This document shows positions 1 to 64,000 of a stretch of 64,000 nt of DNA, one piece after another. The stretch is from assembly GCA_028681335.1 (NCBI GenBank), contig JAQUIT010000005.1, positions 124,001 to 188,000 on the forward strand. Direction: 5' to 3'. The position numbers were made by a program, and so were the translations under genes. The notes beneath the pieces are model-generated. The model did not search any database, was not told the origin of the DNA, and worked only from the letters and a program-made list of their open reading frames with translations. Position 1 is the first letter of the stretch. Every line of letters begins with the position of its first letter. This DNA comes from Desulfuromonadaceae bacterium. GTDB taxonomy: Bacteria; Desulfobacterota; Desulfuromonadia; Geobacterales; Pseudopelobacteraceae.

Positions 1-10
1 CTTTTATGAT

Positions 11-1686
11 CGGTTCATCCCCGCTCGTGCGGGGAACATCAACGCTACATTCTGACCGATCATTTTTCCGGCGGTTCATCCCCGCTCGTGCGGGGAACAT
101 GAATCGTCAAAATCCTTTGATGGCTCCTGCCACGGTTCATCCCCGCTCGTGCGGGGAACATGTCACAAACCTGAATTTTCAAATCCCTCACCTCGGTTCA
201 TCCCCGCTCGTGCGGGGAACATTTCCCCGAAACCGCCTAGCCGCTGGCCGAGTTCGGTTCATCCCCGCTCGTGCGGGGAACATGACTCACCATCAACATG
301 GCAATCCATAGCCTCAGGTTCATCCCCGCTCGTGCGGGGAACATTTCTACCCATTCCGCCGATGCCGGTGAGGAAGCGGTTCATCCCCGCTCGTGCGGGG
401 AACATTTAATATCTCCGGCCAGCTCATCTTTATGTTCCGGTTCATCCCCGCTCGTGCGGGGAACATAGGTGTGATTGCCATGCGCAATAATGCGCAGGCG
501 GTTCATCCCCGCTCGTGCGGGGAACATCATGACATCCGGGTGCGCGGTGTACTCGAGGTCGGTTCATCCCCGCTCGTGCGGGGAACATTATTTAGCTAAT
601 AGGACAAGCCGGATATCCGGCGGTTCATCCCCGCTCGTGCGGGGAACATATGAATCGAGATTGCCAATGTTTTGAGTGAGGCGGTTCATCCCCGCTCGTG
701 CGGGGAACATCGATTTGGGGGCGGTAAACTCGTAGCGGGGGACGGTTCATCCCCGCTCGTGCGGGGAACATTGGCCCTATCCATATCCGTTTGACTACAA
801 TGCCGGTTCATCCCCGCTCGTGCGGGGAACATTTCCGCCTGATCGGCAATGTCGTTGGCTTGGTCGGTTCATCCCCGCTCGTGCGGGGAACATCGAAACG
901 AGACGAGCATGTTTTCCAGTTCGCGCGGTTCATCCCCGCTCGTGCGGGGAACATGGCCTGATGCGGAGTTTCATAGCTCCCAAGGTCGGTTCATCCCCGC
1001 TCGTGCGGGGAACATAGTTTAGGAATATTAAAATATTAGGTAGAGGACGGTTCATCCCCGCTCGTGCGGGGAACATTATACCTGGATATGGGCGATCTTA
1101 CTAAAGACCGGTTCATCCCCGCTCGTGCGGGGAACATCTCTGGTCCATTTTTGCACTCATCGGCGTCGCCGGTTCATCCCCGCTCGTGCGGGGAACATCT
1201 GACATCCAGCGGTCGGTAAGGTTTTTCTATCGGTTCATCCCCGCTCGTGCGGGGAACATCCGGTGGGATCACGGTCGGTCACCATGAACGACGGTTCATC
1301 CCCGCTCGTGCGGGGAACATGTAACAGCCGCCGATTCGGTGGACACATGGGGCGGTTCATCCCCGCTCGTGCGGGGAACATTCCACGGTTTTCCGCCTAT
1401 TGTGTAACTGATACGGTTCATCCCCGCTCGTGCGGGGAACATTCCACTCCGATGCCAATGCGGTCCGTCAGCAGCGGTTCATCCCCGCTCGTGCGGGGAA
1501 CATATCTGCCAAATCCTCTGTCGTGAAACATTAAACGGTTCATCCCCGCTCGTGCGGGGAACATTCTTTCGCGGAAAGCCGGACCGGTTTGCCGCTCGGT
1601 TCATCCCCGCTCGTGCGGGGAACATAAGGAAAAAGTGCTTGATGCCATTTGCCATTTCGGTTCATCCCCGCTCGTGCGGGGAACAT
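11..1686 (-). CRISPR. Type I-E CRISPR array, 28 repeats and 27 spacers
   Basis: Twenty-eight 29-bp repeats start every 61 bp from 11 to 1658, so all 27 spacers are exactly 32 bp. In the crRNA direction (minus strand) the repeat starts ATGTTCCCCGC and ends GCGGGGATGAACCG: a 6-bp GC stem followed by the 8-nt 5' handle ATGAACCG typical of type I-E. The repeats are identical except the one at 316-344, whose first plus-strand base is A instead of C. The leader and cas2 lie to the right, so new spacers should enter near 1686 and the oldest lie to the left. Bases 1-10 look like part of a further spacer, so the array probably continues beyond the window. Spacer targets cannot be identified without a search. 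Confidence 0.99.
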
Positions 1687-1754
1687 ACTTCTTCTATTTC
1701 ATTGAAATAATTGACAAATTAGCACATTAAAATTTGTACCGATTTTTAAGCCCA
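1687..1754 (-). promoter_or_regulatory. CRISPR leader
   Basis: This AT-rich 68-bp gap lies between the cas2 stop codon and the first (leader-proximal) repeat, where the array promoter and the Cas1-Cas2 integration signals should be. A loose match to an IHF site (TGTCAATTATTTC on the minus strand, two mismatches to WATCAANNNNTTR) is present but weak. The leader is short for type I-E, so part of the promoter may lie inside the end of cas2. Confidence 0.7.
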
Positions 1755-2966
<1,212 letters not shown>

Positions 2967-2970
<4 letters not shown>

Positions 2971-4061
2971 GGTTTGGCCTTCCGTTGTTGTTCCAGAATT
3001 GCACGGGTTTTGTCAATCTCTTCCACCAATGCTTTTTCGTCAGGTAAAGCCAGCTTGTATTCTGCCGCCAGCACCTTATTGGGGAGATTTTCCAATGCGT
3101 AGTGAGCCAGGGCATGATCCTTCTGAGCGCAGATAATCAGCCCGACCGGCGGGTTTTCTTCCGGGTTTGTCCAATGTTCCCGGGCATAGTTCAGGTACAT
3201 ATGCATCTGTCCGGAATCGGCATGGGTGAATTTGCCCAGTTTCAGATCTATCACCACCAGACAGCGTAAACGACGATGAAAGAAAAGCAGATCAACCCGA
3301 TACCAGGAATCACCGATCCGCAAGCGACGCTGTCGGCCAACAAAGGTGAAATCACCACCGAGTTCAAGCAGAAAGCTCTCCAGATGCTGGATCAAAGCCT
3401 CTTCCAGATCATTTTCCGAATACTCGTCCTTCAACCCCAGAAACTCCAACACCAGCGGGTCACGGATCTCTTCTTCAGGGGTAACGGCATCCTCCGCCAG
3501 AGGCTTTTCTCCCTTTTTCAGCATCGCAGCCTTGTTGCGGGAAAGAGCGGTGCGCTCGTAGTAGAGCGTTGAAATCTGGCGGTCGAGTTGACGAACTGAC
3601 CAGCCACCCCGTAAAGCCTCTGCCTCATAAAACTTGCGGGCTTCTTGATTTTCTACAGAAAGGAGACGGACGTAATGCGACCAAGGGAGGAGGAAGCAGT
3701 CAGCAATCTCACTGACAGTCAATTGTGCAGACACTGTCTGCACAATGTTCGGGTAGTATGTGTAAAACTGCCTCATCTGGAAAAGATTCCTGCGTCCAAA
3801 CCCTCGCCCGAGTTTTGCAGTCAAATCAGCGGCAAGAAGGTCTATCACCTGTTTACCGTAATCTGCCTTATTTTTCCCAAGTTGCTCATGCACAACGATC
3901 CGGCGTCCAATTTCCCAATAGGTGGCAGTCATGATGGTGTTTACCGCACGAGCTGACATGCTACGGGCCTGCTCCAGCAATTCGACTACGCCGGAGAGCA
4001 TGACATCATATCCAGTGGTTGCGGGTGCCTGCTTTTTTAAGCGTTTCTCTTTATCCGCCAT
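2967..4061 (-). CDS. YhcG-family (DUF1016) PD-(D/E)XK nuclease inserted in the cas operon
   Basis: The 364-residue protein has the two-part YhcG architecture: an N-terminal DUF1016 helical domain (about residues 15-165, with the typical TYWEIGRRIVVHE and GRGFGRRNLFQMRQFY segments) and a C-terminal PD-(D/E)XK nuclease domain. Likely active-site residues are Asp257 (RVDLLFF), Asp272 and Lys274 (VVIDLKLG), with a QxxxY motif at 285-289. I chose ATG 4061 because AAGGAGG stands 6 nt before it; the upstream ATG at 4094 has no such site. YhcG proteins are usually scattered or found near restriction systems and are not part of the standard I-E gene set. Here the gene lies between cas6e and cas1 and is joined to cas1 by an ATGA overlap. 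Its exact role is unknown; defence or DNA processing for adaptation is inference. Confidence 0.85.
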
Positions 4062-4094
4062 GCTTGACCTCCTTGTAACAACTCCGCACTGCAA

Positions 4095-4119
4095 TTTTTG
4101 CCACAGCCTGTGGCAAAAA
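4095..4119. promoter_or_regulatory. Perfect 25-bp palindrome upstream of the yhcG-type gene
   Basis: TTTTTGCCACAG is followed by one base and then by its exact reverse complement. The palindrome lies 34-58 bases before the chosen start of the nuclease gene. It could be an operator for a dimeric repressor or, as RNA, a stem-loop in the 5' leader. Either way it suggests the nuclease gene (and cas1-cas2 behind it) has its own control. Confidence 0.5.
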
Positions 4120-4147
4120 CTGTCTGAATGCCTTTGACATCAAAATC

Positions 4148-4264
4148 AAATCCCCCTGAATCCCCTTTAGGCCCCAGAGGTTCCTTTCGTAAAGTGGGAC
4201 TTCAAACCCCATACGGACTTATTTTTAGCTCCCCCCTTAAAAAAAGGGGGGTTGGGGGGGATTT
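4148..4264. repeat. MITE-like G/C-palindromic repeat between cas6e and the yhcG-type gene
   Basis: The ends are inverted copies of each other: AAATCCCCCTGAATCCCC on the left and, reversed, AAATCCCCCCCAACCCCCC on the right. A further hairpin (CCCCCC...GGGGGG) lies inside. The right end overlaps the cas6e stop codon. The same 18-base end sequence recurs at 12329. Elements of this look are common dispersed repeats in many genomes; here it marks the junction between the effector genes and the nuclease-adaptation genes. Confidence 0.6.
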
Positions 4265-5141
4265 AACAACGGCGCACGAGCATCAAACCGCAACCGAAAC
4301 CCTTAGCGGGGCCTATGCCTTCAAACAAAGCCTTTGAAAATAACCCCGCATCCACCACCTCAACTTCACCTTCGAAGTCAACCGAACTGAATCCGGCATC
4401 TCTGCCTTTTTTGGGAAGGGCATGCCATTGATACCCTTCTGCCTGCAACTTCATGTGCCCATTAAAACCATCTCTGACCATAGTAAACCCAAGTCTTTCA
4501 CACCTCCCGACAAACCACGTTTCAAGCGCCTTGTCCATACTGGCTTTAAAAGCCAAATCCAGCAATTCAACAGGCTTCAAAATACTTGTTGGTACATCTA
4601 CATAGCGCTCATTTTCGTCTATTATTCCTCGCAATTTTTCTTCTATTTTTTGTGAATTCGGGATTTGTCGCCATGCTTCAATAATGCGTTTCTTGATTTC
4701 CAACTTTTTACCATTTGTCGATATCGACATGTCAGCGGCAATCTCGCGCAACAGGTGATATTGTGCATCCATCACCACGTCATGACGAGGAGAGTTTTTC
4801 TTTCCTTCCTCTTTACGGGCGACTGTCGGATTGGCGCGCAGCCTGAAAGCCAAGCGCTCTCCGTTGGCTATCTTGGGAGCATACTGTTTGGAATCAACAA
4901 CAAACAAGGGATGATCTGATATGGGTTGTGATTCCGAAACCGTGTAAAACACCGGCTCTCCCTTCACCCCTTTCCGAAACGGTATCTGTTCTCTGGCTAT
5001 TTCTTCCCGAAAAAGAAAGGACCGCTTCTCTTCGCCCGGAAACAGTTTCCACAACAACTGGTGAGCGCCATAGCCGTTCCCGCTTACCAGCAAATGCAGT
5101 TCCCGCACATCCGGCCTGATTCTGACTCTGGAAAAAAACAT
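4263..5141 (-). CDS. cas6e: Cas6e crRNA-processing endoribonuclease with an internal insertion
   Basis: Cas6e cuts the repeat RNA below the hairpin, leaving the 8-nt handle, and stays bound in Cascade. The start MFFSRVRIRPD fits the family, and ATG 5141 has AGGAGG 7 nt upstream; it overlaps the cas5e stop as TGATG. Tyr24 and His27 (YGAHQLLWKLFPG) match the catalytic pair, RLRANP matches the central strand, and GIGPAKGFGCGL is the C-terminal glycine-rich loop. At 292 residues it is about 80 longer than the usual 200-215. The extra stretch (about residues 125-200) lies between the RLRANP region and the second half of the fold. It contains a segment resembling a SAP motif (LLREIAADMSISTNGKK then a basic helix). 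Confidence 0.93.
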   Translation of the reverse strand: MFFSRVRIRPDVRELHLLVSGNGYGAHQLLWKLFPGEEKRSFLFREEIAREQIPFRKGVKGEPVFYTVSESQPISDHPLFVVDSKQYAPKIANGERLAFRLRANPTVARKEEGKKNSPRHDVVMDAQYHLLREIAADMSISTNGKKLEIKKRIIEAWRQIPNSQKIEEKLRGIIDENERYVDVPTSILKPVELLDLAFKASMDKALETWFVGRCERLGFTMVRDGFNGHMKLQAEGYQWHALPKKGRDAGFSSVDFEGEVEVVDAGLFSKALFEGIGPAKGFGCGLMLVRRC

Positions 5142-5956
5142 CAGCATTCCTCCTTTCCAAAGCACATGTTTTCTATGCGTTGGGTAAATTGCCATCTGGC
5201 ACGAGAAGTCGGCTGATCATGCCGTGTCAGTGATTGTTGCGAAATAAGATCGCCGGCATCACCTTCCCAGTAATAACGCACCGGTTTATTACCATAGGCA
5301 AAGACATTTTTGTCTTCCCTTGAAAATTCCACCAGCGACGGCGCGTCAGTCAATGTTCCACCTGCTGCGATTTCTTTTCGTGCTGTTTTTATCAGCCAGT
5401 TTGAGACAAAAAGGGCTCCGCAAGGATAGCTATCCAGCGCCTCTCCAAAGCCGCCCGCATCCCGGACAAGCGGATTAAGAGGCGATGCAACGGGACAAGA
5501 TTTACGGCCAAGATATAGATGAAAGCGTGGTTTCAGGAGCGCTTCCCGGAGTTCGTCCAGCGAATATGGCGCATCCTCTTCTGCCACTACCGCCACCAAT
5601 GTCAGCGCATCGCAACGGTATTCGCGGCTAGAGAGGATTGTGCCGAGCCGTTCCTTGCCCAGCACCAACTCGTCACGACGGATACGATAGACAAATTTAC
5701 CGACCGAATCCGGTGCCTGGGCGGTGTGATAATCACGGAGCGGATGACCAACATTGATTACTTTGACGGCAAAACGGTAACCGTTGGTCAGCGCTGCCTG
5801 ACGCTGTTCCTCGTCCCTGCGGATACCAAGCGCCGCCGCCATCAGACCCAACAAAGCCGATTTGCCGGGATAGAGTGCGGAATGCCGGGATTCACCCACC
5901 GCAATCTCGCCCCAACTGGCCATGGGCCCATACAGGCGGAACAGAAGATATTTCAT
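5141..5956 (-). CDS. cas5e: Cascade subunit Cas5e (CasD)
   Basis: Cas5e caps the 5' end of the crRNA in Cascade. The N-terminus MKYLLFRLYGPMASWGEIAV and the following ESRHSALYPGKSALLGLMAA are family hallmarks. The start at 5956 has a GGGGG ribosome site 5 nt upstream and lies 10 nt after the cas7e stop; an upstream in-frame ATG would overlap cas7e and lacks a site. Length is 271 residues, somewhat longer than the E. coli subunit. Confidence 0.95.
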   Translation of the reverse strand: MKYLLFRLYGPMASWGEIAVGESRHSALYPGKSALLGLMAAALGIRRDEEQRQAALTNGYRFAVKVINVGHPLRDYHTAQAPDSVGKFVYRIRRDELVLGKERLGTILSSREYRCDALTLVAVVAEEDAPYSLDELREALLKPRFHLYLGRKSCPVASPLNPLVRDAGGFGEALDSYPCGALFVSNWLIKTARKEIAAGGTLTDAPSLVEFSREDKNVFAYGNKPVRYYWEGDAGDLISQQSLTRHDQPTSRARWQFTQRIENMCFGKEEC

Positions 5957-5966
5957 GATCGCCCCC

Positions 5967-7037
5967 TTATTCAGCCACAAATTTCAAAAGTTCTGACAAC
6001 GTCCCTGTGCCTTCAAACACGTTGATCTCGCAGGAAGCATCGGCACACGGGCCATAGACGGCATTCATGTTGTGGCGCTGATTTGTCAGGGCAGCCACCG
6101 CCGCCGTGCCGAAATCAGCCCCTTCAATCCCCTGGCTGGTAACCGGTTTGAGAAACGCAACCGACAGAGAGCGCGGCTGTTGATCACCCTTTTCAGCCAG
6201 GACATAACTGGCATAAGCGCGACTTCCAAAGCTATTTTGCTTCCCTTCTGGAGCAACCTTAACCGCCGCCTCTATCAAGGCTTTGATAGACTTTTGCGCC
6301 AACTCCTCATCACCGCCAAGATTGTCAACAAGCAGCGCCCGGTTGATGCAGATATAGGAGTAAAAGAGTCCAGCAGCAAAACCGGTTTCGCCGATATGAG
6401 CGGCTCCAGCATCCGCGCTGCCGTCGTTCAGATCGTCAACGGCGGTAAAGTAATCATCTTCAATCACAACCGGATGGACGCTGATAGCGTGAGCCACCTG
6501 ACAAGCGGCTTCGACGTTATAGGCCGGAGACGATGCCAGCATGCGGCCAAACATGGCAATGTCGGCGGACTGGCTCTGTTTACGCAGCAAGTCAAGCTCG
6601 ACATCCTCCGGTGCCCTGTTTTCCGACACCAGAGTCGCAACCAAACTTTCAATTATCTGAACTTCTGCTGGACTAACATGTACAAGCTGTTCAATTTCCA
6701 GATCAACAAGCGAATCTTTCTCTTTGGCCTTCTTCAATGCCCCGAAAACTCCGGCGATCTTTTGCGCCCATTCTTTTGCCTGTTTTTCCTTTACGCCACC
6801 GGCAACAAGTTTTTCGTATGCCATGATGCCCAGAAGTTTTGTTCTTGTTCCTACATGCTCACCCAATGCTTGTTGAAACAAATCCGATGTTCTCCAGGCC
6901 CGTTTCAGACTCTGTGAAGAAACGCGCAGTCGATCAAAACCACCCATCTTGGCGGTCTTGGGTCGTCCCTGGTCGTCACGGTTAAGATTGGCGGGTGGGT
7001 ATGATGTCAGCAGGTGAATTTGTACGAAACGGCTCAT
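5967..7037 (-). CDS. cas7e: Cascade backbone subunit Cas7e (CasC/Cse4)
   Basis: Cas7e forms the helical backbone, normally six copies, that stretches the crRNA spacer and causes every sixth base to flip out. The 356-residue sequence begins MSRFVQIHLLTSYPPANLNR and has the typical GRPKTAKMGGFDRLRVSSQ and SLKRAWRTS segments. It overlaps cse2 by four bases (ATGA), so translation is coupled. Confidence 0.97.
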   Translation of the reverse strand: MSRFVQIHLLTSYPPANLNRDDQGRPKTAKMGGFDRLRVSSQSLKRAWRTSDLFQQALGEHVGTRTKLLGIMAYEKLVAGGVKEKQAKEWAQKIAGVFGALKKAKEKDSLVDLEIEQLVHVSPAEVQIIESLVATLVSENRAPEDVELDLLRKQSQSADIAMFGRMLASSPAYNVEAACQVAHAISVHPVVIEDDYFTAVDDLNDGSADAGAAHIGETGFAAGLFYSYICINRALLVDNLGGDEELAQKSIKALIEAAVKVAPEGKQNSFGSRAYASYVLAEKGDQQPRSLSVAFLKPVTSQGIEGADFGTAAVAALTNQRHNMNAVYGPCADASCEINVFEGTGTLSELLKFVAE

Positions 7038-7612
7038 AGGATAGTTCCTCCTTTGGAATCTAATTTGGATTGTTTTTTTGATAATACTCGGTAGTAATCA
7101 CTGGCCCAGCAAAAAGCGAGGCGGTTTTGCGGATTGCGATCAACGCCCATACGGTATTCGTGCATCCAATGCAGAATGTTATCGATAAGAGACAGGATAT
7201 TGACGTTGCCATCAAGCATTCGTACGGCTCGCAGCAAGCGGCGGTAAAACTCGGTAGGATCATTGCTCTTCTGCAACTGCTGAAAACGCAGTTCACTCAT
7301 ACGCGGCTTGTCACCGCCTTCCTTGGGTGTCGCCAATTGGGCGGCAAAACTCGGAGAGGTAACATTTTCCTTCACCTGCGCAACGATTGCCGCAACCAGT
7401 GCCGATGCAGGCAACTGCCCGGAGACTGACCAGTCATCGGGCAGTTCAGCTAGAAAACGCGAAAATGCGCTCGTCATCAGCACATCATCAGGACTCTCGA
7501 CACGTCGCAAGCGGGCGCGATCTCCACGATTGTTATCAAGCCACTTCCACCATTCAAGCAGTTTGTCACGAGCTGCCGAATCTTTAAGAAAGCGATACGT
7601 CGATTTTTCCAT
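7034..7612 (-). CDS. cse2: Cascade small subunit Cse2 (CasB/Cas11e)
   Basis: Cse2 dimerises along the belly of Cascade and stabilises the R-loop. The 192-residue, helix-rich protein has the family features WWKWLDNNRGDRARLRR near the N-terminus and LRFQQL...FYRRLLRAVRML in the second half. It overlaps cas8e by 29 bases and cas7e by 4. Confidence 0.93.
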   Translation of the reverse strand: MEKSTYRFLKDSAARDKLLEWWKWLDNNRGDRARLRRVESPDDVLMTSAFSRFLAELPDDWSVSGQLPASALVAAIVAQVKENVTSPSFAAQLATPKEGGDKPRMSELRFQQLQKSNDPTEFYRRLLRAVRMLDGNVNILSLIDNILHWMHEYRMGVDRNPQNRLAFCWASDYYRVLSKKQSKLDSKGGTIL

Positions 7613-9197
7613 CCGTCCCCTCCTTTTCAGGTAACGCGTTAGCTATTATTTTTTTCATCGATTTACAGCCATAAATCAATCTTCCCAGCCCGTCACGCTC
7701 GGCAATAACTCGCTTCATATCCATATCTTCATTGGACGCCTCCAGCACCCAGGCATCGAAAATGTCCAAAGACAGTGACATGAGCTTTTTTTCCCACTTT
7801 GAGTACAGCTCCGGTGGCGGCAATTCCTGCTCCCCCGGCACTTGCGACAACTTATCCAAAAGTTCGTAAAAAACCGGTTCGCTCCGTTGCCAGAAATCCT
7901 GTGAAACTGTGTTCATATCCCCCTTGGCATCCTCAGGACGCCTGAACCATGCGGCCTTGACCTGTTTGCGCAGGATACTGCTGACGTCATTGGCAACGGT
8001 TATCAGCTCATCCGCCCATTGCAACAGTTTTTTGCGCTGTTTGGGGGCGAGATTAAAGAGAGGAAAGGTGTGGTCATACCAGCAGCGGGCCTTCATATTG
8101 TCCATATCGAAGCCGAAACACCAGAGCCGGGCCGTTCGCTGGATTTTCAACTCAGGAGCCCGCTGTTCCGAATACCGCCTGACGATCTTGGCAGCAGCGT
8201 CACCGTTATCATCGTCGGCAAGCGTCAAAGCGAGCCAGTGACGGTATCCAAGGCCACCCTGCTGCCCTTTGAGCGACAAGGGAGGTTTTTCCTTTTTGGG
8301 GTCAAAACGATACGGGGTCAAAGGATGCACCCATTCACCGACATAATTGACGCCATAGTTGCGGGTTCGGTACTCCTCCACTAATTCCACGTTTTGGGCA
8401 TCGCACAGATCACAATCGCCTATAACTAACTCGCTGGGAAAATCCAGACGAATCCGGCGCGGCATCCCCCAATATGTCTGGAGAAGATGGACGTTTTCCG
8501 GTGTGGTTTCCGCACCGTTCTTTTCCGAGGTGCGGGTCGCCCCCATCCAGGGAAACACCCCTGCCACTCTGTCTTGCCGATATTCCGGCATATCCTCACT
8601 ATCAAGGACATTCAGCCAAAGCGTCTGCCAGAGCAGCATCTGCTCCGGCGGCAACACTAAAGTCGTTAGCGGGCCGCCGCCTCGCAACCCGACCCGGTGC
8701 CCCACCCCGCCCGATGGCGCATTTGTCTGGAGGGTGAAGAGCGCCATTGCAGCACAGCTCTTGCAAACGTGCCGGACCGTATCCCGTTTGACGAAATGAT
8801 CCAGGTTATCCTTGACCGTCTTTCCGCCGGGCGCTTCGATCAACAGTGACGCTACCCCCTTCTTCTCGCCATCCGGCAGGGCGTAATCCTGCATGAACGC
8901 CGGCCCGTTAGGTTTATCGAATTCAAACGCCGATGCCAACGTTTCCAGCCGGGTCCGTAACAGCACCGCATCTGGAGGTTTATTCCAATACTCCAGCCAT
9001 GCGTCCAAATCTTCCGGTGCAAAGCCGGTCTGCAACAGACCGATAAGAAACTGGAACATGGCTCCCTGAAAATCCGGCCTCGGCGCCGCCAGTTCCATTA
9101 CCGGATCTTCCTGCTCGGCAATCTGCCAGGGCGCTATTACGCCTCTGCCACTTTTTGCTCTAAAAACCGGTATCCAAGCGTCTTTAATCAAGTTCAT
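7584..9197 (-). CDS. cas8e: Cascade large subunit Cas8e (CasA/Cse1)
   Basis: Cas8e recognises the PAM and recruits Cas3. The start MNLIKDAWIPV and the segment DFQGAMFQFLIGLLQTGFAP are typical. Two CxxC pairs (Cys145/148 and Cys262/265) probably bind zinc, as in several Cse1 proteins. The glycine-rich LRGGGPLTTLV segment follows the first pair. The 537-residue length is near normal. It overlaps cas3 by 14 bases and cse2 by 29. Confidence 0.96.
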   Translation of the reverse strand: MNLIKDAWIPVFRAKSGRGVIAPWQIAEQEDPVMELAAPRPDFQGAMFQFLIGLLQTGFAPEDLDAWLEYWNKPPDAVLLRTRLETLASAFEFDKPNGPAFMQDYALPDGEKKGVASLLIEAPGGKTVKDNLDHFVKRDTVRHVCKSCAAMALFTLQTNAPSGGVGHRVGLRGGGPLTTLVLPPEQMLLWQTLWLNVLDSEDMPEYRQDRVAGVFPWMGATRTSEKNGAETTPENVHLLQTYWGMPRRIRLDFPSELVIGDCDLCDAQNVELVEEYRTRNYGVNYVGEWVHPLTPYRFDPKKEKPPLSLKGQQGGLGYRHWLALTLADDDNGDAAAKIVRRYSEQRAPELKIQRTARLWCFGFDMDNMKARCWYDHTFPLFNLAPKQRKKLLQWADELITVANDVSSILRKQVKAAWFRRPEDAKGDMNTVSQDFWQRSEPVFYELLDKLSQVPGEQELPPPELYSKWEKKLMSLSLDIFDAWVLEASNEDMDMKRVIAERDGLGRLIYGCKSMKKIIANALPEKEGTDGKIDVSLS

Positions 9198-11907
9198 CGG
9201 CCACCTCCTTTTGGATTCCCCATCCCATCAGTTTGTCGTACCAGATCGAAAGTTCCGTAGTCAGTGGAAACAAATCGGCCCATTTCAATATCTTAATTTC
9301 TTCCTTCAACTCCTCCAGCGAACTTCGCACATCCGCCGGTATTGCCTCTTTAGCCCTAAGCCAGACATTTTGCGGCACACTCACCATGCTCAAATCCCAG
9401 GCAAAATTTTCATCCACCGCATATGGTCGCCATCCTTCACCATCCGGAAAAACCAGCGCCACCCGCACAGTATCGTCACCCAGGCGGGTCGGAATTTTCG
9501 CTTCATCTTCCCAGCCTCCGGAATCCTCGGCACTCGTCCGCGAATATCCCTTTGAGAGTTTCAAGGCGTTCATTCTGGCAATGCCGAGTTTTGCATAAGC
9601 ATCAGCTATGGCCTTGTCGCTCAGTTCCTGGAGAGAAGCGGGGATTCCGTCCTGTGCCTCATCGCCATAAACACCCTCAATCAGCCGCCGTGCATCACCC
9701 GGCATACTCAGCTTGCCCGCCGTGTCAAGCAACAGTTGCGTCAACCACAACTGCCCCACGTTCTGGTAAACCTTCTGTGTACCAGGCAGCGTTGCCTTCA
9801 GCCAGTTTTCAGCCGGAATCTCGCTCGCCGGTGGGCCAAAGAGATAAAATACCGGCGCTTCCCGCCCGTCCACTGCGCCTTCATTTTTTAGTCTCTCCCC
9901 CGCTGCATTGCGAATGTGCCGATGCTCACGCCCGACGCGCTGAATAAGAAGATCAATCGGGGCAAGGTCTGAAATCATCAGGTCGAAATCCAGATCAAGG
10001 GACTGTTCCACCACCTGGGTCGCAATCAGCACTCGCCCACGCCGCATCTCAGCCGTTGATTCCTTGCCAAAGAACGTCAAGGTTTCCGATTCAATCCTTT
10101 GCCGATCAATCATGGCAAAACGACTGTGAAAGAGAGAAAGTCTGTCTTTGACGAGCCATCCCTGCCGTGCCAGCAGACGATAGGTTTTTATGGCATCGCC
10201 AACCGTATTGCGTACCCAGCAGACACAGTGCCCCTGCCCCACCGCCTGCCTGATCCGTTCCAGCACGTCGTCGGCATCGTCAAGTAGGGTCACCATCACG
10301 GTTCGCTCCACCTCTTGGCGGGTAGCTACAGCCGTTTCAAGCTGTTCGTTAAAGGGGAAATGTGTTGCCAGCGGATACTGCTCTGTTTCTTTCAATGACG
10401 GCGTTTCACTGCCAGCGCCCTTACAGAACGCTTGTAGATAGTGGGTTCGCATGGTGAACGGAAGAGTTGCAGAAAGCATAATGACGCTGCCACCTTGGGC
10501 GGCGTGATATTCAAGCAACTTTTGCAGCAGCTTGTTCATGTAAGGATCGTAGGCATGAACTTCATCGACAACCAGAACCTTCCGGGCCAGCCCCAGGCAG
10601 CGCAACGATTGGTGACGGGCAGGCAAAACCGCCAACAATGCCTGATCCAATGTGCCGACGCCGACCTCGGCCAACAGCGCTTTCTTGCGACTATCCGCCA
10701 GCCAGGCGCTGCACAATGCTTCGACTGATTCCTCATCCCGATCATACTTTTGTTGGCTTTCCGTGTTATCGGGGAGAGAAAGAGATTTTCTGAATGCTTC
10801 GGAGAGATGTCTGGCTCCGTGAGCCAGCACCAGCGAAGGCATAGCATCATCCGCGTACAGTCGCCGATACGACTTACCTAGCCGCTCATACATGGCGTTG
10901 GAGGTAGCCATGGTAGGCAGCGCCACATACAGGCCATCGGCAAGGCCGTTTGCCATCAACCGATGTGCCAGGGTCAGCGCAGCTTCGGTCTTTCCTGCTC
11001 CAGTGACATCTTCAAGGATAAATATCTGGTTACCAGGGGCTAGCGCTACGTTCTCGGCCCACTGTTGTAAGGGCGTCAGTGCGGTGATGAAATTGAACAG
11101 GTGGTGGGTGTTCAGATAGGGTGCGACGAGAGAAGGTTCAAGCTGTGCACGTTCTACTGCCTGTGCAGCAAACGGCAGGGCGTGGTTATGCCAATAATCA
11201 TCAAGGACGATTTCCTGCTGACAAAATTCATCAGGCTTGCGGCTGGAGCCGAGCCAATCAGCTAACACTACAATCCCAGCCATTACCCAGGATGCATCTT
11301 TCAGACGCTTACAGAACTCCTTATCTGCCAGAGCATCAACAATGTCCGCTGTAATGAAAATAGGGGAGACATCAATCAGATACTGCCAGGCGGCTTCTTC
11401 ATCTTGTTTGTCAAAATGTTGTGAAAGGTAAAGACCGGAGGTTTTAGGCGGGATGCCATGGTGGCCGGTTACTACCTGCATCCAGACATCAAGTGTCCAT
11501 CTAAGTTGTCTTGAGTTGGAACTCTGTGCAAGCCAGCTATTTTCAGCCTCAAGCCGGTCACGTAGGCCGCCTTCATCGTTCCAGAGGCAATAGCCGAGTG
11601 AATCGTGGCGTTCAGTATATTTTTTGCGCGTATTCGGCTTGACCAGATCAGCGGATAATCCGGGAACCAACCCTTGGAAAACCACGGCAAACTTGCCGAG
11701 GTCATGCTGATTGAGAAAAAAAACGAACCAGCGCTGCAGGACTGCCGGTTCAATTTCCAACTGGTGCGCAAGACGCTGGCAGAGCGGTTTGACAGGATCA
11801 AGCAATAACCAGCCGATCGCCGCCACATCAAGACAGTGATACGGCAACAAGTGATAGCGCTTACCATCCTTTTCAGTTTTGCCCCAATAGCAGTAATAGG
11901 TTTTCAT
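9184..11907 (-). CDS. cas3: CRISPR-associated helicase-nuclease Cas3 (type I-E)
   Basis: Cas3 is recruited by Cascade after full R-loop formation and degrades target DNA. The N-terminal HD nuclease domain shows His24-Asp27 (YHCLDVAAIG), His68-Asp69 (NQHDLGKF) and GHHGIPP at 148-154. The helicase has Walker A GAGKT at 303-307, DEVH at 448-451, the SAT motif (VIMLSATLP) and the arginine-finger motif QRVGREHRH. The 907-residue length is normal. No good ribosome site precedes the ATG at 11907 (only GAG). A small hairpin (11923-11937) separates it from the upstream 39-codon ORF, so its translation may depend on that ORF. Confidence 0.97.
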   Translation of the reverse strand: MKTYYCYWGKTEKDGKRYHLLPYHCLDVAAIGWLLLDPVKPLCQRLAHQLEIEPAVLQRWFVFFLNQHDLGKFAVVFQGLVPGLSADLVKPNTRKKYTERHDSLGYCLWNDEGGLRDRLEAENSWLAQSSNSRQLRWTLDVWMQVVTGHHGIPPKTSGLYLSQHFDKQDEEAAWQYLIDVSPIFITADIVDALADKEFCKRLKDASWVMAGIVVLADWLGSSRKPDEFCQQEIVLDDYWHNHALPFAAQAVERAQLEPSLVAPYLNTHHLFNFITALTPLQQWAENVALAPGNQIFILEDVTGAGKTEAALTLAHRLMANGLADGLYVALPTMATSNAMYERLGKSYRRLYADDAMPSLVLAHGARHLSEAFRKSLSLPDNTESQQKYDRDEESVEALCSAWLADSRKKALLAEVGVGTLDQALLAVLPARHQSLRCLGLARKVLVVDEVHAYDPYMNKLLQKLLEYHAAQGGSVIMLSATLPFTMRTHYLQAFCKGAGSETPSLKETEQYPLATHFPFNEQLETAVATRQEVERTVMVTLLDDADDVLERIRQAVGQGHCVCWVRNTVGDAIKTYRLLARQGWLVKDRLSLFHSRFAMIDRQRIESETLTFFGKESTAEMRRGRVLIATQVVEQSLDLDFDLMISDLAPIDLLIQRVGREHRHIRNAAGERLKNEGAVDGREAPVFYLFGPPASEIPAENWLKATLPGTQKVYQNVGQLWLTQLLLDTAGKLSMPGDARRLIEGVYGDEAQDGIPASLQELSDKAIADAYAKLGIARMNALKLSKGYSRTSAEDSGGWEDEAKIPTRLGDDTVRVALVFPDGEGWRPYAVDENFAWDLSMVSVPQNVWLRAKEAIPADVRSSLEELKEEIKILKWADLFPLTTELSIWYDKLMGWGIQKEVADELD

Positions 11908-11938
11908 TCATGCTCGAATTCTGCGGTCAATTACCGCC

Positions 11939-12058
11939 TCATTTTTTCTTCACGACGACTACCAATGCCAGAATTATGGCAAGAGCCCCAAGACCAGGCC
12001 CGCTTATACCATTAACAGAACTGATAATTTCACGGACTAATACAGATAGTGCTTCCAT
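11939..12058 (-). CDS. 39-residue hydrophobic peptide, first ORF of the cas transcript
   Basis: ATG 12058 follows the strong ribosome site GGAGGGG, and the ORF ends with TGA at 11939, 31 bases before cas3. The product has an amphipathic start (MEALSVLVREIISSVNG), one hydrophobic helix (about residues 23-36, GLGALAIILALVVVV) and a KKK tail. This resembles small membrane toxins of type I and CreTA systems and small regulatory membrane peptides. It matches no family I can name. Its position between the crRNA-targeted promoter and cas3 makes it either a leader peptide controlling cas3 translation or a Cascade-repressed toxin. The function is inference; the ORF and its ribosome site are seen directly. 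Confidence 0.65.
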   Translation of the reverse strand: MEALSVLVREIISSVNGISGPGLGALAIILALVVVVKKK

Positions 12059-12087
12059 AATCCCCTCCACAAACCTTGCTATGAAGA

Positions 12088-12116
12088 AAGATAAGGACGG
12101 CGAATAAAAAAGTAAA
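12088..12116 (-). promoter_or_regulatory. Predicted promoter of the small ORF-cas operon
   Basis: On the minus strand a -35 box TTTACT (12116-12111) and a -10 box TATCTT (12093-12088) are separated by exactly 17 bases; each matches the sigma-70 consensus at four of six positions. Transcription would start near 12081 and reach the GGAGGGG ribosome site at 12068-12062. The -35 box shares bases 12115-12116 with the AAG PAM of the predicted Cascade target. Confidence 0.55.
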
Positions 12117-12149
12117 GAGAAAAATGGCTTTGCTTTTACTTTGCGCTAA
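12115..12149 (+). promoter_or_regulatory. Predicted Cascade target site (AAG PAM plus seed match) at the cas promoter
   Basis: AAG at 12115-12117 is followed by AGAAAAATGGC (12118-12128), identical to the first 11 bases of the spacer-like segment at 12201. TTG at 12130-12132 matches positions 13-15. Position 12 is the only mismatch in the first 15, and bases 6, 12, 18 and so on do not pair in type I-E R-loops. From position 16 onward there is almost no match, so a stalled, non-cleaving complex is expected. Bound Cascade would cover the -35 boxes of both divergent promoters. Confidence 0.75.
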
Positions 12150-12169
12150 ATTTGAAAAAATGTTATATA
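12141..12169 (+). promoter_or_regulatory. Predicted promoter of the crRNA-like RNA
   Basis: An AT-rich segment with a good -10 region (TTATATA, 12163-12169) and a weak -35 (TTGCGC, 12141-12146) 16-17 bases upstream. Transcription would start at about 12174-12176, just at the first degenerate repeat. The -35 box lies inside the predicted Cascade footprint, so the RNA may also limit its own synthesis. Confidence 0.45.
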
Positions 12170-12173
12170 CAAA

Positions 12174-12287
12174 CACGTTCCCTTTCAAAGGGATGAACCG
12201 AGAAAAATGGCGTTGAAAAATTCATCTCGGATTTGTTCCCCGCAAACGCGGGGATGAGCCGGACAAGCAATTGTCCGGCTCTTTTTC
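12174..12287 (+). ncRNA. Solitary crRNA-like RNA (CreR/CreA type): degenerate repeat, 32-nt spacer-like segment, repeat, terminator
   Basis: The first degenerate repeat (12175-12200) keeps GTTCCC, a 5-bp hairpin (CCCTT/AAGGG) and GGGATGAACCG, which contains the intact 8-nt handle. The spacer-like segment is 12201-12232, exactly 32 nt like every array spacer. The second repeat (12233-12261) matches the array repeat at 24 of 29 positions, with three changes in the hairpin loop. Cas6e-type cuts would give a 61-nt RNA (12193-12253). A terminator follows directly. It is transcribed away from cas3. CreR and CreA RNAs of other type I systems have this repeat-spacer-repeat form and use partial matches to repress cas or toxin promoters. 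Confidence 0.85.
12257..12287 (+). terminator. Rho-independent terminator of the crRNA-like RNA
   Basis: The stem AGCCGGACAA with its exact complement TTGTCCGGCT encloses the loop GCAA and is followed by CTTTTTCT. The 5' arm begins inside the handle part of the second repeat, so repeat and terminator are fused. This shows the unit is a stand-alone gene rather than a stray array remnant. Confidence 0.85.
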
Positions 12288-12328
12288 TAATCTCCCCTTT
12301 CCCCCAATACCGAAAAAATCTCAAAGGC

Positions 12329-12372
12329 AAATCCCCCTGAATCCCCCTTTCTTAAAGGGGGACTTTTTACAC
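12329..12372. repeat. Second copy of the G/C-palindromic repeat end
   Basis: AAATCCCCCTGAATCCCC here equals the left end of the element at 4148-4264. The following CCCCCTTT and AAAGGGGG form an 8-bp hairpin. Together the two copies bracket the Cascade-cas3 part of the locus. The stretch 12373-12540 shows no gene or structure that I recognise. Confidence 0.5.
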
Positions 12373-12540
12373 CCATTATGATAGAAGCTTAAAAAACCCG
12401 ACCCTAGCACACGAGCGCGTATACACAAAGGATTCTAATAATTCTCCACCAACCTAACCGCATCGCCATGAATAATCTTTATGGTTTACATATCTACCAC
12501 AGACATACGTCAAGATACGTCGCAGCAGCTATTTTACTCA

Positions 12541-12573
12541 AAAAAAACGCCCCCTGGTTTCCCGGAAGGCGTT
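12541..12573 (-). terminator. Terminator behind the polyphosphate:AMP phosphotransferase gene
   Basis: On the minus strand AACGCC and GGCGTT close an imperfect stem and are followed by a run of seven T. It lies 22 bases after the stop codon of the gene. Confidence 0.7.
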
Positions 12574-12595
12574 CATTCCTGCAATCTGTGACTTA

Positions 12596-14083
12596 CTACT
12601 CTTTTTCGAGCGCCTTCTCAATCCGCTCACAGAGCGTCTTGAGCACCTTGATGCGGGCGTAGTTCTTGTCGTTGGCCTCGACCAGCGTCCAGGGGGCTAT
12701 TTCAGTGCTGGTACGGTCAATCATATCACAGACCGCCCGTTCGTATTCATCCCATTTATCCCGGTTGCGCCAATCCTCATCAGTAATCTTGTAGCGCTTG
12801 AAACCGATCTTTTCCCGCTCCTTGAAGCGTTTTAACTGTTCTTCCTTGGTGATGGAAAGCCAGAATTTAACAACAACGGTTTTGTTCCTGACCATCTGCT
12901 CTTCAAAATCGTTTATTTCACCGTAGGCACGCATCCAGTCCTTCTGTTCGCAGTATCCCTCGACCCGCTCCACCAGAACGCGGCCATACCAGGTGCGGTC
13001 AAAGATCGCAAAGCGGCTTTTACGGGGGATATTGCGCCAGAAACGCCACATATACGGCTGGGCACGTTCTTCATCGGTCGGTGCGGCAACCGGAATGACC
13101 CGGTACTGACGGGCATCAAGTGCCTGGATGATGCGACGTATACTGCCACCTTTGCCGGCAGCGTCGTTCCCTTCAAAAGCCACGACAACCGACAGTTTTT
13201 TGAAGTCGGCGTGACGGGTCAGGAGGTTAAGCTTGCCCTGATATTTTTCCAGTTCACTTTCGTACTCGGCTTTTTTGAGCTTCTTCGACATGTCGAGCGT
13301 CTGCAGGATCAGAAGGTTATCGATAGCCGCCATGATCGGCGGGATGGGTTCACCGTGGTGTGGAGGCTCGGGAGCATCCAGGCGGAGGCGCATGGCAGCA
13401 AGGATGGCTTTGCCGATTGTCAGGTAGCGATAGCGTGGATCTGTCCCCTCGACAATTGTCCAGGGGGATTCGGCGGTGCTGGTCGAACGGAGCATCCGTT
13501 CGGATACTTTGCGGAATTTATCATATTGTTTATAGTGATCCCAGTCGGTGTCGGTAACCCGCCAGCTGGTTTTGGAATCTTTTTCAAGAAGTTTGAGGCG
13601 TTTTTTCTGTTCATCCTTCGACAGGTGCAACCAGAATTTCAGGACGAGCGCCCCCTCATCGCAGAGCATCTTTTCAAAACGGGTGATCCGCTCCAACTGC
13701 TGATCAAGCTCGGCATTCTTGATCTTGCCGTACACGTTTTCAACCAATGGCGCTGAATACCAGGTGCCGATAAAGACGCCTACCTTGCCTCGGGGGGGAA
13801 GCGCCCGCCAGTAGCGCCACATCTGTGGGCGCTCCTGTTCTTCATCGGTCAGTTCGCGCAGGGCGTGCGTTTCAATGTGGCGCGGGTCCATCCATTCGTT
13901 GAGATGGTTAATCGTCTCGCCCTTGCCCGCACAATCGACACCGGCGATCAGAATGATTACCGGAAATTTTTTCGACTGAAAAAGGTCAAGCTGGGCATCA
14001 AGCAACCCCTCGCGCAGTCCGGGGAGTTCCTGCTTCCAGACTTTCTTGCTGATTTTGTGACCAAGTTCGGCGGATTCAAACAT
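12596..14083 (-). CDS. pap: Polyphosphate:AMP phosphotransferase (two-domain PPK2, class II)
   Basis: The protein transfers phosphate from polyphosphate to AMP, making ADP. It contains two PPK2 domains in tandem, each with a Walker A-like loop: GVDCAGKGETINHLNEW near residue 50 and GNDAAGKGGSIRRIIQALD near residue 305. Each is followed by the lid-type RYWRALPPRGK or RFWRNIPRKSR motif and an ...TWYS/TWYGR segment. The duplicated, roughly 500-residue form is the class II arrangement. ATG 14083 has GGGAGGG four bases upstream; the upstream in-frame start lacks this. The neighbours are unrelated, so it is probably monocistronic. Confidence 0.92.
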   Translation of the reverse strand: MFESAELGHKISKKVWKQELPGLREGLLDAQLDLFQSKKFPVIILIAGVDCAGKGETINHLNEWMDPRHIETHALRELTDEEQERPQMWRYWRALPPRGKVGVFIGTWYSAPLVENVYGKIKNAELDQQLERITRFEKMLCDEGALVLKFWLHLSKDEQKKRLKLLEKDSKTSWRVTDTDWDHYKQYDKFRKVSERMLRSTSTAESPWTIVEGTDPRYRYLTIGKAILAAMRLRLDAPEPPHHGEPIPPIMAAIDNLLILQTLDMSKKLKKAEYESELEKYQGKLNLLTRHADFKKLSVVVAFEGNDAAGKGGSIRRIIQALDARQYRVIPVAAPTDEERAQPYMWRFWRNIPRKSRFAIFDRTWYGRVLVERVEGYCEQKDWMRAYGEINDFEEQMVRNKTVVVKFWLSITKEEQLKRFKEREKIGFKRYKITDEDWRNRDKWDEYERAVCDMIDRTSTEIAPWTLVEANDKNYARIKVLKTLCERIEKALEKE

Positions 14084-14145
14084 GATACCCTCCCGGATGT
14101 ACAGCCTGGACAATCTATATCTGCAAACCATAAACGACCGTTGAT

Positions 14146-14262
14146 CCGCAGATTAACGCAGATAAAACCTATAGTTAAAAAAAAGACCGGCTCACCTTTT
14201 TGACTAATCCCGTATTAGTTCAAGTCCCTGATTTCTCTGCGAAAATCTGCGTTAATCTGCGG
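14146..14262. repeat. Dispersed-repeat pair: perfect 18-bp inverted repeats
   Basis: CCGCAGATTAACGCAGAT (14146-14163) and its exact reverse complement (14245-14262) flank 81 bases. The right arm has further imperfect copies of the CTGCG unit beside it. The sequence type (ATCTGCGTTAATCTGCGG) resembles a widely dispersed intergenic repeat and may be the end structure of a MITE. Confidence 0.6.
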
Positions 14263-14280
14263 ACAACTGCTTTTTGAGCA

Positions 14281-15093
14281 CTATTTCCCGGCCAGCTCTT
14301 TCGAGCGGAGACAGGCCGCCTCGACCGCATCCATGACAGCGCCGCGAAAGCCCCTGTTTTCAAGGACGTGCAGCGCAGCAATGGTTGTTCCGCCGGGTGA
14401 TGTCACCTTTTCCTTCAACAGAGCCGGATGTTCACCGCCCTCCACAACCATCCGTGCAGCACCAAGCACCGTCTGGGCAGCCAGTTGAGTCGCCACGTCA
14501 CGCGGCAGGCCATTCTTGACCCCGGCATCGGAGAGAGCTTCAATGAAGATAAAAACGTAGGCTGGACCACTGCCGGAAAGGCCGGTGACGGCATCCATCA
14601 ATTTCTCTTCGACAGAGACGGCAACCCCGTTCATGGCGAATATCTGGCGGGCAAGATCCAGATCGTCCGGCGAGGCTTTGCGACCGGAGCAGACGGCGGT
14701 CGCCCCGGCACCGACCAGAGCCGGGGTGTTGGGCATGGCGCGTACGACACGGCAGCCGGGAACCAGGCTCGCTTCTATCTTTGAAGTCGGTATTCCGGCC
14801 ATGATTGAAATCACCAGATGGTCAGTGGTAACAACCGGCTCGATAAGGTCCAGAACACCTGCAGCGTGCTGCGGCTTGATCGCCAGAACAATGACCTCAC
14901 CCCACTGTGCCGCTTCTGCTGCGTCGCCGACAACCTGCACATGCGGGAACTGTGCGGCAAGCTCATCCCGCCGCTTGGGGTTGATCTCCGCGATACACAC
15001 CTCGATACCAACATCCTCACGCAACAGGCCACGCATGATCGCTTCAGCCATGTTGCCGCCACCAATAAAGGCTATTTTACGAACATTCAACAT
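14281..15093 (-). CDS. proC: Pyrroline-5-carboxylate reductase
   Basis: ProC carries out the last step of proline synthesis, reducing pyrroline-5-carboxylate with NAD(P)H. The N-terminal Rossmann motif is FIGGGNMAEAIMRGLL, and the C-terminal signature covers SGSGPAYVF and the LKEKVTSPGGTTIAALHVLE region. The 270-residue length is normal. GGAGG stands 7 nt before the ATG. It starts 18 bases after the small transporter gene and may be in the same leftward transcript as the hpn genes. Confidence 0.97.
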   Translation of the reverse strand: MLNVRKIAFIGGGNMAEAIMRGLLREDVGIEVCIAEINPKRRDELAAQFPHVQVVGDAAEAAQWGEVIVLAIKPQHAAGVLDLIEPVVTTDHLVISIMAGIPTSKIEASLVPGCRVVRAMPNTPALVGAGATAVCSGRKASPDDLDLARQIFAMNGVAVSVEEKLMDAVTGLSGSGPAYVFIFIEALSDAGVKNGLPRDVATQLAAQTVLGAARMVVEGGEHPALLKEKVTSPGGTTIAALHVLENRGFRGAVMDAVEAACLRSKELAGK

Positions 15094-15111
15094 GTTTATT
15101 CCTCCACTTAA

Positions 15112-15495
15112 TTAAATAGTTACACTGCTTCTGGTCACAAGGGCCACACCAACGCAAATGAGACAGATTCCGGCCCAGCGCATACCGCCGACATGTTCAC
15201 CCAGATACCACTGTGCCAGAAAAGCCACCACAAGATAACTGAGTGCCTGGAGTGGCAGGGCAACGGAAAGGTCCTCCCAGGAGAGCACCGCCAGCCAGAG
15301 GCCGAAATAGACCGCCTGCAACGCGGTACCAATGATGAGACGCCAGTTGCTCAAGGCTTTGAAGACGGTGTCGACGATCTGGCGCAGATTCATCGCCGAA
15401 AGATCACCCGCCCCTTTCATACCCTGAGTGAGAAAGATGTCACCGACCGCCCCGGCGGTTATGGCTATCAGCATGACGATCAGCGTCTTTAGCAT
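15112..15495 (-). CDS. Small multidrug-resistance/EamA-type membrane protein of the hpn operon
   Basis: The 127-residue protein has four predicted helices (about residues 4-22, 50-72, 78-98 and 104-122), the size and layout of SMR or single-EamA-domain transporters. WEDLSVALPLQALSYLVVAF and the glutamate in YLGEHV are typical of that fold. It overlaps hpnK by seven bases, so it is co-translated with the hopanoid genes. Moving a hopanoid or lipid-linked sugar intermediate across the membrane is inference from context. Confidence 0.75.
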   Translation of the reverse strand: MLKTLIVMLIAITAGAVGDIFLTQGMKGAGDLSAMNLRQIVDTVFKALSNWRLIIGTALQAVYFGLWLAVLSWEDLSVALPLQALSYLVVAFLAQWYLGEHVGGMRWAGICLICVGVALVTRSSVTI

Positions 15496-16349
15496 TTCAC
15501 CTCTCCACGGTAGTTGTGCAGCTCGATCTGCAGCTCTTTCAGGCGTTCCCTGACGGCGGGGCTGACAATGGCGGCAAGCTCCTCCTGATGGCGATAATCC
15601 GGCATGCGGCGACTGATTTCGGCATCCGGCAGCATCCCGGGGTGAAAATAGATCTCTGTAAGGCCATCCCTGATCCCGTCCAGGATGTTGAGAACATATG
15701 CCTCAGTCATCCGCCCCGAATTAAGCACCCCTTTGACCTCCGCAGCGTAGCGCATCCCGATCCGGTCAAGCTCCGGCCTGGCATGCTCAACCAGTGAAGT
15801 AAAAATCCGGTTTTCCACTATTTTACCGAATTTACGCCGGCCGTCAAAGCGCAGGTTTTCGGCAAGTCGCTCCTGCGGCAGACGTATGGAACTGATCCCA
15901 TAGCGCGGCATCAGTTCAGCCAGAATCCTGAATATCGTCGGATGCAGATGCATGTTCAGGTGGCCGTCAATGTGCGAAAGCGCGATACCGGCATCGAGCA
16001 CTTTTTTAATTTGCGCCTCTACCTCCCGCTTCAGCTGGCAGTACAGCCCCCGGTCTAAAAAGTAGCGGAAACCGGCCCGTACCGGGTTAGCGGAGAAATT
16101 GCCGGCAGCATCCACCAGCGCGGGTATTTCAGCAGGAGGCAACACGCTGCGTCCCTGCACAAGGGTAAGATGGAGCCCGACCTGGAGGGCGGGATTACGC
16201 CGCGATATTTTGACGGCCTCGACAAATGCCGCCGCGCCGGGCATGATGGAAGCGACCGTCAGGAGTCCACTCTTCCACCCCTGTTCAACCGCCCGGTTGA
16301 CGCCGCTGGAAAGGCCGAAGTCATCGGCGGTAATAATCAGTTGTTTCAT
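15489..16349 (-). CDS. hpnK: Hopanoid biosynthesis-associated protein HpnK (YdjC/ChbG-like deacetylase)
   Basis: A YdjC-family fold with LIITADDFGLSSGVN at the N-terminus and the metal-site histidines in SHIDGHLNMHLHP. HpnK occurs beside HpnJ in hopanoid clusters and is thought to deacetylate the sugar precursor of side-chain-modified bacteriohopanepolyols. ATG 16349 has GGAG five bases upstream and overlaps the hpnJ stop as ATGA, so I prefer it to the GTG two codons earlier. Length is 286 residues. Confidence 0.9.
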   Translation of the reverse strand: MKQLIITADDFGLSSGVNRAVEQGWKSGLLTVASIMPGAAAFVEAVKISRRNPALQVGLHLTLVQGRSVLPPAEIPALVDAAGNFSANPVRAGFRYFLDRGLYCQLKREVEAQIKKVLDAGIALSHIDGHLNMHLHPTIFRILAELMPRYGISSIRLPQERLAENLRFDGRRKFGKIVENRIFTSLVEHARPELDRIGMRYAAEVKGVLNSGRMTEAYVLNILDGIRDGLTEIYFHPGMLPDAEISRRMPDYRHQEELAAIVSPAVRERLKELQIELHNYRGEVKC

Positions 16350-17776
16350 TGACACTCCGAACCGGATTTTTTCCTTTTCCGCATATACTCCAGGTACTGC
16401 TTCCCTTCCTTGAGCAACTTGCGGCGCTCGTCACCGTCGATGATCATCCGACCGATGCTGCGGGCAATGTATTTAGGCCGGAAATAGAATTTATTATAGA
16501 ACTCTTCCACCGAGTTGAATATTTCGCTGCTGGACAGGTCAGGATAACTGATGACGCACTTCTGGTGGCCGCTGCCATCGAGAAAGCTATCCGACGAGAT
16601 CCACCCCTCCTGTTTGCAGAGTGTGTAGAATTCGGTGCCCGGATAGGGTGACGCAAGCGAGGCCTGGATCGAATTGAGATCCAGCTGTTTGGCAAAATCA
16701 ATCGTCTGGCGGATGGTCTCCCTTGTTTCCCCCGGCAACCCCATGATGAATGCACCGTGGATTGACAACCCCAGCTTTTTGCAATCTTTGGCAAATTGCA
16801 CCGCCTGGGCGACCGTCACCCCCTTCTTGATATTTTTCAGAATCTGGTCATTGCCGCTTTCAAAGCCGACCACCACATGGCGTAGCCCCGCCTCACGGAG
16901 CGTTTTCAGCGTCTCATAGTCGGTGTTGGCCCGGGCATTTATCGTCCAGGAGATGCCGAGCGGCTTGAGCAGGCCGGCAATTTCACGGGCATGACGCCGG
17001 TCAGCGGTAAAGGTGTCGTCGTCGAAAGAGAGCTCGCGCATTTCGGGAATATTGTCCACGATCCACTTGACCTCCTCATACACATTCTGTGGAGATCGTA
17101 CCCGCATGGTCCTCCCGGAAAAGGTCTGGGGCCAGAGACAGTAGATGCAGTGGGACGGGCAACCGCGACTGGAATAGATCGAGACGTATGGATTCTTGAA
17201 ATGCGGTATGACGTACTCGGCGATGGGGAGATCCCGCTTGTAGATCGGTGCTACAAAGGGAAGTGCATCCAGATCCGTTATCGGAGGACGGTCCGGGTTG
17301 TGGACGACCTTACCCTCCTTGATGAAACTGATACCGTCCACCCGGCTCTGTTCGCGCCCCTCACAGAGCTCCTTGACCGAATAATCGAACTCGCCGCGAC
17401 AGACAATATCGATAACTCCGCCACCTGCACGGAGCGACTCTTCCGGCAGTACAGAGACGTGCGGGCCGGTCAGCACCGTGACGATACCCGGCGTGGCCTC
17501 CTTGATACGGCGTGCCGTCTCAATATCGATCAAGAGCGTCGGCGTAGAGGTGTACATCACGACCATGTCAAATTCACCGGCAATGGCGATGCAGTCATCA
17601 AGATCTAATTTCTGCACCGGAGCATCCACGACACGGCTCCCTGCGATCATGCCGGCAGGAAAGCAGAGCCACGTCGGATACCAGAACGAGGTCACTTCAC
17701 GGGAAGCCTGATAACGTGCTCCGGCACCACCATCAAAGTCCTCAAACGTCGGAGGGTTCAGAAAAAGCGGTTTCAT
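16346..17776 (-). CDS. hpnJ: Hopanoid biosynthesis-associated radical SAM protein HpnJ
   Basis: HpnJ is a B12-binding-type radical SAM enzyme needed for the cyclitol ether head group of composite hopanoids. The N-terminal half is a B12-binding-like domain (MKPLFLNPPTFEDFDGGAG... through TGPHVSVLPEESL). The iron-sulfur cluster motif is CPSHCIYC after YSSRG. It is the first gene of an operon with hpnK and the small transporter, and AAGGAG lies five bases before the ATG. The rest of the hopanoid cluster is not in this window. Confidence 0.9.
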   Translation of the reverse strand: MKPLFLNPPTFEDFDGGAGARYQASREVTSFWYPTWLCFPAGMIAGSRVVDAPVQKLDLDDCIAIAGEFDMVVMYTSTPTLLIDIETARRIKEATPGIVTVLTGPHVSVLPEESLRAGGGVIDIVCRGEFDYSVKELCEGREQSRVDGISFIKEGKVVHNPDRPPITDLDALPFVAPIYKRDLPIAEYVIPHFKNPYVSIYSSRGCPSHCIYCLWPQTFSGRTMRVRSPQNVYEEVKWIVDNIPEMRELSFDDDTFTADRRHAREIAGLLKPLGISWTINARANTDYETLKTLREAGLRHVVVGFESGNDQILKNIKKGVTVAQAVQFAKDCKKLGLSIHGAFIMGLPGETRETIRQTIDFAKQLDLNSIQASLASPYPGTEFYTLCKQEGWISSDSFLDGSGHQKCVISYPDLSSSEIFNSVEEFYNKFYFRPKYIARSIGRMIIDGDERRKLLKEGKQYLEYMRKRKKSGSECQ

Positions 17777-17856
17777 TACAACTCCTTGCCAATGTATGGA
17801 GCAAACGAATAGCAGGTATAGCGGCGTAAAGTCAAGATGTACAAGGCTTGTGACAC

Positions 17857-17887
17857 AAAAAACGGGGCTCCGAATGGGAGACCCCGT
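17857..17887 (-). terminator. Terminator behind the helix-hairpin-helix gene
   Basis: On the minus strand ACGGGGTCTCC pairs with GGAGCCCCGT around CATTC (one bulged base), followed by TTTTTT. Confidence 0.85.
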
Positions 17888-17915
17888 GTGAATGAATCGA
17901 GTAGGCTCTGCAGTA

Positions 17916-18326
17916 TTATTTTTTAGGAATCTTGGCGATAATCATATCCTTAACCTGTTCATAGACATTTCCCGGCAGGATCTTTCTGGACTTCAACTGC
18001 GCTTTATTGGCGTACGGACGCCCGGCAATAATTTTGGCGGCGTAGGCATCACCAATCCCGGGGACCGCCTTCAGTTCAGCTTCAGTTGCCGTATTGATAT
18101 CGAGAATCTTGCCCTTGGTGGCAACCTTGGCATCGGCAGCTTTCCCTTTGGCATCCTGCTTTACGGCCGTTGTGGAAGTTTTGACATCTGCTTTAGCACC
18201 CTCTTTGACGACCTTTGCGGCCCCTTTCAGACCCAGCGCAGGGGCGCTGGCGTCGGCAGCAAAGCCCGAAGCGGCGGAGAACAGCAGCGAGACAACAATT
18301 AAAACCAGTTTGGCAAAAGACTTCAT
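17916..18326 (-). CDS. Exported helix-hairpin-helix (ComEA-like) protein
   Basis: The 136-residue product has a signal peptide (MKSFAKLVLIVVSLLFSAAS, cleavage probably after GFA). An alanine/lysine-rich linker (residues 25-70) follows, then one ComEA-type helix-hairpin-helix domain: ILDINTATEAELKAVPGIGD and the AAKIIAGRPYANKAQL segment. Such domains bind DNA non-specifically; ComEA does this during uptake. No other competence gene is adjacent, so a periplasmic DNA-binding role is inferred only from the domain. GGAGG lies before the ATG, and a terminator follows. Confidence 0.85.
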   Translation of the reverse strand: MKSFAKLVLIVVSLLFSAASGFAADASAPALGLKGAAKVVKEGAKADVKTSTTAVKQDAKGKAADAKVATKGKILDINTATEAELKAVPGIGDAYAAKIIAGRPYANKAQLKSRKILPGNVYEQVKDMIIAKIPKK

Positions 18327-18501
18327 TGGTACACCTCCGTAGGAAATTGGAACGATCAGTGCTGTTTATAGCTGCGGTCGCCAAAATTGCAAGAAATTAT
18401 TTTCCTTGATCTTCCGATTATGGTAGTTGTGTACATGCTTTCATGGGCCCTGGTGCCATTAATGACAGTCACAACCTACCAGATCAAAGGAGAAGAACCC
18501 G

Positions 18502-18876
18502 ATGAGCCACAAGAAACCTGAATTAACGTTCAAATATGTATTCAATTACGGCTACAACCCCACCTATGTGAACGGTGCCCAGGGCGGTTTTTCCCCGCGT
18601 GGAGAAATGGTAATAAACTTCTACCTCGAGCGGCAACCACTGCCGGAATCGATTTCTCATGAGATAACCGCTGAAGGCGCAATCGGCCGCGAAACCGGTG
18701 TAGAGCCTAAGGACCTGGCAGGCAGCATGGTTCGCTTCATTGATACCGGCGTCGTCATGAGTTATGAAAATGCCAAGGTATTTCACGCCTGGATGGGCGA
18801 CAAACTCCGTGAAATCGAAGAAATGCATCAGGCACGTGCAGCATTTGAACAATCACAGGCCGGTGGCCAGGCTTGA
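18502..18876 (+). CDS. Conserved hypothetical protein, loosely DUF3467-like
   Basis: The 124-residue soluble protein contains YVNGAQGGFSPRGEMVINFY followed by DLAGSMVRFIDTGVVMSYENA. This resembles the layout of small DUF3467-type proteins (a sandwich with an ANG...SP...E motif and a C-terminal helix beginning with a conserved NA). Function unknown. The ribosome site AAAGGAG precedes the ATG. It lies 19 bases before the exported DUF3108-type gene, so they may share a transcript. Confidence 0.7.
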   Translation: MSHKKPELTFKYVFNYGYNPTYVNGAQGGFSPRGEMVINFYLERQPLPESISHEITAEGAIGRETGVEPKDLAGSMVRFIDTGVVMSYENAKVFHAWMGDKLREIEEMHQARAAFEQSQAGGQA

Positions 18877-18895
18877 CAGAACGGCTGTGAATCCA

Positions 18896-19669
18896 ATGAG
18901 CACGATAATTGGACGATGTACTCTCTGTATAGTGAGCGCAGCCTTGGTCGCGCTCACTATACTCTGCCTTGTACATCAGGCGGCGGCATTCCCGCTCCCG
19001 GAGCGGCTGGAGTTTAAACTTTCCTATTCAGGAATTACCGCCGGTCGCGCCGTCCAGGAAGTCAAACAGGCCACTAATGGAATCCATGTCGTTTCCACGG
19101 CAAAGTCAGCTGATTGGCTGCGCTTCTTTTTCCCGGTTGACGACCGGATTGAATCACACCTGACGTTAGGCACGCCCCCCCAGTACCTCGGTTACCCCTT
19201 CCTCTACACGGAACGAAAAAGTGAAGGCAGGTCGAGAACCGACCGAGAAACAAGTTTTGATCACACCAAACTTGAAGCGACGACCACCGACCATCGCAAC
19301 AAGGGTGTGAAGAAACAACCGATCACCACACGCACGTATGACACCCTCTCCAGCTTTTACTACTTCCGCACGGTTCCGCTGCAGGTTGGCACGTCATATT
19401 TCATAGAGATCTTTGACGGTAAAAAGCTCTGGAACACCGAGGTAAAGGTACTGCGACGGGAAGAGCTTGTCACCTCACTGGGACGCTTTAACACAATAGT
19501 GATCCACCCACTGTTAAAATTTGAGGGAATCTTTGCCAGGACCGGCGACATGTTTATCTGGCTGACGGACGACGAGCGCCGTATACCGGTACAGATGAAG
19601 TCAAAGGTTGTAGTGGGAAGCATAACCGCGACGCTGACGGGTGGAAGTTACTGGCCTGCCGGTAAATAA
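18896..19669 (+). CDS. Exported DUF3108-family protein
   Basis: The 257-residue protein starts with a hydrophobic signal segment (residues 5-28, CTLCIVSAALVALTILCLVH). The mature part begins FPLPERLEFKLSYSGITAG, typical of the DUF3108 beta-rich periplasmic family, with YDTLSSFYYFRTVPL and DERRIPVQMKSKV as further family-like segments. The longer open frame from 18764 lies inside the preceding gene and was rejected. Function is unknown; the family is envelope-associated. Confidence 0.8.
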   Translation: MSTIIGRCTLCIVSAALVALTILCLVHQAAAFPLPERLEFKLSYSGITAGRAVQEVKQATNGIHVVSTAKSADWLRFFFPVDDRIESHLTLGTPPQYLGYPFLYTERKSEGRSRTDRETSFDHTKLEATTTDHRNKGVKKQPITTRTYDTLSSFYYFRTVPLQVGTSYFIEIFDGKKLWNTEVKVLRREELVTSLGRFNTIVIHPLLKFEGIFARTGDMFIWLTDDERRIPVQMKSKVVVGSITATLTGGSYWPAGK

Positions 19670-19782
19670 ACTGCAGGTAAGCACTTTTTTCCTCCTTCAG
19701 ATGGCACTCAAGATACTATAGCAACTTCGTTAAGTTTGATCCAGGAGCCCGCTTATGATTATATTCCAATGGCGAGCAAAAC

Positions 19783-20544
19783 GTGCACATGTCTCCTGAA
19801 ATCCTCCTGCCACTACTCTTCGGAGCTGCCTTTGTTGCCGGCCTGATTGACTCCATCGCCGGGGGCGGCGGACTGATCACCGTCCCGGTATTAATGGGCA
19901 TCGGCCTCCCCCCCCAAATTGCGCTCGGCACCAATAAACTCCAGGCATCCTTCGGCTCCGGCAGCGCCATGCTGCATTTTGTACGCGCAGGCACCGTAAA
20001 ATTACGTGACTGCTGGGCCGGGATTATCTGGACAGCCCTTGGAGCGGCGCTTGGTGTCTGGGCGGTACAACTGCTGGACGCAACCATACTCAGACAACTC
20101 ATCCCCTGGCTGCTGGCAGCCATCGCGGCTTATACCTTTCTTTCACCCCGCCTGGGAGCGGAGGACTCTCATGCCAGAATGAAACCCGCCCTCTTCTACC
20201 TGCTCTGCGGACTTTCAATAGGCTTTTATGACGGTTTTTTCGGTCCCGGAACCGGCTCGTTCTGGACGATGGCGCTGATGATGATGCTTGGCTATTCGAT
20301 GCTGAGGGCAACAGCCACCACAAAAGTCATGAATTTTACCAGCAACTTTGTGGCGTTGATCTTCTTTATTTCGGTTGGGCAGGTGCGTTTTATCGAGGGG
20401 ATTGTAATGGGGTGCGGACAGTTTTTAGGGGCCAGAGTCGGCTCAAAACTGGTCATCAAGCGTGGTACCGCCTTTATCAGGCCGGTATTCATAACGATGG
20501 TACTGGTGTTGGTCGGGCGACTGATCTATCTAAACTTCAGGTAG
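19783..20544 (+). CDS. TSUP (TauE/SafE) family membrane transporter
   Basis: The 253-residue protein has about seven to eight hydrophobic helices and two copies of the family motif: GLIDSIAGGGGLITVPVL near residue 22 and GFYDGFFGPGTGSFWTMAL near residue 147. TSUP proteins carry organic sulfur compounds or sulfite; this subgroup (YfcA-like) has no assigned substrate. Start is GTG 19783 with weak GGCGAG, or ATG 19789. Its 3' end overlaps the convergent HNH gene by eight bases. Confidence 0.9.
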   Translation: MHMSPEILLPLLFGAAFVAGLIDSIAGGGGLITVPVLMGIGLPPQIALGTNKLQASFGSGSAMLHFVRAGTVKLRDCWAGIIWTALGAALGVWAVQLLDATILRQLIPWLLAAIAAYTFLSPRLGAEDSHARMKPALFYLLCGLSIGFYDGFFGPGTGSFWTMALMMMLGYSMLRATATTKVMNFTSNFVALIFFISVGQVRFIEGIVMGCGQFLGARVGSKLVIKRGTAFIRPVFITMVLVLVGRLIYLNFR

Positions 20545-20854
20545 TACCGGACAGATACTCCCCCAGCACACCGCGCGAATGCTCGTCGTCATGACAGTGA
20601 GTACAAAGATTCTCCCAGTTTGAACCGTCAGGCGGGTTGTTGTGATGATTGCCATCCTTGTGGTGAACCGTCAACAAATTGATGCTGGCAGCGTCAAATT
20701 CACGTCCGCATTTGGCACAGACCGGACCGTGGATTTTGAGCGATTTCGTCCGGTAGTTGGCATTACCATCAACCTCGCCACGCATCCTCTTGAGGATGGC
20801 AGCAGCCTCAGCGGCGCTTGGCAGGGGTACTGTTCGTGGACCTCGTGATCTCAA
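20537..20854 (-). CDS. YajD-family HNH nuclease
   Basis: The 105-residue protein has a zinc pair CAKCGREFD, the HNH core LLTVHHKDGNHHNNPPDG and the second zinc pair ENLCTHCHDDEHSRG. This is the YajD pattern. YajD homologues are stand-alone chromosomal genes of unknown role, not parts of mobile introns as far as context shows. It is convergent with the TSUP gene. Confidence 0.9.
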   Translation of the reverse strand: MRSRGPRTVPLPSAAEAAAILKRMRGEVDGNANYRTKSLKIHGPVCAKCGREFDAASINLLTVHHKDGNHHNNPPDGSNWENLCTHCHDDEHSRGVLGEYLSGTT

Positions 20855-20923
20855 TTTCTGCTCCCCGATGGCAGGTCTCTTTCAACGTGCGGGCCGTGGC
20901 CCGTGCTAATGACCGACATCGTT

Positions 20924-22108
20924 CTATCTCACCAATTTAAATCGATTCACCATCTGCTGAAGCTCCTGAGCGGTGCTGGCGAGCTCCGATGCAGCCTGTT
21001 CCGTTCTGTGAGCACCGCCGGCGGCGCCATGAATAACCTCTGAAATACTACGCATACTCTCGGTGATACTGTGGCTGGTTGCCGACTGCTCTTCCGCAGC
21101 CGTTGCGACCTGGGAGACATGATCAATCAGCGGAATGATGTGTTCCTTGATGGTGCCAATAGCCTGGCTGGAGAGCTGTGCATCTTTTGCCCCGTTCCTG
21201 ACAGTGGTGGCACTCTGCTCCATCGAACCGACCACGTTTTTGACGTCTCCCTGCAGGGATGCAATGATCGACTGAATCTCGCGAGTAGCTGAAGTGGTTC
21301 GCTCGGCGAGGTTGCGCACTTCATCAGCTACAACGGCAAAGCCGCGCCCCTGGTCACCGGCTCTGGCAGCCTCGATTGCGGCGTTGAGGGCCAACAGATT
21401 GGTCTGGTCGGCAATATCACCAATGGCCACAACAATGTCACCGATCCTGTCGGAGTTTGTACCAAGGGCCTTGACCGCCTCCATGGTGCCAATCACCGTC
21501 CGTTCGATTTCACCCATCATGGTGGTCATGCCGGAAATAGTTTCTTCACCTCTTCTGGTTGCGTTGTTGGTCCCAGACGCCTTTTCCGCCATCTCCTGGC
21601 AGCTGTGCGATATGCTTGCACTGACGGAGGCCATTTCGTCCACCGCCGTGCTGATGGCCGCTGATTGCCCGGAGGCGTTCTCGGTTCCGTCAGCAATCTG
21701 GGACGAGGTCGTACTCAAGAGTTCGGACGCAGAGGTCAGATGAGCCGCAGTTCCCTGCATTCCACTGATCATGCTCCGCATTGAACCTTGCAACTCTTTC
21801 ATGGCGACGAGCATCCTGCTGAATTCGTTCTTGCGCAGAATGGTGATTGCTTCGCTGAGATCTCCGCCAGCCATGGTCTGAAGATACGCTATGGCCCTTT
21901 GTATCGGCCGGTTTATCGACCAGATGTTAGCCCAGCCGAAAAGGGCTCCCATTACAATAAAAAAAACCGTTGAACCATACTTGATCAACGGCGACTCGAA
22001 TTGTGCGGTAAAACCGGCTGCAAGGATGCAGAGGCTGTAGCAGAAACAGAGCACGCTCAGGCGGAATTTGATGGAGAAATTCAGATAATAGTTCCAAAGT
22101 GCATTCAT
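20924..22108 (-). CDS. Methyl-accepting chemotaxis protein without a periplasmic sensor domain
   Basis: Two closely spaced membrane helices (about residues 16-35 and 41-62), a short HAMP-like linker and a long cytoplasmic signalling coiled coil are visible. The hairpin tip is AIEAARAGDQGRGFAVVADE then VRNLAERTT, the contact site for CheA and CheW. Lacking an extracytoplasmic domain, it probably senses membrane or cytoplasmic cues. The ATG at 22108 has GGAAGGTGAG upstream; the earlier TTG frame start would include that ribosome site. It has no chemotaxis neighbour. Confidence 0.93.
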   Translation of the reverse strand: MNALWNYYLNFSIKFRLSVLCFCYSLCILAAGFTAQFESPLIKYGSTVFFIVMGALFGWANIWSINRPIQRAIAYLQTMAGGDLSEAITILRKNEFSRMLVAMKELQGSMRSMISGMQGTAAHLTSASELLSTTSSQIADGTENASGQSAAISTAVDEMASVSASISHSCQEMAEKASGTNNATRRGEETISGMTTMMGEIERTVIGTMEAVKALGTNSDRIGDIVVAIGDIADQTNLLALNAAIEAARAGDQGRGFAVVADEVRNLAERTTSATREIQSIIASLQGDVKNVVGSMEQSATTVRNGAKDAQLSSQAIGTIKEHIIPLIDHVSQVATAAEEQSATSHSITESMRSISEVIHGAAGGAHRTEQAASELASTAQELQQMVNRFKLVR

Positions 22109-22292
22109 TGAGGACTCACCTTCCAATACAGTTTTTTATACTGAAGTACATAATTAATACTCATATATTTGTCTTAGTTATACTATTTATTAGTACTATA
22201 TTACACAACCGATACTGTCAAGAATATAGCCGCTTCTCAAAAAAACCGTTCCACCACATGCACCGTCATCACGACAATCCCCGGCACTACAG

Positions 22293-23078
22293 CTATCCGG
22301 GCTTGCGGCTATCTGCCACCATCTTGTCCACCAGCACCCAATTGCGCTTATAGTCCAGCGGAGTCTCGCCGGATTTTCGCAGATGCGCACTGATACATTT
22401 GTTTATACGTTCCTGATCCGTTTTAAGGATATGAATAAAACGGAATCCGCAACGCAGCTGATTATCCACCGGCTGTTCCCAGACCGTTTCCGCCAGGGCG
22501 CAGAGCGGCAATTCGTCGTCAATTGCAACAAAGAACATGGAGAGCGGCGTTGGCCTGTTTTCCACATCAAGCGTAAGTCCGATCCCGCCGGCACTGAGAT
22601 TTACTTCGGCGTCTTGCATGACAAGCTTGGGGAGTGACCTGTTGCTGCGCATATACTCATTTACCCGCGTCCACTCCTTTTTGAAAGAGGCGAGCGAGTA
22701 GTTGCCGCGCAGGTGGAATAGTTGCGTAGTAATATCGATACGCGGGATAGTACGCCGTTGGAACAGCTCGAGCGCACCGTGCATGCGAAATTTAAAAATA
22801 TTGCCGGCAACGATGCCAACCAGGTCGGCCAACACCTGAATACCGTTCCCCAGAGCCTCAGTGGTCAGCTTGTAGGTTGCTACTCCGGCTTCAGCGTCAT
22901 GCGTATTTCCGCTGTGGCCGATCATCAATTCAAGGGAGTCTATGCCGCTCGATGTGACTATGCCACTCAGCGACTCATATATTTCGCTGTTCCGCTCCAC
23001 AGACATATTGACAAGATAGACCTTCTGCCTCAGACAGAAATAGCGGCTGTAATCGCTGTTATGAGAATGTTTTGTCAT
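22293..23078 (-). CDS. PilZ-domain protein (probable c-di-GMP effector)
   Basis: A YcgR-like two-part layout of 261 residues. The N-terminal part (1-105) resembles the flagellar-brake domain, and the C-terminal PilZ domain begins at QRRTIPRIDI (RxxxR-type loop) and has NLSAGGIGLTL, the D/NxSxxG signature. Both loops contact cyclic di-GMP in characterised members. It lies near a chemotaxis receptor but 185 bases apart and not in the same operon with certainty. Confidence 0.8.
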   Translation of the reverse strand: MTKHSHNSDYSRYFCLRQKVYLVNMSVERNSEIYESLSGIVTSSGIDSLELMIGHSGNTHDAEAGVATYKLTTEALGNGIQVLADLVGIVAGNIFKFRMHGALELFQRRTIPRIDITTQLFHLRGNYSLASFKKEWTRVNEYMRSNRSLPKLVMQDAEVNLSAGGIGLTLDVENRPTPLSMFFVAIDDELPLCALAETVWEQPVDNQLRCGFRFIHILKTDQERINKCISAHLRKSGETPLDYKRNWVLVDKMVADSRKPG

Positions 23079-23263
23079 CGTAGCGACCTGTAATGCATAA
23101 TGTGATCACGTAACAGCGCAGCGCCAGGCACCCGCAGACATTGAAATCGGAGAATGATAGCTTATTACTGTTACAAACACCAGACAAGCGACATGTATAG
23201 ACCTAATTGATTATCGACAAGCGAGGACAGACCTTTTCCGGTTTATCAGGCCAGGGTATATGC

Positions 23264-23866
23264 TCACCCGTTCAGCAGTTTCACCGTCGCCCGGCCATCG
23301 GCGTAATAGTCAATGATATTAAGACAGCCGTAATTTTGCTCGATGTTGAACATCCCTGCCAGCGGTGCGCCGATGGCGTTCAACAGCACGATGCGGTTGA
23401 CGCCGCCATGCCCGACCACCAGCACTTCCTGCCCTTTGTGCCGCGCCACAACCTCATCGATGACCGGCATGACCCGAGCTTCCACATCCAGCAGGTTTTC
23501 TCCCTGCGGCACCCGGTAGTTAACCAAATCGTCCAGACGCGCCTGCCAACCGTCCGGCCAGGTGGCGCGGATCTCCTGCCAGGTCAACCCTTCCCAGACT
23601 CCGATATTGAGTTCCCGCAGTTCGCGTCGTGCGGTCGGCTCAATGCCGAAAGCACCACAGATGATGCCGGCTCCGGTCGTGCAGCGGGTCAGATCACTTG
23701 TGTAGCAGGCCGCTATCTTGGTATCACCCAGACGCTCTTTTAAAAGATGATACTGTTCAACACCGTAATCAGTGAGGGCAACATCGGTCTGGCCATTGTA
23801 ACGGGGCTGGTCAAAACCGGCCACCTGACCGTGACGGATAAGATAGATGCGTGTGTGTGGTGTCAT
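23264..23866 (-). CDS. cobC: Alpha-ribazole phosphatase/histidine phosphatase family protein
   Basis: A histidine phosphatase with the catalytic loop IYLIRHGQVAGFD, the second arginine region CYTSDLTRCTTGA and the late histidine in VLVVGHGGVNRIV. CobC removes the 5' phosphate of alpha-ribazole phosphate or of adenosylcobalamin phosphate. The gene lies 38 bases behind cobS in the same direction, which supports that assignment over a general phosphoglycerate mutase-like enzyme. ATG 23866 has GGAG seven bases upstream. Confidence 0.85.
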   Translation of the reverse strand: MTPHTRIYLIRHGQVAGFDQPRYNGQTDVALTDYGVEQYHLLKERLGDTKIAACYTSDLTRCTTGAGIICGAFGIEPTARRELRELNIGVWEGLTWQEIRATWPDGWQARLDDLVNYRVPQGENLLDVEARVMPVIDEVVARHKGQEVLVVGHGGVNRIVLLNAIGAPLAGMFNIEQNYGCLNIIDYYADGRATVKLLNG

Positions 23867-23910
23867 GCTCATTCTCCGGAACTAACCTGCCAATAGTGTT
23901 ATTACTGGTG

Positions 23911-24657
23911 TCACAAGCTGATAAGCGGTAGCACTGAAATAACGATCAGCACCGTGATCTCATTGAGCTCGCTGATGCAGCCGATCGTATCACCGGTCAG
24001 CCCTCCCAGCTTGCGCTGGAAAAATGTACGGCCGGCAATAACAACTATGCAGACGGCAGCCATGACAACGATACCCTTGAGACCCAGCAGATAAAAACAG
24101 GCTGATGAAGTAGTAGCAAAAGCAAGAAAGAGCGGCGTCCAGCCGGCACCCTGTGTAAAAACAGCCCCAAGTCCATCCTGCCGCGCATGACGGGCACCGG
24201 TCAGAGTCAGCACCTGACCGAAACGGGCGAGAGCGGGAAAGAGCAGTACAGCCTGCCATTTGAGTTCAGACGGCACCGCAACCAGCGCCTGCCATTTGAG
24301 CAGAATCCCCAGCACCAGCCCGACCGCACCAACCGCACCGACCTGTGAATCCTTCATGACCGCCAGAAAACGCTCCCGGCTACCGCGAGCCGCCAGCCCG
24401 TCGCAGACATCGGCAAGACCGTCCAGATGCAGGGCACCGGTGATCAGGGCAAGCAGGGTTATCAGCAGGGCATCGCAGAGCGGCCTGGCTACCCAGAAGA
24501 AGAGGAGCCGATCGGCCAACAGCAGCACTCCCCCGAGAGCAAAGCCGGCAACAGGAAAAAATGCCGTGGAACGTCCGAGGTCTTCCTTTTCGCACTGAAA
24601 GCGGAATGGCAATGGGATGATGGTCAGAAATTGGAAGGCTATGAGAAGTAGACGCAT
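23911..24657 (-). CDS. cobS: Adenosylcobinamide-GDP ribazoletransferase
   Basis: CobS joins the lower-ligand riboside to adenosylcobinamide-GDP at the membrane. The 248-residue protein has six or more hydrophobic helices and the family motifs FLTIIPLP near the start, GALHLDGLADVCDGL near residue 95 and VMKDSQVGAVG. It follows the radical SAM gene by 59 bases and precedes cobC, forming a three-gene leftward unit that completes the cobU-cobT block located at 32.7-34.3 kb. Confidence 0.95.
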   Translation of the reverse strand: MRLLLIAFQFLTIIPLPFRFQCEKEDLGRSTAFFPVAGFALGGVLLLADRLLFFWVARPLCDALLITLLALITGALHLDGLADVCDGLAARGSRERFLAVMKDSQVGAVGAVGLVLGILLKWQALVAVPSELKWQAVLLFPALARFGQVLTLTGARHARQDGLGAVFTQGAGWTPLFLAFATTSSACFYLLGLKGIVVMAAVCIVVIAGRTFFQRKLGGLTGDTIGCISELNEITVLIVISVLPLISL

Positions 24658-24716
24658 GACACATCAATTACCACAAGGGGGAGAGCCGGAACAGTAAAAA
24701 GTGGCGGTAAAGATCA

Positions 24717-26183
24717 TCACAGCGCAACAGCCCGCTGCAGCCGCGCAACGCACTCAGCCTCAACACTCTCTACCACGAGCGACTGCCCGGCTTGGGCAGC
24801 GTTGCAGAGCGCACGGAAGGCCTCCTTGAGGAGGGCATTGACAGCACTCCCGGGGTACACAGCCGCTGCGGAGGGCTCTTGTCGCAGACGGCCCAAGGCG
24901 GCAAAATACGCTGAGGTCAAGCGCCCCATTGCCGTGCAGACGTGTCCCACGCGCTCGTCGCGGAAGCGGTAGCGTGCCTCGAACGGGAGTCGTTCCTCTA
25001 GCAGCAGCCTCCCCTCACCCCCGAAACGCTCCCAGGCCGCCGAACCGTACAGCACGATCTGGTTATGATAAAGGAGGTTGGCGGTCAGTTCATGCCGGTC
25101 GAGCAGTCCCAGCTCTTCAAGAAAGTCGTAGTTCTCTTGCAGCTCGGCCATGGTCGAATCAGGCTCGAACATGATGAAGCCGAGATGCAGCTCTATCCCG
25201 CTGTTCTGGACGGCTCGCACCACGCGCCGGATCTGCTCGGTACTGATGCGTTTGCCGATCCGTCGCAGCACCGAATCACACCCGGATTCAATACCAAGAA
25301 AGAGAGAGGTCGCACCACATTCGGCCAGAGTCGCCAGCAACCTGTCAGTAATGCCGTCCACCCGTGTTTCAAAGCCGAACGGCAAACCGAAGCGCTGCGC
25401 CATCTCTCCGATCTCGCGGGCCCGTCCCCGCTCGCCATCACCCTGGCCGATGAAGGTCGGATCAATGAAGTAGAGGCTCTCTACGTTACGCCGTGCAAGG
25501 CGGGTTTCCAGCTCACGCTCCAGCGAGACCAGATCCCGGACACGGCGGCGACTGCAGCCGTAGTAGCGGTGTATAAAGCAGAAACTGCACGCACCATAGC
25601 AGCCTCTGCTGGCGGCAACATTCAGGCTCGTGTAAGCGCAGTTTGCACCCACGTCATCCGGAGCCGGCAGCAGGGATAAATCGGCGATCAGCGGGCGCGC
25701 TACGTACGACCCGCCACGCAGGTGGACTCCGGGCAGCGCCGCCACGGCACGCCGCTTCGTGAAGAGCGGCAGCAATTCCGACAGCGTATCCTCAAACTCC
25801 CCGACCAGAACGAAGTCAAGCGGTGGAGCGAACAGCTGGAGACGCGCGGAGGCGAGTGTTGGAAAGAGGCCGAAGGCTCCCAGGGCTGCCTTGCTGTTGC
25901 GGCTCAGCAGTTCAAGTACGCTGCGCACAAACTCTTCATACCCCCACGAATAGACCCAATGAAACAGGACAATATCGCCATCCTCGGCGAGGATTGCTTC
26001 GGCCGTTGCAGCCTCATCCCAATGATCGGCAGTAAAATCCATGTAAGCGGTTTCCCACCCGGCCCGGCGGGCGACCGCCAGGGCATAGCCACTGTTCAGG
26101 CTGGCCGATAGCGGAGCATTGGCCACGTCGTTGTAATGTTCTGCCGTCAGGGGACGGGGGTTTTCAACAATAACAATTTTCAT
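24717..26183 (-). CDS. B12-binding-domain radical SAM protein next to cobS
   Basis: Residues 1-170 form a B12-binding-type domain (MKIVIVENPRPLTAEHYNDV at the start, but without an obvious DxHxxG cobalt-ligand motif). The radical SAM core follows with CYGACSFC after AASRG, then FIDPTFIGQG and FLGIESGCDSVL. The C-terminal about 130 residues are helical. The family is a large set of tailoring enzymes with no assigned product here. Placement ahead of cobS and cobC suggests, but does not show, a link to corrinoid metabolism. Confidence 0.8.
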   Translation of the reverse strand: MKIVIVENPRPLTAEHYNDVANAPLSASLNSGYALAVARRAGWETAYMDFTADHWDEAATAEAILAEDGDIVLFHWVYSWGYEEFVRSVLELLSRNSKAALGAFGLFPTLASARLQLFAPPLDFVLVGEFEDTLSELLPLFTKRRAVAALPGVHLRGGSYVARPLIADLSLLPAPDDVGANCAYTSLNVAASRGCYGACSFCFIHRYYGCSRRRVRDLVSLERELETRLARRNVESLYFIDPTFIGQGDGERGRAREIGEMAQRFGLPFGFETRVDGITDRLLATLAECGATSLFLGIESGCDSVLRRIGKRISTEQIRRVVRAVQNSGIELHLGFIMFEPDSTMAELQENYDFLEELGLLDRHELTANLLYHNQIVLYGSAAWERFGGEGRLLLEERLPFEARYRFRDERVGHVCTAMGRLTSAYFAALGRLRQEPSAAAVYPGSAVNALLKEAFRALCNAAQAGQSLVVESVEAECVARLQRAVAL

Positions 26184-26366
26184 AGAAGTGGTTATCCGAA
26201 ATCCAGAGCTAACTCTTTATCACGCTCTTTTGATGATTGGCGTCAAGCTTCAGGCGATTACTTCTCCTGTTTAATTCTCCAAAACTCTCTGATAGAATTA
26301 CACCAGATCTGTTATCTGATCTGGCCGGCTCACATTTCTATATTTTTTCATCAGGGGGATAATCCC

Positions 26367-26786
26367 ATGCGCACTTTCACCAGCTACTGTCTCCTTTTAA
26401 CAATCGCCATGTCCCTTGGCGCCTGTGCCGCCAAGCGCCCCGTCCTCTATCCCAACGCTCATCTGAAGGAGATCGGCCAGGCAAAGGCGAACCAGGAAAT
26501 CGACGACTGCATCCGCATAGCCAATGAGTATCAAGCAGGTGGTGACAGGTCCAAAGAGATAGCAAAAAACACCGGCAAAGCAGGCATTGTCGGAGCAGCA
26601 ACCGGGGCCGTAATTGGTGCCATCACCGGCGATTTTGGCAGGGCAGCAGCAATCGGCGGCGCCGGTGCCGCCACGGCAACAATGGGTAGCGGCATCATGC
26701 GTTCTGACGAGCCTGATCCTGTTTTTAAACAGTTTGTCGAGCAATGCCTGCGTGAGAAAGGGTTGCAACCGCTTGGATGGCGGTGA
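26367..26786 (+). CDS. Glycine-zipper lipoprotein
   Basis: The 139-residue product has a lipoprotein signal with lipobox LGAC (MRTFTSYCLLLTIAMSLGAC), so it should be anchored in the outer membrane. After a short charged segment come two glycine-zipper stretches: GKAGIVGAATGAVIGAITG and AAAIGGAGAATATMGSG. These are typical of Rickettsia-17-kDa or YMGG-type surface lipoproteins. The C-terminus FKQFVEQCLREKGLQPLGW is a conserved tail in this group. AGGGGGAT precedes the ATG. Confidence 0.85.
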   Translation: MRTFTSYCLLLTIAMSLGACAAKRPVLYPNAHLKEIGQAKANQEIDDCIRIANEYQAGGDRSKEIAKNTGKAGIVGAATGAVIGAITGDFGRAAAIGGAGAATATMGSGIMRSDEPDPVFKQFVEQCLREKGLQPLGWR

Positions 26787-27070
26787 CATGCCCTTTCCAC
26801 GTCTGGCCTGATATCAGAATGCATTCACCGGTTTGTTCATCTGCTCACCGAACTTTGAGAAAAAGGTAATCGACTTACTGTTCTGTCAAAACAGACCTAT
26901 CCACTCTCCTGCCCCACAGTCGCTGTCCCCAGCCTTTTATCCATTAAACCACAAATATGGGGGGGTGGACATGGCAGACAATTTCTGTTAGCCTTCATCT
27001 TTCTGATACCCTCCGCACTATTCTTCCGCCACCAAATCCCCAACCAAGAGCTAAGAACTCGACCGAGGAG

Positions 27071-28417
27071 ATGCCTATCATTACCGACTTCAATCCACCC
27101 AATCGACATTCCAGACACCGTTCATGGCCACTACTGATTCTGCTGTTTGTCACCTGCATTACCGGCGCAGGCATTATATTCGCAACAATGGGCGAAAGCC
27201 GCCAACCCGATCAGAACCAGACGCCTCCCCCAAAAGACACCATCGCAGCCGCCAACGCCGAAAAAATAAAAACAATCAGAGGAACCATACAGACCGGAGA
27301 CACGATTTCATCACTGTTTCAGGGGCTGTTCAACACAAAAGACATAAAAGAGTTGGCCAGTCAATGCCGCGGTGTTTATCCGCTTAACAGAATTTCAATC
27401 GGCCAGCCATACAACCTGACATTGAAGGGAGGCGCTTTCAAGCGCTTCGCCTACGACATCGATGACAAAGATCAGCTGATCATATGTCGTGATGAAGACA
27501 CCTTTTCCGTCTCACGAAAACCAATCGACTATACGATCGAACAGGTTACAATAAAGGGCAATGTTCAATCCAGCCTGTCCCAAGCGGTAGTAGACATCGG
27601 TGAAAGTGAAGGACTCGCCTTCCAACTGGCAGATATTTTTGCCTGGGACATCGATTTTTTCCATGACATCCAGACCGGAGACTCTTTTGAGATGGTTGTT
27701 GAAAAACGCTACCGGGAGGGTAAGCCGGCGGGCAACGGTCGTTTACTGGCAGCACGCTTCACAGTCCAGGACCAGCCTCACCAGGCATTCTATTTCAAAG
27801 ACGGCAGCCGCCCACCTGATTATTATAACCAGAAAGGCTACAGCTTGCGCAAAGCCTTTCTGAAAGCCCCGCTTTCCTTTAGACGAATTTCCTCCGGTTT
27901 CAACATGCGGCGGCGCCACCCCATAACAAAACGTATCAAGGCACATCCGGCAATAGACTACGCAGCACCACGGGGAACACCAATCCACAGTGTTGGCGAC
28001 GGCACGGTCACCTTTGCCGCCAACAAACGCTACAATGGCAAATGCGTAAAGATTCGCCATCGAAACGGTTGGGCAACAATGTACAATCACATGAGTCGCT
28101 TTGGCAAGAGCATCCGGGCGGGGAGAAAAGTCAGACAGGGTGAGTTGATCGGCTACGTCGGCAGCACCGGTTTATCTACCGGACCGCACCTTGACTTCCG
28201 CATGTACAAAAACGGCAAAGCGGTGAATCCCTTGAAAATGAAAGCGCCTCCCGCCAGACCGGTCTCAAGAGCCAACATGGCGATCTTCAGAACAATAGTA
28301 GCTGACCGGGTTGCGTCTATGGAAAATCTTCCGCGGCAACAACTATCCAGGGCAGCAGAGGCATCCACCCTGCTTGTGGCAGACAGTCGTAACGCAGAAG
28401 CGTTTGATATGATGTAA
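27071..28417 (+). CDS. Membrane-anchored M23 family peptidoglycan endopeptidase
   Basis: A short N-terminal cytoplasmic segment and a membrane helix (about residues 20-40, PLLILLFVTCITGAGIIFA) lead into an OapA/LysM-like region (GTIQTGDTISSLFQGL). An extended domain and an M23 metallopeptidase domain follow, with the zinc motifs HPAIDYAAPRGTP and GLSTGPHLDFRMY. This is the MepM/NlpD-like layout; such enzymes cut cross-links during growth and division. ATG 27071 follows GAGGAG closely; the earlier in-frame ATG at 26957 would add 38 residues without a ribosome site. Confidence 0.88.
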   Translation: MPIITDFNPPNRHSRHRSWPLLILLFVTCITGAGIIFATMGESRQPDQNQTPPPKDTIAAANAEKIKTIRGTIQTGDTISSLFQGLFNTKDIKELASQCRGVYPLNRISIGQPYNLTLKGGAFKRFAYDIDDKDQLIICRDEDTFSVSRKPIDYTIEQVTIKGNVQSSLSQAVVDIGESEGLAFQLADIFAWDIDFFHDIQTGDSFEMVVEKRYREGKPAGNGRLLAARFTVQDQPHQAFYFKDGSRPPDYYNQKGYSLRKAFLKAPLSFRRISSGFNMRRRHPITKRIKAHPAIDYAAPRGTPIHSVGDGTVTFAANKRYNGKCVKIRHRNGWATMYNHMSRFGKSIRAGRKVRQGELIGYVGSTGLSTGPHLDFRMYKNGKAVNPLKMKAPPARPVSRANMAIFRTIVADRVASMENLPRQQLSRAAEASTLLVADSRNAEAFDMM

Positions 28418-28488
28418 AACAGAATGAAGCGGAAAGGCCCTGCAGAGCTTCGGACAGAATGATGAGACCAGCTCATAGACGATACAGA

Positions 28489-28533
28489 GGCACTTCCGTT
28501 TGTGTTCGGCATCAAACCACAAACGGAAGTGCC
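28489..28533. terminator. Perfect 16-bp stem-loop between convergent genes
   Basis: GGCACTTCCGTTTGTG and its exact complement enclose a 13-base loop. It lies between the convergent M23 peptidase and prohibitin-like genes. No T-run follows on either strand, so it may act as a bidirectional terminator or only as an mRNA 3'-end protector. Confidence 0.55.
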
Positions 28534-28557
28534 ATGCGGAAACCTTTGTCAGTCAGA

Positions 28558-29424
28558 TTACTGTTTAAGTCGTTTTGGTGTATCACCCAGACCGATCAAT
28601 GGTATGGCCCCACCACCTGTTACCTGAGGTAGTATCCCGTTCCACTTTTCGATGGCTTTCATGTTTGCTTCAATCTTACGCAGCTCTATCAAGTCGGTCG
28701 AAATATTTGCCCGCTGCAACCTGAGCGACTCTGCTTCCGCCCTGGCTGCTGTGATCTTTTGTTCTGCCTCGATCTTTATCCTGTCGAGGTCTCTTTTTGC
28801 CTTCAACGCCAGCTGTTCTGCCGTCTGCTTTGATTCGATAGCCTCGGTAAAGACCTTCGAAAAACTGAACGTCATAATGGAAAAAGCGTCCACGGCAATA
28901 TTGTTTGCGATCAGCCTCTCCGCCAGAGCCTGTCTCATCGCCTCACCCACAATCGCCCGCTTGGTTATAAGCTCCTCTGCGGTGTATTTGGCAGTTACAG
29001 CCTTTACGACCTCCTGGATGGCGGGGTCAATAATGCGCTCCCCGAAATGAACCCCGATGTTCTGGTAGACAACATTTGCCTTGTCGGGAACAACGTGGTA
29101 ATTCAGCGCCACCCGGGTGCTGATATCCTGCAGATCCGCAGAGGCTGCCGCTGCATCCATCTCAACTTTTTGCATCCTGACATCCATGATTGCGACCTTC
29201 TGCATCACAGGTATCAGAAGGTGCAGACCTTCCGGCATAACCTCTTTTTGCACGGCGCCAAAATCAAGAACAACCCCCCTCTGACCCGCACCGACCTGCA
29301 CCCATGGCCTGAAGAAAATTAATACAAAAATTGCAATTCCTGCAATTATAATCAACTTTGTCGGGACGTTTTTTATTACAGATTCAAGAGTCTCTTTTGC
29401 CTTGTCAGCATTATTCTGGTTCAT
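28558..29424 (-). CDS. Prohibitin-like SPFH/Band 7 membrane protein
   Basis: One N-terminal membrane helix (residues 23-40), then an SPFH domain beginning VGAGQRGVVLDFGAVQKEVM, and a coiled-coil segment rich in Ala, Glu and Lys (residues 200-250, for example LALKAKRDLDRIKIEAEQK). The overall 288-residue layout matches prohibitins, which form large ring-shaped scaffolds in membranes and can modulate FtsH-type proteases. No protease gene is adjacent. Confidence 0.9.
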   Translation of the reverse strand: MNQNNADKAKETLESVIKNVPTKLIIIAGIAIFVLIFFRPWVQVGAGQRGVVLDFGAVQKEVMPEGLHLLIPVMQKVAIMDVRMQKVEMDAAAASADLQDISTRVALNYHVVPDKANVVYQNIGVHFGERIIDPAIQEVVKAVTAKYTAEELITKRAIVGEAMRQALAERLIANNIAVDAFSIMTFSFSKVFTEAIESKQTAEQLALKAKRDLDRIKIEAEQKITAARAEAESLRLQRANISTDLIELRKIEANMKAIEKWNGILPQVTGGGAIPLIGLGDTPKRLKQ

Positions 29425-29843
29425 TCTTGTCTCCCCATCTTTTTATTTTTTAAAAAATGATACCCAGCTTTGTGCTGCCCGTTTATATCTCAACTCCTCT
29501 CTGTTTTTAAATGAGCACAGCTTGTCCAAGGTGCCACCCAACGCATGCAGCAAAGATATTCCACCCCCTGCCACAGCCACTTTTTACTGTAATTTCGACT
29601 ATTTCGACTACCGGACACCTTACTCTTGCATGGCTGGCCACATCAGTCAACCATTGAGTTTTTTAGAAAATGTGGAAAAGAGATCAAAATAGATCCGTCA
29701 GGAGAGGCTCTTCTGGCCTATAGAATCTCTACTAAGGAGGACGGTGAAGCGAACGGGGAGGCACTTCTAATCAGAGGATTCAGCCACTCTCCCGTCAGCG
29801 ATCAAAGTGCTTGAAGCCGCAGCGGAAGAGCGTACTAGCAGGG
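29425..29843. other. Intergenic stretch without a supported gene
   Basis: It holds the upstream region of the prohibitin-like gene and the 3' flank of the methyltransferase/DUF2284 gene. A 62-codon plus-strand frame at 29626-29814 has no ribosome site before its ATG and no recognisable sequence. I see no terminator or repeat of note. Confidence 0.5.
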
Positions 29844-31367
29844 TCAATCCACCAGCAATAACCCGACATACTGCACGAAATCATCACTGTTCCTCAGCGG
29901 TGTAACCGGGATGCCGCAGCTTTCCGCAAGGGCAAAGACATCGCAACCGCACGACTCCAGTGACGGACGCCGCTTTTCCGGAAAACGGCACCGGATATCA
30001 TCGCAACTATCACACCAGCAGCAGGGGCCACCACTGAAAACCAGCGCCTTCTTGAACCCGCCCAGAAAAGCTTCCTTCTCCAGCCCGAGCAGCTTCTCCT
30101 GAAAATCCCGCAGCGGTGGTTGTCCGACGACCAGCAGCGCCCGAGAATAGCAACCGATCAGCTCCTCGAACCCGGCCTGATCCATGGCATGCGGGGGACA
30201 ACTCCACCGTTTGCCGTACTGAGAGCAGCCGTACGAGCACTTGGCCCGAACCCACGCCTCGCTTCGAATGCGGGACGGGTCAAATTCAACCGCTGCGAAA
30301 AAGCCGTTATCAAGGGCATGGTTCTTCAGGGCGAACAGTGACGCAGCAGGTTGATAGGGAACGGTGCGGGTGGCGACAAGTGCGGATGAGCTGGATGGCA
30401 ATTCAATAAGCGAATGGTGGGGAAAGCCTGCCTTTACCAGAAGTGTGGCGGTTTCAACGGTCGAATAACTGCGTCCGTTATAGGTATTGACAAGCATGTG
30501 CAGGTCGTACAAGGCACCAAAGCTGTTGACATCACGGTAGAAGTCATGGACGACAAACAGTCCATCGTCCGCGAGCATCTCCCCGGCCTGTTCCAACAGG
30601 GTGCGGTTTTCGTCCGGACTGTAGCAGTGGCAGAGATTGGAGAACAGCAGCAGATCTACCATTCCACGGTGTTGAGCAACAAGAGTGGCCAGCTCCTGCC
30701 GTTCCAGAATGTTGCACGGGTGAAAGCTGAGGTTATGCGGGAGAGGGCTGGTTGCTGCTTGTGCGCAGACGTCCGGCAGATCACAGGCAATTCCCCGCCA
30801 CCCCGGATGCCGCGCCAGGAATTCACGCAGATAGGCCCCCTCACCCGCCCCGATGTCGATGATCGTGCCCTGTTCGGGCAGCCCGGTCAGCACATCCCAT
30901 AGCTCGCGGGAGCGGATCTGCGCCGCCTCGCTCATCGCCTGCTGGAAGAGCCGCAGCCGCTCGCGGTAGTCAGCATCTGACTGCTCCCGGAGCTGTGCCC
31001 CCTGCCCTTCGCGCATTACTTCGCCCAGTCGCCCCCAGTTTTTCATCAGGGTTGGCTCGAACTCCAACACCATGCGCTGGCTGGTGGGACTCGTCCGGCT
31101 CAGGAAGCTCCTGCTGAAACGGGAAAGGAAGAGCCTGCCCTCATACTCCTCCAGCAGCCCCACATTCACCAGTGTTTCGATGAAACGCCACCCCTCTTCC
31201 GGCTGGAGAGCTAGCCCGGCCAGCAGTTCCGCCACGGAGCAATCGGCTTCATCCAGCCGGTCGATAATACCGCTGTTCACCGCCTCGCTCATGACGCAGA
31301 ACATGCGGTAACCGCCGGTCAGCTCGCAGAAGGTGCGGTATGAATTGTCCGAGGGAAGGATTCTCAA
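29844..31367 (-). CDS. SAM-dependent O-methyltransferase fused to DUF2284, candidate BzaC-like enzyme
   Basis: Residues 1-90 look like the winged-helix dimerisation domain of plant-type O-methyltransferases (VAELLAGLALQPEEGWRFIE). Residues about 165-330 are the SAM-binding fold with GTIIDIGAGEGAYLREFL and ADDGLFVVHDFYRDV. The C-terminal about 165 residues are a DUF2284 cysteine-rich domain: KCSYGCSQYGKRWSCPPHAM and a second cluster GGPCCWCDSCDDIRCRF, possibly an iron-sulfur or zinc site. Start is TTG 31367, nine bases after bzaF; no ATG is in frame nearby. By position it could methylate 5-hydroxybenzimidazole to 5-methoxybenzimidazole, as BzaC does elsewhere; this is inference. The fusion is unusual. 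Confidence 0.7.
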   Translation of the reverse strand: MRILPSDNSYRTFCELTGGYRMFCVMSEAVNSGIIDRLDEADCSVAELLAGLALQPEEGWRFIETLVNVGLLEEYEGRLFLSRFSRSFLSRTSPTSQRMVLEFEPTLMKNWGRLGEVMREGQGAQLREQSDADYRERLRLFQQAMSEAAQIRSRELWDVLTGLPEQGTIIDIGAGEGAYLREFLARHPGWRGIACDLPDVCAQAATSPLPHNLSFHPCNILERQELATLVAQHRGMVDLLLFSNLCHCYSPDENRTLLEQAGEMLADDGLFVVHDFYRDVNSFGALYDLHMLVNTYNGRSYSTVETATLLVKAGFPHHSLIELPSSSSALVATRTVPYQPAASLFALKNHALDNGFFAAVEFDPSRIRSEAWVRAKCSYGCSQYGKRWSCPPHAMDQAGFEELIGCYSRALLVVGQPPLRDFQEKLLGLEKEAFLGGFKKALVFSGGPCCWCDSCDDIRCRFPEKRRPSLESCGCDVFALAESCGIPVTPLRNSDDFVQYVGLLLVD

Positions 31368-31376
31368 AGCATCATC

Positions 31377-32687
31377 TCAAATTTTGTCGCCCTTCAGATC
31401 GCAGGCAAACAGCTTCCCCGCCCCGCGCGAGGCGCAGAAATCGCCGCACATGGTACAGGTCGCTTCGTCTTCAGGAACCCTGCTGGCCCTGATGGCCTTG
31501 GCATCCTCAGGGTAGAGCGCCAGCTCAAACTGTTTCTCCCAGTTCAGATCTCGGCGGGCCTTGGACATCTCCTTGTCCCGCTGGCGCCCTTTTTCCGGGT
31601 ATTTGTTCATGTCGCCAATGTAGGCGGCGATCTTGGCGGTCTTGACCCCGGTGCGCACATCCTCCTCGTTCGGGAGCGCCAGATGTTCGGCCGGGGTGAT
31701 GTAGCAGATCAGGTCGGCACCGAAGCGGCTCGACTGGGCCGCGCCGATCGCGGCGGTGATGTGGTCGAATCCGGGCGCCACGTCGGTGGCGATCGGGCCG
31801 AGCATGTAGTACGGCGCGCCGCCGCTCATCCGTTTTTGCAGCTGGATATTCCCCTCGATCTCGTCCAGCGGCACGTGTCCCGGCCCTTCCACCAGCATCT
31901 GACATCCCATGTCGCGACCGATCTCCGCCAGCTCGCAGTTGAAGATCAGCTCCTGGATCTGGGCCCGGTCGGAGGAATCATGGATCGCCCCGGCCCGCAG
32001 GCCGTTGCCGAGGGAGAGAACGGTGTCGTATTTTTTCAGGATTGACGCAACCCGGTCGAACTTCTCGTAGAGCGGGTTTTCGCGGTTATTTGCGATCATC
32101 CACGCCACCATCGAGACGCCTCCCTTGGAGACCAGCCCGCCGTAACGGTACCCCTGCTTGCGCAACCGCTCGATCGTGCAGAGATTAATGCCGCAGTGCA
32201 CCGCCATGAAGGCCATACCATCATCACACTGCCGCTCGATAATATCGAAGAGCATCTCTTCATCCAGCTTGTTAGGATCGCCGTATTTACGGGCAGCTTC
32301 GCAGAAAGCCTGGTAGAGCGGCACATTGCCGACCGGCAGGTCGACAGCAGCGATCACTTCACGGCGAACGCGGTCGAGATCACCCCCCACGGAGAGTTCC
32401 ATCAGCGTATCAGCACCCGACTCCTGTGCTGCCAGCGCCTTCCTGACTTCGGCTTCGTAGTCGATGATGTCTGATGAGGTGCCGATGGAGGCGTTGACCT
32501 TGGTGGAGAGCCCTTTACCGATACCGGCAACGCGGGATGGCTTGCGGTTGTGGTTCCAGGGGATAACGATTTTCCCTTCGGCCACCATCTTACGGATGTA
32601 CTCTACCTCAAGCTGCTCATTAACGGCGACGCTCTGCATCTGGGGGGTGATTATGCCCTGGCGGGCGAATTCGATCTGAGTCGACAT
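31377..32687 (-). CDS. bzaF: 5-hydroxybenzimidazole synthase BzaF (ThiC paralogue)
   Basis: The 436-residue protein is of the ThiC fold (QIEFARQGIITPQMQSVA, NASIGTSSDIIDYEAEVRKA, LVEGPGHVPLDEIEGNIQL). The C-terminal cluster motif is CTMCGDFC, a CX2CX3C spacing, while ThiC enzymes normally have CX2CX4C. It lies directly behind cobT and cobU under a cobalamin riboswitch, not a thiamine element. BzaF converts aminoimidazole ribotide into 5-hydroxybenzimidazole, the cobamide lower ligand of anaerobes. AAGGA stands eight bases before the ATG. A true ThiC is less likely for these reasons. Confidence 0.85.
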   Translation of the reverse strand: MSTQIEFARQGIITPQMQSVAVNEQLEVEYIRKMVAEGKIVIPWNHNRKPSRVAGIGKGLSTKVNASIGTSSDIIDYEAEVRKALAAQESGADTLMELSVGGDLDRVRREVIAAVDLPVGNVPLYQAFCEAARKYGDPNKLDEEMLFDIIERQCDDGMAFMAVHCGINLCTIERLRKQGYRYGGLVSKGGVSMVAWMIANNRENPLYEKFDRVASILKKYDTVLSLGNGLRAGAIHDSSDRAQIQELIFNCELAEIGRDMGCQMLVEGPGHVPLDEIEGNIQLQKRMSGGAPYYMLGPIATDVAPGFDHITAAIGAAQSSRFGADLICYITPAEHLALPNEEDVRTGVKTAKIAAYIGDMNKYPEKGRQRDKEMSKARRDLNWEKQFELALYPEDAKAIRASRVPEDEATCTMCGDFCASRGAGKLFACDLKGDKI

Positions 32688-32738
32688 TTGTTCAATCCTT
32701 TTTTGTTTTGTGACCGGGACAGGTGGTGCTGCCCACTC

Positions 32739-33788
32739 TTATTTTGTTACGCCTGCCTGTTCGAAGGTGGCCATCTCCTTCATGATCTTCACGCCGGCAT
32801 CGATCAGTCCCATCGCGAGAGCCGCACCGGTCCCTTCACCCAGACGGAAGTTGAGGTCAAGAATCGGTTCTGCACCGATCCGCTCCAGCATGAAGCTATG
32901 GCCTATTTCAACCGACTCATGGGCGGCAAAGATGTAATCACGCACGTTGGGGTGCAGCTCCGAAGCGATGAGGGCTCCGGCCGTAGAGATGAAGCCGTCG
33001 ATCACAACCGGAATTGAATTGGCGGCGCAGCCGAGGACCAGACCGGCGATTGCAGCTATTTCCAAGCCACCAACCTTGGCCAGTACATCGAGTGGATCCC
33101 GTGGGTCGGGTTTGTTGATGGCCAGGCCCGCTTCGATGACGCGGATCTTATTGACCAGTGCCTCATCACCAATGCCGGTACCACGGTGAGTCACCTCCGC
33201 CACTGTTTTACCGGAAATCGCCGCGATGATAGCCGATGACGGCGTCGTATTACCGATCCCCATCTCACCGGTGCCGACCAGGCCGACCCCTTCGGCGCGA
33301 CACTGATCGGCCAGATCGATACCGACCTGCAGAGCCGCCACCGTTTCCTCGCGGGTCATGGCCGGCCCCTTTGTAAAATTGCGCGTACCTCGGGCCACCT
33401 TGCGGTGCAACATCCCCGGGGTATCACCGAAATCAAAGTCAACACCCACATCCACGACACGCACCTCGGCGCCGCTGTGACGGGCAAGCACGTTGACGCC
33501 GGCACCACCGGCCAAAAAGTTGAACACCATCTGCGGGGTGACTTCCTTCGGATAGAGGGAAACCCCCTCTTCAACGACACCGTGATCACCGGCAAAGGTG
33601 AAGATAACTTTCTTTGACAGATCAGGCACCTCTGTACCGCTGATGGCAGCCATACGGCGGGCGAACTCCTCCAGCCTCCCCAGTGATCCCGGCGGTTTGG
33701 TCTTGTTGTCCAGCCTGGTCTGGGCCTGTCGCAGCAGGTCAGGGTTAACCGGCTTAATCCGATTGATGGTAGCTTTAATCGTGTCCAT
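32739..33788 (-). CDS. cobT: Nicotinate-nucleotide:dimethylbenzimidazole phosphoribosyltransferase
   Basis: CobT activates the lower-ligand base to its alpha-riboside phosphate. Family signatures are [19 protein letters not shown] near the N-terminus, [34 protein letters not shown] and [20 protein letters not shown] near the C-terminus. Length 349 is normal. In this operon its natural base is probably the 5-hydroxy (or 5-methoxy) benzimidazole from the next two genes. It lies 12 bases behind cobU. Confidence 0.97.
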
Positions 33789-33800
33789 GTATTTCTCTCC

Positions 33801-34334
33801 TTATTTCAAGCGTAGCGGAATCCCGCTGATAACGGCGTGAACATCATCTGCCGAAGCGGCAAGGGCCTGATTCGCCGTGCCTGCGATATCCCGAAAAAGA
33901 CGGGCAAGAGTATTGTCCGGGACGATCCCCATGCCGACCTCGTTGCTGACCAGAATTACCGGAGTCACCATACCATTCAGCGTGCTCTTCAAGCGGGCCA
34001 GATCCTCATGGACCCGCTCCTCAATTTCTTCCGCAGCATCCTCATATTTGAACAGCAGATTGGAGAGCCACAGCGTCACGCAATCGACAAGAATCGCCTG
34101 ATACTGGCCATCACATCGTGCCAGCGCCTGTGCCAGGTGGATCGGTTCCTCGATCGTGTGCCATTCAGCGCCACGCCGCTCGCGGTGCCGCCTGACCCGC
34201 TCATCCATTTCGCCGTCAAGCGCCTGGGCCGTAGCCATATACCCCAGCGGCGCTCCGAACTCCCGTGCCACTTTTTCGGCAAAAGCGCTTTTGCCGCTGC
34301 GTGCTCCACCGGTAATAAAGATTGTATGTGCCAT
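33801..34334 (-). CDS. cobU: Bifunctional adenosylcobinamide kinase/guanylyltransferase
   Basis: CobU phosphorylates adenosylcobinamide and adds GMP. The P-loop GGARSGKSAFAEKV is at residues 8-21, the GMP-site histidine lies in HRERRGAEWHTIEEP, and VSNEVGMGIVP is the third signature. The 177-residue length is normal. It is the first gene behind the cobalamin riboswitch; GGAGGGG stands five bases before the ATG. Confidence 0.97.
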   Translation of the reverse strand: MAHTIFITGGARSGKSAFAEKVAREFGAPLGYMATAQALDGEMDERVRRHRERRGAEWHTIEEPIHLAQALARCDGQYQAILVDCVTLWLSNLLFKYEDAAEEIEERVHEDLARLKSTLNGMVTPVILVSNEVGMGIVPDNTLARLFRDIAGTANQALAASADDVHAVISGIPLRLK

Positions 34335-34349
34335 GTTACCCCTCCAAAT

Positions 34350-34383
34350 AAAAAAGCCCCGGTCCGTGAAAGGGACAGAGGCT
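34350..34383 (-). terminator. Riboswitch-controlled terminator before cobU
   Basis: On the minus strand AGCC and GTCC pair with GGAC and GGGCT around CTTTCAC, followed by TTTTTT, ending 15 bases before the cobU start. It lies between the riboswitch core and the ribosome site, so it is the likely expression platform: cobalamin binding would favour termination. Confidence 0.75.
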
Positions 34384-34450
34384 CGAAAACCGGAAGATCA
34401 GATACGACCAGGCTTCGGCCCCTCGTTCCACGGAGGTCCCAAAACATAAT

Positions 34451-34622
34451 CGGCATGGCAGGTTTCCTGGCTCCAGGGTCATCTTACTAACCGCGCCTTC
34501 CCGGACAAAATCCAGTGGCATAATGCAGTGTTCATCACCTGTTACAGTTGCGGGACAGCGAAGGATTCTAACCTTCTTCCCTTTTAACCGTGCCTGCGGG
34601 GCACGGCACCAAAACCGTCGGT
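34451..34622 (-). promoter_or_regulatory. Cobalamin riboswitch
   Basis: Reading the minus strand: GGTGCCGTG with its partner CAGGCACGG, then TTAAAAGGGAA, then GAATCCTTCGCTGTCCCGCA and ACTGTAA, then GGGAAGG. Last is the B12 box AGCCAGGAAACCTGCC (34472-34457). These occur in the standard order of the cobalamin aptamer. It governs cobU-cobT-bzaF and probably the methyltransferase gene. Confidence 0.95.
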
Positions 34623-34781
34623 ACGTCAATTGTGGTGAAATGTGTAGCAGAGTGGGGAGACGAAAGTCAAAAGGAAATTGACACCACCCCGGAAAGCCTT
34701 GTGCCGGCACTGCGTAACCCCGGACAAACAGGACACGTGTGTGAAAGACGTCAATTCCCACACGAAACAACGCCGGATTTA

Positions 34782-34991
34782 CTAATAATGCGGGGGCGGA
34801 GTTTCCTGATCACTGTCGCGCGACACAGAAGGCGACAGCACAAGAAACTGCTCCTTCAGCGTCGCAAAATCACGCCGCAAATACTCCAGCACCAGATCCT
34901 GACGGCAGACTATCTCGTTCAGCTCCTGAATAGTTATTTCCTGTTGCATGTAGCGCATTTCCAGTTCGTTAAGCCGTTCTTCCATACCCAT
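34782..34991 (-). CDS. slyX: SlyX-family protein
   Basis: A 69-residue coiled-coil protein starting MGMEERLNELEMRYMQQEIT and ending with the family tail SDQETPPPHY. ATG 34991 has GGGGAG five bases upstream; the longer frame start lacks one. SlyX is widespread, is often near slyD in other bacteria, and has no established function. Confidence 0.85.
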   Translation of the reverse strand: MGMEERLNELEMRYMQQEITIQELNEIVCRQDLVLEYLRRDFATLKEQFLVLSPSVSRDSDQETPPPHY

Positions 34992-35047
34992 GCAATCTCC
35001 CCTTTTCGTTATCAGGCTGTTCGACCCGCGACTCATACAACAGGGGG

Positions 35048-35425
35048 TTATCTCAGAATATGGCTCGCTAAAACTTTTTGCACTTCATACACACTCAGGT
35101 CCTTGTTGAACTTTTTCTCAAGAGGGATCGTGTCGCTGCCAATCCACAGTTTCAATTCAGCATTAAGGTCGAAACTTCCCCCCGTCTGGACGCTGAATCG
35201 GGTAATATTGCTGTACGGGATTGAAAGATATTCAATCTGCTTGCCTGAAATGCCTTGTATATCAACAAGAATCAATCTCTTGTTTGTGAAGAGAAAGGTA
35301 TCACGCAGAACGACAAAACCCGCTTCGATTATCTCACCATCGACGAGCAATTGTCCGTAATCCGAATGAAATTTCTTGGTTTCCATAGAGCCGGTATTTT
35401 TAGTCACTCCAGCAAATATTCCCAT
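35048..35425 (-). CDS. Bacterial pleckstrin-homology domain protein (DUF1696/bPH type)
   Basis: The 125-residue protein is a single bacterial PH-like domain. Key segments are DGEIIEAGFVVLRDTFLFTN then KRLILVDIQGISGKQIEYLS and the IPYSNITRFSVQTGG strand. The C-terminal helix is DLSVYEVQKVLASHIL. These domains form rings of several subunits; their role is unknown, possibly in envelope stress. It lies 57 bases ahead of slyX in the same direction. Confidence 0.85.
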   Translation of the reverse strand: MGIFAGVTKNTGSMETKKFHSDYGQLLVDGEIIEAGFVVLRDTFLFTNKRLILVDIQGISGKQIEYLSIPYSNITRFSVQTGGSFDLNAELKLWIGSDTIPLEKKFNKDLSVYEVQKVLASHILR

Positions 35426-35655
35426 AATTCATCTCTCCATTAATCCAAAATAGCTATTCAGCACCATGACGTTGGACCAAACCAAAGCATCCTCAGCGAG
35501 ACAATAAATCGCTTAAATGAGATTAAATTGCAAGCTCTGCAAAGCACCTGATACAAATTTACACAGCACATTGCAGTAAATATCGCCCCCTACGCCTCAT
35601 GTAGCCGCATCTGCAGACGACAGACTGACAATCAACCAGAAGAACAGCTTGTATG

Positions 35656-35861
35656 AATGCTAACCAGCAAGAAGCCCACCAAATTGTTCGGTGGGCTTCT
35701 GATTGCAAATGATATTCCTACCTTTTCAGGTAGCTACCCGATCAGCTTCAATCGGCAATTGTTCATCCTATTTCAGGTTACAGTCCGGCGGAGTCTCGTC
35801 TTGCATGATGTTAACTCCTCCTTGCACTGGTCTGTACTTCTTTGAATCTGGTTGGATTATA
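35656..35861 (-). ncRNA. Candidate short structured transcript with a 12-codon ORF
   Basis: On the minus strand a perfect TATAAT (35861-35856) precedes AAGGAGG and a tiny ORF starting at 35806, encoding MQDETPPDCNLK. Three hairpins follow: CCGAT/ATCGG, CTACCT-GAAA-AGGTAG with a GNRA loop, and an 11-bp stem AGAAGCCCACC/GGTGGGCTTCT at 35700-35670 that could be its end. No good -35 box is visible. It may be a small RNA, a leader peptide unit for the PH-domain gene about 230 bases downstream, or chance. The rest of 35426-35991 shows nothing I recognise. Confidence 0.35.
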
Positions 35862-35991
35862 TCACTACAAACACGCAAAAACAGCCTGTAAAAAATATTT
35901 TTATGCGTGTATACTTTTTCGAGCCTATTTAGCACTAAAAGTTGTAATCTACACAAAACTTAATTGCACAAAGCACAGGGAGTTTTGAAAT

Positions 35992-36270
35992 ATGCAACCC
36001 GTAACTGCCGGCACCATTCAGAGTCAGACAACCACTCTTATCCGCAATAAAACTCCCGAACAAAAAACGTCAACACGTACTACGGCGGGAGAAACAAAAA
36101 AAACAGGTACGTTGGATTTTCCGCAGGATATCGTGAACCTGTCCACATCTGCAGCCGTCAGTCAGTCTTCTCTCGACAGTAAAAAGCCATCTGCCGTTGT
36201 ATCAAATGCGGAGAAGGATGCACTGTTGAAAACGTCTTCCGGTAAGATAAGCTTCTCGACGTACGCTTGA
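35992..36270 (+). CDS. Hypothetical Ser/Thr-rich protein
   Basis: A 92-residue hydrophilic protein, rich in Thr, Ser and Lys, with no signal peptide or membrane helix. The ribosome site GGGAG stands seven bases before the ATG, which supports it as a real gene. The central LDFPQDIVNLSTSAAVS and the C-terminal NAEKDALLK are the only segments that look constrained. I do not recognise a family. Confidence 0.55.
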   Translation: MQPVTAGTIQSQTTTLIRNKTPEQKTSTRTTAGETKKTGTLDFPQDIVNLSTSAAVSQSSLDSKKPSAVVSNAEKDALLKTSSGKISFSTYA

Positions 36271-36475
36271 TCAGCCAAAAGCACTCTTCTTGACTCTCGA
36301 GTGGCAACGGTTTCAGCGCCCCCCCATCACGACCACAAGAAACCTCAATAAATAAATTCAATTATTTGTTTGTATATTCTCTACGTTACTGTGTTTGACT
36401 GAAATTACGCTTTTAATACTGAAGATATCGTCCTGACCGACCACCCGCAAACTTCCCGGCGTGAACACCTTAAAA

Positions 36476-37891
36476 TCACACCTCACTTAAACCGGCACTT
36501 TTCACCCAATGCCACAGCGTGGAGCTGTCAACGCCTGGCTCGTATGGCGCATCGCTCCTGCTCCCCTTATGCCGCCCAATAAGATCACAGAGAGCTTCTA
36601 CCTCAGGAGCCTTGCCATATAGTTGGCGGAGAGCCTTAGCAGAACTGTAGATATTGATTAATCTTGTCGGCAGATGCTCCACCAGAATCTCTCCCCCTTT
36701 GCAGAGAATCACGGACTGTTCAATCACATTCTGCAACTCACGGACATTGCCGGGAAAGTCGTATGTCAGAAGAATATTCAGCGCTTCCAGCGAGAATCCG
36801 TTGATATTTTTGTCGTATGCCAGATTGAATTTTTTGAGCATAACTTCCATGAGCAGCGGGACATCCTCCTTTCGCTCGCGCAGCGGGGGGATATTCAACT
36901 GGACACCGTTTATTCTTAAATACAGGTCTCGCAGAAAGGTCCCGGACTCCACCATTTTTTCTAGATTTCTGTGGGTTGCAGCAATGAAACGGACATCAGC
37001 CTTCATCGGATTTTTAGCGCCCAGTGGCTGAAACTCCCTGCTTTCCAGAACCTTTAGCAGTTTGCCCTGCAGTGAAAGAGGCAGGTCCCCGATTTCATCT
37101 ATAAAAAAAGTCCCACCTGAGCATAACTCCAGTCGTCCCTGCCGATTCTCTGTTGCCCCGGCAAACGCCCCCTTCCTAACCCCAAACATCTCCGCTTCAC
37201 AGAGATGCTCCGGCAATGCAACACAGCTAACAACAAACAATGGGCCGTTTTTACGTGAACTTGACTCATGAATAGCTCTGGCAAACAACTCCTTTCCGGC
37301 ACCACTTTCGCCACGGATCAATACGGTAGCGTCGCTGGCGGCAACATCTTCCGTCATGCAGATCAACTTTTTCATTATCGCATTACGGCTTACGATATTC
37401 TTGAAAGAGAACTTGTCATGCGTAACGTTCCCTGACGAATTGAATTGTGACAGGTCGCGAATCATCCCGACGCCACCACACGCCTTGCCGCTACTATCAC
37501 ATAAAGCTGAGGTGCTTAAGGAAATATTTTTTACATGGTTGTTTCGGCTTACAATTTTCATCCCCATGTTCAGCACCGCCCCGCCTGTTTTCAAATTTTT
37601 CTTGATAGGGCAGGAAAAGGTGTCTCCACTGGAACGCAAAACGGTGTGGTAATGCTGACCAATAGCCTCTTCGTTGAGAAATCCGGTAATCTCCTCAGCA
37701 GCACGGTTGAAAAATTGGATACGCATCCGTGAATCAACGGTAAAGACTCCATCAGCAACGCTATCCAGAATTTTGCCAAGATCAATTACATTACGGAGAG
37801 CTTCGACTCCATCGACACTATTTCCCGCAGTCTCGTGCAACAATGACATTACCTCCTTTAAATCCGGTTCAATAAAAAAACATCTTTCCAT
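36476..37891 (-). CDS. PAS-AAA+ regulator of the bacterial enhancer-binding type with a changed GAFTGA loop
   Basis: The 471-residue protein has an N-terminal PAS domain (about 40-160, SVADGVFTVDSRMRIQFFNR). A sigma-54-activator AAA+ domain follows, with Walker A GESGAGKE, Walker B GGTFFIDEIGDLPL, the arginine-finger region RDLYLRINGVQLNIPPLRER and sensor II FPGNVRELQN. The C-terminal region is an HTH-like segment (STLWHWVKSAGLS). The sigma-54 contact loop is GAFAGA instead of GAFTGA; the Thr is critical in well-studied members. The regulatory target is not evident. ATG 37891 has an AAGG site; the upstream frame start has none. Confidence 0.85.
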   Translation of the reverse strand: MERCFFIEPDLKEVMSLLHETAGNSVDGVEALRNVIDLGKILDSVADGVFTVDSRMRIQFFNRAAEEITGFLNEEAIGQHYHTVLRSSGDTFSCPIKKNLKTGGAVLNMGMKIVSRNNHVKNISLSTSALCDSSGKACGGVGMIRDLSQFNSSGNVTHDKFSFKNIVSRNAIMKKLICMTEDVAASDATVLIRGESGAGKELFARAIHESSSRKNGPLFVVSCVALPEHLCEAEMFGVRKGAFAGATENRQGRLELCSGGTFFIDEIGDLPLSLQGKLLKVLESREFQPLGAKNPMKADVRFIAATHRNLEKMVESGTFLRDLYLRINGVQLNIPPLRERKEDVPLLMEVMLKKFNLAYDKNINGFSLEALNILLTYDFPGNVRELQNVIEQSVILCKGGEILVEHLPTRLINIYSSAKALRQLYGKAPEVEALCDLIGRHKGSRSDAPYEPGVDSSTLWHWVKSAGLSEV

Positions 37892-38209
37892 TAATCCGAC
37901 CTTAAAATGCAGGCTATATGCCAACCCCGTATCTTACTGAATGTATTCAATACTACGGCTAATGCGGTAAGCATATTATTCGATTTTCATGCAGAACCTG
38001 CACATGATTTGCGTCACCTGCACGTGTCGATACGCATACCAACGTTTCAAACAAACCCACAAAAGCCGGGAGAATCCTTTGGGGGTATCATCACCCAAAA
38101 ACAGACAAAAGAAACCTTCGTGAATTATTATGTTATCGGCAGAGATTCAGCAGGTGACTATGTGAAGGAGGACAAGGAGGCAACGTACAGCTAATTGAAT
38201 AGAAGACAA
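37892..38209. other. Intergenic stretch without a supported gene
   Basis: It contains the upstream region of the AAA+ regulator. The long plus-strand frame across it has no ribosome site or recognisable sequence. GAAGGAGGACAAGGAGG near 38165 looks like a ribosome site, but only a few codons follow. Confidence 0.45.
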
Positions 38210-38248
38210 AAAAAAGCACTCACAACAATAGTTGAAAGTGCTTATTTT
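38210..38248 (-). terminator. Terminator behind tRNA-Arg
   Basis: On the minus strand AAGCACTTTCAAC and its partner TTGTGAGTGCTT form an imperfect stem around TATTG, followed by TTTTTT. It begins six bases after the CCA end of the tRNA. Confidence 0.85.
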
Positions 38249-38253
38249 TATTA

Positions 38254-38330
38254 TGGTGCGCCTGGAGCGATTCGAACGCCCGACCTACGGATTCGTAGTC
38301 CGTTGCTCTATCCAGCTGAGCTACAAGCGC
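38254..38330 (-). tRNA. tRNA-Arg (anticodon ACG)
   Basis: Minus strand: acceptor GCGCTTG with partner CAGGCGC, D arm AGCTCAGCTGGATAGAGC, anticodon loop CTACGAA, T arm GGGCGTTCGAATCGCTC, and an encoded CCA. ACG would be modified to ICG and read CGU, CGC and CGA. Confidence 0.97.
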
Positions 38331-38497
38331 ATTGGAATTGGTCTTATAACGCACCCTGCAGAATATTTCAACCTTTTTTTTGCATATTTTCAAATATTCT
38401 CACTGACAGGCATAATTTTATCCTATCACTATTGAGACCTTTTCGGATATCCTAGGTTGCTAACACATGTACATATGTTTTTTTAAAGGCCTACTCA

Positions 38498-38815
38498 ATG
38501 GATCACTTCATACTCGAAATCAGCGAAACTGATATCAAACGGGAACGGGAAAAATCGAGAGAACTGCGCAAGAGCCGTTGGTGGAAAAATCGCGTGGCCC
38601 TGGGTATATGCCACTTCTGTGGCGAACATTTCCCACCGAATGAGCTAACAATGGACCACCTGGTGCCTGTATCACGCGGCGGAAAGGCGTCCCGCAACAA
38701 TGTCGTACCGGCCTGCAAGGAATGCAACAGCCGCAAAAAGTATCTGCTCCCCATTGAGTGGGAAGAGTATCTGGACGGGCTTGAACGTCAAACAACGGAG
38801 TCAACGGGTGAATAA
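38498..38815 (+). CDS. HNH endonuclease family protein
   Basis: A 105-residue protein with a basic N-terminal helix ([20 protein letters not shown]) and a standard HNH core: CHFCG, then [19 protein letters not shown] and [17 protein letters not shown]. Free-standing HNH proteins of this size are common and mostly of unknown role. The HAD-like gene starts eight bases before its stop codon, so the two are co-translated. Confidence 0.88.
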
Positions 38816-39467
38816 TAGCAAAAGCCGCTACAAGGTCGTCATCTATGACTGTGATGGCGTGATTCTCGACTCCATCGAGTCAAACTACATCTTTTACAAC
38901 CGCGTCATGGAATTCCTTGGAAAGCCTGAAATCGACAGGGACAACAGTGATGCCAGAAGAGTGCTGCACACTTTCTCATTTAACGATGTTATGGAGTATT
39001 TTTTCACGGGAGATTCGCTCCGAGAAGAGGCCTTCAGGTTTGCCAAGACCATTCATTATCGCGACCTGATGCCCTACATGCGTATGGAAGATGGGTTTAT
39101 TAGTGCTCTTGACCAGCTCAAGGGGCACACATCCCTGGCGATTTGCACCAACAGGGCCACGTCCATGGACATGATCATTGAAGATTTCGGGCTGACAGGC
39201 TACTTTGAATACGTGATGACGGCGTCACAGGTCAAGAACCCGAAACCGCATCCTGAACCGCTCCTGAAAGTTCTGGATTATTTTAACGCCAGACCGGAAG
39301 AAGCGCTCTTCATCGGCGATGGCGAGGTTGACATGCAGGCTGCCAATGGCGCCGGAATCCCCTTTATCTCCTACAAATCACACCTGCCGGGATTGGCCCG
39401 CATCCAGCACCACGCCGAGATAGTTCAGCATGTCTTTACAGACGCATCCTCATCGCTACGGTTGTAA
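38808..39467 (+). CDS. HAD-superfamily phosphatase
   Basis: The 219-residue protein has HAD motif [18 protein letters not shown], motif II ICTNRAT, motif III lysine in [12 protein letters not shown] and motif [19 protein letters not shown]. The helical cap places it among PGPase/beta-phosphoglucomutase-like enzymes. The GTG at 38808 overlaps the HNH gene; the longer frame from 38700 is inside that gene. Substrate unknown. Confidence 0.88.
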
Positions 39468-39527
39468 CGTCACACAGCATGTTGCAGTCACTAAAAGAGC
39501 GAGGATCCGTTTTCGGCCCACCAATAA

Positions 39528-39564
39528 AAAAGTCCCGTGGTTGCTGTAACCACGGGACTTTTCG
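39528..39564. terminator. Bidirectional terminator
   Basis: AAAAGTCCCGTGGTT, a five-base loop and its exact complement, with A-run before and T-run after. It separates the HAD gene from the convergent isochorismatase-like gene. Confidence 0.92.
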
Positions 39565-39584
39565 TAAAACAACTGTAGTGGTAC

Positions 39585-40151
39585 TTATCGCACAAGTTTC
39601 GAAAGTTTTTTGAACTCATCGGTCCCGGCCACCTTCAACAGTTGAAACAGGGCGGATTCCGTGCAGGTCGGGACCGCTCCGGCAAGCGTCATAGTCTGAA
39701 TGGCGGTTTGCCAATTCTGCTTGCTCCGGCTCATGACGGCATCCTTCACGACATGGACATCCAGGCCGGCGTCACGCAATTCTATAACCGTCTGCAGCAC
39801 GCAGACATGAGTTTCCATACCGGTGATAATTACCTGAGTTCTCCCGGTTGCCTTTAAGGCATCAACAAACCCAGCGCTGCCGCAACAACTGAAGGCCATC
39901 TTTTCATGACAGGAAGCGGCCACAGCCTTTTCCCTAAGTTCCGGCAAAGTCCCCCCGAGCCCCTTTACATATTGCTCGGTAACCAGAACCGGGATAGTCA
40001 ATTCAGCGGCGCTTTCGAGCAGTATACCGATATTCTTCACAAGATTCTTCAGTACGGCTTCATCCATGGCAACACACAGCTTTTCCTGCACATCGATCAC
40101 CACCAGTACCGCTTTGTCACGTTCCAGAAAAAAACTATCCTTGATTGACAT
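39585..40151 (-). CDS. Isochorismatase-family cysteine hydrolase
   Basis: The 188-residue protein has the catalytic Asp in VLVVIDVQEKL, Lys in RTQ/EKMAFSCCGS region and the nucleophile Cys in TGMETHVCVLQTVIELRD. It resembles YcaC-like hydrolases, whose substrates are mostly unknown. ATG 40151 has GGGGGA five bases upstream; the upstream start does not. Confidence 0.88.
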   Translation of the reverse strand: MSIKDSFFLERDKAVLVVIDVQEKLCVAMDEAVLKNLVKNIGILLESAAELTIPVLVTEQYVKGLGGTLPELREKAVAASCHEKMAFSCCGSAGFVDALKATGRTQVIITGMETHVCVLQTVIELRDAGLDVHVVKDAVMSRSKQNWQTAIQTMTLAGAVPTCTESALFQLLKVAGTDEFKKLSKLVR

Positions 40152-40350
40152 GGCTGTCCCCCTGTTGTTCTTCAATGACAATGAGAATCATGCCGTTACC
40201 GACGGCACTATGTGCCAGTGTAACGTAGATGCAAGCAATAATCAACGCCCGGACGCAGACACTTCATCGCTCTCATCAGAATGAAATGCTATTGTTAGCC
40301 TTGAAGTAACATGCTACATCACTGGTATTATTTTACTTTGGAGGTCTACC

Positions 40351-40926
40351 ATGAAAGTCACCGCATTTAACGGCAGTCCGCGCAAAGACGGCAACACCTC
40401 GCTACTTCTCGGCCAAGCCTGCACCGCACTGAACAAGGAAGGGATAACAACCGAACTGGTCCAGGTGGGAGGCGAAAAGCTCCACGGCTGTATCGCCTGT
40501 TACCAATGTTTCGCCCGCAAGGACAAGAGATGTGCCGTGGCTGACGACATCGCCAACGACTGCATAGAAAAGATGCTTGAGTCAGACGGCATCATCATCG
40601 GCTCGCCAACCTATTTCGCCGCCCTGACCCCTGAAACCAAGGCGCTGATCGACCGCTGCGGTATGGTTTCGCGTGCAAACGGTGACATGTTCAAGCGCAA
40701 GGCAGGTGCGGCTGTCGTGGCGGTGCGCCGCGCAGGAGCCATCAACGTCTTTGATACGATCAACCACTTCTTCAGTATCGGGCAGATGATCATCCCCGCT
40801 TCGAATTACTGGAATATTGGTGTCGGCCGTAACGTTGGTGACGTCCTTCAGGATGAGGAGGGGATGCAGACCATGCAGGTACTGGGTGAAAACATGGCCT
40901 GGCTGCTAAAGAGGATTGTCGAATAG
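40351..40926 (+). CDS. NADPH-dependent FMN reductase/flavodoxin-family protein
   Basis: FMN site at the N-terminus (AFNGSPRKDGNTSLLL). The GCIACYQCFARKDKRCAVADD segment contains cysteines typical of the iron-sulfur flavoprotein-like subgroup (CxxC...C), followed by GIIIGSPTYFAALTPETKAL. The 191-residue protein probably reduces flavins or quinones; the physiological acceptor is unknown. GGAGG precedes the ATG. Confidence 0.9.
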   Translation: MKVTAFNGSPRKDGNTSLLLGQACTALNKEGITTELVQVGGEKLHGCIACYQCFARKDKRCAVADDIANDCIEKMLESDGIIIGSPTYFAALTPETKALIDRCGMVSRANGDMFKRKAGAAVVAVRRAGAINVFDTINHFFSIGQMIIPASNYWNIGVGRNVGDVLQDEEGMQTMQVLGENMAWLLKRIVE

Positions 40927-40974
40927 ACGAGCGGTTCAGGGCGCTCCAGCCGGAGCGCCCTGCCGGAAGACCTC

Positions 40975-41490
40975 CTACAGCAGCGCCTTTGCCGCAGCAA
41001 TTGCCGCAGCATAATCTGGCTCTCCGGTTACTTCAGGGACAATCTGGATATAGCGGATGATGTTTGCAGCATCAACAACAAATACGGCACGACTGAGCAA
41101 CAGGAGCTCCTTGATCAGCACTCCGTAGCCAAGCCCGAAGGAACGCTCACGGTAATCGGAGAGCGTCACAACCTTGTCGATCCCGGCCGCACCGCACCAG
41201 CGCTTCTGGGCAAATGGAAGATCGAGGCTGACTGTCAGCACGACGACATCCCCCGGCAACGTAGCGGCTTCCTGGTTGAAACGGCGGGTTTCCGTATCAC
41301 AAACCGGAGTATCCAGGGATGGCACCGCCGAGATGATCCTGATTTTACCAGCGGAACTGGAGAGCGTCACAGCGGCAAGTCCATTGTCAACCACGGCAAA
41401 TTCGGGAGCTGCGTCGCCAACCTTGAGCTCAGGTCCCAACAGAGTCATAGGGTTGCCTTTAAAGGTGATAATTCCAGTCTTTTCATTCAT
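40975..41490 (-). CDS. tpx: Thiol peroxidase
   Basis: Atypical two-Cys peroxiredoxin that reduces hydroperoxides with thioredoxin. Peroxidatic Cys in SLDTPVCDTETRRFN and resolving Cys in KRWCGAAG are both present, and the start MNEKTGIITFKGNPMTLLG is typical. ATG 41490 follows GGAGGA; the frame opens two codons earlier at a TTG. Length 171. Confidence 0.95.
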   Translation of the reverse strand: MNEKTGIITFKGNPMTLLGPELKVGDAAPEFAVVDNGLAAVTLSSSAGKIRIISAVPSLDTPVCDTETRRFNQEAATLPGDVVVLTVSLDLPFAQKRWCGAAGIDKVVTLSDYRERSFGLGYGVLIKELLLLSRAVFVVDAANIIRYIQIVPEVTGEPDYAAAIAAAKALL

Positions 41491-41536
41491 AATCAATCCT
41501 CCTCGTTAAGATCTACCATTACAGGTAGGTGCTGAA

Positions 41537-42154
41537 TTACTCCCCGGAACAGTCGTTCCCTTCCAGAAGAGACAAAAATTGCATCACCAGTCGATAGGTG
41601 ATACCCCACAGTACCGGTTTATCATCAACGGGAAGCCTGATTGCCGGCACTTCAAAACTCTTTTCATCAAAAGCGACAAGGCTCTGCAGATGGCTCCCCG
41701 GATCACGCAGATCAGAGAGCCTCACCCAGAACAGATCATCCACCTCTTCGTTCAAAACCGGGCGACAAACCACCCGATCCATGCCGAAGAGGCAGCAGGA
41801 AACCCTGACCGGCAGATTTGTTCCCGTTATATCGGAAAGCCGCCCCAGATAACGCCCCTTCCCGAGATCTATGCCAACCTCCTCATACGTTTCCCGAAGT
41901 GCCGCCTGACACTCCAGTTCCCCCTCTTCCAGTTTGCCGCCCGGAAAGGCTATATGCCCTGACCATGGGTCAAGATCGTGTGCGGCTCGCTGGATAAACA
42001 GAATTTCCAAATCATCGGCAGCCTGATGCAGTATCATGGCGACTGAAGCTCGTGTGCGGCTACCTGAATCCTGCTGAGCCCCACTATTACACATGGCAAG
42101 CATCTCTTCGATGCGTTTAAACATACAATCCTGCTCTTTTGATAAACTTCTCAT
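41537..42154 (-). CDS. Nudix hydrolase, probable CoA pyrophosphatase
   Basis: The full Nudix box is present: GGKLEEGELECQAALRETYE followed by EVGIDLG. The UPF0035-type extension before it (DLDPWSGHIAFPGGK) points to the CoA-pyrophosphatase (NudL-like) subgroup. Length is 205, or 195 if translation begins at the second ATG (42124). Confidence 0.88.
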   Translation of the reverse strand: MRSLSKEQDCMFKRIEEMLAMCNSGAQQDSGSRTRASVAMILHQAADDLEILFIQRAAHDLDPWSGHIAFPGGKLEEGELECQAALRETYEEVGIDLGKGRYLGRLSDITGTNLPVRVSCCLFGMDRVVCRPVLNEEVDDLFWVRLSDLRDPGSHLQSLVAFDEKSFEVPAIRLPVDDKPVLWGITYRLVMQFLSLLEGNDCSGE

Positions 42155-42241
42155 AGCTCCGATTATTCCTGTATGGATTATTTCATATACTTACCGTATC
42201 ATTCAGCACCGTCAAGCAAAATCATAACAGGATACCCTACG

Positions 42242-43267
42242 ATGCCTCTGCCGCACCCGCCGCACATACCGCAGGTCTCAATCCTCATGCCGGTACGCAA
42301 TGAAGAGCGCTACCTGCAGGCAACGCTGAATTCACTCTACAGGCAGACTTTGACTGATTGGGAACTGGTTGCTGTTGACGACGGTTCATGCGACTCTACG
42401 CCGTCAATCCTTGCTGCTGCGGCCAGCCGCGATACCAGGATACATGTCATCAGACGCGAAGGCGGCGGATTGGTGGCGGCTCTCAACTCCGGCCTCGCCG
42501 CCTGCCGGGCACATCTGTTAGCCCGGCTTGACGGTGACGACATCTGCCATTCCCGGCGCCTTGAACTGCAGGCAGCCTATCTGGAGGATCACCCGGACAC
42601 CGGCCTGGTGGCCTGCAATTTCCGCCATTTCCCACGAACCGGGCTCAAACAGGGAATGATTGACTACGAGGTATGGCAGAACAGCCTGACGTCACATCCT
42701 CTGATCATCCGTGACCTGTTTGTAGAATCTCCGGTTGTCCATCCGAGCATCATGACGCGCAGGGCCATCCTGGAAAAGCTGGAGGGGTATCATGACAGCG
42801 GTTGGCCGGAGGATTACGATCTCTGGCTGCGCATGGCGGCTGCAAATGTCCAGTTTGCCCGTTTGCCACAGACACTCCTGTTCTGGCGCGACCACCCGGA
42901 ACGCGCCACCCGCACCATGGATGAATACGCTTCACATGCCTTCCGCTCGTGCAAATGCCACCACCTCCTCAATGGTTTTTTGCAAGCCAGTACCGACATT
43001 GTCATTGCCGGGGCAGGACAGGAAGCGCGGGCATGGCAGCGGCTGTTGGCCGCTGCAAAGGTGACGGTTTCAACCTGGCTGGATGTTGATCCGAGAAAGA
43101 TCGGACGCATCCTGCACGGCGCACCGGTGCTCTCCCCTGCAGAGTTGCAACTAAACGGCAGAAAAATGATCGTCGCCATCGGCGTGCGAGGAGCACGGGA
43201 GCAGTTCAGAAAAGTGGCTGAAAAACGTGGGTGGCAGGAAGGCGTGGACTTTGTCTGCGTCGCATGA
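42242..43267 (+). CDS. GT2 glycosyltransferase with a C-terminal nucleotide-binding-like domain
   Basis: Residues 1-240 are a GT-A fold: VSILMPVRNEERYLQATLNS, the metal-site LARLDGDDICHSRRLE, and the acceptor-site SGWPEDYDLWLRMA. The last 90 residues (VIAGAGQEARAWQRLL through IVAIGVRGAREQFRKVA) resemble the Rossmann half of PglD-type proteins. The longer frame from 42173 has no ribosome site. Sugar and acceptor are unknown, and no polysaccharide cluster is adjacent. Confidence 0.85.
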   Translation: MPLPHPPHIPQVSILMPVRNEERYLQATLNSLYRQTLTDWELVAVDDGSCDSTPSILAAAASRDTRIHVIRREGGGLVAALNSGLAACRAHLLARLDGDDICHSRRLELQAAYLEDHPDTGLVACNFRHFPRTGLKQGMIDYEVWQNSLTSHPLIIRDLFVESPVVHPSIMTRRAILEKLEGYHDSGWPEDYDLWLRMAAANVQFARLPQTLLFWRDHPERATRTMDEYASHAFRSCKCHHLLNGFLQASTDIVIAGAGQEARAWQRLLAAAKVTVSTWLDVDPRKIGRILHGAPVLSPAELQLNGRKMIVAIGVRGAREQFRKVAEKRGWQEGVDFVCVA

Positions 43268-43330
43268 TAAAAATTGAGGTGCCGGAAGCGGCAGATATGA
43301 AAGAAGCAGACAAAGGAGAAGGAGTTGCAG

Positions 43331-43633
43331 ATGTTACCAAGCAAAGAAGAAATGGCTCTTACAATTGATGAAGCCGATTGGAGCTGCCTGCGGGCTCACT
43401 TGAATCGTGGCGGACTGATTCTGGTTGATGACTCCCTTGATTTGGCCGATACCGCCCTCAAAGTTGCTGCCGATGACATCGCAATCATCCAGCACTTGAT
43501 GGAAGTTGGCATGATCGGCAAGCCCTCGGAAGCCAAGATCCGCACATGGGAAGAGAACCTGAATAAAAAGTTTTCCATGCTGATTGTCAGCCCCTACGTA
43601 CTATTCCAGGAAAAGACACTGACCTTTCACTAG
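43331..43633 (+). CDS. DUF2288-family protein
   Basis: A 100-residue acidic protein with the DUF2288 pattern: W-(S)-L near residue 17, GGLILVDDSLDLADTALKVA, DD, and a C-terminal LIVSPYVLFQE. AAGGAG stands six bases before the ATG. Function unknown. Confidence 0.75.
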   Translation: MLPSKEEMALTIDEADWSCLRAHLNRGGLILVDDSLDLADTALKVAADDIAIIQHLMEVGMIGKPSEAKIRTWEENLNKKFSMLIVSPYVLFQEKTLTFH

Positions 43634-43722
43634 ACTGTTCAGCCTTGCGCAAGCTAACACCTTTCCGGCAGAAAAACGTTGATACCAAACATTTATGATA
43701 GTTACCAAAACGAGGCTAAAGA

Positions 43723-44382
43723 GTGGATACAACTCTTAACAATATTGAAGTACGCGTTCTGGGTAGCCTGATAGAAAAGGAGCTGACCACTCCTGAGTAC
43801 TACCCGTTATCACTTAATTCTCTCACAAACGCCTGCAACCAGAAATCCAACCGCGATCCGGTGGCGGTCCTGACGGAGGAAGATGTCGTACGGGCCCTTG
43901 ATTCACTCCGCTTCAAACAGTTTGTGGTGCTTTCTGCAGACGGCGGCCGGGTATCAAAGTATCGGCATCTGCTTGCTGAAAAACTGGGGCTTATGCCTGC
44001 TGAGCTGGCGGTACTTTGCGAGCTGCTGGTACGTGGTCCGCAGACAACAGGCGAACTACGGACACGGGGAGAACGGATGTACCCGTTCGGTGATCTGGCC
44101 GCAGTTGAAGAGGTACTGCAGGAGTTGATCCAGCGAGAAAATCCGCTTATTACACTGATGCCGCGACAACCGGGGAGGAAAGAGGGGCGATATGCCCAGC
44201 TTTTTTCTGCGCTGCCTGAATGCGGTGAAGAGAACTCTGAACACCGCCCTGAGGCAGCACGGCTACGTGTCGTGGCAGAAAATGATCGTATTGCGAAGCT
44301 GGAGGAAGAGGTTGCTGCACTGCGTGATGAAGTTGCCGGATTACAACAGATGATGACCGCGTTTAAGGCACAGTTTGAATAG
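43723..44382 (+). CDS. yceH: YceH-family (DUF480) winged-helix protein
   Basis: Tandem winged-helix protein with the strongly conserved EVRVLGSLIEKELTTPEYYP then LSLNSLTNACNQKSNRDPV, and GPQTTGELRTRGERMYPF in the second repeat. The tail (180-219) is a coiled coil. Start is GTG. Length 219 is normal. Function unresolved. It is convergent with hflX, overlapping its 3' end by 20 bases. Confidence 0.93.
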   Translation: MDTTLNNIEVRVLGSLIEKELTTPEYYPLSLNSLTNACNQKSNRDPVAVLTEEDVVRALDSLRFKQFVVLSADGGRVSKYRHLLAEKLGLMPAELAVLCELLVRGPQTTGELRTRGERMYPFGDLAAVEEVLQELIQRENPLITLMPRQPGRKEGRYAQLFSALPECGEENSEHRPEAARLRVVAENDRIAKLEEEVAALRDEVAGLQQMMTAFKAQFE

Positions 44383-46045
44383 AATCTTCGTCCTCAGGCC
44401 AGAACCTTCTCTGCAGCTCATCCATCAGCGGCTTGAGGCTCTTGCGGTCACGAGCCGATACGGTTACGCTATTCTGGGTCCGGGCGGACTGGCGGACGCG
44501 TAAAAACGCCACCATATCTTTTTTCCTCATGTCAGTCAGCAGATCCGCCTTGTTGTACACCAGCAATTCCTGTTTATCCGCCAACTCCAACTCCGCCAAA
44601 ATAGTCCTCACCTGGGCGATCTGATCCTCAAAACGGGGATGAGACGCGTCCACCACATGCAGCAGCAGGTCGGCATCGCGCATCTCTTCCAGCGTCGCCT
44701 TGAAAGCTCCCAAGAGAGATTTCGGCAGAGAGCGGATAAAACCGACCGTGTCGGTGATGATGACCTCCCGCTCACGCGGAAAGCGGAGGCGGCGACTCGA
44801 GGTGTCAAGCGTGGCAAAAAGCAGGTCTTCGGTAAAAACATCACTCTTGGTAAGGGCATTCAGCAGGGTTGATTTCCCTGCATTGGTATAGCCAACGATC
44901 GATATGATCGGCACTCCGGCCTTGACCCGCTGTTTCCGCCGTTGGTCGCGCCCCTGTGACAGCTCTTTGAGTTCCCGCTCCAGACTGGCAATCCGGTCAC
45001 GGATACGCCGCCGGTCGGTCTCCAACTTGGTTTCACCGGGGCCACGCCCGCCGATCCCCCCCATCAGACGCGACATCTGCACACCCCGTCCGGTCAGGCG
45101 CGGCAGCAGGTACTTAAGCTGGGCCAACTCTACCTGCACCTTGCCGTCCAGCGTCTTCGCCCGTCGTGCAAAGATATCCAGTATCAGCTGGCTGCGGTCA
45201 ATAACCTTCAGCTCCGTCATTGCAGAAACAGAACGGATCTGGGCCGGTGTCAGCTCCTGATCGAAGATCAGCATGCTGGCGCCACGCTGCATCGCCCTTA
45301 TGACCACGTCACGCATCATCCCCTCTCCCATCAGAAAGCGTGGATTAAGCTTTTTAGGCCTCTGGATGAATTCGTCCAGAGCCTCTACCTGGGCGGTACG
45401 CGCCAACTCACGCAATTCAGCCATTGAATCTTCAGCTTCCTGGCGTGTTCCGGATGTCGTAACGGAGATAAGGATGGCCCGTTCAAGAATATCCTTCGCT
45501 TTCGATACACTGCGGGCCGCTTTTTCCAGATCGGCTTCCAGCTCAGATATTGCATGACTGCAATCGAGGTCGATTCGTTCAAGCGGCACGATTGGATCAA
45601 GGGCCGTACTCGCCCCTCTCGGGTCCGGGGTAAGCCAGGCCAACTGGGCGTAAATCTGGTTTTTCCCGGGTGTGTACAGCAGAGCTGCGAGCAGGTCAAA
45701 GCGCAACAGCGAGAGGTCAGTCAGGTCGTCTTCGGATACCGGTTCGTTTTTCAGGTGGGTGTGGATCAGGCGCAGACCGCGCATGACTCTTTTGCCGAGC
45801 GGGTAATCACGGAGTTCCGGGATCACCACCCCCCGTTCATCGCCGACAATGACATATTCTACATTGCCGGCGCGGTTGACAAGGATGGCGATCTGGCGAC
45901 GGAGGTCACTGGAAAGCTCAATGAGACGGGCAGCCAGATCATGTGAACAGAATTCCGCAACAGGGACCCGTCTGCGGTAAATGCGTTCCAGTGACTGGAT
46001 CTGACTTGATTTTAGGCCTGCAAGATTACCGAATACTTCTTTAAT
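44363..46045 (-). CDS. hflX: Ribosome-associated GTPase HflX, apparently starting at ATT
   Basis: HflX binds 50S subunits and splits or rescues ribosomes under stress. The G domain has SIVGYTNAGKSTLLNALTK, DTVGFIRSLPKSLLGAFKAT and VYNKADL; before it comes GGRGPGETKLETDRRRIRDR. The first in-frame ATG, GTG or TTG is GTG at 45829. Another 72 codons upstream in the same frame encode recognisable HflX sequence (GLKSSQIQSLERIYRRRVPV, NVEYVIVGDERG). The frame closes at TAA (46063-46061), six codons before the proposed start. The best start is ATT 46045, with GGAG seven bases upstream and the sequence KEVFGNLAGLK after it. It starts 15 bases after fabI, in the same operon. Confidence 0.9.
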   Translation of the reverse strand: MKEVFGNLAGLKSSQIQSLERIYRRRVPVAEFCSHDLAARLIELSSDLRRQIAILVNRAGNVEYVIVGDERGVVIPELRDYPLGKRVMRGLRLIHTHLKNEPVSEDDLTDLSLLRFDLLAALLYTPGKNQIYAQLAWLTPDPRGASTALDPIVPLERIDLDCSHAISELEADLEKAARSVSKAKDILERAILISVTTSGTRQEAEDSMAELRELARTAQVEALDEFIQRPKKLNPRFLMGEGMMRDVVIRAMQRGASMLIFDQELTPAQIRSVSAMTELKVIDRSQLILDIFARRAKTLDGKVQVELAQLKYLLPRLTGRGVQMSRLMGGIGGRGPGETKLETDRRRIRDRIASLERELKELSQGRDQRRKQRVKAGVPIISIVGYTNAGKSTLLNALTKSDVFTEDLLFATLDTSSRRLRFPREREVIITDTVGFIRSLPKSLLGAFKATLEEMRDADLLLHVVDASHPRFEDQIAQVRTILAELELADKQELLVYNKADLLTDMRKKDMVAFLRVRQSARTQNSVTVSARDRKSLKPLMDELQRRFWPEDEDSIQTVP

Positions 46046-46060
46046 GGGATGGCTCCAGAA

Positions 46061-46828
46061 TTACAAACCGATGATGTTGTAACCGCCGTCAACATAATGA
46101 ATCTCGCCGCTGACACCGTTTGCCATGTCGCTGCTGAGGTAGACCGCCGCATTGGCAACATCTTCCTGAGTGATGGTCCGCCGCAATGGAGCTTTAGCCT
46201 CGACGTGGTTGAGGATATTGTGGAAGCCGTTGACTCCTGCTGCAGCCAGCGTCCGGATCGGGCCGGCAGAAATTGCGTTAATCCGGACACCTTCCGGGCC
46301 AAGCGCTTCGGAAAGGTAGCGCACAGACGCCTCCAGTGCTGCCTTGGCAACCCCCATGACATTGTAGCTCGGAAACACCTTCATCGCTCCGTAGTAGCTG
46401 AGTGTCAGGGCGGAACCGCCCCTCCCCTGCATCATCGGCTGGGCAGCCTTCATAATGGCCATAAAAGAATACACACTGATATCCATGGCGGTGGCAAAAC
46501 CTTCACGGGTTGTGTTTAAAATAGTCCCCTTCAGCTCCTCTTTGTTTGCAAAGGCGACAGCGTGAATGACAATATCAACACCGTCCCATACTTTGCCAAG
46601 TTCGCTGAAGACCGCAGCGATCTCAGCGTCACTGGTCACGTTGCAGGGAAGTATCGCCGCAGCATTAATTGACTCTGCCAGCGGGCGGACCCGTTTTTCA
46701 AAGGCCTCTCCGGCGTATGTTATTGCCAGTTCGGCACCCTGCTCATGAAAAAATCTGGCAATAGCCCAGGCAATACTCTTATCGTTTGCAATACCAAAAA
46801 TTACGGCTTTTTTCCCACGCAACAACAT
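46061..46828 (-). CDS. fabI: Enoyl-[acyl-carrier-protein] reductase (NADH)
   Basis: FabI carries out the last reduction of the fatty-acid elongation cycle. The cofactor site VIFGIANDKSIAWAIA is at residues 9-24, and the active-site Tyr-Lys pair is in SYNVMGVAKAALEASVRYL (YxxMxxxK). The C-terminus DVANAAVYLSSDMANGVSGE is typical. Length 255. GGAGG precedes the ATG. Confidence 0.97.
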   Translation of the reverse strand: MLLRGKKAVIFGIANDKSIAWAIARFFHEQGAELAITYAGEAFEKRVRPLAESINAAAILPCNVTSDAEIAAVFSELGKVWDGVDIVIHAVAFANKEELKGTILNTTREGFATAMDISVYSFMAIMKAAQPMMQGRGGSALTLSYYGAMKVFPSYNVMGVAKAALEASVRYLSEALGPEGVRINAISAGPIRTLAAAGVNGFHNILNHVEAKAPLRRTITQEDVANAAVYLSSDMANGVSGEIHYVDGGYNIIGL

Positions 46829-46848
46829 TTTGACAACCCTCCACGTAT

Positions 46849-47151
46849 TTACACTGCCGGTGACGTTTCTCGATCATTTTTTTCGGTGGCAGAGACAGAC
46901 GGCACTTCGACATCTTCAAGCGACCGGGGGCCCGATGATCCACCCGAACCTGTCTGGTCCCGCCCTGGCTCACGCAACTTTAGAATGGCTTCAAGAGATG
47001 CCAGCCGGACTTCTATCGTTTCAAGAACTTCAAGTGTCCGGTCCTGCTTTCCCTTGATCGCGAACACGACAAAAGGCATGACCAGCCATACCACAGCCAA
47101 AAAGAGGCTGATGATACTCATCATCACCATGAAACCGCCAAAAACTTCCAT
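46849..47151 (-). CDS. Small membrane protein with coiled-coil tail
   Basis: A 100-residue protein with one membrane helix (residues 8-32, MVMMSIISLFLAVVWLVMPF...). A short heptad segment follows (RTLEVLETIEVRLASLEAIL), then a Gly/Ser/acidic disordered tail. It starts one short gap ahead of fabI in the same direction. No family recognised. Confidence 0.65.
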   Translation of the reverse strand: MEVFGGFMVMMSIISLFLAVVWLVMPFVVFAIKGKQDRTLEVLETIEVRLASLEAILKLREPGRDQTGSGGSSGPRSLEDVEVPSVSATEKNDRETSPAV

Positions 47152-47214
47152 GTCATCTCCCGCTAAAATGAGCTTGGCTTATAACACAATAACATCAAAA
47201 TGTTAAGGTGATAT

Positions 47215-48726
47215 TTACCCGAGACCAGAGAGTAGCGCCGCATGATTAGAACCAAACTGCGGCGGATCGTTCCTTACGATAGCAGCTATCGCCGGGTGGC
47301 GTTTGAATTCACTGTCCAGAAAGCGGCGCACCTGCTTACGCTCCCATCCTCCCGGATGCTGAAAAGCGGTGTACAGCGAAAGATCGCCTTCATAGAACGG
47401 CTGGTTTCCATATTGCTGCGCTTCATCCCCATAAAGCGGCATATTGAACACCGCCAGATTAAGAAAATTAATCGCCTGGTGATGGGTAGAAACAAACGCA
47501 AGCGTTCGACGAGCCTCAACAGCCGTCTCACCCGGCGTCCCAAACAACAGATAGCAATAAACAGAAATACCGGCCTGGCGAAGGTTATTGAGCACCCGAG
47601 AGGCCAAACTGAGACTGATTCCCTTGCACATCCGATCCAGCACACCCTGGTCTCCCGACTCAAGCCCGAGCTTGAGCATCACGCAGCCGGAGCGCTTCAG
47701 AGCATGGCAGAAATCCTCATCGGCCAGATGTTCGTCAATGCGCACAAAACCGTACCATGGGACACCAGGCGGATTTTTTGCGAGTGCCTGAAGCAGAGCC
47801 GGACTGATGGCGTTATCCAGCAGGTGGATGAGAATTGGCGCCGTCTGTTCGCCCAGAAGTTTGAGGTCCGACAGCACCCGGGAGGTCGATAGCGGACGAT
47901 AGCTGTTCTGCTCGGCATGTTCAGGACAGAACGAGCAGCGATTCCAGTAGCAGCCGCTGCTCGCGCTGTAAGGGAGAATCAATCCTGGTGAAAAATATTC
48001 CGCCAGCGGCAGCAAGGAATAATCAGGGGGAACTGGCTGTTTTGTTGCCACTGCCACCCCGAGGAGGGCCAGCAGCGGTTCCTCTCCCGGCCCGGAAACA
48101 AGATGATCCACCAGATTTCCAAAGGGGTTAATCCAGCCTGGACGCTGCATCCAGGAGGTTACCAGACCACCACCAAGGATTATTTTCACCCCAGGATACT
48201 GCTGTCTGATATGACCTACCATTGCAAAGGTGCAAAGTGCCTGACTGAGATAGTTGAGAGAAAAGCCTACTGTGCCGACACCGGCAAGAAGTTCCGGCAG
48301 TCGAAGGCTGAAATAGCGGAAAAACGGATTCGACTCCGGCTCCTCAGCTGAAACGATGAGATCGGCACTGCGTAACGGCGTAAGCTTTTTATGCTGGTAG
48401 TCCGCAAGCCCGATGGCCACATCGTTTTCAGCAGCAGAAATGGCTAGTACACGGTTTAGATCACTGACGACACGGCGGTATCGATCAGGACTGCGATAGG
48501 TAGCAATATCGCGCAGTGCGACCATATTGCCTGCCCGCCCCTTGAGAGCACGGCGGCTCCAGGTATCTGCAGCGCCCTGTGCCTGGTCAAGCAGCCATAA
48601 CTGCCCTTCCAGATTGGCATCAAGTAAACGGCACGGCAGACCGTTTGCCTTCAATGAGGCCGCAAGACTGGCTATGCCCGGAGGCGGCTCGCATGCTTTG
48701 GCAAGTGGCGGGAATATGAGCAGCAT
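47215..48726 (-). CDS. B12-binding-type radical SAM protein
   Basis: The 503-residue product starts MLLIFPPLAKACEPPPGIAS, an N-terminal cobalamin-binding-like domain. The cluster motif in SSGCYWNRCSFCPEHA has CX4CX2C spacing instead of the common CX3CX2C. Further radical SAM features are VMLKLGLESGDQGVLDRM and YCYLLFGTPGETAVEARRT. ATG 48726 avoids overlap with the upstream lipoprotein gene. Substrate unknown. Confidence 0.8.
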   Translation of the reverse strand: MLLIFPPLAKACEPPPGIASLAASLKANGLPCRLLDANLEGQLWLLDQAQGAADTWSRRALKGRAGNMVALRDIATYRSPDRYRRVVSDLNRVLAISAAENDVAIGLADYQHKKLTPLRSADLIVSAEEPESNPFFRYFSLRLPELLAGVGTVGFSLNYLSQALCTFAMVGHIRQQYPGVKIILGGGLVTSWMQRPGWINPFGNLVDHLVSGPGEEPLLALLGVAVATKQPVPPDYSLLPLAEYFSPGLILPYSASSGCYWNRCSFCPEHAEQNSYRPLSTSRVLSDLKLLGEQTAPILIHLLDNAISPALLQALAKNPPGVPWYGFVRIDEHLADEDFCHALKRSGCVMLKLGLESGDQGVLDRMCKGISLSLASRVLNNLRQAGISVYCYLLFGTPGETAVEARRTLAFVSTHHQAINFLNLAVFNMPLYGDEAQQYGNQPFYEGDLSLYTAFQHPGGWERKQVRRFLDSEFKRHPAIAAIVRNDPPQFGSNHAALLSGLG

Positions 48727-48742
48727 GCCGGGTACCGGCCGG

Positions 48743-49831
48743 CTACTGGTATTGGATATAGAGCGGCTTCGGCTCCAGCTTGAGCACGTCATGTGGAGTC
48801 ATCAGCGGGTCACCCTTCTTTGTGTCGTTGTGATAAAAGAGCTTGAACCCGGTATACTGCACCGGCTCGGTAACGACATACTCCTTGTACGAATCACGCT
48901 TCAGCCAGGAAGCACCCCAACCATCCATATGCATGACCATCTGCACCTCAGGACGCAGTACGATACTTTTTGAATTAGTGACGCCGCCACGGGTAAACCT
49001 ATGCACGGTAAACACCTTTGGCGGCAGGTTATATTTTTTCACCAGTTCTTTAAGATAGGCGGAAGCGTAATTGATATCAGCCGCATCATAGGTGCCTATC
49101 TTTGTGCCAGGTTTTTTGCCGCTTTTTATCAGGTTAAATTCCGGGTCGATCCCCAGATGAACATCGGGATTCTTCAGAATCCACTCGAAGCGCGGCAACA
49201 CCGAACGTATATCATCGTGGCCGGTCTGAATATCGATAAACATGATCGCACCGGCTTCTTTGGCCCAGCCATATACCTGATTAATGACACTATCCGGCAT
49301 TATCATACGGTATTTGCCGTCATTGCCGGGTGCTCCCTGCGCCACTACCGCAATCAGGTGAAGTGCCGGCTGTACAGGGGTGGCCGGATCCGCCTTCTGC
49401 CACTTTGCCACTTCACCTTTAAGGCGCTGCAGCATATCATCCTTGGGAAACTCACCCAGTGCCCCCATCTTCTTTGAAAGCGGATTGCCGTAATAGGCAA
49501 CAATACGTTTATATGGCAGGATTGAGCCTGGCAGCGGGGTGGGGCAATTTACCGGCCAGCCGCACTGCTTGGCATATTCCGGATTTTCGCCGTTATTATA
49601 TTTTATCTTAGGTTCTGATTTACGGGCGGCACTTGTCTGTGCCGCAAAAACAGCTGCCTGCCTGGTGGCGGTAGTCGTCGCGGCAAAAGTCGCCGCAGCA
49701 GCACGCTGCTCGGCATTTTTTTGCTCACGTCCCGACACCTGGTCAATACTATTGCTGTTTGTGCATGCTCCCAGAGCAAGTGCAAGCAAGGCCAGCAATG
49801 ATGTAAAATATGCTTTGTGCTGATATTTCAA
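48743..49831 (-). CDS. Hypothetical lipoprotein with a C-terminal domain of unknown function
   Basis: A signal peptide with lipobox LGAC (AYFTSLLALLALALGAC) is followed by an Ala/Thr-rich linker. A domain of about 270 residues comes next, beginning at RIVAYYGNPLSKKMGALGEF and including FIDIQTGHDDIRSVLPRFEW, LGIDPEFNL and MVMHMDGWG. The pattern of acidic residues at strand ends suggests a TIM-barrel glycosidase-like fold, but this is a guess. TTG 49831 has GGGG about eight bases upstream. It precedes the radical SAM gene by 16 bases. Confidence 0.7.
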   Translation of the reverse strand: MKYQHKAYFTSLLALLALALGACTNSNSIDQVSGREQKNAEQRAAAATFAATTTATRQAAVFAAQTSAARKSEPKIKYNNGENPEYAKQCGWPVNCPTPLPGSILPYKRIVAYYGNPLSKKMGALGEFPKDDMLQRLKGEVAKWQKADPATPVQPALHLIAVVAQGAPGNDGKYRMIMPDSVINQVYGWAKEAGAIMFIDIQTGHDDIRSVLPRFEWILKNPDVHLGIDPEFNLIKSGKKPGTKIGTYDAADINYASAYLKELVKKYNLPPKVFTVHRFTRGGVTNSKSIVLRPEVQMVMHMDGWGASWLKRDSYKEYVVTEPVQYTGFKLFYHNDTKKGDPLMTPHDVLKLEPKPLYIQYQ

Positions 49832-49890
49832 CGGGTACACCCCTTCAACGTTTATGGACAAAGCGTTGCCTGCCCAGAATATGAATCTAC

Positions 49891-50112
49891 TTAATCAGTG
49901 ACTTCAACCATAAAGTCTTCGCTATCAATAACATCCTTTACCTTGAGCATAAGTGATTCAGACCACTCACTGATCGAAAGCCTGGTCAGAATTTTAGCCT
50001 CTTCAAACGTCAAGTCGACATCATCCGGCAACTTGTCGGCAAGCTCTCCGGCCCACCGTGTTTCGTGCGCTGTTAATGGAGCCTGCAGCAACTGCCTGCT
50101 TGAAACGGTCAT
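49891..50112 (-). CDS. Hypothetical 73-residue protein
   Basis: A small acidic, helical protein (LTFEEAKILTRLSISEWSES) without signal or membrane segment. GAGGGAC stands before the ATG. I do not recognise it. Confidence 0.5.
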   Translation of the reverse strand: MTVSSRQLLQAPLTAHETRWAGELADKLPDDVDLTFEEAKILTRLSISEWSESLMLKVKDVIDSEDFMVEVTD

Positions 50113-50345
50113 GTCGTCCCTCTTGCTTCACGCGGTTTTTTTGCAACTTTTAAGGATACAGGTTAAACCTTTATCCGACAAGTTCTATTTTAAGATATCA
50201 TTTGACAAACACGCCCATAATATGTCACCAGAACAACCTCTACACCTGAGAAACAACAAATAGATATCGGCAGTTAATTTCATGCGAACATTTCTGTTTT
50301 CATTAATACGCATGATTTTTCCCAACCGACAAAGGAGAATCAACC

Positions 50346-50828
50346 ATGACCACCTGTCCATGCGGAAGCGGCACCCTCTACTCTGAATGCTGCGAGCAGA
50401 TAATATCAGGCAAACAAAGTGCGCAAACTGCCGAGCAACTTATGCGCGCCCGCTATTCCGCCTACGTCTTCGCCAAAATGGATTTTATCTTTGAAAGCAC
50501 CCACCCCGACCATCGAGAGGGCTACGATCACGCCGGTACGAAAACATGGGCCGAGACAGCAGAATGGCAAGGGCTGGAAATCATCAGCACGAACAAAGGG
50601 GAGGCTGGCGACTCAATCGGAGAAGTAGAGTTCATTGCCCGTTTCTCCGAAAACGGCAACAAGCGCGAGCATCACGAAGCCGGGCAATTCAAACAAAAAG
50701 ACGGTCAGTGGTATTTTTCCGAAGGACTGATGGTTCGCCCAAAACCGCTGACAGTAACCAAAGTCGGGCGTAACGATCCCTGCACCTGCGGGAGCGGCCT
50801 TAAATACAAAAAGTGCTGCGGGAAATAA
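50346..50828 (+). CDS. ychJ: YchJ-family protein with two SEC-C motifs
   Basis: The N-terminal [13 protein letters not shown] and the C-terminal [17 protein letters not shown] are zinc-binding SEC-C motifs. The middle part is an NTF2-like YchJ domain ([20 protein letters not shown] and WQGLEIIS). Length 160. Function unknown; SEC-C motifs often contact the ribosome or SecB. AAAGGAG lies before the ATG. Confidence 0.92.
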
Positions 50829-50858
50829 CAGCACCTCTGTTTATACCGGACTAACTGA

Positions 50859-50894
50859 AACCGGACAGGCGGCCCAAAAGCCGCCTGTCCGGTT
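50859..50894. terminator. Strong stem-loop between ychJ and menG/ubiE
   Basis: AACCGGACAGGCGGC and its exact complement flank the six-base loop CCAAAA. It lies between convergent genes and probably terminates both, although the T-run is poor. Confidence 0.8.
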
Positions 50895-50919
50895 AAATAC
50901 AAAGATTTACGGAATACCG

Positions 50920-51630
50920 CTACTCCTTTTCTCCAACATAGATTGTAGCAATACCGAAAGTAAGTTCATGGAGATGAATATTACGGAAACCTACGTCGGC
51001 AAGCATACGCGAGAATTCTTCCTGCGAAGGAAACTCAAGCACTGAATCCGGCAGATATTTATAGGCGTTGTAGCGCGAAAACAAGCCACCAACAACCGGC
51101 AGCAGACGACGAAAGTAAAAATAGTACAGCTGCCTGAACAACTGCGAGCTGGGGGTGGAAAATTCAAGTACAACCATCCGGCCACCGGGGCGCAGCACCC
51201 TCCACATCTCAGCCAGTCCCAACCTCCTGTCAACAACGTTTCTGATTCCAAAGGCAATGGTAATCGAATCAAAAGTATCATTGGCAAACGGTAGATCCTC
51301 ACAAGGAGCCACCTTGAGATCAATCCTGTCGGCGTACGGCGACGCGGCCACCTTTATAGCTCCCAGATCAACCATCTCTTTACAAAAATCAGCCCCGGTA
51401 ATCTTGACCGAAGCGGGTGTCCTCAGGGCAATTTCAAGCGCCACATCTCCTGTGCCGGTCGCCACATCCAGAATGCGGGAACCCTCACGGTACTTGAGCA
51501 GCCGCACGGCTTTTGTTCGCCAGCGGCGATCAATACCAAAACTCAATAGCCGGTTGAGAAAATCATATCGCGGAGCAATAGCTCCGAACATCTGCTGGAT
51601 TTTTTCGCCTTTATCAGAAAGCCTGAACAT
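50920..51630 (-). CDS. ubiE: Demethylmenaquinone/ubiquinone C-methyltransferase
   Basis: The 236-residue protein has the UbiE/MenG signatures YDFLNRLLSFGIDRRWR near the N-terminus, the SAM site ILDVATGTGDVALEIAL, and RVLRPGGRMVVLEFSTP. In an anaerobe of this type the product is menaquinone, so menG is the more accurate name in function. Confidence 0.95.
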   Translation of the reverse strand: MFRLSDKGEKIQQMFGAIAPRYDFLNRLLSFGIDRRWRTKAVRLLKYREGSRILDVATGTGDVALEIALRTPASVKITGADFCKEMVDLGAIKVAASPYADRIDLKVAPCEDLPFANDTFDSITIAFGIRNVVDRRLGLAEMWRVLRPGGRMVVLEFSTPSSQLFRQLYYFYFRRLLPVVGGLFSRYNAYKYLPDSVLEFPSQEEFSRMLADVGFRNIHLHELTFGIATIYVGEKE

Positions 51631-51753
51631 TCGTTTCCACTACCTTTTAGCGTATTTTAGTGTTATAAACCGGGAAGTTTATGTAGCACGTTTTGCCTGC
51701 CATTAACCAGAAAAAACTAAATCCTTTCAGACAACTTCAGGAGCTGTAACAGA

Positions 51754-53172
51754 GTGATCCCAACCATCCGCATACAGGATATAGCCGATATATTGATTAT
51801 GACCTTTCTGCTTTACCAGCTGTACTCTTGGTTTCGCGGGACACGAGCCATGCAGGTATTGCTGGGGCTGGGCGTCGTAACCATTATCTATTTTGCAACC
51901 CGCTTTCTCGACCTTTACATGACCAGCTGGGTTCTTCAGGAGCTTGGCACTGTCCTGATTATCCTCATAATTGTTGTATTTCAAACCGAGATCCGCCAGA
52001 CGCTGTATCGTTTCAGCCTCCTAAGACACATACTTGACAGCGATCACAAAACGCAACACAGCCAATTCCAGGAGATTGCCGAAACTTTATTCCGTATGGC
52101 ATCCTGCAAGACCGGGGCGCTGATAGTCTTCCAGTGTAATGAATCACTGCACGACCTGATGACAAACGGCGTAGTAATAGATAGCGAAATTACCCCCCAA
52201 ATGCTGGAGTCTATTTTCTACGATGGAGCACCTTTCCATGACGGTGCAGCCCTTATCAATAACGGCAGGATTGAAAAAGCGGCCTGCCACCTGCCACTCT
52301 CTGTCAGTCCTGATGTTCCGCAACATTTAGGCACCCGTCACAGAGCCGCGCTGGGGTTATCTGAACGCAGCGATGCAGTTATTGTTGCCATATCCGAAGA
52401 GCGTGGCGAAATCTCGCTGGTGACCGCAGGAACCTTTCGGCGAATGCATACCCCGACCGAATTGATCATGGCACTGGACGAACTATTCAGAAGCGAGACG
52501 GAAAGCCCCCGCATCACGTTACGGCAACGTTTTTTTTCCAACATGCTCCCAAAGGTCCTGCTCCTGATGGGCGTATGTGTTTTCTGGGTACTGATAACAA
52601 CCCGCCAAGGGCAGATCACAACAGTAACGGCACCGGTACGACTGCACGGGGTTCCTGATGACATTTTCCTACTCCGGACTCTACCCGAAGATGTTACCGT
52701 CCAGATAAAGGCCTTATCAAGTCTTGCACCGCCACCTTCAAAATTAGACCTGACGGCTGAAATAGATGCGTCCGGAATAAGGGAGGGTACCACCGCTATA
52801 AGAGTTAGCACTACCGATATAACCGCCCCATCCGGCATGATCGTAACGTCTGTCTCCCCTTCCACTATTCGCTTTTCTGCAGAGAGAAAAGTGCGCAAGA
52901 ACGTTCCGGTCAAAGTCATACTTAAAGGACGGCTGCCATCAGGACTTGCGGCCTGGCATATCGTTTGCGAACCTCGAACGGTCGATATAGAGGGACCCGC
53001 CAGCCAAGTTTCACCAATTGTATCTGTGACAACTGAGGAGATCGACGCCGTCAGGCTAAAGAGAGGAGAAGAATATCTGAAAAATCTGCGAGCACCCGAA
53101 AAGCAGGTTTCAATCCTCCGGGACACGCCGGTTACAATCAGACTTTCAACCCGAGACAAACGCAAGCGATAG
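51754..53172 (+). CDS. cdaA: Diadenylate cyclase CdaA fused to a YbbR-domain region
   Basis: Residues 1-75 hold three membrane helices (LIMTFLLYQLYSWF, ...VLLGLGVVTIIYFATRF..., VLQELGTVLIILIIVVFQTE). Residues 100-245 are a DAC domain with both catalytic motifs, FYDGAPFHDGAALI and GTRHRAALGLSE, so it should make c-di-AMP. A fourth membrane helix (about 268-285) leads to a YbbR-like extracytoplasmic part of about 190 residues. In Firmicutes these are two genes, cdaA and cdaR, the second regulating the first; here one open frame of 472 codons holds both. Start GTG with AGGAG upstream. Confidence 0.9.
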   Translation: MIPTIRIQDIADILIMTFLLYQLYSWFRGTRAMQVLLGLGVVTIIYFATRFLDLYMTSWVLQELGTVLIILIIVVFQTEIRQTLYRFSLLRHILDSDHKTQHSQFQEIAETLFRMASCKTGALIVFQCNESLHDLMTNGVVIDSEITPQMLESIFYDGAPFHDGAALINNGRIEKAACHLPLSVSPDVPQHLGTRHRAALGLSERSDAVIVAISEERGEISLVTAGTFRRMHTPTELIMALDELFRSETESPRITLRQRFFSNMLPKVLLLMGVCVFWVLITTRQGQITTVTAPVRLHGVPDDIFLLRTLPEDVTVQIKALSSLAPPPSKLDLTAEIDASGIREGTTAIRVSTTDITAPSGMIVTSVSPSTIRFSAERKVRKNVPVKVILKGRLPSGLAAWHIVCEPRTVDIEGPASQVSPIVSVTTEEIDAVRLKRGEEYLKNLRAPEKQVSILRDTPVTIRLSTRDKRKR

Positions 53173-53296
53173 GTGTATTGGCACGGCCTTTGCTGTTACT
53201 AACAAGGGAAAAAACATAACAAAGATTGACTTTAAGAACCAGTTGTTATATAAAAGTAAAAATTTTGATCAAATTTAAAACAAAACCGGAGGGAAC

Positions 53297-54331
53297 ATGG
53301 TCCATATTCGTATCGTTGTTACGATCTGCCTTATACTCCTGACACTACCTCAGCTGGTTCTCGCATCAAAATCTCACGTTGTACGTAAAAGCGAATCTCT
53401 TCAGTCGATTGCCAGCAAATACCATGTCTCAGTCAATGAAATAAAATCAGTCAACAACCTGACCGCTTCCCGTGTTCGCAAAGGGACACGACTTATAATC
53501 CCGTCACATGCCGAGCCACAACAAAAGAAGGGCACCCTTGCTGCACACAAGGACACCTACAAAGTATCCAGGGGTGACACCCTTCCAAAAATTGCCCGAG
53601 CAACCGGCGTCAAGATGTCCGACATCAGGGCATTGAACGGATTAAAGGGCAACAGAGTCAAGGCGGGGCAGGTTTTGGTTCTTGTTGCTGCCGAGGCGCC
53701 CACAGAACCGACTTCCAGCACCAACAGACTGCAACTGGTCAATAAAGATCTTTTGAATGAGCAGGAACTTACTGATACTCTCGCTGAGCTAACCGATCTC
53801 GCGTCAGACCAACCGGTTGATCTTGCAAAAACATTGGAAGCAAATCAGACAATAAATAACCTCAAAAAAAGCGCTTACAGCTTTCTTGGTGCCCGCTACA
53901 GATTTGGCGGCAGCAGCCGCAGTGCACTTGACTGCTCCAGCTTCACACAGCAGGTTTTTCGCGAACTGAGCGTTAAACTTCCCCGCACCGCCAGAGAACA
54001 GTTTTACGTTGGCAGCGAGGTCATGCGTGGCGACCTGAGAAAGGGTGATCTTGTTTTTTTTCAGACCTACGCCAGCTTCCCTTCACATGTAGGCATCTAT
54101 CTTGGCAACCGCAAGATGATCCACGCATCATCACACGAACACCGCGTTGTTATTTCAACCATGGATACTCCCTATTACCTGTCGCGCTATCTAGGAGCAA
54201 GACGCATGACTGATGCGGCAGCAGACTCCATAAGCTTCAACGAACTGCTACTTGGTGTCGAAGAAGAACAAAACGAGACTGAAACACTTAAAAACGATAC
54301 GCTTGGCGTGTCACTCAATGTCACAGAGTAA
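53297..54331 (+). CDS. Exported LysM-LysM-NlpC/P60 peptidoglycan hydrolase
   Basis: A signal peptide (residues 1-23) is followed by two LysM domains: HVVRKSESLQSIASKYHVSV and TYKVSRGDTLPKIARATGVK. The catalytic domain is NlpC/P60: Cys in SRSALDCSSFTQQVFR, His in SFPSHVGIYLG and His in KMIHASSHEHRV. It should cut stem peptides in the periplasm. The tail (from about 310) is acidic and disordered. A strong terminator lies behind it. Confidence 0.93.
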   Translation: MVHIRIVVTICLILLTLPQLVLASKSHVVRKSESLQSIASKYHVSVNEIKSVNNLTASRVRKGTRLIIPSHAEPQQKKGTLAAHKDTYKVSRGDTLPKIARATGVKMSDIRALNGLKGNRVKAGQVLVLVAAEAPTEPTSSTNRLQLVNKDLLNEQELTDTLAELTDLASDQPVDLAKTLEANQTINNLKKSAYSFLGARYRFGGSSRSALDCSSFTQQVFRELSVKLPRTAREQFYVGSEVMRGDLRKGDLVFFQTYASFPSHVGIYLGNRKMIHASSHEHRVVISTMDTPYYLSRYLGARRMTDAAADSISFNELLLGVEEEQNETETLKNDTLGVSLNVTE

Positions 54332-54358
54332 CAGCTGTCACGTGTTTACACCTACTAC

Positions 54359-54387
54359 ATCCGGGTCACCTGACCCGGATTTTTTTT
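54359..54387 (+). terminator. Rho-independent terminator directly before the next gene
   Basis: ATCCGGGTC, loop ACCT, GACCCGGAT and seven T. The T-run ends only four bases before the start codon of the following radical SAM gene. Confidence 0.95.
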
Positions 54388-54391
54388 CGTC

Positions 54392-55924
54392 ATGAAAATC
54401 CTGCTGGCCTACCAATCGGGTTTACCCCACCGCAATGATCCATACATAAGCCTGGTCCCTACAGGCTTGTGCTATCTGCACGCATGTTTACGAGAAGCGG
54501 GGCATGACTCGACTCTAGCCAATTTTTCTGCCTGGTCAACCGCCAGGGTCAAGCAAGAACTTCTTAGTATACAACCCGATTTTATCGGAATTTCTCAATG
54601 GACCCACAACAGGCACTCTTCACTGGATTTGGCAAGAACATGCCGAAATCTACTCCCTGACAGCACAATAGTTATGGGAGGCGGGCACGCAACCTTCTGC
54701 TATGAAGACCTCTTGAGCGAAGGCTCGCCGGTCGATGCCGTCGTCCTGGGCGAGGGTGAATCAACGCTGCTGGAACTAGTTTCACAGGCGTCAGCGAAGA
54801 ACGCTTTACATACCATTGCCGGGTTGGCATTCCGTCACAACGGCACAATCAAGACAACCGCAGCGCGCATGACACTTGAAGACCTGGACCAACTGCCGCT
54901 GCCGGCACGCCACCTTGACAGGTCGGTTGGCTTTGACCTTGAATTGCAAGCCGAGTTCATTGTATCAACCCGCGGTTGCCCGTCTGCCTGTTTTTTTTGC
55001 AGCTCACCGGATTTTTGGGGGAAAAAGGTCCGATTCAGGTCGCCTCAAGCGATTGTCGATGAAATAAAATATATCCGCCAGAAGTTCGGCCTGATCTACT
55101 TTTCAATTCGTGATGACACTTTTACGGCTGACCGCAGGAGAGTCCTTGAATTCTGTTCTCTACTGCAGAAGCAGGACGTCAATATTCTCTGGAACTGCCA
55201 GTCACGTGTCAACGCAATTGACGATGAACTTGTAACAGCCATGAAACGCGCCGGTTGCGAGTGTATTCAACTCGGCGTTGAATCTGGGTCACCACGGATT
55301 CTCAAGCAGCTTGGCAAAACGATCGCCCCACCCCAGATAGAGAAAGCATGTACACTGGTCAGGGAGATCGGCATTAATCTTTCAATATACCTCATCAGCG
55401 ACGTTCCGGGAGAGACCGAAGAGGATATCCGGCAGACGCTTGAACTTGTGCGCCACATACATCCAGATGATGGTTATGTATCGCCGCTTGCCTATTATCC
55501 CGGCACCAAGCTCTATAATGACGCCGTAACATCCGGCCGAATTACTTCTTCGATTTTTGCAGACTCGGCCAAATCGGCTCTTTACGTCACTTCAAAGTCA
55601 GGGCAGCCATCCGCTACGCTCCTAAAAGAGCTTACAAAGTCGCGACAGAACAACGCAGAGCGCTTTAAAGCCCAGAAAAAAAGGCTTGGCTACTGCTACA
55701 CAACCAACGTCATTGCGGGGGAGTGGTATCGCCAACGAGGGGAGTACGAAAAAGCCGAAGATGAGCTACTGGAGATTACGACCAACCAGCCGGGTAATCC
55801 CTGGGGGTGGTTCCTTCTGGGAGATCTGTATTCCGAAACGGGTAGGATTAAAAAGGCAAAAGAGAGCTATGCCAAGGTCCTGAGCATCATTCCACACCAC
55901 AGCCCATCAAAATCTGCACAATAA
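54392..55924 (+). CDS. B12-binding-type radical SAM protein with a C-terminal TPR
   Basis: The N-terminal B12-binding-type domain begins MKILLAYQSGLPHRNDPYIS and includes TIVMGGGHATFCYEDLL. The radical SAM cluster motif is CPSACFFC after STRG, with FSIRDDTFTADRRR and IQLGVESGSPRILKQLG downstream. The last 60 residues form tetratricopeptide repeats (YEKAEDELLEI... and ...KAKESYAKVLSII). No ribosome site is possible in the four bases after the terminator T-run, so it may be translated from a leaderless or weakly expressed message. The start itself matches the family start. Confidence 0.85.
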   Translation: MKILLAYQSGLPHRNDPYISLVPTGLCYLHACLREAGHDSTLANFSAWSTARVKQELLSIQPDFIGISQWTHNRHSSLDLARTCRNLLPDSTIVMGGGHATFCYEDLLSEGSPVDAVVLGEGESTLLELVSQASAKNALHTIAGLAFRHNGTIKTTAARMTLEDLDQLPLPARHLDRSVGFDLELQAEFIVSTRGCPSACFFCSSPDFWGKKVRFRSPQAIVDEIKYIRQKFGLIYFSIRDDTFTADRRRVLEFCSLLQKQDVNILWNCQSRVNAIDDELVTAMKRAGCECIQLGVESGSPRILKQLGKTIAPPQIEKACTLVREIGINLSIYLISDVPGETEEDIRQTLELVRHIHPDDGYVSPLAYYPGTKLYNDAVTSGRITSSIFADSAKSALYVTSKSGQPSATLLKELTKSRQNNAERFKAQKKRLGYCYTTNVIAGEWYRQRGEYEKAEDELLEITTNQPGNPWGWFLLGDLYSETGRIKKAKESYAKVLSIIPHHSPSKSAQ

Positions 55925-55951
55925 AAAACGGGGTCATTTGCATGACCCCGT
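55923..55951 (-). terminator. Terminator behind the NrfJ-like lipoprotein gene
   Basis: A 10-bp stem ACGGGGTCAT/ATGACCCCGT with loop GCAA on the minus strand, followed by TTTTTT. Confidence 0.9.
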
Positions 55952-55966
55952 CAGCCTTACCATAAA

Positions 55967-56401
55967 CTACTTCACAATCCTGATGCCGGGAATGAAGTAT
56001 ATCGTCTCGAATGTTTTGTTCAGCGTTTTGCTGTGGAAGTTAACCATTGCCGGAGTTTCCGGATACTCGATCTTGTCACCCTTTGCAACCTTCATTTCAG
56101 GTAGCGCCAACCAGGCATTCACACCTTTTTCATCCGCTGCTTCTACATAGGTGTAACCACCGGAATTCATAGTCTGGGTAACCGTTGCTTTTTTGCCAAC
56201 ACCTGCAGGAATTTCCTGCGCTTTCATACCTGCATGTGGGTCTCCACCTGGAGCGACGCTACCTTTTGCCACATCCGGGTGACCGGCCGGCATCTGGCCT
56301 TGCTGCGGAGCTGTCATCGGAGCTTCCGTTTTTGGCTTGTCTTTACACCCTGCAAGGGCGAGAGCGGCAATACTGAGGACTACTAATGCTGTTTTTTTCA
56401 C
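55967..56401 (-). CDS. NrfJ-like lipoprotein
   Basis: Lipoprotein signal with lipobox LAGC (KTALVVLSIAALALAGC), a Pro/Gly/His-rich linker, then a small beta domain. That domain starts GKKATVTQTMNSGGYTYVEA and includes WLALPEMKVAKGDKIEYP, as in NrfJ-type proteins found with nitrite reductase and cytochrome genes. It probably sits in the outer-membrane inner leaflet. GGAGGTAAC precedes the ATG. No cytochrome gene lies nearby. Confidence 0.8.
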   Translation of the reverse strand: MKKTALVVLSIAALALAGCKDKPKTEAPMTAPQQGQMPAGHPDVAKGSVAPGGDPHAGMKAQEIPAGVGKKATVTQTMNSGGYTYVEAADEKGVNAWLALPEMKVAKGDKIEYPETPAMVNFHSKTLNKTFETIYFIPGIRIVK

Positions 56402-56561
56402 CTGTTACCTCCTGTTTTTTGGGCTAACCTGATTTTTTTTATCACACTCCGACTGCTTGTTCCAAGAAAATTATACTATAACGCTAAAGTATAACATCAT
56501 TACTGTTTACACAACTGACAATTACCCAGGCTGCAGGCGCTTTGCCAGCCGGTTTACAGCG

Positions 56562-56759
56562 TTATTTGATATCATCAAGTGACTGATTAAGAGAATCATA
56601 CAGTGCAATCTGCTCTGCTATCGAACGTTTTTTACGAAGACGACAGCCATCACGGCCCAAGCAAACCCTGCAACGCTCATCTGAACACCACTGGCAACAG
56701 CTGCAGTCAGAACAAGGGTGCTTTTTCGGAACCGGCACGGTCTCATCAATAGGCGACAT
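56562..56759 (-). CDS. Small cysteine-rich protein
   Basis: A 65-residue protein with nine cysteines between residues 15 and 39 (HPCSDCSCCQWCSDERCRVC then LGRDGC), followed by a basic segment and a helical tail SIAEQIALYDSLNQSLDD. The pattern suggests two zinc or one iron-sulfur site. Its start overlaps the end of the polysaccharide deacetylase gene by 14 bases, so they are co-translated. No family recognised. Confidence 0.7.
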   Translation of the reverse strand: MSPIDETVPVPKKHPCSDCSCCQWCSDERCRVCLGRDGCRLRKKRSIAEQIALYDSLNQSLDDIK

Positions 56760-57537
56760 TTCGTTTGACGGCGTTGCCCTCAAGCAACTGCACAAAGGCC
56801 TTGCCACTATCGGCATTAACCAGAAGATAGCGTGGCAGCCTTAAAACAGAATCGGAGGCAGTTGCATGCCGCCGTTCAATGGTAAAAGTAGCAACATAGC
56901 CAGCCTCTACAGCCTTGCCAATCAGGTAGTCATCGTATATTCCGAAAGGCCAGGCAAGCATATCCACCTTTGTCCCCAGCTCTTTTTCCAGACGCCCCTG
57001 AGATTTTTTCAGCTGAGTAGTAACCAGCTCATCCAGAGCCGCCCGGCTCAGACTCCTCCGCTCCTTCTTAAAGTTCGGATGCCAGTATGTATGAGATTGA
57101 ACGTCAAAGAGACCGGTCTTTGAAAGCTCACGCAACTGGTCCCACGTCATGGCATATTTGGCGTTCGAAATTGCAGACGGGTAAGTAAAGACGGTAACCG
57201 GGTAGCGATATTTTTTTATGATCGGCAGCATATCACTGTAAACGGACTTGTGCGCATCATCCTCTACTATTACAACTGACTTGGGGCCAGGTGACACGGC
57301 CTTTCCGCGATAATAATCAACAAGCCTGCGTAACGGGATGACTTTGTAGCCATTGTCATGCAGATATTTCATCTGTGCCTCAAAAACCGGGGTCGTAATC
57401 GTCATACCATCGGCAACGGTTGCCCCAAAGCGGTGGTATAACAGAATCGGGACGCGGAATTGTTCAGCTGCTGTCGCCACCAGCGGCGATAGCAGTACAA
57501 TAATGACTAAAAACAGGTGAGCAACAAAACGGCACAT
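56746..57537 (-). CDS. Exported polysaccharide deacetylase
   Basis: Signal peptide (residues 1-24), then a NodB-type CE4 domain: VPILLYHRF, SVVIVEDDAHKSVYSDML, VQSHTYWHPNFKK and MLAWPFGIYD. The first metal motif reads EDD where TFDD is usual, so the catalytic base position is changed in part. It may remove acetyl groups from a cell-surface polymer. Confidence 0.85.
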   Translation of the reverse strand: MCRFVAHLFLVIIVLLSPLVATAAEQFRVPILLYHRFGATVADGMTITTPVFEAQMKYLHDNGYKVIPLRRLVDYYRGKAVSPGPKSVVIVEDDAHKSVYSDMLPIIKKYRYPVTVFTYPSAISNAKYAMTWDQLRELSKTGLFDVQSHTYWHPNFKKERRSLSRAALDELVTTQLKKSQGRLEKELGTKVDMLAWPFGIYDDYLIGKAVEAGYVATFTIERRHATASDSVLRLPRYLLVNADSGKAFVQLLEGNAVKRNVAY

Positions 57538-57556
57538 AAAAATGATCCTTCCTCGG

Positions 57557-58012
57557 TCAGCCCCTTACGATAAAAACCGAACAGGGTGCATTACTGGCAA
57601 CGGCATGGGAGATACTCCCCCTGATACGGCGCTGAATAAACCCCTTGCCGGAACTTCCTATTACGATGACATCGATTTCTTCTCTCTTGGCCAGATTGAT
57701 AATCTTATCAGCCGGGTCACCATATTCAACAATCATTTCCAACGGGATATCATGCTCTGCAGCGCATTTCTCTACGACGTAAAAAATTCGTTCCCGCAGC
57801 TCGTCCCATTTTTTTGTTTCAGTCATCGGAGCCGTAGGAACAAAGTCTGTGTACGTCGCATTCGGCGCATTCGGCAGCACAAGCAAAGCATATATTCGAC
57901 TCTTGAACTGGCTCTGGTTGCCGGCGGCAAGCCGAACGGCCTCTTCGGCAGCTTTATCTGACTGTGGAGAACCGTCGATCGCTACAAGAATTTTTTTGCG
58001 CAGGTTCAGCAT
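57557..58012 (-). CDS. Universal stress protein (UspA family)
   Basis: The 151-residue protein has ILVAIDGSPQSDKAAEEAVR at the start and the ATP-binding GSSGKGFIQRRIRGSISHAV then VASNAPCSVFIVR at the end (GxxGx9GS type). It should bind ATP. It lies 19 bases before the deacetylase gene in the same direction. Confidence 0.93.
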   Translation of the reverse strand: MLNLRKKILVAIDGSPQSDKAAEEAVRLAAGNQSQFKSRIYALLVLPNAPNATYTDFVPTAPMTETKKWDELRERIFYVVEKCAAEHDIPLEMIVEYGDPADKIINLAKREEIDVIVIGSSGKGFIQRRIRGSISHAVASNAPCSVFIVRG

Positions 58013-58243
58013 AACATCCTCGTAAGTGTTTTATAACCAGACTATCAAGCGGGTATAACTACCGGTCTCTGACAATTAAATATAAAGCAATTTTTCACAC
58101 TTGACAATTGTAAAACAATATTCTAGTATTTTGGCGAAATATCGTAAAAGTTGCATATTTGGCTTATTTTTTAATTAACGATTAGATTTTGATATGTTGC
58201 GTCTCACTTTCTATTACTTCAATCCATCAAAAGGACCCGTCTC

Positions 58244-59026
58244 ATGGCAAAAAAAGAAAAATCTGAATATCTTATACAGGCGGTATCCCACGCCCTTGAC
58301 CTTTTGGAACAGTTTCATGGTGAAGTTGACGAACTGGGTGTTACTGAGCTGAGTAAACGCTTGAAACTGCACAAAAACAACGTCTTCAGGCTTCTTGCAA
58401 CCCTTGAGTCACGCAGTTACATCGAACAGAACAAAGTGACCGAAAACTATCGTCTCGGCCTTAAAACACTCGAGCTTGGCCAGACGTTCATCAAGCAGAT
58501 GGGCCTGTTACGGCAGTCAAAACCGGTACTTGAAGCTTTAGTGGCGGACTGCAACGAAACTACTTATGTTTCGATCCTAAAAGACTTCAACATAGTCTAC
58601 CTTGATGTTGTTGAAACAGCTATGACCGTCAGGGTTGTCCCACGTGTAGGTTCGAGGCTGCCGGCTTACTGTACGGCAGCAGGCAAGGTACAGATTGCCT
58701 ACATGAGTGATGAAGAGCTTGAGACGTATCTCCCCTCAAAAGAGCTGAAAAGTTACACACCAAACACAATTACCGACCGCGACACGCTCAAAAAACAGCT
58801 GAAACAGATCGTTGAGCAAGGGTATGCATTTGATGACGAGGAACTTGACACCGGAGTTAAATGTGTCAGCGCTCCGATTCGTGACTACACCCGGCGCATT
58901 ATCGGTGCTGTCAGCATTTCCGGGCCATCAATGCGCTTCTCTGATGAACGCATTAAAAACGAGCTGATTCCGCTGGTACTAAAAGCGGGAGAAGAGATTT
59001 CTGCCAAACTCGGTTTCCAGAAATAA
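58244..59026 (+). CDS. IclR-family transcriptional regulator
   Basis: N-terminal winged helix (AVSHALDLLEQFHGEVDELG, LSKRLKLHKNNVFRLLATLE) and C-terminal IclR effector domain (RVGSRLPAYCTAAGKVQIAY, GVKCVSAPIRDYTRRIIGAV). Length 260. No catabolic gene is adjacent, so the regulon cannot be guessed. An AT-rich 230-bp upstream region probably holds its promoter. Confidence 0.93.
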   Translation: MAKKEKSEYLIQAVSHALDLLEQFHGEVDELGVTELSKRLKLHKNNVFRLLATLESRSYIEQNKVTENYRLGLKTLELGQTFIKQMGLLRQSKPVLEALVADCNETTYVSILKDFNIVYLDVVETAMTVRVVPRVGSRLPAYCTAAGKVQIAYMSDEELETYLPSKELKSYTPNTITDRDTLKKQLKQIVEQGYAFDDEELDTGVKCVSAPIRDYTRRIIGAVSISGPSMRFSDERIKNELIPLVLKAGEEISAKLGFQK

Positions 59027-59047
59027 CAGGCTTATAACAGACACCCA

Positions 59048-59075
59048 AAGGGCGGCTTTCAGGCCGCCTTTTTTT
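59048..59075 (+). terminator. Terminator behind the IclR gene
   Basis: GGCGGC, loop TTTCAG, GCCGCC and seven T. Confidence 0.93.
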
Positions 59076-59141
59076 ATGCAGACAACGTGACATTAATTGT
59101 CACGTCCGGCACTGCAGCAACTTCCCATAAAGGATCCAATC

Positions 59142-59333
59142 ATGTTGACCTACAAGGTAGTTGAAATCGGCACTGTTACTGAGGAGATGATAGAAGAGAC
59201 ACTTAATAACTGGAGTTCCAAAGGATGGTGCTTTGACGGACTGCAGTTCGCAATGCGCGAGTCGAGCAAGCGTCCGGCAATGGCCTTTGCACTTTTCACA
59301 AAGGAAACATCCCCAGAGGGTGAAAAACCATGA
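59142..59333 (+). CDS. DUF4177-family protein
   Basis: A 63-residue protein, MLTYKVVEIGTVTEEMIEET at the start and WSSKGWCFDGLQFA in the middle, the pattern of DUF4177. AAAGGA stands before the ATG at 59142. It overlaps polA by four bases (ATGA), so translation is coupled. Function unknown. Confidence 0.8.
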   Translation: MLTYKVVEIGTVTEEMIEETLNNWSSKGWCFDGLQFAMRESSKRPAMAFALFTKETSPEGEKP

Positions 59334-62086
59334 GCCCAAAAGAAACCCTCTATCTTGTTGACGGCTCTTCCTACATCTACCGCGCCTACTATGCTATCAG
59401 ACACCTGTCGTCCCCCACCGGTTTTCCAACCAATGCTATATATGGCTTTATCCAGATGCTGCTCAAGCTGCTCAAAGACTACAATCCACAGCATGTGGCG
59501 GTAGTCTTTGATGCTGGACGTACGACATTCCGCACGGAAATGTATCCGGATTACAAAGCTAACCGCGCGGCAATGCCGGATGACCTGCGTATGCAGATGG
59601 AGCCGATTCGAGAAGTGGTGAGGGCCTTCAACATACCTTCGCTCGAACTGCAGGGGTACGAGGCCGATGATATTATCGGCGCACTGGCCGGGCGCTTCGC
59701 TGCGCAGGGCGGAAAAGTGGTAGTCGTCACCGGCGACAAGGATCTGATGCAGATTGTGACCGACCATGTTACCCTGCTGGATACCATGAAGGGCAAGGAA
59801 TCCGGCGTTGCCGAAGTGATTGAACGTTTTGGCGTCGGACCGGAACTGGTCACCGACATACTGGGATTAGCGGGGGATTCTTCGGATAACATTCCCGGTG
59901 TGCCGGGGATTGGCGAAAAGACCGCCACCAAACTTATACTTGAGTTCGGTTCACTTGACCACCTACTGGAGAGAGCCGATGAGGTCAAAGGAAAAAACGG
60001 TGAAAAGCTGCGTGAATTTCGTGAGCAGGCATTACTGTCACGGCGTTTGGCAACAATCGAATGCAACGTCCCGCTGGAGGTTCCGCTCGAAACACTGACG
60101 ACTCAGGAACCTGATCAAGAAGCTTTGAATACGATCTTCAAAAAGTTCGGTTTCACCTCGCTGATCAAGGAACTAACCGCTAAGGCCACGCTCTCTGCCG
60201 CTAACTATCATACTGTCTCGACAGCATCACAACTTGATTCTCTTACCGCCGCTCTCGTGCAGGCCGGCGAATTTGCATTCGACCTGGAGACCACCAGTCT
60301 CGACCCGAGACTGGCAAATATTGTCGGTGTTTCCTTTGCTTACCGTGACCATGAGGCGTTTTATGTACCAATTGGACACGTAACGTCCACCCCCGCTGCC
60401 CTTTCCTCAAAGCATGACGGCACACTCTTTTCAGAACCAATGTTGGCCGACACAATCTCAAGTGAAGAACTGGCCCCCGGACAACTGCCGCGCAGCAAGG
60501 TTCTCGACAGCCTACAACCACTACTGGAAAACCCGAAATTGCGCAAAGTGGGACAGAACATCAAGTACGACATGCAGGTGTTGGCAAATAGCAACATCAA
60601 CCTGTCCGGTATCTGGTTTGACACAATGTTGGCCTCATACCTGCTCAACCCGTCACGACAGGGGCACGGCCTGGACGCTCTGGCACAGGAGCATCTTAAC
60701 CACCGCATGATAAGCTATAAAGATGTGACCGGCAACGGCAGGGATCAGAAGAATTTCTCCGAGGTTGATCTGGCGACAGCGGCACAGTATGCCGCAGAAG
60801 ACGCGGATGCCACCTGGCTGCTCCGCCGTAAATTCGAGCCACTGCTTGCAGCAGATAGCGCCGACACACTGTTTCACACCGTAGAGATGCCACTGGTCAC
60901 GATTCTGGCCGGAATGGAGAACCATGGGGTTCTTCTCGACTGCACGCTTTTGAACACGTTATCTGCGGATTTTGCCGGTCGAATGGGCATAGTGGAGGAA
61001 CAGGTTTTTTCCCTCGCAGGCGAACGATTCAACCTCAACTCTCCCAAACAGCTGGGTGAGATTTTATTTGACCGCATGGGTCTCAAAACCGGTAAAAAGA
61101 CGAAAGGAAAGACCGGATGGTCAACCGACAACGAGGTATTAACCCTTCTGGCCGAAGAGCATGAAATTGCCCGCTTGATACTAGATTATCGCACTGTTGC
61201 CAAACTGAAATCAACCTACACTGATGCCCTGCCACGCCTCGTCAATTCACGCACCGGGCGGGTCCACACGTCATACAACCAGACCGTGACCAGCACCGGC
61301 AGACTGTCTTCATCAGACCCCAACCTGCAGAACATTCCCATCCGCAGCGAAGAGGGGCGCCGGATACGTCATGCGTTTATAGCCCCGCCAGGACACGTTA
61401 TCCTCTCGGCTGATTACTCACAGATTGAGCTGCGTGTTCTGGCCCACCTTTCAGGCGACAAGGTTTTTTGTCACGCCTTTGCAAATGATGAAGACATCCA
61501 TACCCGTACTGCTGCAGAGGTCTTTGGTCTTTTTCCGGAGATGGTCACCCCCGAGATGCGTCGTCAGGCCAAGACAATCAACTTCGGCATCATCTACGGC
61601 CAGGGTGCCTTTTCTCTTGCAAAACAACTCGGCATACCACGCAAAACAGCTGAAGAATTTATCAACACCTATAAAGAACGACACTACGGCGCTATTGCAT
61701 TTCTGGACTCCTGTATCAAAGAAGCAGAAGAGAACGGCTTCGTAAAGACAATTCTCGGGCGGAGGCTGCCGATTCCGGACATCCGTAGCAATAACGGTAA
61801 CGTGCTGGCCTTTGCCCGCCGTAACGCCATAAATTATCCGATTCAGGGCTCGGCGGCAGATATCATTAAATGTGCCATGATCCGTATAGATTCACGCATC
61901 CGCTCGGAGGAGTTAAAAAGCCGTATGGTTATGCAGGTGCATGACGAACTGGTCTTGGAGGTCCCGGAAAATGAATTACTGAGGGTGGAACAGTTGGTTG
62001 AAGAGGAGATGGGGCGCGCGGTAGAGTCAAGAGTCCCTCTCAAGGTAGATATAAACTATGGGGCCAACTGGAGCGAGGCTCACTAG
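59330..62086 (+). CDS. polA: DNA polymerase I
   Basis: All three domains are present in 918 residues. The 5' nuclease covers about 1-290 (LYLVDGSSYIYRAYYAI, VVVTGDKDLMQIV). The 3'-5' exonuclease covers about 305-510 with its first acidic pair intact (FDLETTSLDPRLANIVG). The polymerase follows from about 540 (SADYSQIELRVLAHLSGD, RRQAKTINFGIIYGQGAFSL, QVHDELVLEVPE). It should serve in Okazaki-fragment processing and repair. Confidence 0.98.
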   Translation: MSPKETLYLVDGSSYIYRAYYAIRHLSSPTGFPTNAIYGFIQMLLKLLKDYNPQHVAVVFDAGRTTFRTEMYPDYKANRAAMPDDLRMQMEPIREVVRAFNIPSLELQGYEADDIIGALAGRFAAQGGKVVVVTGDKDLMQIVTDHVTLLDTMKGKESGVAEVIERFGVGPELVTDILGLAGDSSDNIPGVPGIGEKTATKLILEFGSLDHLLERADEVKGKNGEKLREFREQALLSRRLATIECNVPLEVPLETLTTQEPDQEALNTIFKKFGFTSLIKELTAKATLSAANYHTVSTASQLDSLTAALVQAGEFAFDLETTSLDPRLANIVGVSFAYRDHEAFYVPIGHVTSTPAALSSKHDGTLFSEPMLADTISSEELAPGQLPRSKVLDSLQPLLENPKLRKVGQNIKYDMQVLANSNINLSGIWFDTMLASYLLNPSRQGHGLDALAQEHLNHRMISYKDVTGNGRDQKNFSEVDLATAAQYAAEDADATWLLRRKFEPLLAADSADTLFHTVEMPLVTILAGMENHGVLLDCTLLNTLSADFAGRMGIVEEQVFSLAGERFNLNSPKQLGEILFDRMGLKTGKKTKGKTGWSTDNEVLTLLAEEHEIARLILDYRTVAKLKSTYTDALPRLVNSRTGRVHTSYNQTVTSTGRLSSSDPNLQNIPIRSEEGRRIRHAFIAPPGHVILSADYSQIELRVLAHLSGDKVFCHAFANDEDIHTRTAAEVFGLFPEMVTPEMRRQAKTINFGIIYGQGAFSLAKQLGIPRKTAEEFINTYKERHYGAIAFLDSCIKEAEENGFVKTILGRRLPIPDIRSNNGNVLAFARRNAINYPIQGSAADIIKCAMIRIDSRIRSEELKSRMVMQVHDELVLEVPENELLRVEQLVEEEMGRAVESRVPLKVDINYGANWSEAH

Positions 62087-62102
62087 TTGGGTAATCAGCA
62101 CT

Positions 62103-62450
62103 TCAGCTGCTGGAACCGCGTCTTCTGCGGCGGTCTTTCTGTTTACGCAGTTTTTCAACACGCTTCATCTCGGGAGTTATAACTCCGGAGGCGGCTTCGA
62201 TGCGTTCAATTAACTCGCGGCGTGCCAGAAAACGGTTTACCGACTGGCTCCTCTCACGCATACAGGTGACCTGTATACCCGTTGGCACATGCTTGATCTG
62301 GACACAACTTGAGGTCTTGTTAACATGCTGCCCACCATTACCAGATGAGCGGACAAAGCTTTCCACAAGGTCTTCTTCACGCATCCCCAACTCGGCCATT
62401 TTTAACTGTAGCCAGCGGTTCTTTTCTTCACTTACTGCGAATACCGCCAT
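62103..62450 (-). CDS. Peptide chain release factor-like (GGQ) protein
   Basis: A 115-residue protein with the RF-1 domain only: SSGNGGQHVNKTSSCVQI contains the peptidyl-tRNA hydrolysis GGQ. The C-terminal tail is very basic (VEKLRKQKDRRRRRG). It lacks codon-recognition domains, as do ArfB-type rescue factors that act on stalled ribosomes. It belongs to the shorter "RF family" group rather than ArfB itself, so the rescue role is likely but not certain. Confidence 0.85.
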   Translation of the reverse strand: MAVFAVSEEKNRWLQLKMAELGMREEDLVESFVRSSGNGGQHVNKTSSCVQIKHVPTGIQVTCMRERSQSVNRFLARRELIERIEAASGVITPEMKRVEKLRKQKDRRRRRGSSS

Positions 62451-62648
62451 ACGGTTACAATCCTCGGATGCTCATTTAGCGATATCCGGTTACAGCTTCC
62501 GAATAACCGCTTACGTACTGATTGTACCTATACCACTTCATATTTGATTTCAAGGTATTATTCCTGAGCTAGAGCGGATGTTGCCTGATGCGTTGCGGTA
62601 TGTTATAAGCGCAGCATTAGCATTTAACTAAAACTTCAAAGGGGTCTC

Positions 62649-63302
62649 GTGAAGGCACATTTCCTACAACGCTGCTGGGTTACGTTTTCCGTTTATGTCG
62701 TCGGATTTTACGCATCCTGCCTTAATAGATTCGTTATCAAGGGGAGTGGCAACATCCCGCACAAAGGCCCGGTCCTGATAGTTTCAAATCACATATCAGC
62801 CTATGACACCATATTCCTCCCCTGGGCCGTCATCAAACACAATCCGCTTCAGATGCTCTGGGCGCCAGCCAAAGAGGAACTTTTTGAGAATACCTTTCTG
62901 CGGATGATTTACATGTCTTGGGGAGCCTTTCCGGTCAGGCGAAAAAGAGACGTCAGGGCCGGACGTGTGTTGAACGACCTGCTCCTGGATCAGAAGGTCA
63001 TGCTGTTCCCGGAAGGAACGCGCCATAAAGACGGCCAACTCGGACAGGGTAACCGCGGCGTAGGAAAAATTATTTACGATACCCGCCCTGCCGTAATTCC
63101 AACCGCTTTGACCGGAGTGAACAGCTGGAAATTTCCTGGGTTACGACAAAAAGGTGCCGTTATTTTCGGGGCGCCGCTCGACTTCGAAGATCTTTTCCAG
63201 AGAGAGGATTGCAAGGAGACCCACATTTTGATAGTTGAGCGGGTCATGCAGGCAATTGCCACTCAACTGGCAGGGGAAAGGGTGGATTATGTCAGAAAAT
63301 GA
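62649..63302 (+). CDS. plsC: 1-acyl-sn-glycerol-3-phosphate acyltransferase
   Basis: The 217-residue membrane-associated enzyme has the HX4D motif in [13 protein letters not shown], the acceptor-site [13 protein letters not shown] and the [12 protein letters not shown] motif. It acylates lysophosphatidate in phospholipid synthesis. Start is GTG 62649 after AAAGGGG. It overlaps rnhA by 14 bases. Confidence 0.92.
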
Positions 63303-63738
63303 CGTCCAGGTCGTAGAGATTTTCTGTGATGGCGCCTGTAGCGGTAATCCGGGACCAGGCGGATACGGTGCAATCCTGCGCTACGGCGGGCATGTAAAAG
63401 AGCTCAGCGGTGGTGCAGCAGACACGACCAACAATCGCATGGAGATGACGGCGGCAATTGAGGCGCTCCGTCTGTTAACGCGCCCATGTCAGATTTCAAT
63501 TACAACCGATTCGCAATATCTGGTTAAAGGCATGACGGAGTGGATCGCGGGATGGCAACGTAAAGGGTGGCGCAACAGCAAGAAGGAACCTGTCCTGAAT
63601 AAAGATTTATGGGAGATGCTGCTTACCTTGACAAAGACTCATACCGTTCAATGGAAATGGGTCAGGGGTCATGCCGGACACACTGAAAATGAAAGATGCG
63701 ACCAGTTGGCCAGAGAGGGGATTCCAGTGTTACGATGA
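63289..63738 (+). CDS. rnhA: Ribonuclease HI
   Basis: RNase HI removes RNA from RNA-DNA hybrids. The catalytic acidic residues are in [32 protein letters not shown] and [10 protein letters not shown], and the last Asp is in [11 protein letters not shown]. The basic protrusion [16 protein letters not shown] is present, as in the E. coli enzyme. ATG 63289 with AGGGG upstream. Length 149. Confidence 0.97.
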
Positions 63739-63793
63739 GGGGAGGTGACTATCTGGTTTTAGATTTAAATCGGAGCTGAATCAGATAAAATAG

Positions 63794-63886
63794 TGGCGGA
63801 GAGAGAGGGATTCGAACCCTCGATACCGGTTTCCCAGTATACTCGCTTAGCAGGCGAGCGCCTTCGACCTACTCGGCCATCTCTCC
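63794..63886 (-). tRNA. tRNA-Ser (anticodon GCT)
   Basis: Minus strand: acceptor GGAGAGA with partner TCTCTCC, anticodon loop CTGCTAA, a long variable arm (TATACTGGGAAACCGGTATC) typical of serine tRNA, T arm GAGGGTTCGAATCCCTC and an encoded CCA. It reads AGC and AGU. Confidence 0.97.
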
Positions 63887-64000
63887 GTATATACAGTTAA
63901 CCCGTAAAACAGTGGATGCGATACCTACCATGCCCCACAAAATAAATCAAGCTTAAAGAGAGTGCTGTAGACAATTTGAATCAACCTACCTGTTGTCTGC

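Follow-up and report, generated by a model that had tools for sequence, protein, structure and literature searches.

A probable Cre-type guide gene facing a type I-E cas operon that begins with a predicted peptide toxin in a Desulfuromonadaceae bacterium

The 64,000-nucleotide stretch of DNA analysed here (the window) contains a mini-CRISPR unit, on the strand opposite the type I-E cas genes, that almost certainly encodes a regulatory RNA guiding Cascade. The guide very probably represses an operon comprised of a short membrane-type peptide gene and the cas genes behind it, and the arrangement is likely a type I-E CreTA in which the toxin is the first cistron of the cas operon that it guards. 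The site at 12118-12149 matched by the guide and the 39-aa ORF behind it, both absent from the original prediction for this DNA, are what give the guide gene its meaning.

Results

The guide gene and the cas locus

The guide gene and the cas locus have the following features; the genes from cas6e to cse1 are Cascade genes with overlapping ends.

12172-12286, plus strand: mini-CRISPR unit of degenerate repeat, 32-nt spacer, second repeat and terminator
12172-12200, plus strand: psiR1, the degenerate first repeat, AACACGTTCCCTTTCAAAGGGATGAACCG
12193-12200, plus strand: intact 8-nt handle of psiR1, ATGAACCG
12201-12232, plus strand: psiS, spacer-like guide segment of exactly 32 nt
12233-12261, plus strand: psiR2, the second repeat, TTGTTCCCCGCAAACGCGGGGATGAGCCG
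12256-12286, plus strand: intrinsic terminator, an 11-bp stem (12256-12281) followed by TTTTT (12282-12286)
9184-11907, minus strand: cas3 (type I-E), beginning 31 nt past the stop of the peptide ORF
7584-9197, minus strand: cse1
7034-7612, minus strand: cse2
5967-7037, minus strand: cas7
5141-5980, minus strand: cas5
4263-5195, minus strand: cas6e
2047-2970, minus strand: cas1
1755-2114, minus strand: cas2
11-1686, minus strand (sense strand from repeat orientation): CRISPR array of 28 repeats with a period of 61 (29+32)

The hairpin of psiR1 is shortened (CCCTTTCAAAGGG) and by itself folds weakly (z -1.1). The second repeat shares 24 of its 29 bases with the array repeat ATGTTCCCCGCACGAGCGGGGATGAACCG and has a single base changed in its handle, and the terminator stem, with a fold z-score of -7.6, begins within the last 8 nt (the handle) of psiR2. 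These readings bear out the original prediction, which had described a degenerate repeat keeping the whole 8-nt handle, a 32-nt spacer-like segment, a second repeat of this identity and a terminator starting inside it, all on the strand opposite cas3 and 10 kb from the array, the distance being approximately 10.5 kb. A search of 11900-12400 with Rfam returned no family at the gathering score.

Three further features of the window lie near these elements. A gene for a YhcG/DUF1016 PDDEXK nuclease, a PDC-S02 candidate according to PADLOC, is located between cas6e and cas1 in the cas run (2967-4094, minus strand). A CCCCCTGAATCCCC-type repeat is present twice (90%), one copy directly behind the guide-gene terminator (12321-12349) and the other between cas6e and the nuclease gene (4140-4168). 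Beside the guide unit, a 511-aa ORF (12596-14131, minus strand) contains an internal duplication approximately 771 nt apart.

Target, PAM and candidate promoters

The region between the guide gene and cas3 contains the site matched by psiS, candidate promoters for both strands and the peptide ORF.

12141-12169, plus strand: candidate promoter of the guide-RNA gene, TTGCGC, 17 nt, TATATA, extended -10; weak consensus only
12118-12149, plus strand: target of psiS, between the guide gene and the cas operon, on the same strand as the spacer
12115-12117, plus strand: AAG PAM immediately 5' of the target
12088-12116, minus strand: candidate promoter of the peptide-cas operon, TTTACT (12111-12116), 17 nt, TATCTT (12088-12093); weak consensus
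12062-12068, minus strand: Shine-Dalgarno sequence GGAGGGG of the peptide ORF
11939-12058, minus strand: 39-aa membrane-type peptide ORF, predicted toxin, MEALSVLVREIISSVNGISGPGLGALAIILALVVVVKKK, between the target and cas3

The guide segment matches the target at positions 1-11, mismatches at position 12 and matches again at 13-15, where pairing ends, the overall identity being 16/32. The AAG in front is a standard type I-E PAM. Together with the first ten target bases it occurs once in the 4.0-Mb genome, at the target site itself. The best AAG-flanked score among 2000 dinucleotide shuffles was 9, compared to 15 observed, and none of the shuffles equalled the observed value. The window presents two marks of a Cre guide: degenerate repeats with an intact handle around a spacer-length segment, and a PAM-flanked seed match nearby at a promoter, here a predicted one. 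Genes for Cas6e and Cascade are present in the same locus.

The -35 element of the candidate operon promoter overlaps the PAM. A stricter promoter scan leaves this promoter out and returns a different cas-strand candidate on the upstream side of the target, no more than chance would give (one hit; shuffle mean 1.0). The place and spacing of the window TTTACT-17-TATCTT are as in another genome with the same arrangement (G130, below), where the cas strand reads TTGACA-17-TATCAT and the -35 element, at -7 to -2 relative to the beginning of the target, likewise overlaps the PAM; the cas-strand -35 lies 1 nt off the PAM in G064 and 11 nt off in G124. Whichever candidate promoter is used in the window, target-bound Cascade would prevent transcription of the peptide and cas genes, acting as a roadblock if the promoter is the one upstream of the target. 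The candidate guide-gene -35 lies inside the target in the window, G064 and G124, a placement that makes feedback on the guide possible.

Recurrence of a four-part module

A module of mini-CRISPR unit, target, peptide of approximately 40 aa and cas gene was found in five type I-E loci: the window, G064 (L009), G124 (L024), G130 (L170) and G508 (L193, L204). The peptide is hydrophobic and is the first Shine-Dalgarno-preceded ORF after the target in all five; it precedes cas3 in four loci and cse1 in G130. The original prediction had named conservation of the 32-nt spacing and of the handle in relatives as a test, and in the four other loci the spacing is 32-33 nt with 7 or 8 of the 8 handle bases kept. 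None of 2000 shuffles reached the observed AAG-flanked match in each of the window, G064, G124 and G130.

In the class to which the window belongs, 44 of 277 genomes were found to carry cse1. The 41 genomes examined were represented by 39 regions, the window and G064 (G019, G220 and G261 were left out), several of the regions being incomplete at contig ends or shortened. Unit and target are present in four (the window, G064, G124 and G130), and the peptide is present in the same four. The rule used to recognize the peptide (28-60 aa, Shine-Dalgarno sequence, hydrophobic rear, two basic residues near the end and a long ORF directly behind), written after the four module genomes had been seen, found none in the other 37. 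Applied at that stage to all loci, it gave five distinct peptides, these four and a poor one in L085 from outside the class. A looser look at 75 regions before cas3 revealed three known peptides, an 86-aa ORF in G060 (L004) and four distant or unlikely candidates. The G060 ORF has a C-terminal membrane helix and was not counted because no guide unit was found; it starts 270 nt before cas3 and directly precedes it in this close relative.

The cas3 sequences of the window/G124 pair, G064 and G130 are 31-45% identical to one another, while the nearest cas3 relatives of the window (79%; G041, G060 and G066) showed neither the unit nor such a peptide, the G041 contig stopping approximately 280 nt before cas3. 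Since divergent cas3 genes have the module and 79% identical ones do not, the module was probably lost or moved more than once.

The fifth locus was reached through its peptide. A profile of G130-type peptides alone matched 10 of 395 phylum genomes at E <= 0.05; nine were partial matches (E 4e-4 to 0.05) and were not counted, and the single strong full-length match was in G508 (E 3.5e-16). In G508 the peptide ORF comes immediately ahead of cas3 in a type I-E locus where cas3, cas8e, cas6e and cas1e were confirmed, and a guide unit with a 33-nt spacer and a matching target were seen only after the peptide search. The G508 target is preceded by AAA, and its any-PAM score was reached by 1 of 2000 shuffles, which makes it weaker than the others.

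Guide units and targets across type I-E loci

A scan of 103 loci, nearly all around cas3 genes, sought handles whose next bases match something in the nearest 300 nt, with no condition on the PAM. The top PAM was AAG, flanking 18 of 142 matches overall and 15 of the 44 matches with a hairpin before the handle, 4 of these 15 coming from copies of the window. When the handle rule was relaxed for the 41 class regions, AAG was not the top PAM, accounting for 4 of 35 hairpin matches (one inside cse1); CCA accounted for 6, all from one tandem repeat in L161.

In the five module loci, mismatches in the first 12 positions occur at positions 6 and 12 only. The scan tolerated exactly these two positions, so the fair test is a comparison of position 6 with its neighbours in an overlap-free set of 115 loci (1.12 Mb) with the hairpin required. 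Ignoring position 6 gave AAG-flanked matches in 13 loci (13 of 40 matches), whereas ignoring no position or position 3, 4, 5 or 7 gave them in 6, 7, 6, 6 and 6 loci (of 21, 38, 36, 33 and 35 matches, respectively). In a target bound by Cascade every sixth base is flipped out, leaving positions 6 and 12 unread. The excess is therefore the mark of sites that Cascade reads, and the comparison serves as a test for real Cascade targets that needs sequence only.

Each of the 13 spacers scored 9-18 on its own region, above its score on any of the other twelve, for which the maximum was 9 and the mean 2.1 (156 pairs). The value of 9 comes from L009 and L060 against each other. The spacers of these distant systems (L009 at 3779, L060 at 8483) both start TGTTCCAGG, by chance or old kinship.

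Several AAG matches were set aside. Two that lie within genes, L061 in cas3 and L155 in cse1, were taken for chance; those in L148 and L169 and one at position 7009 of L170 have no hairpin. Unit-like matches without a good target nearby were found in L064, L071 and L098. The two Curvibacter loci L065 and L066 have the same guide unit (at 7864) with an identical spacer, and the L066 target mismatches at positions 6 and 9, the pair providing a natural test of tolerated mismatch. In a second class of units the spacer is approximately 20-21 nt long instead of 32 (L068 at 7800, L073 at 7797, L082 at 3547 and L084 at 7705); being approximately 12 nt shorter, these would lack two six-base Cascade segments.

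Eleven loci have a second layout in which the unit lies between cas3 and cse1 (L033, L060, L062, L065, L068, L070, L072, L073, L082, L084 and L100). The AAG matches of L033 and L070 fail the hairpin rule and are outside the 13 loci above. The cse1 gene was confirmed by profile in ten of the eleven and in L072 over the rear three quarters of the gene only, and the distance from the site to the cse1 start is 55 nt in L060, 68 nt in L070 and 63 nt in L100. No Shine-Dalgarno-preceded membrane-type ORF was found between target and cse1 in any of the eleven. A unit in this place with no peptide is the look that would be expected of CreR, a guide that autorepresses cas genes, and the unit alone is consequently no proof of a toxin. 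In L060 (7774-8360) and L062 (7767-8353) an ORF pair that resembles VapB-VapC lies between cas3 and cse1 beside the unit.

The 39-aa peptide and its relatives

The predicted structure of the window peptide has helices at 2-16 and 21-38 (mean pLDDT 80.7, pTM 0.39), the second of which is hydrophobic with KKK at its end. No accepted family was found with Pfam or PADLOC. The best Pfam likeness, below threshold (13.8 bits; cut-off 20), was to the LPXTG anchor motif, which likewise consists of a hydrophobic stretch and a basic tail.

Queried alone against 141 genomes of the order, the window peptide returned no relative except one match at E 0.099, and the 40-aa peptide of L024 as a single query found one protein. 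Single-peptide queries being poor, a profile was needed, and one was built from the peptides of the window, G064 and G124 and the first protein found (P0001). It returned 14 proteins of 38-46 aa. Three were query members (P0001 and those of G064 and the window); the 11 new proteins comprise 7 near that of the window (77-90% identical), 2 near that of G064 and 2 near that of G124. The motif NGISGPGLGALA is invariant in 8 of 8 close members of the window type. Another protein search gave six proteins, one being that of G130 itself and three having E 0.1 to 0.2.

The three strong matches in a profile search of the class were the query members themselves (the window, G064 and G124) and are thus not independent. 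Two weak peptide matches in the class (E 0.008 and 0.009), one with internal stops, and partial matches in twelve class genomes (E 0.003 to 0.05) were not counted. The window-type profile searched against the 395 phylum genomes found its own genome only. A search of plasmids and phages returned no match to one member (P0010), and no peptide match was found among viral contigs.

The peptides of G130 and G508 are alike (AT-PMAVAVLALLVALSV). Profiles of the two groups (window/G064/G124 and G130/G508) did not match each other at E <= 0.05, leaving common descent unsupported; their likeness is in length, build and place, with 23-33% identity.

Discussion

Nature of the guide and of the peptide

The original prediction of a CreA or CreR guide for a type I-E Cascade is strongly supported by the PAM-flanked target and by the recurrence of such units with targets of their own. 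It had left the choice between a cas-regulating and an antitoxin RNA, and the peptide following the target in all five module loci favours an antitoxin that also regulates cas. That the peptide is the toxin is probable, a prediction from the layout and the character of the peptide. With the predicted toxin first in the cas operon, the same guide would also be a CreR-type autoregulator of cas.

The alternative that survives best, though we consider it rather unlikely, is that the guide is a CreR and nothing else, autorepressing the cas operon, with the 39-aa peptide serving harmlessly as an accessory or leader protein of the operon in the membrane. The target is placed towards the cas operon, where a block would shut off cas3 and Cascade, the eleven other type I-E loci have their target before cse1 with no such peptide, and CreRs of type I-E are in print according to the available part of a review (PMC13131331). 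Against this, all five module loci have the peptide as the first Shine-Dalgarno-preceded ORF behind the target, whichever cas gene comes next, the peptide rule found none in the 37 other class genomes, and a hydrophobic helix of approximately 40 aa with a strong Shine-Dalgarno sequence is toxin-like.

It is very improbable that the transcript rather than the peptide is toxic, for example by sequestering a rare tRNA, as described for characterized archaeal CreTs in the available text of PMC8501985. The strong Shine-Dalgarno sequence of the window ORF would fit an RNA of this kind, but the amino-acid sequence is conserved, NGISGPGLGALA being kept throughout the close members. A rare-codon CreT was rejected: the tandem rare codons that mark the mini-ORF of a classical RNA CreT were not found, the ORF having no AGA/AGG and no tandem AUA codons as judged from the codons themselves. 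A functionless remnant of a decayed array with a chance likeness to a nearby site, suggested by the degenerate repeats and the lack of the unit in the nearest cas3 relatives, is barely credible against the shuffles, the matrix of own and other spacers, the position-6 control and the recurrence of the unit with different but matching spacers and targets.

Proposed mechanism

On the reading as a type I-E CreTA, the guide RNA would start near 12174 and end at the terminator. Cas6e would cut after both hairpins, yielding a predicted 61-nt guide (12193-12253) with a handle of 8, a spacer of 32 and a 3' hairpin of 21 nt, and Cascade loaded with it would bind 12118-12149 via the AAG PAM and the seed. 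Since pairing ends near position 15, binding would stop RNA polymerase but would not bring in Cas3. As long as Cascade is active, the peptide and the cas operon, served by one predicted promoter, would be kept low. Loss of Cascade, a shortage of guide or an anti-CRISPR block would open the promoter, and the cas genes would be refilled; if Cascade did not recover, the peptide would accumulate and the cell would be harmed.

Comparison with known systems

In creA genes, psiR1 is the more diverged repeat with its handle kept and psiR2 is nearer the array repeat, according to the available part of PMC9458426, and the window unit fits this pattern. Archaeal and Acinetobacter CreTA modules likewise have two degenerate repeats of this kind and a target near the toxin promoter, but as far as the available texts describe them (PMC8501985, PMC10097628, PMC9458426) they belong to types I-B and I-F and their characterized toxins are RNAs.

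The closest precedent is that of Basta and others in Citrobacter rodentium, for which the available part of PMC12055562 describes a type I-E system whose cas3-casA gap holds a 96-bp ORF for a toxin that is translated and is repressed by Cascade, with creA on the opposite strand and a PAM-flanked target; frameshifts in this CreT abolish toxicity. The kind is thus already known in type I-E. Both loci have a strong ribosome-binding site and a PAM-flanked partial target at the promoter, a predicted one in the window. As described there, the C. rodentium PAM is ATG, the target lies over the UP element and the authors found no homologues; by these descriptions the window is set apart by its 39-aa ORF before cas3, its AAG PAM and the relatives of its peptide elsewhere.

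In CrePA the toxin CreP is a protein under crRNA-like repression, as the window peptide is predicted to be, but according to the available text of PMC12737573 CreP targets FtsZ and typically carries a KilA-N domain; the window peptide is approximately 40 aa, of membrane type and without an accepted Pfam family, and no KilA-N domain was found in it. Type I toxin-antitoxin systems also figure in that text (PMC12737573). Their toxins are short and hydrophobic like the window peptide, which has a basic tail; their antitoxin is an antisense RNA in contrast to the Cascade proposed to act at the promoter here, and no accepted Pfam match links the peptides.

According to the available part of the review (PMC13131331), CreRs autorepress in types I-B, I-E and V-A, and CreR is described as generally uncoupled from a toxin gene in that of PMC12737573. 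The CreR guide partly matches a cas promoter, as the window guide is predicted to do, and the window layout would repress the cas operon; unlike CreR, the window has a toxin-like peptide as predicted first cistron.

The original work on CreR, the cas-regulating RNAs, is reportedly that of Liu in 2023. Searches of the open-licence literature found neither these peptides nor a Cre unit of Geobacter-type bacteria reported. The original prediction did not know such an RNA of a deltaproteobacterial type I-E system to have been described; CreR and a translated type I-E toxin are in print, and what looks new is these peptides and the promoter shared by toxin and cas genes.

Implications

The evidence is evenly poised on a wider proposal, that such peptides of approximately 40 aa are a new kind of membrane-peptide toxin encoded by the leading cistron of type I-E cas operons, with one Cascade-guided switch that both tunes cas expression and serves as an anti-CRISPR tripwire, and with the overlap of target and guide promoter balancing the supply of guide. 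The arrangement would join the CreR and CreTA ideas in one promoter. The peptides can be tested by simple expression, and a peptide search can reveal hidden guide genes. If the CreTA reading is true, there are Geobacter-type and related bacteria whose type I-E operons free a membrane peptide whenever Cascade is lost or blocked, which would bear on the persistence of CRISPR-Cas and on how cells sense anti-CRISPRs.
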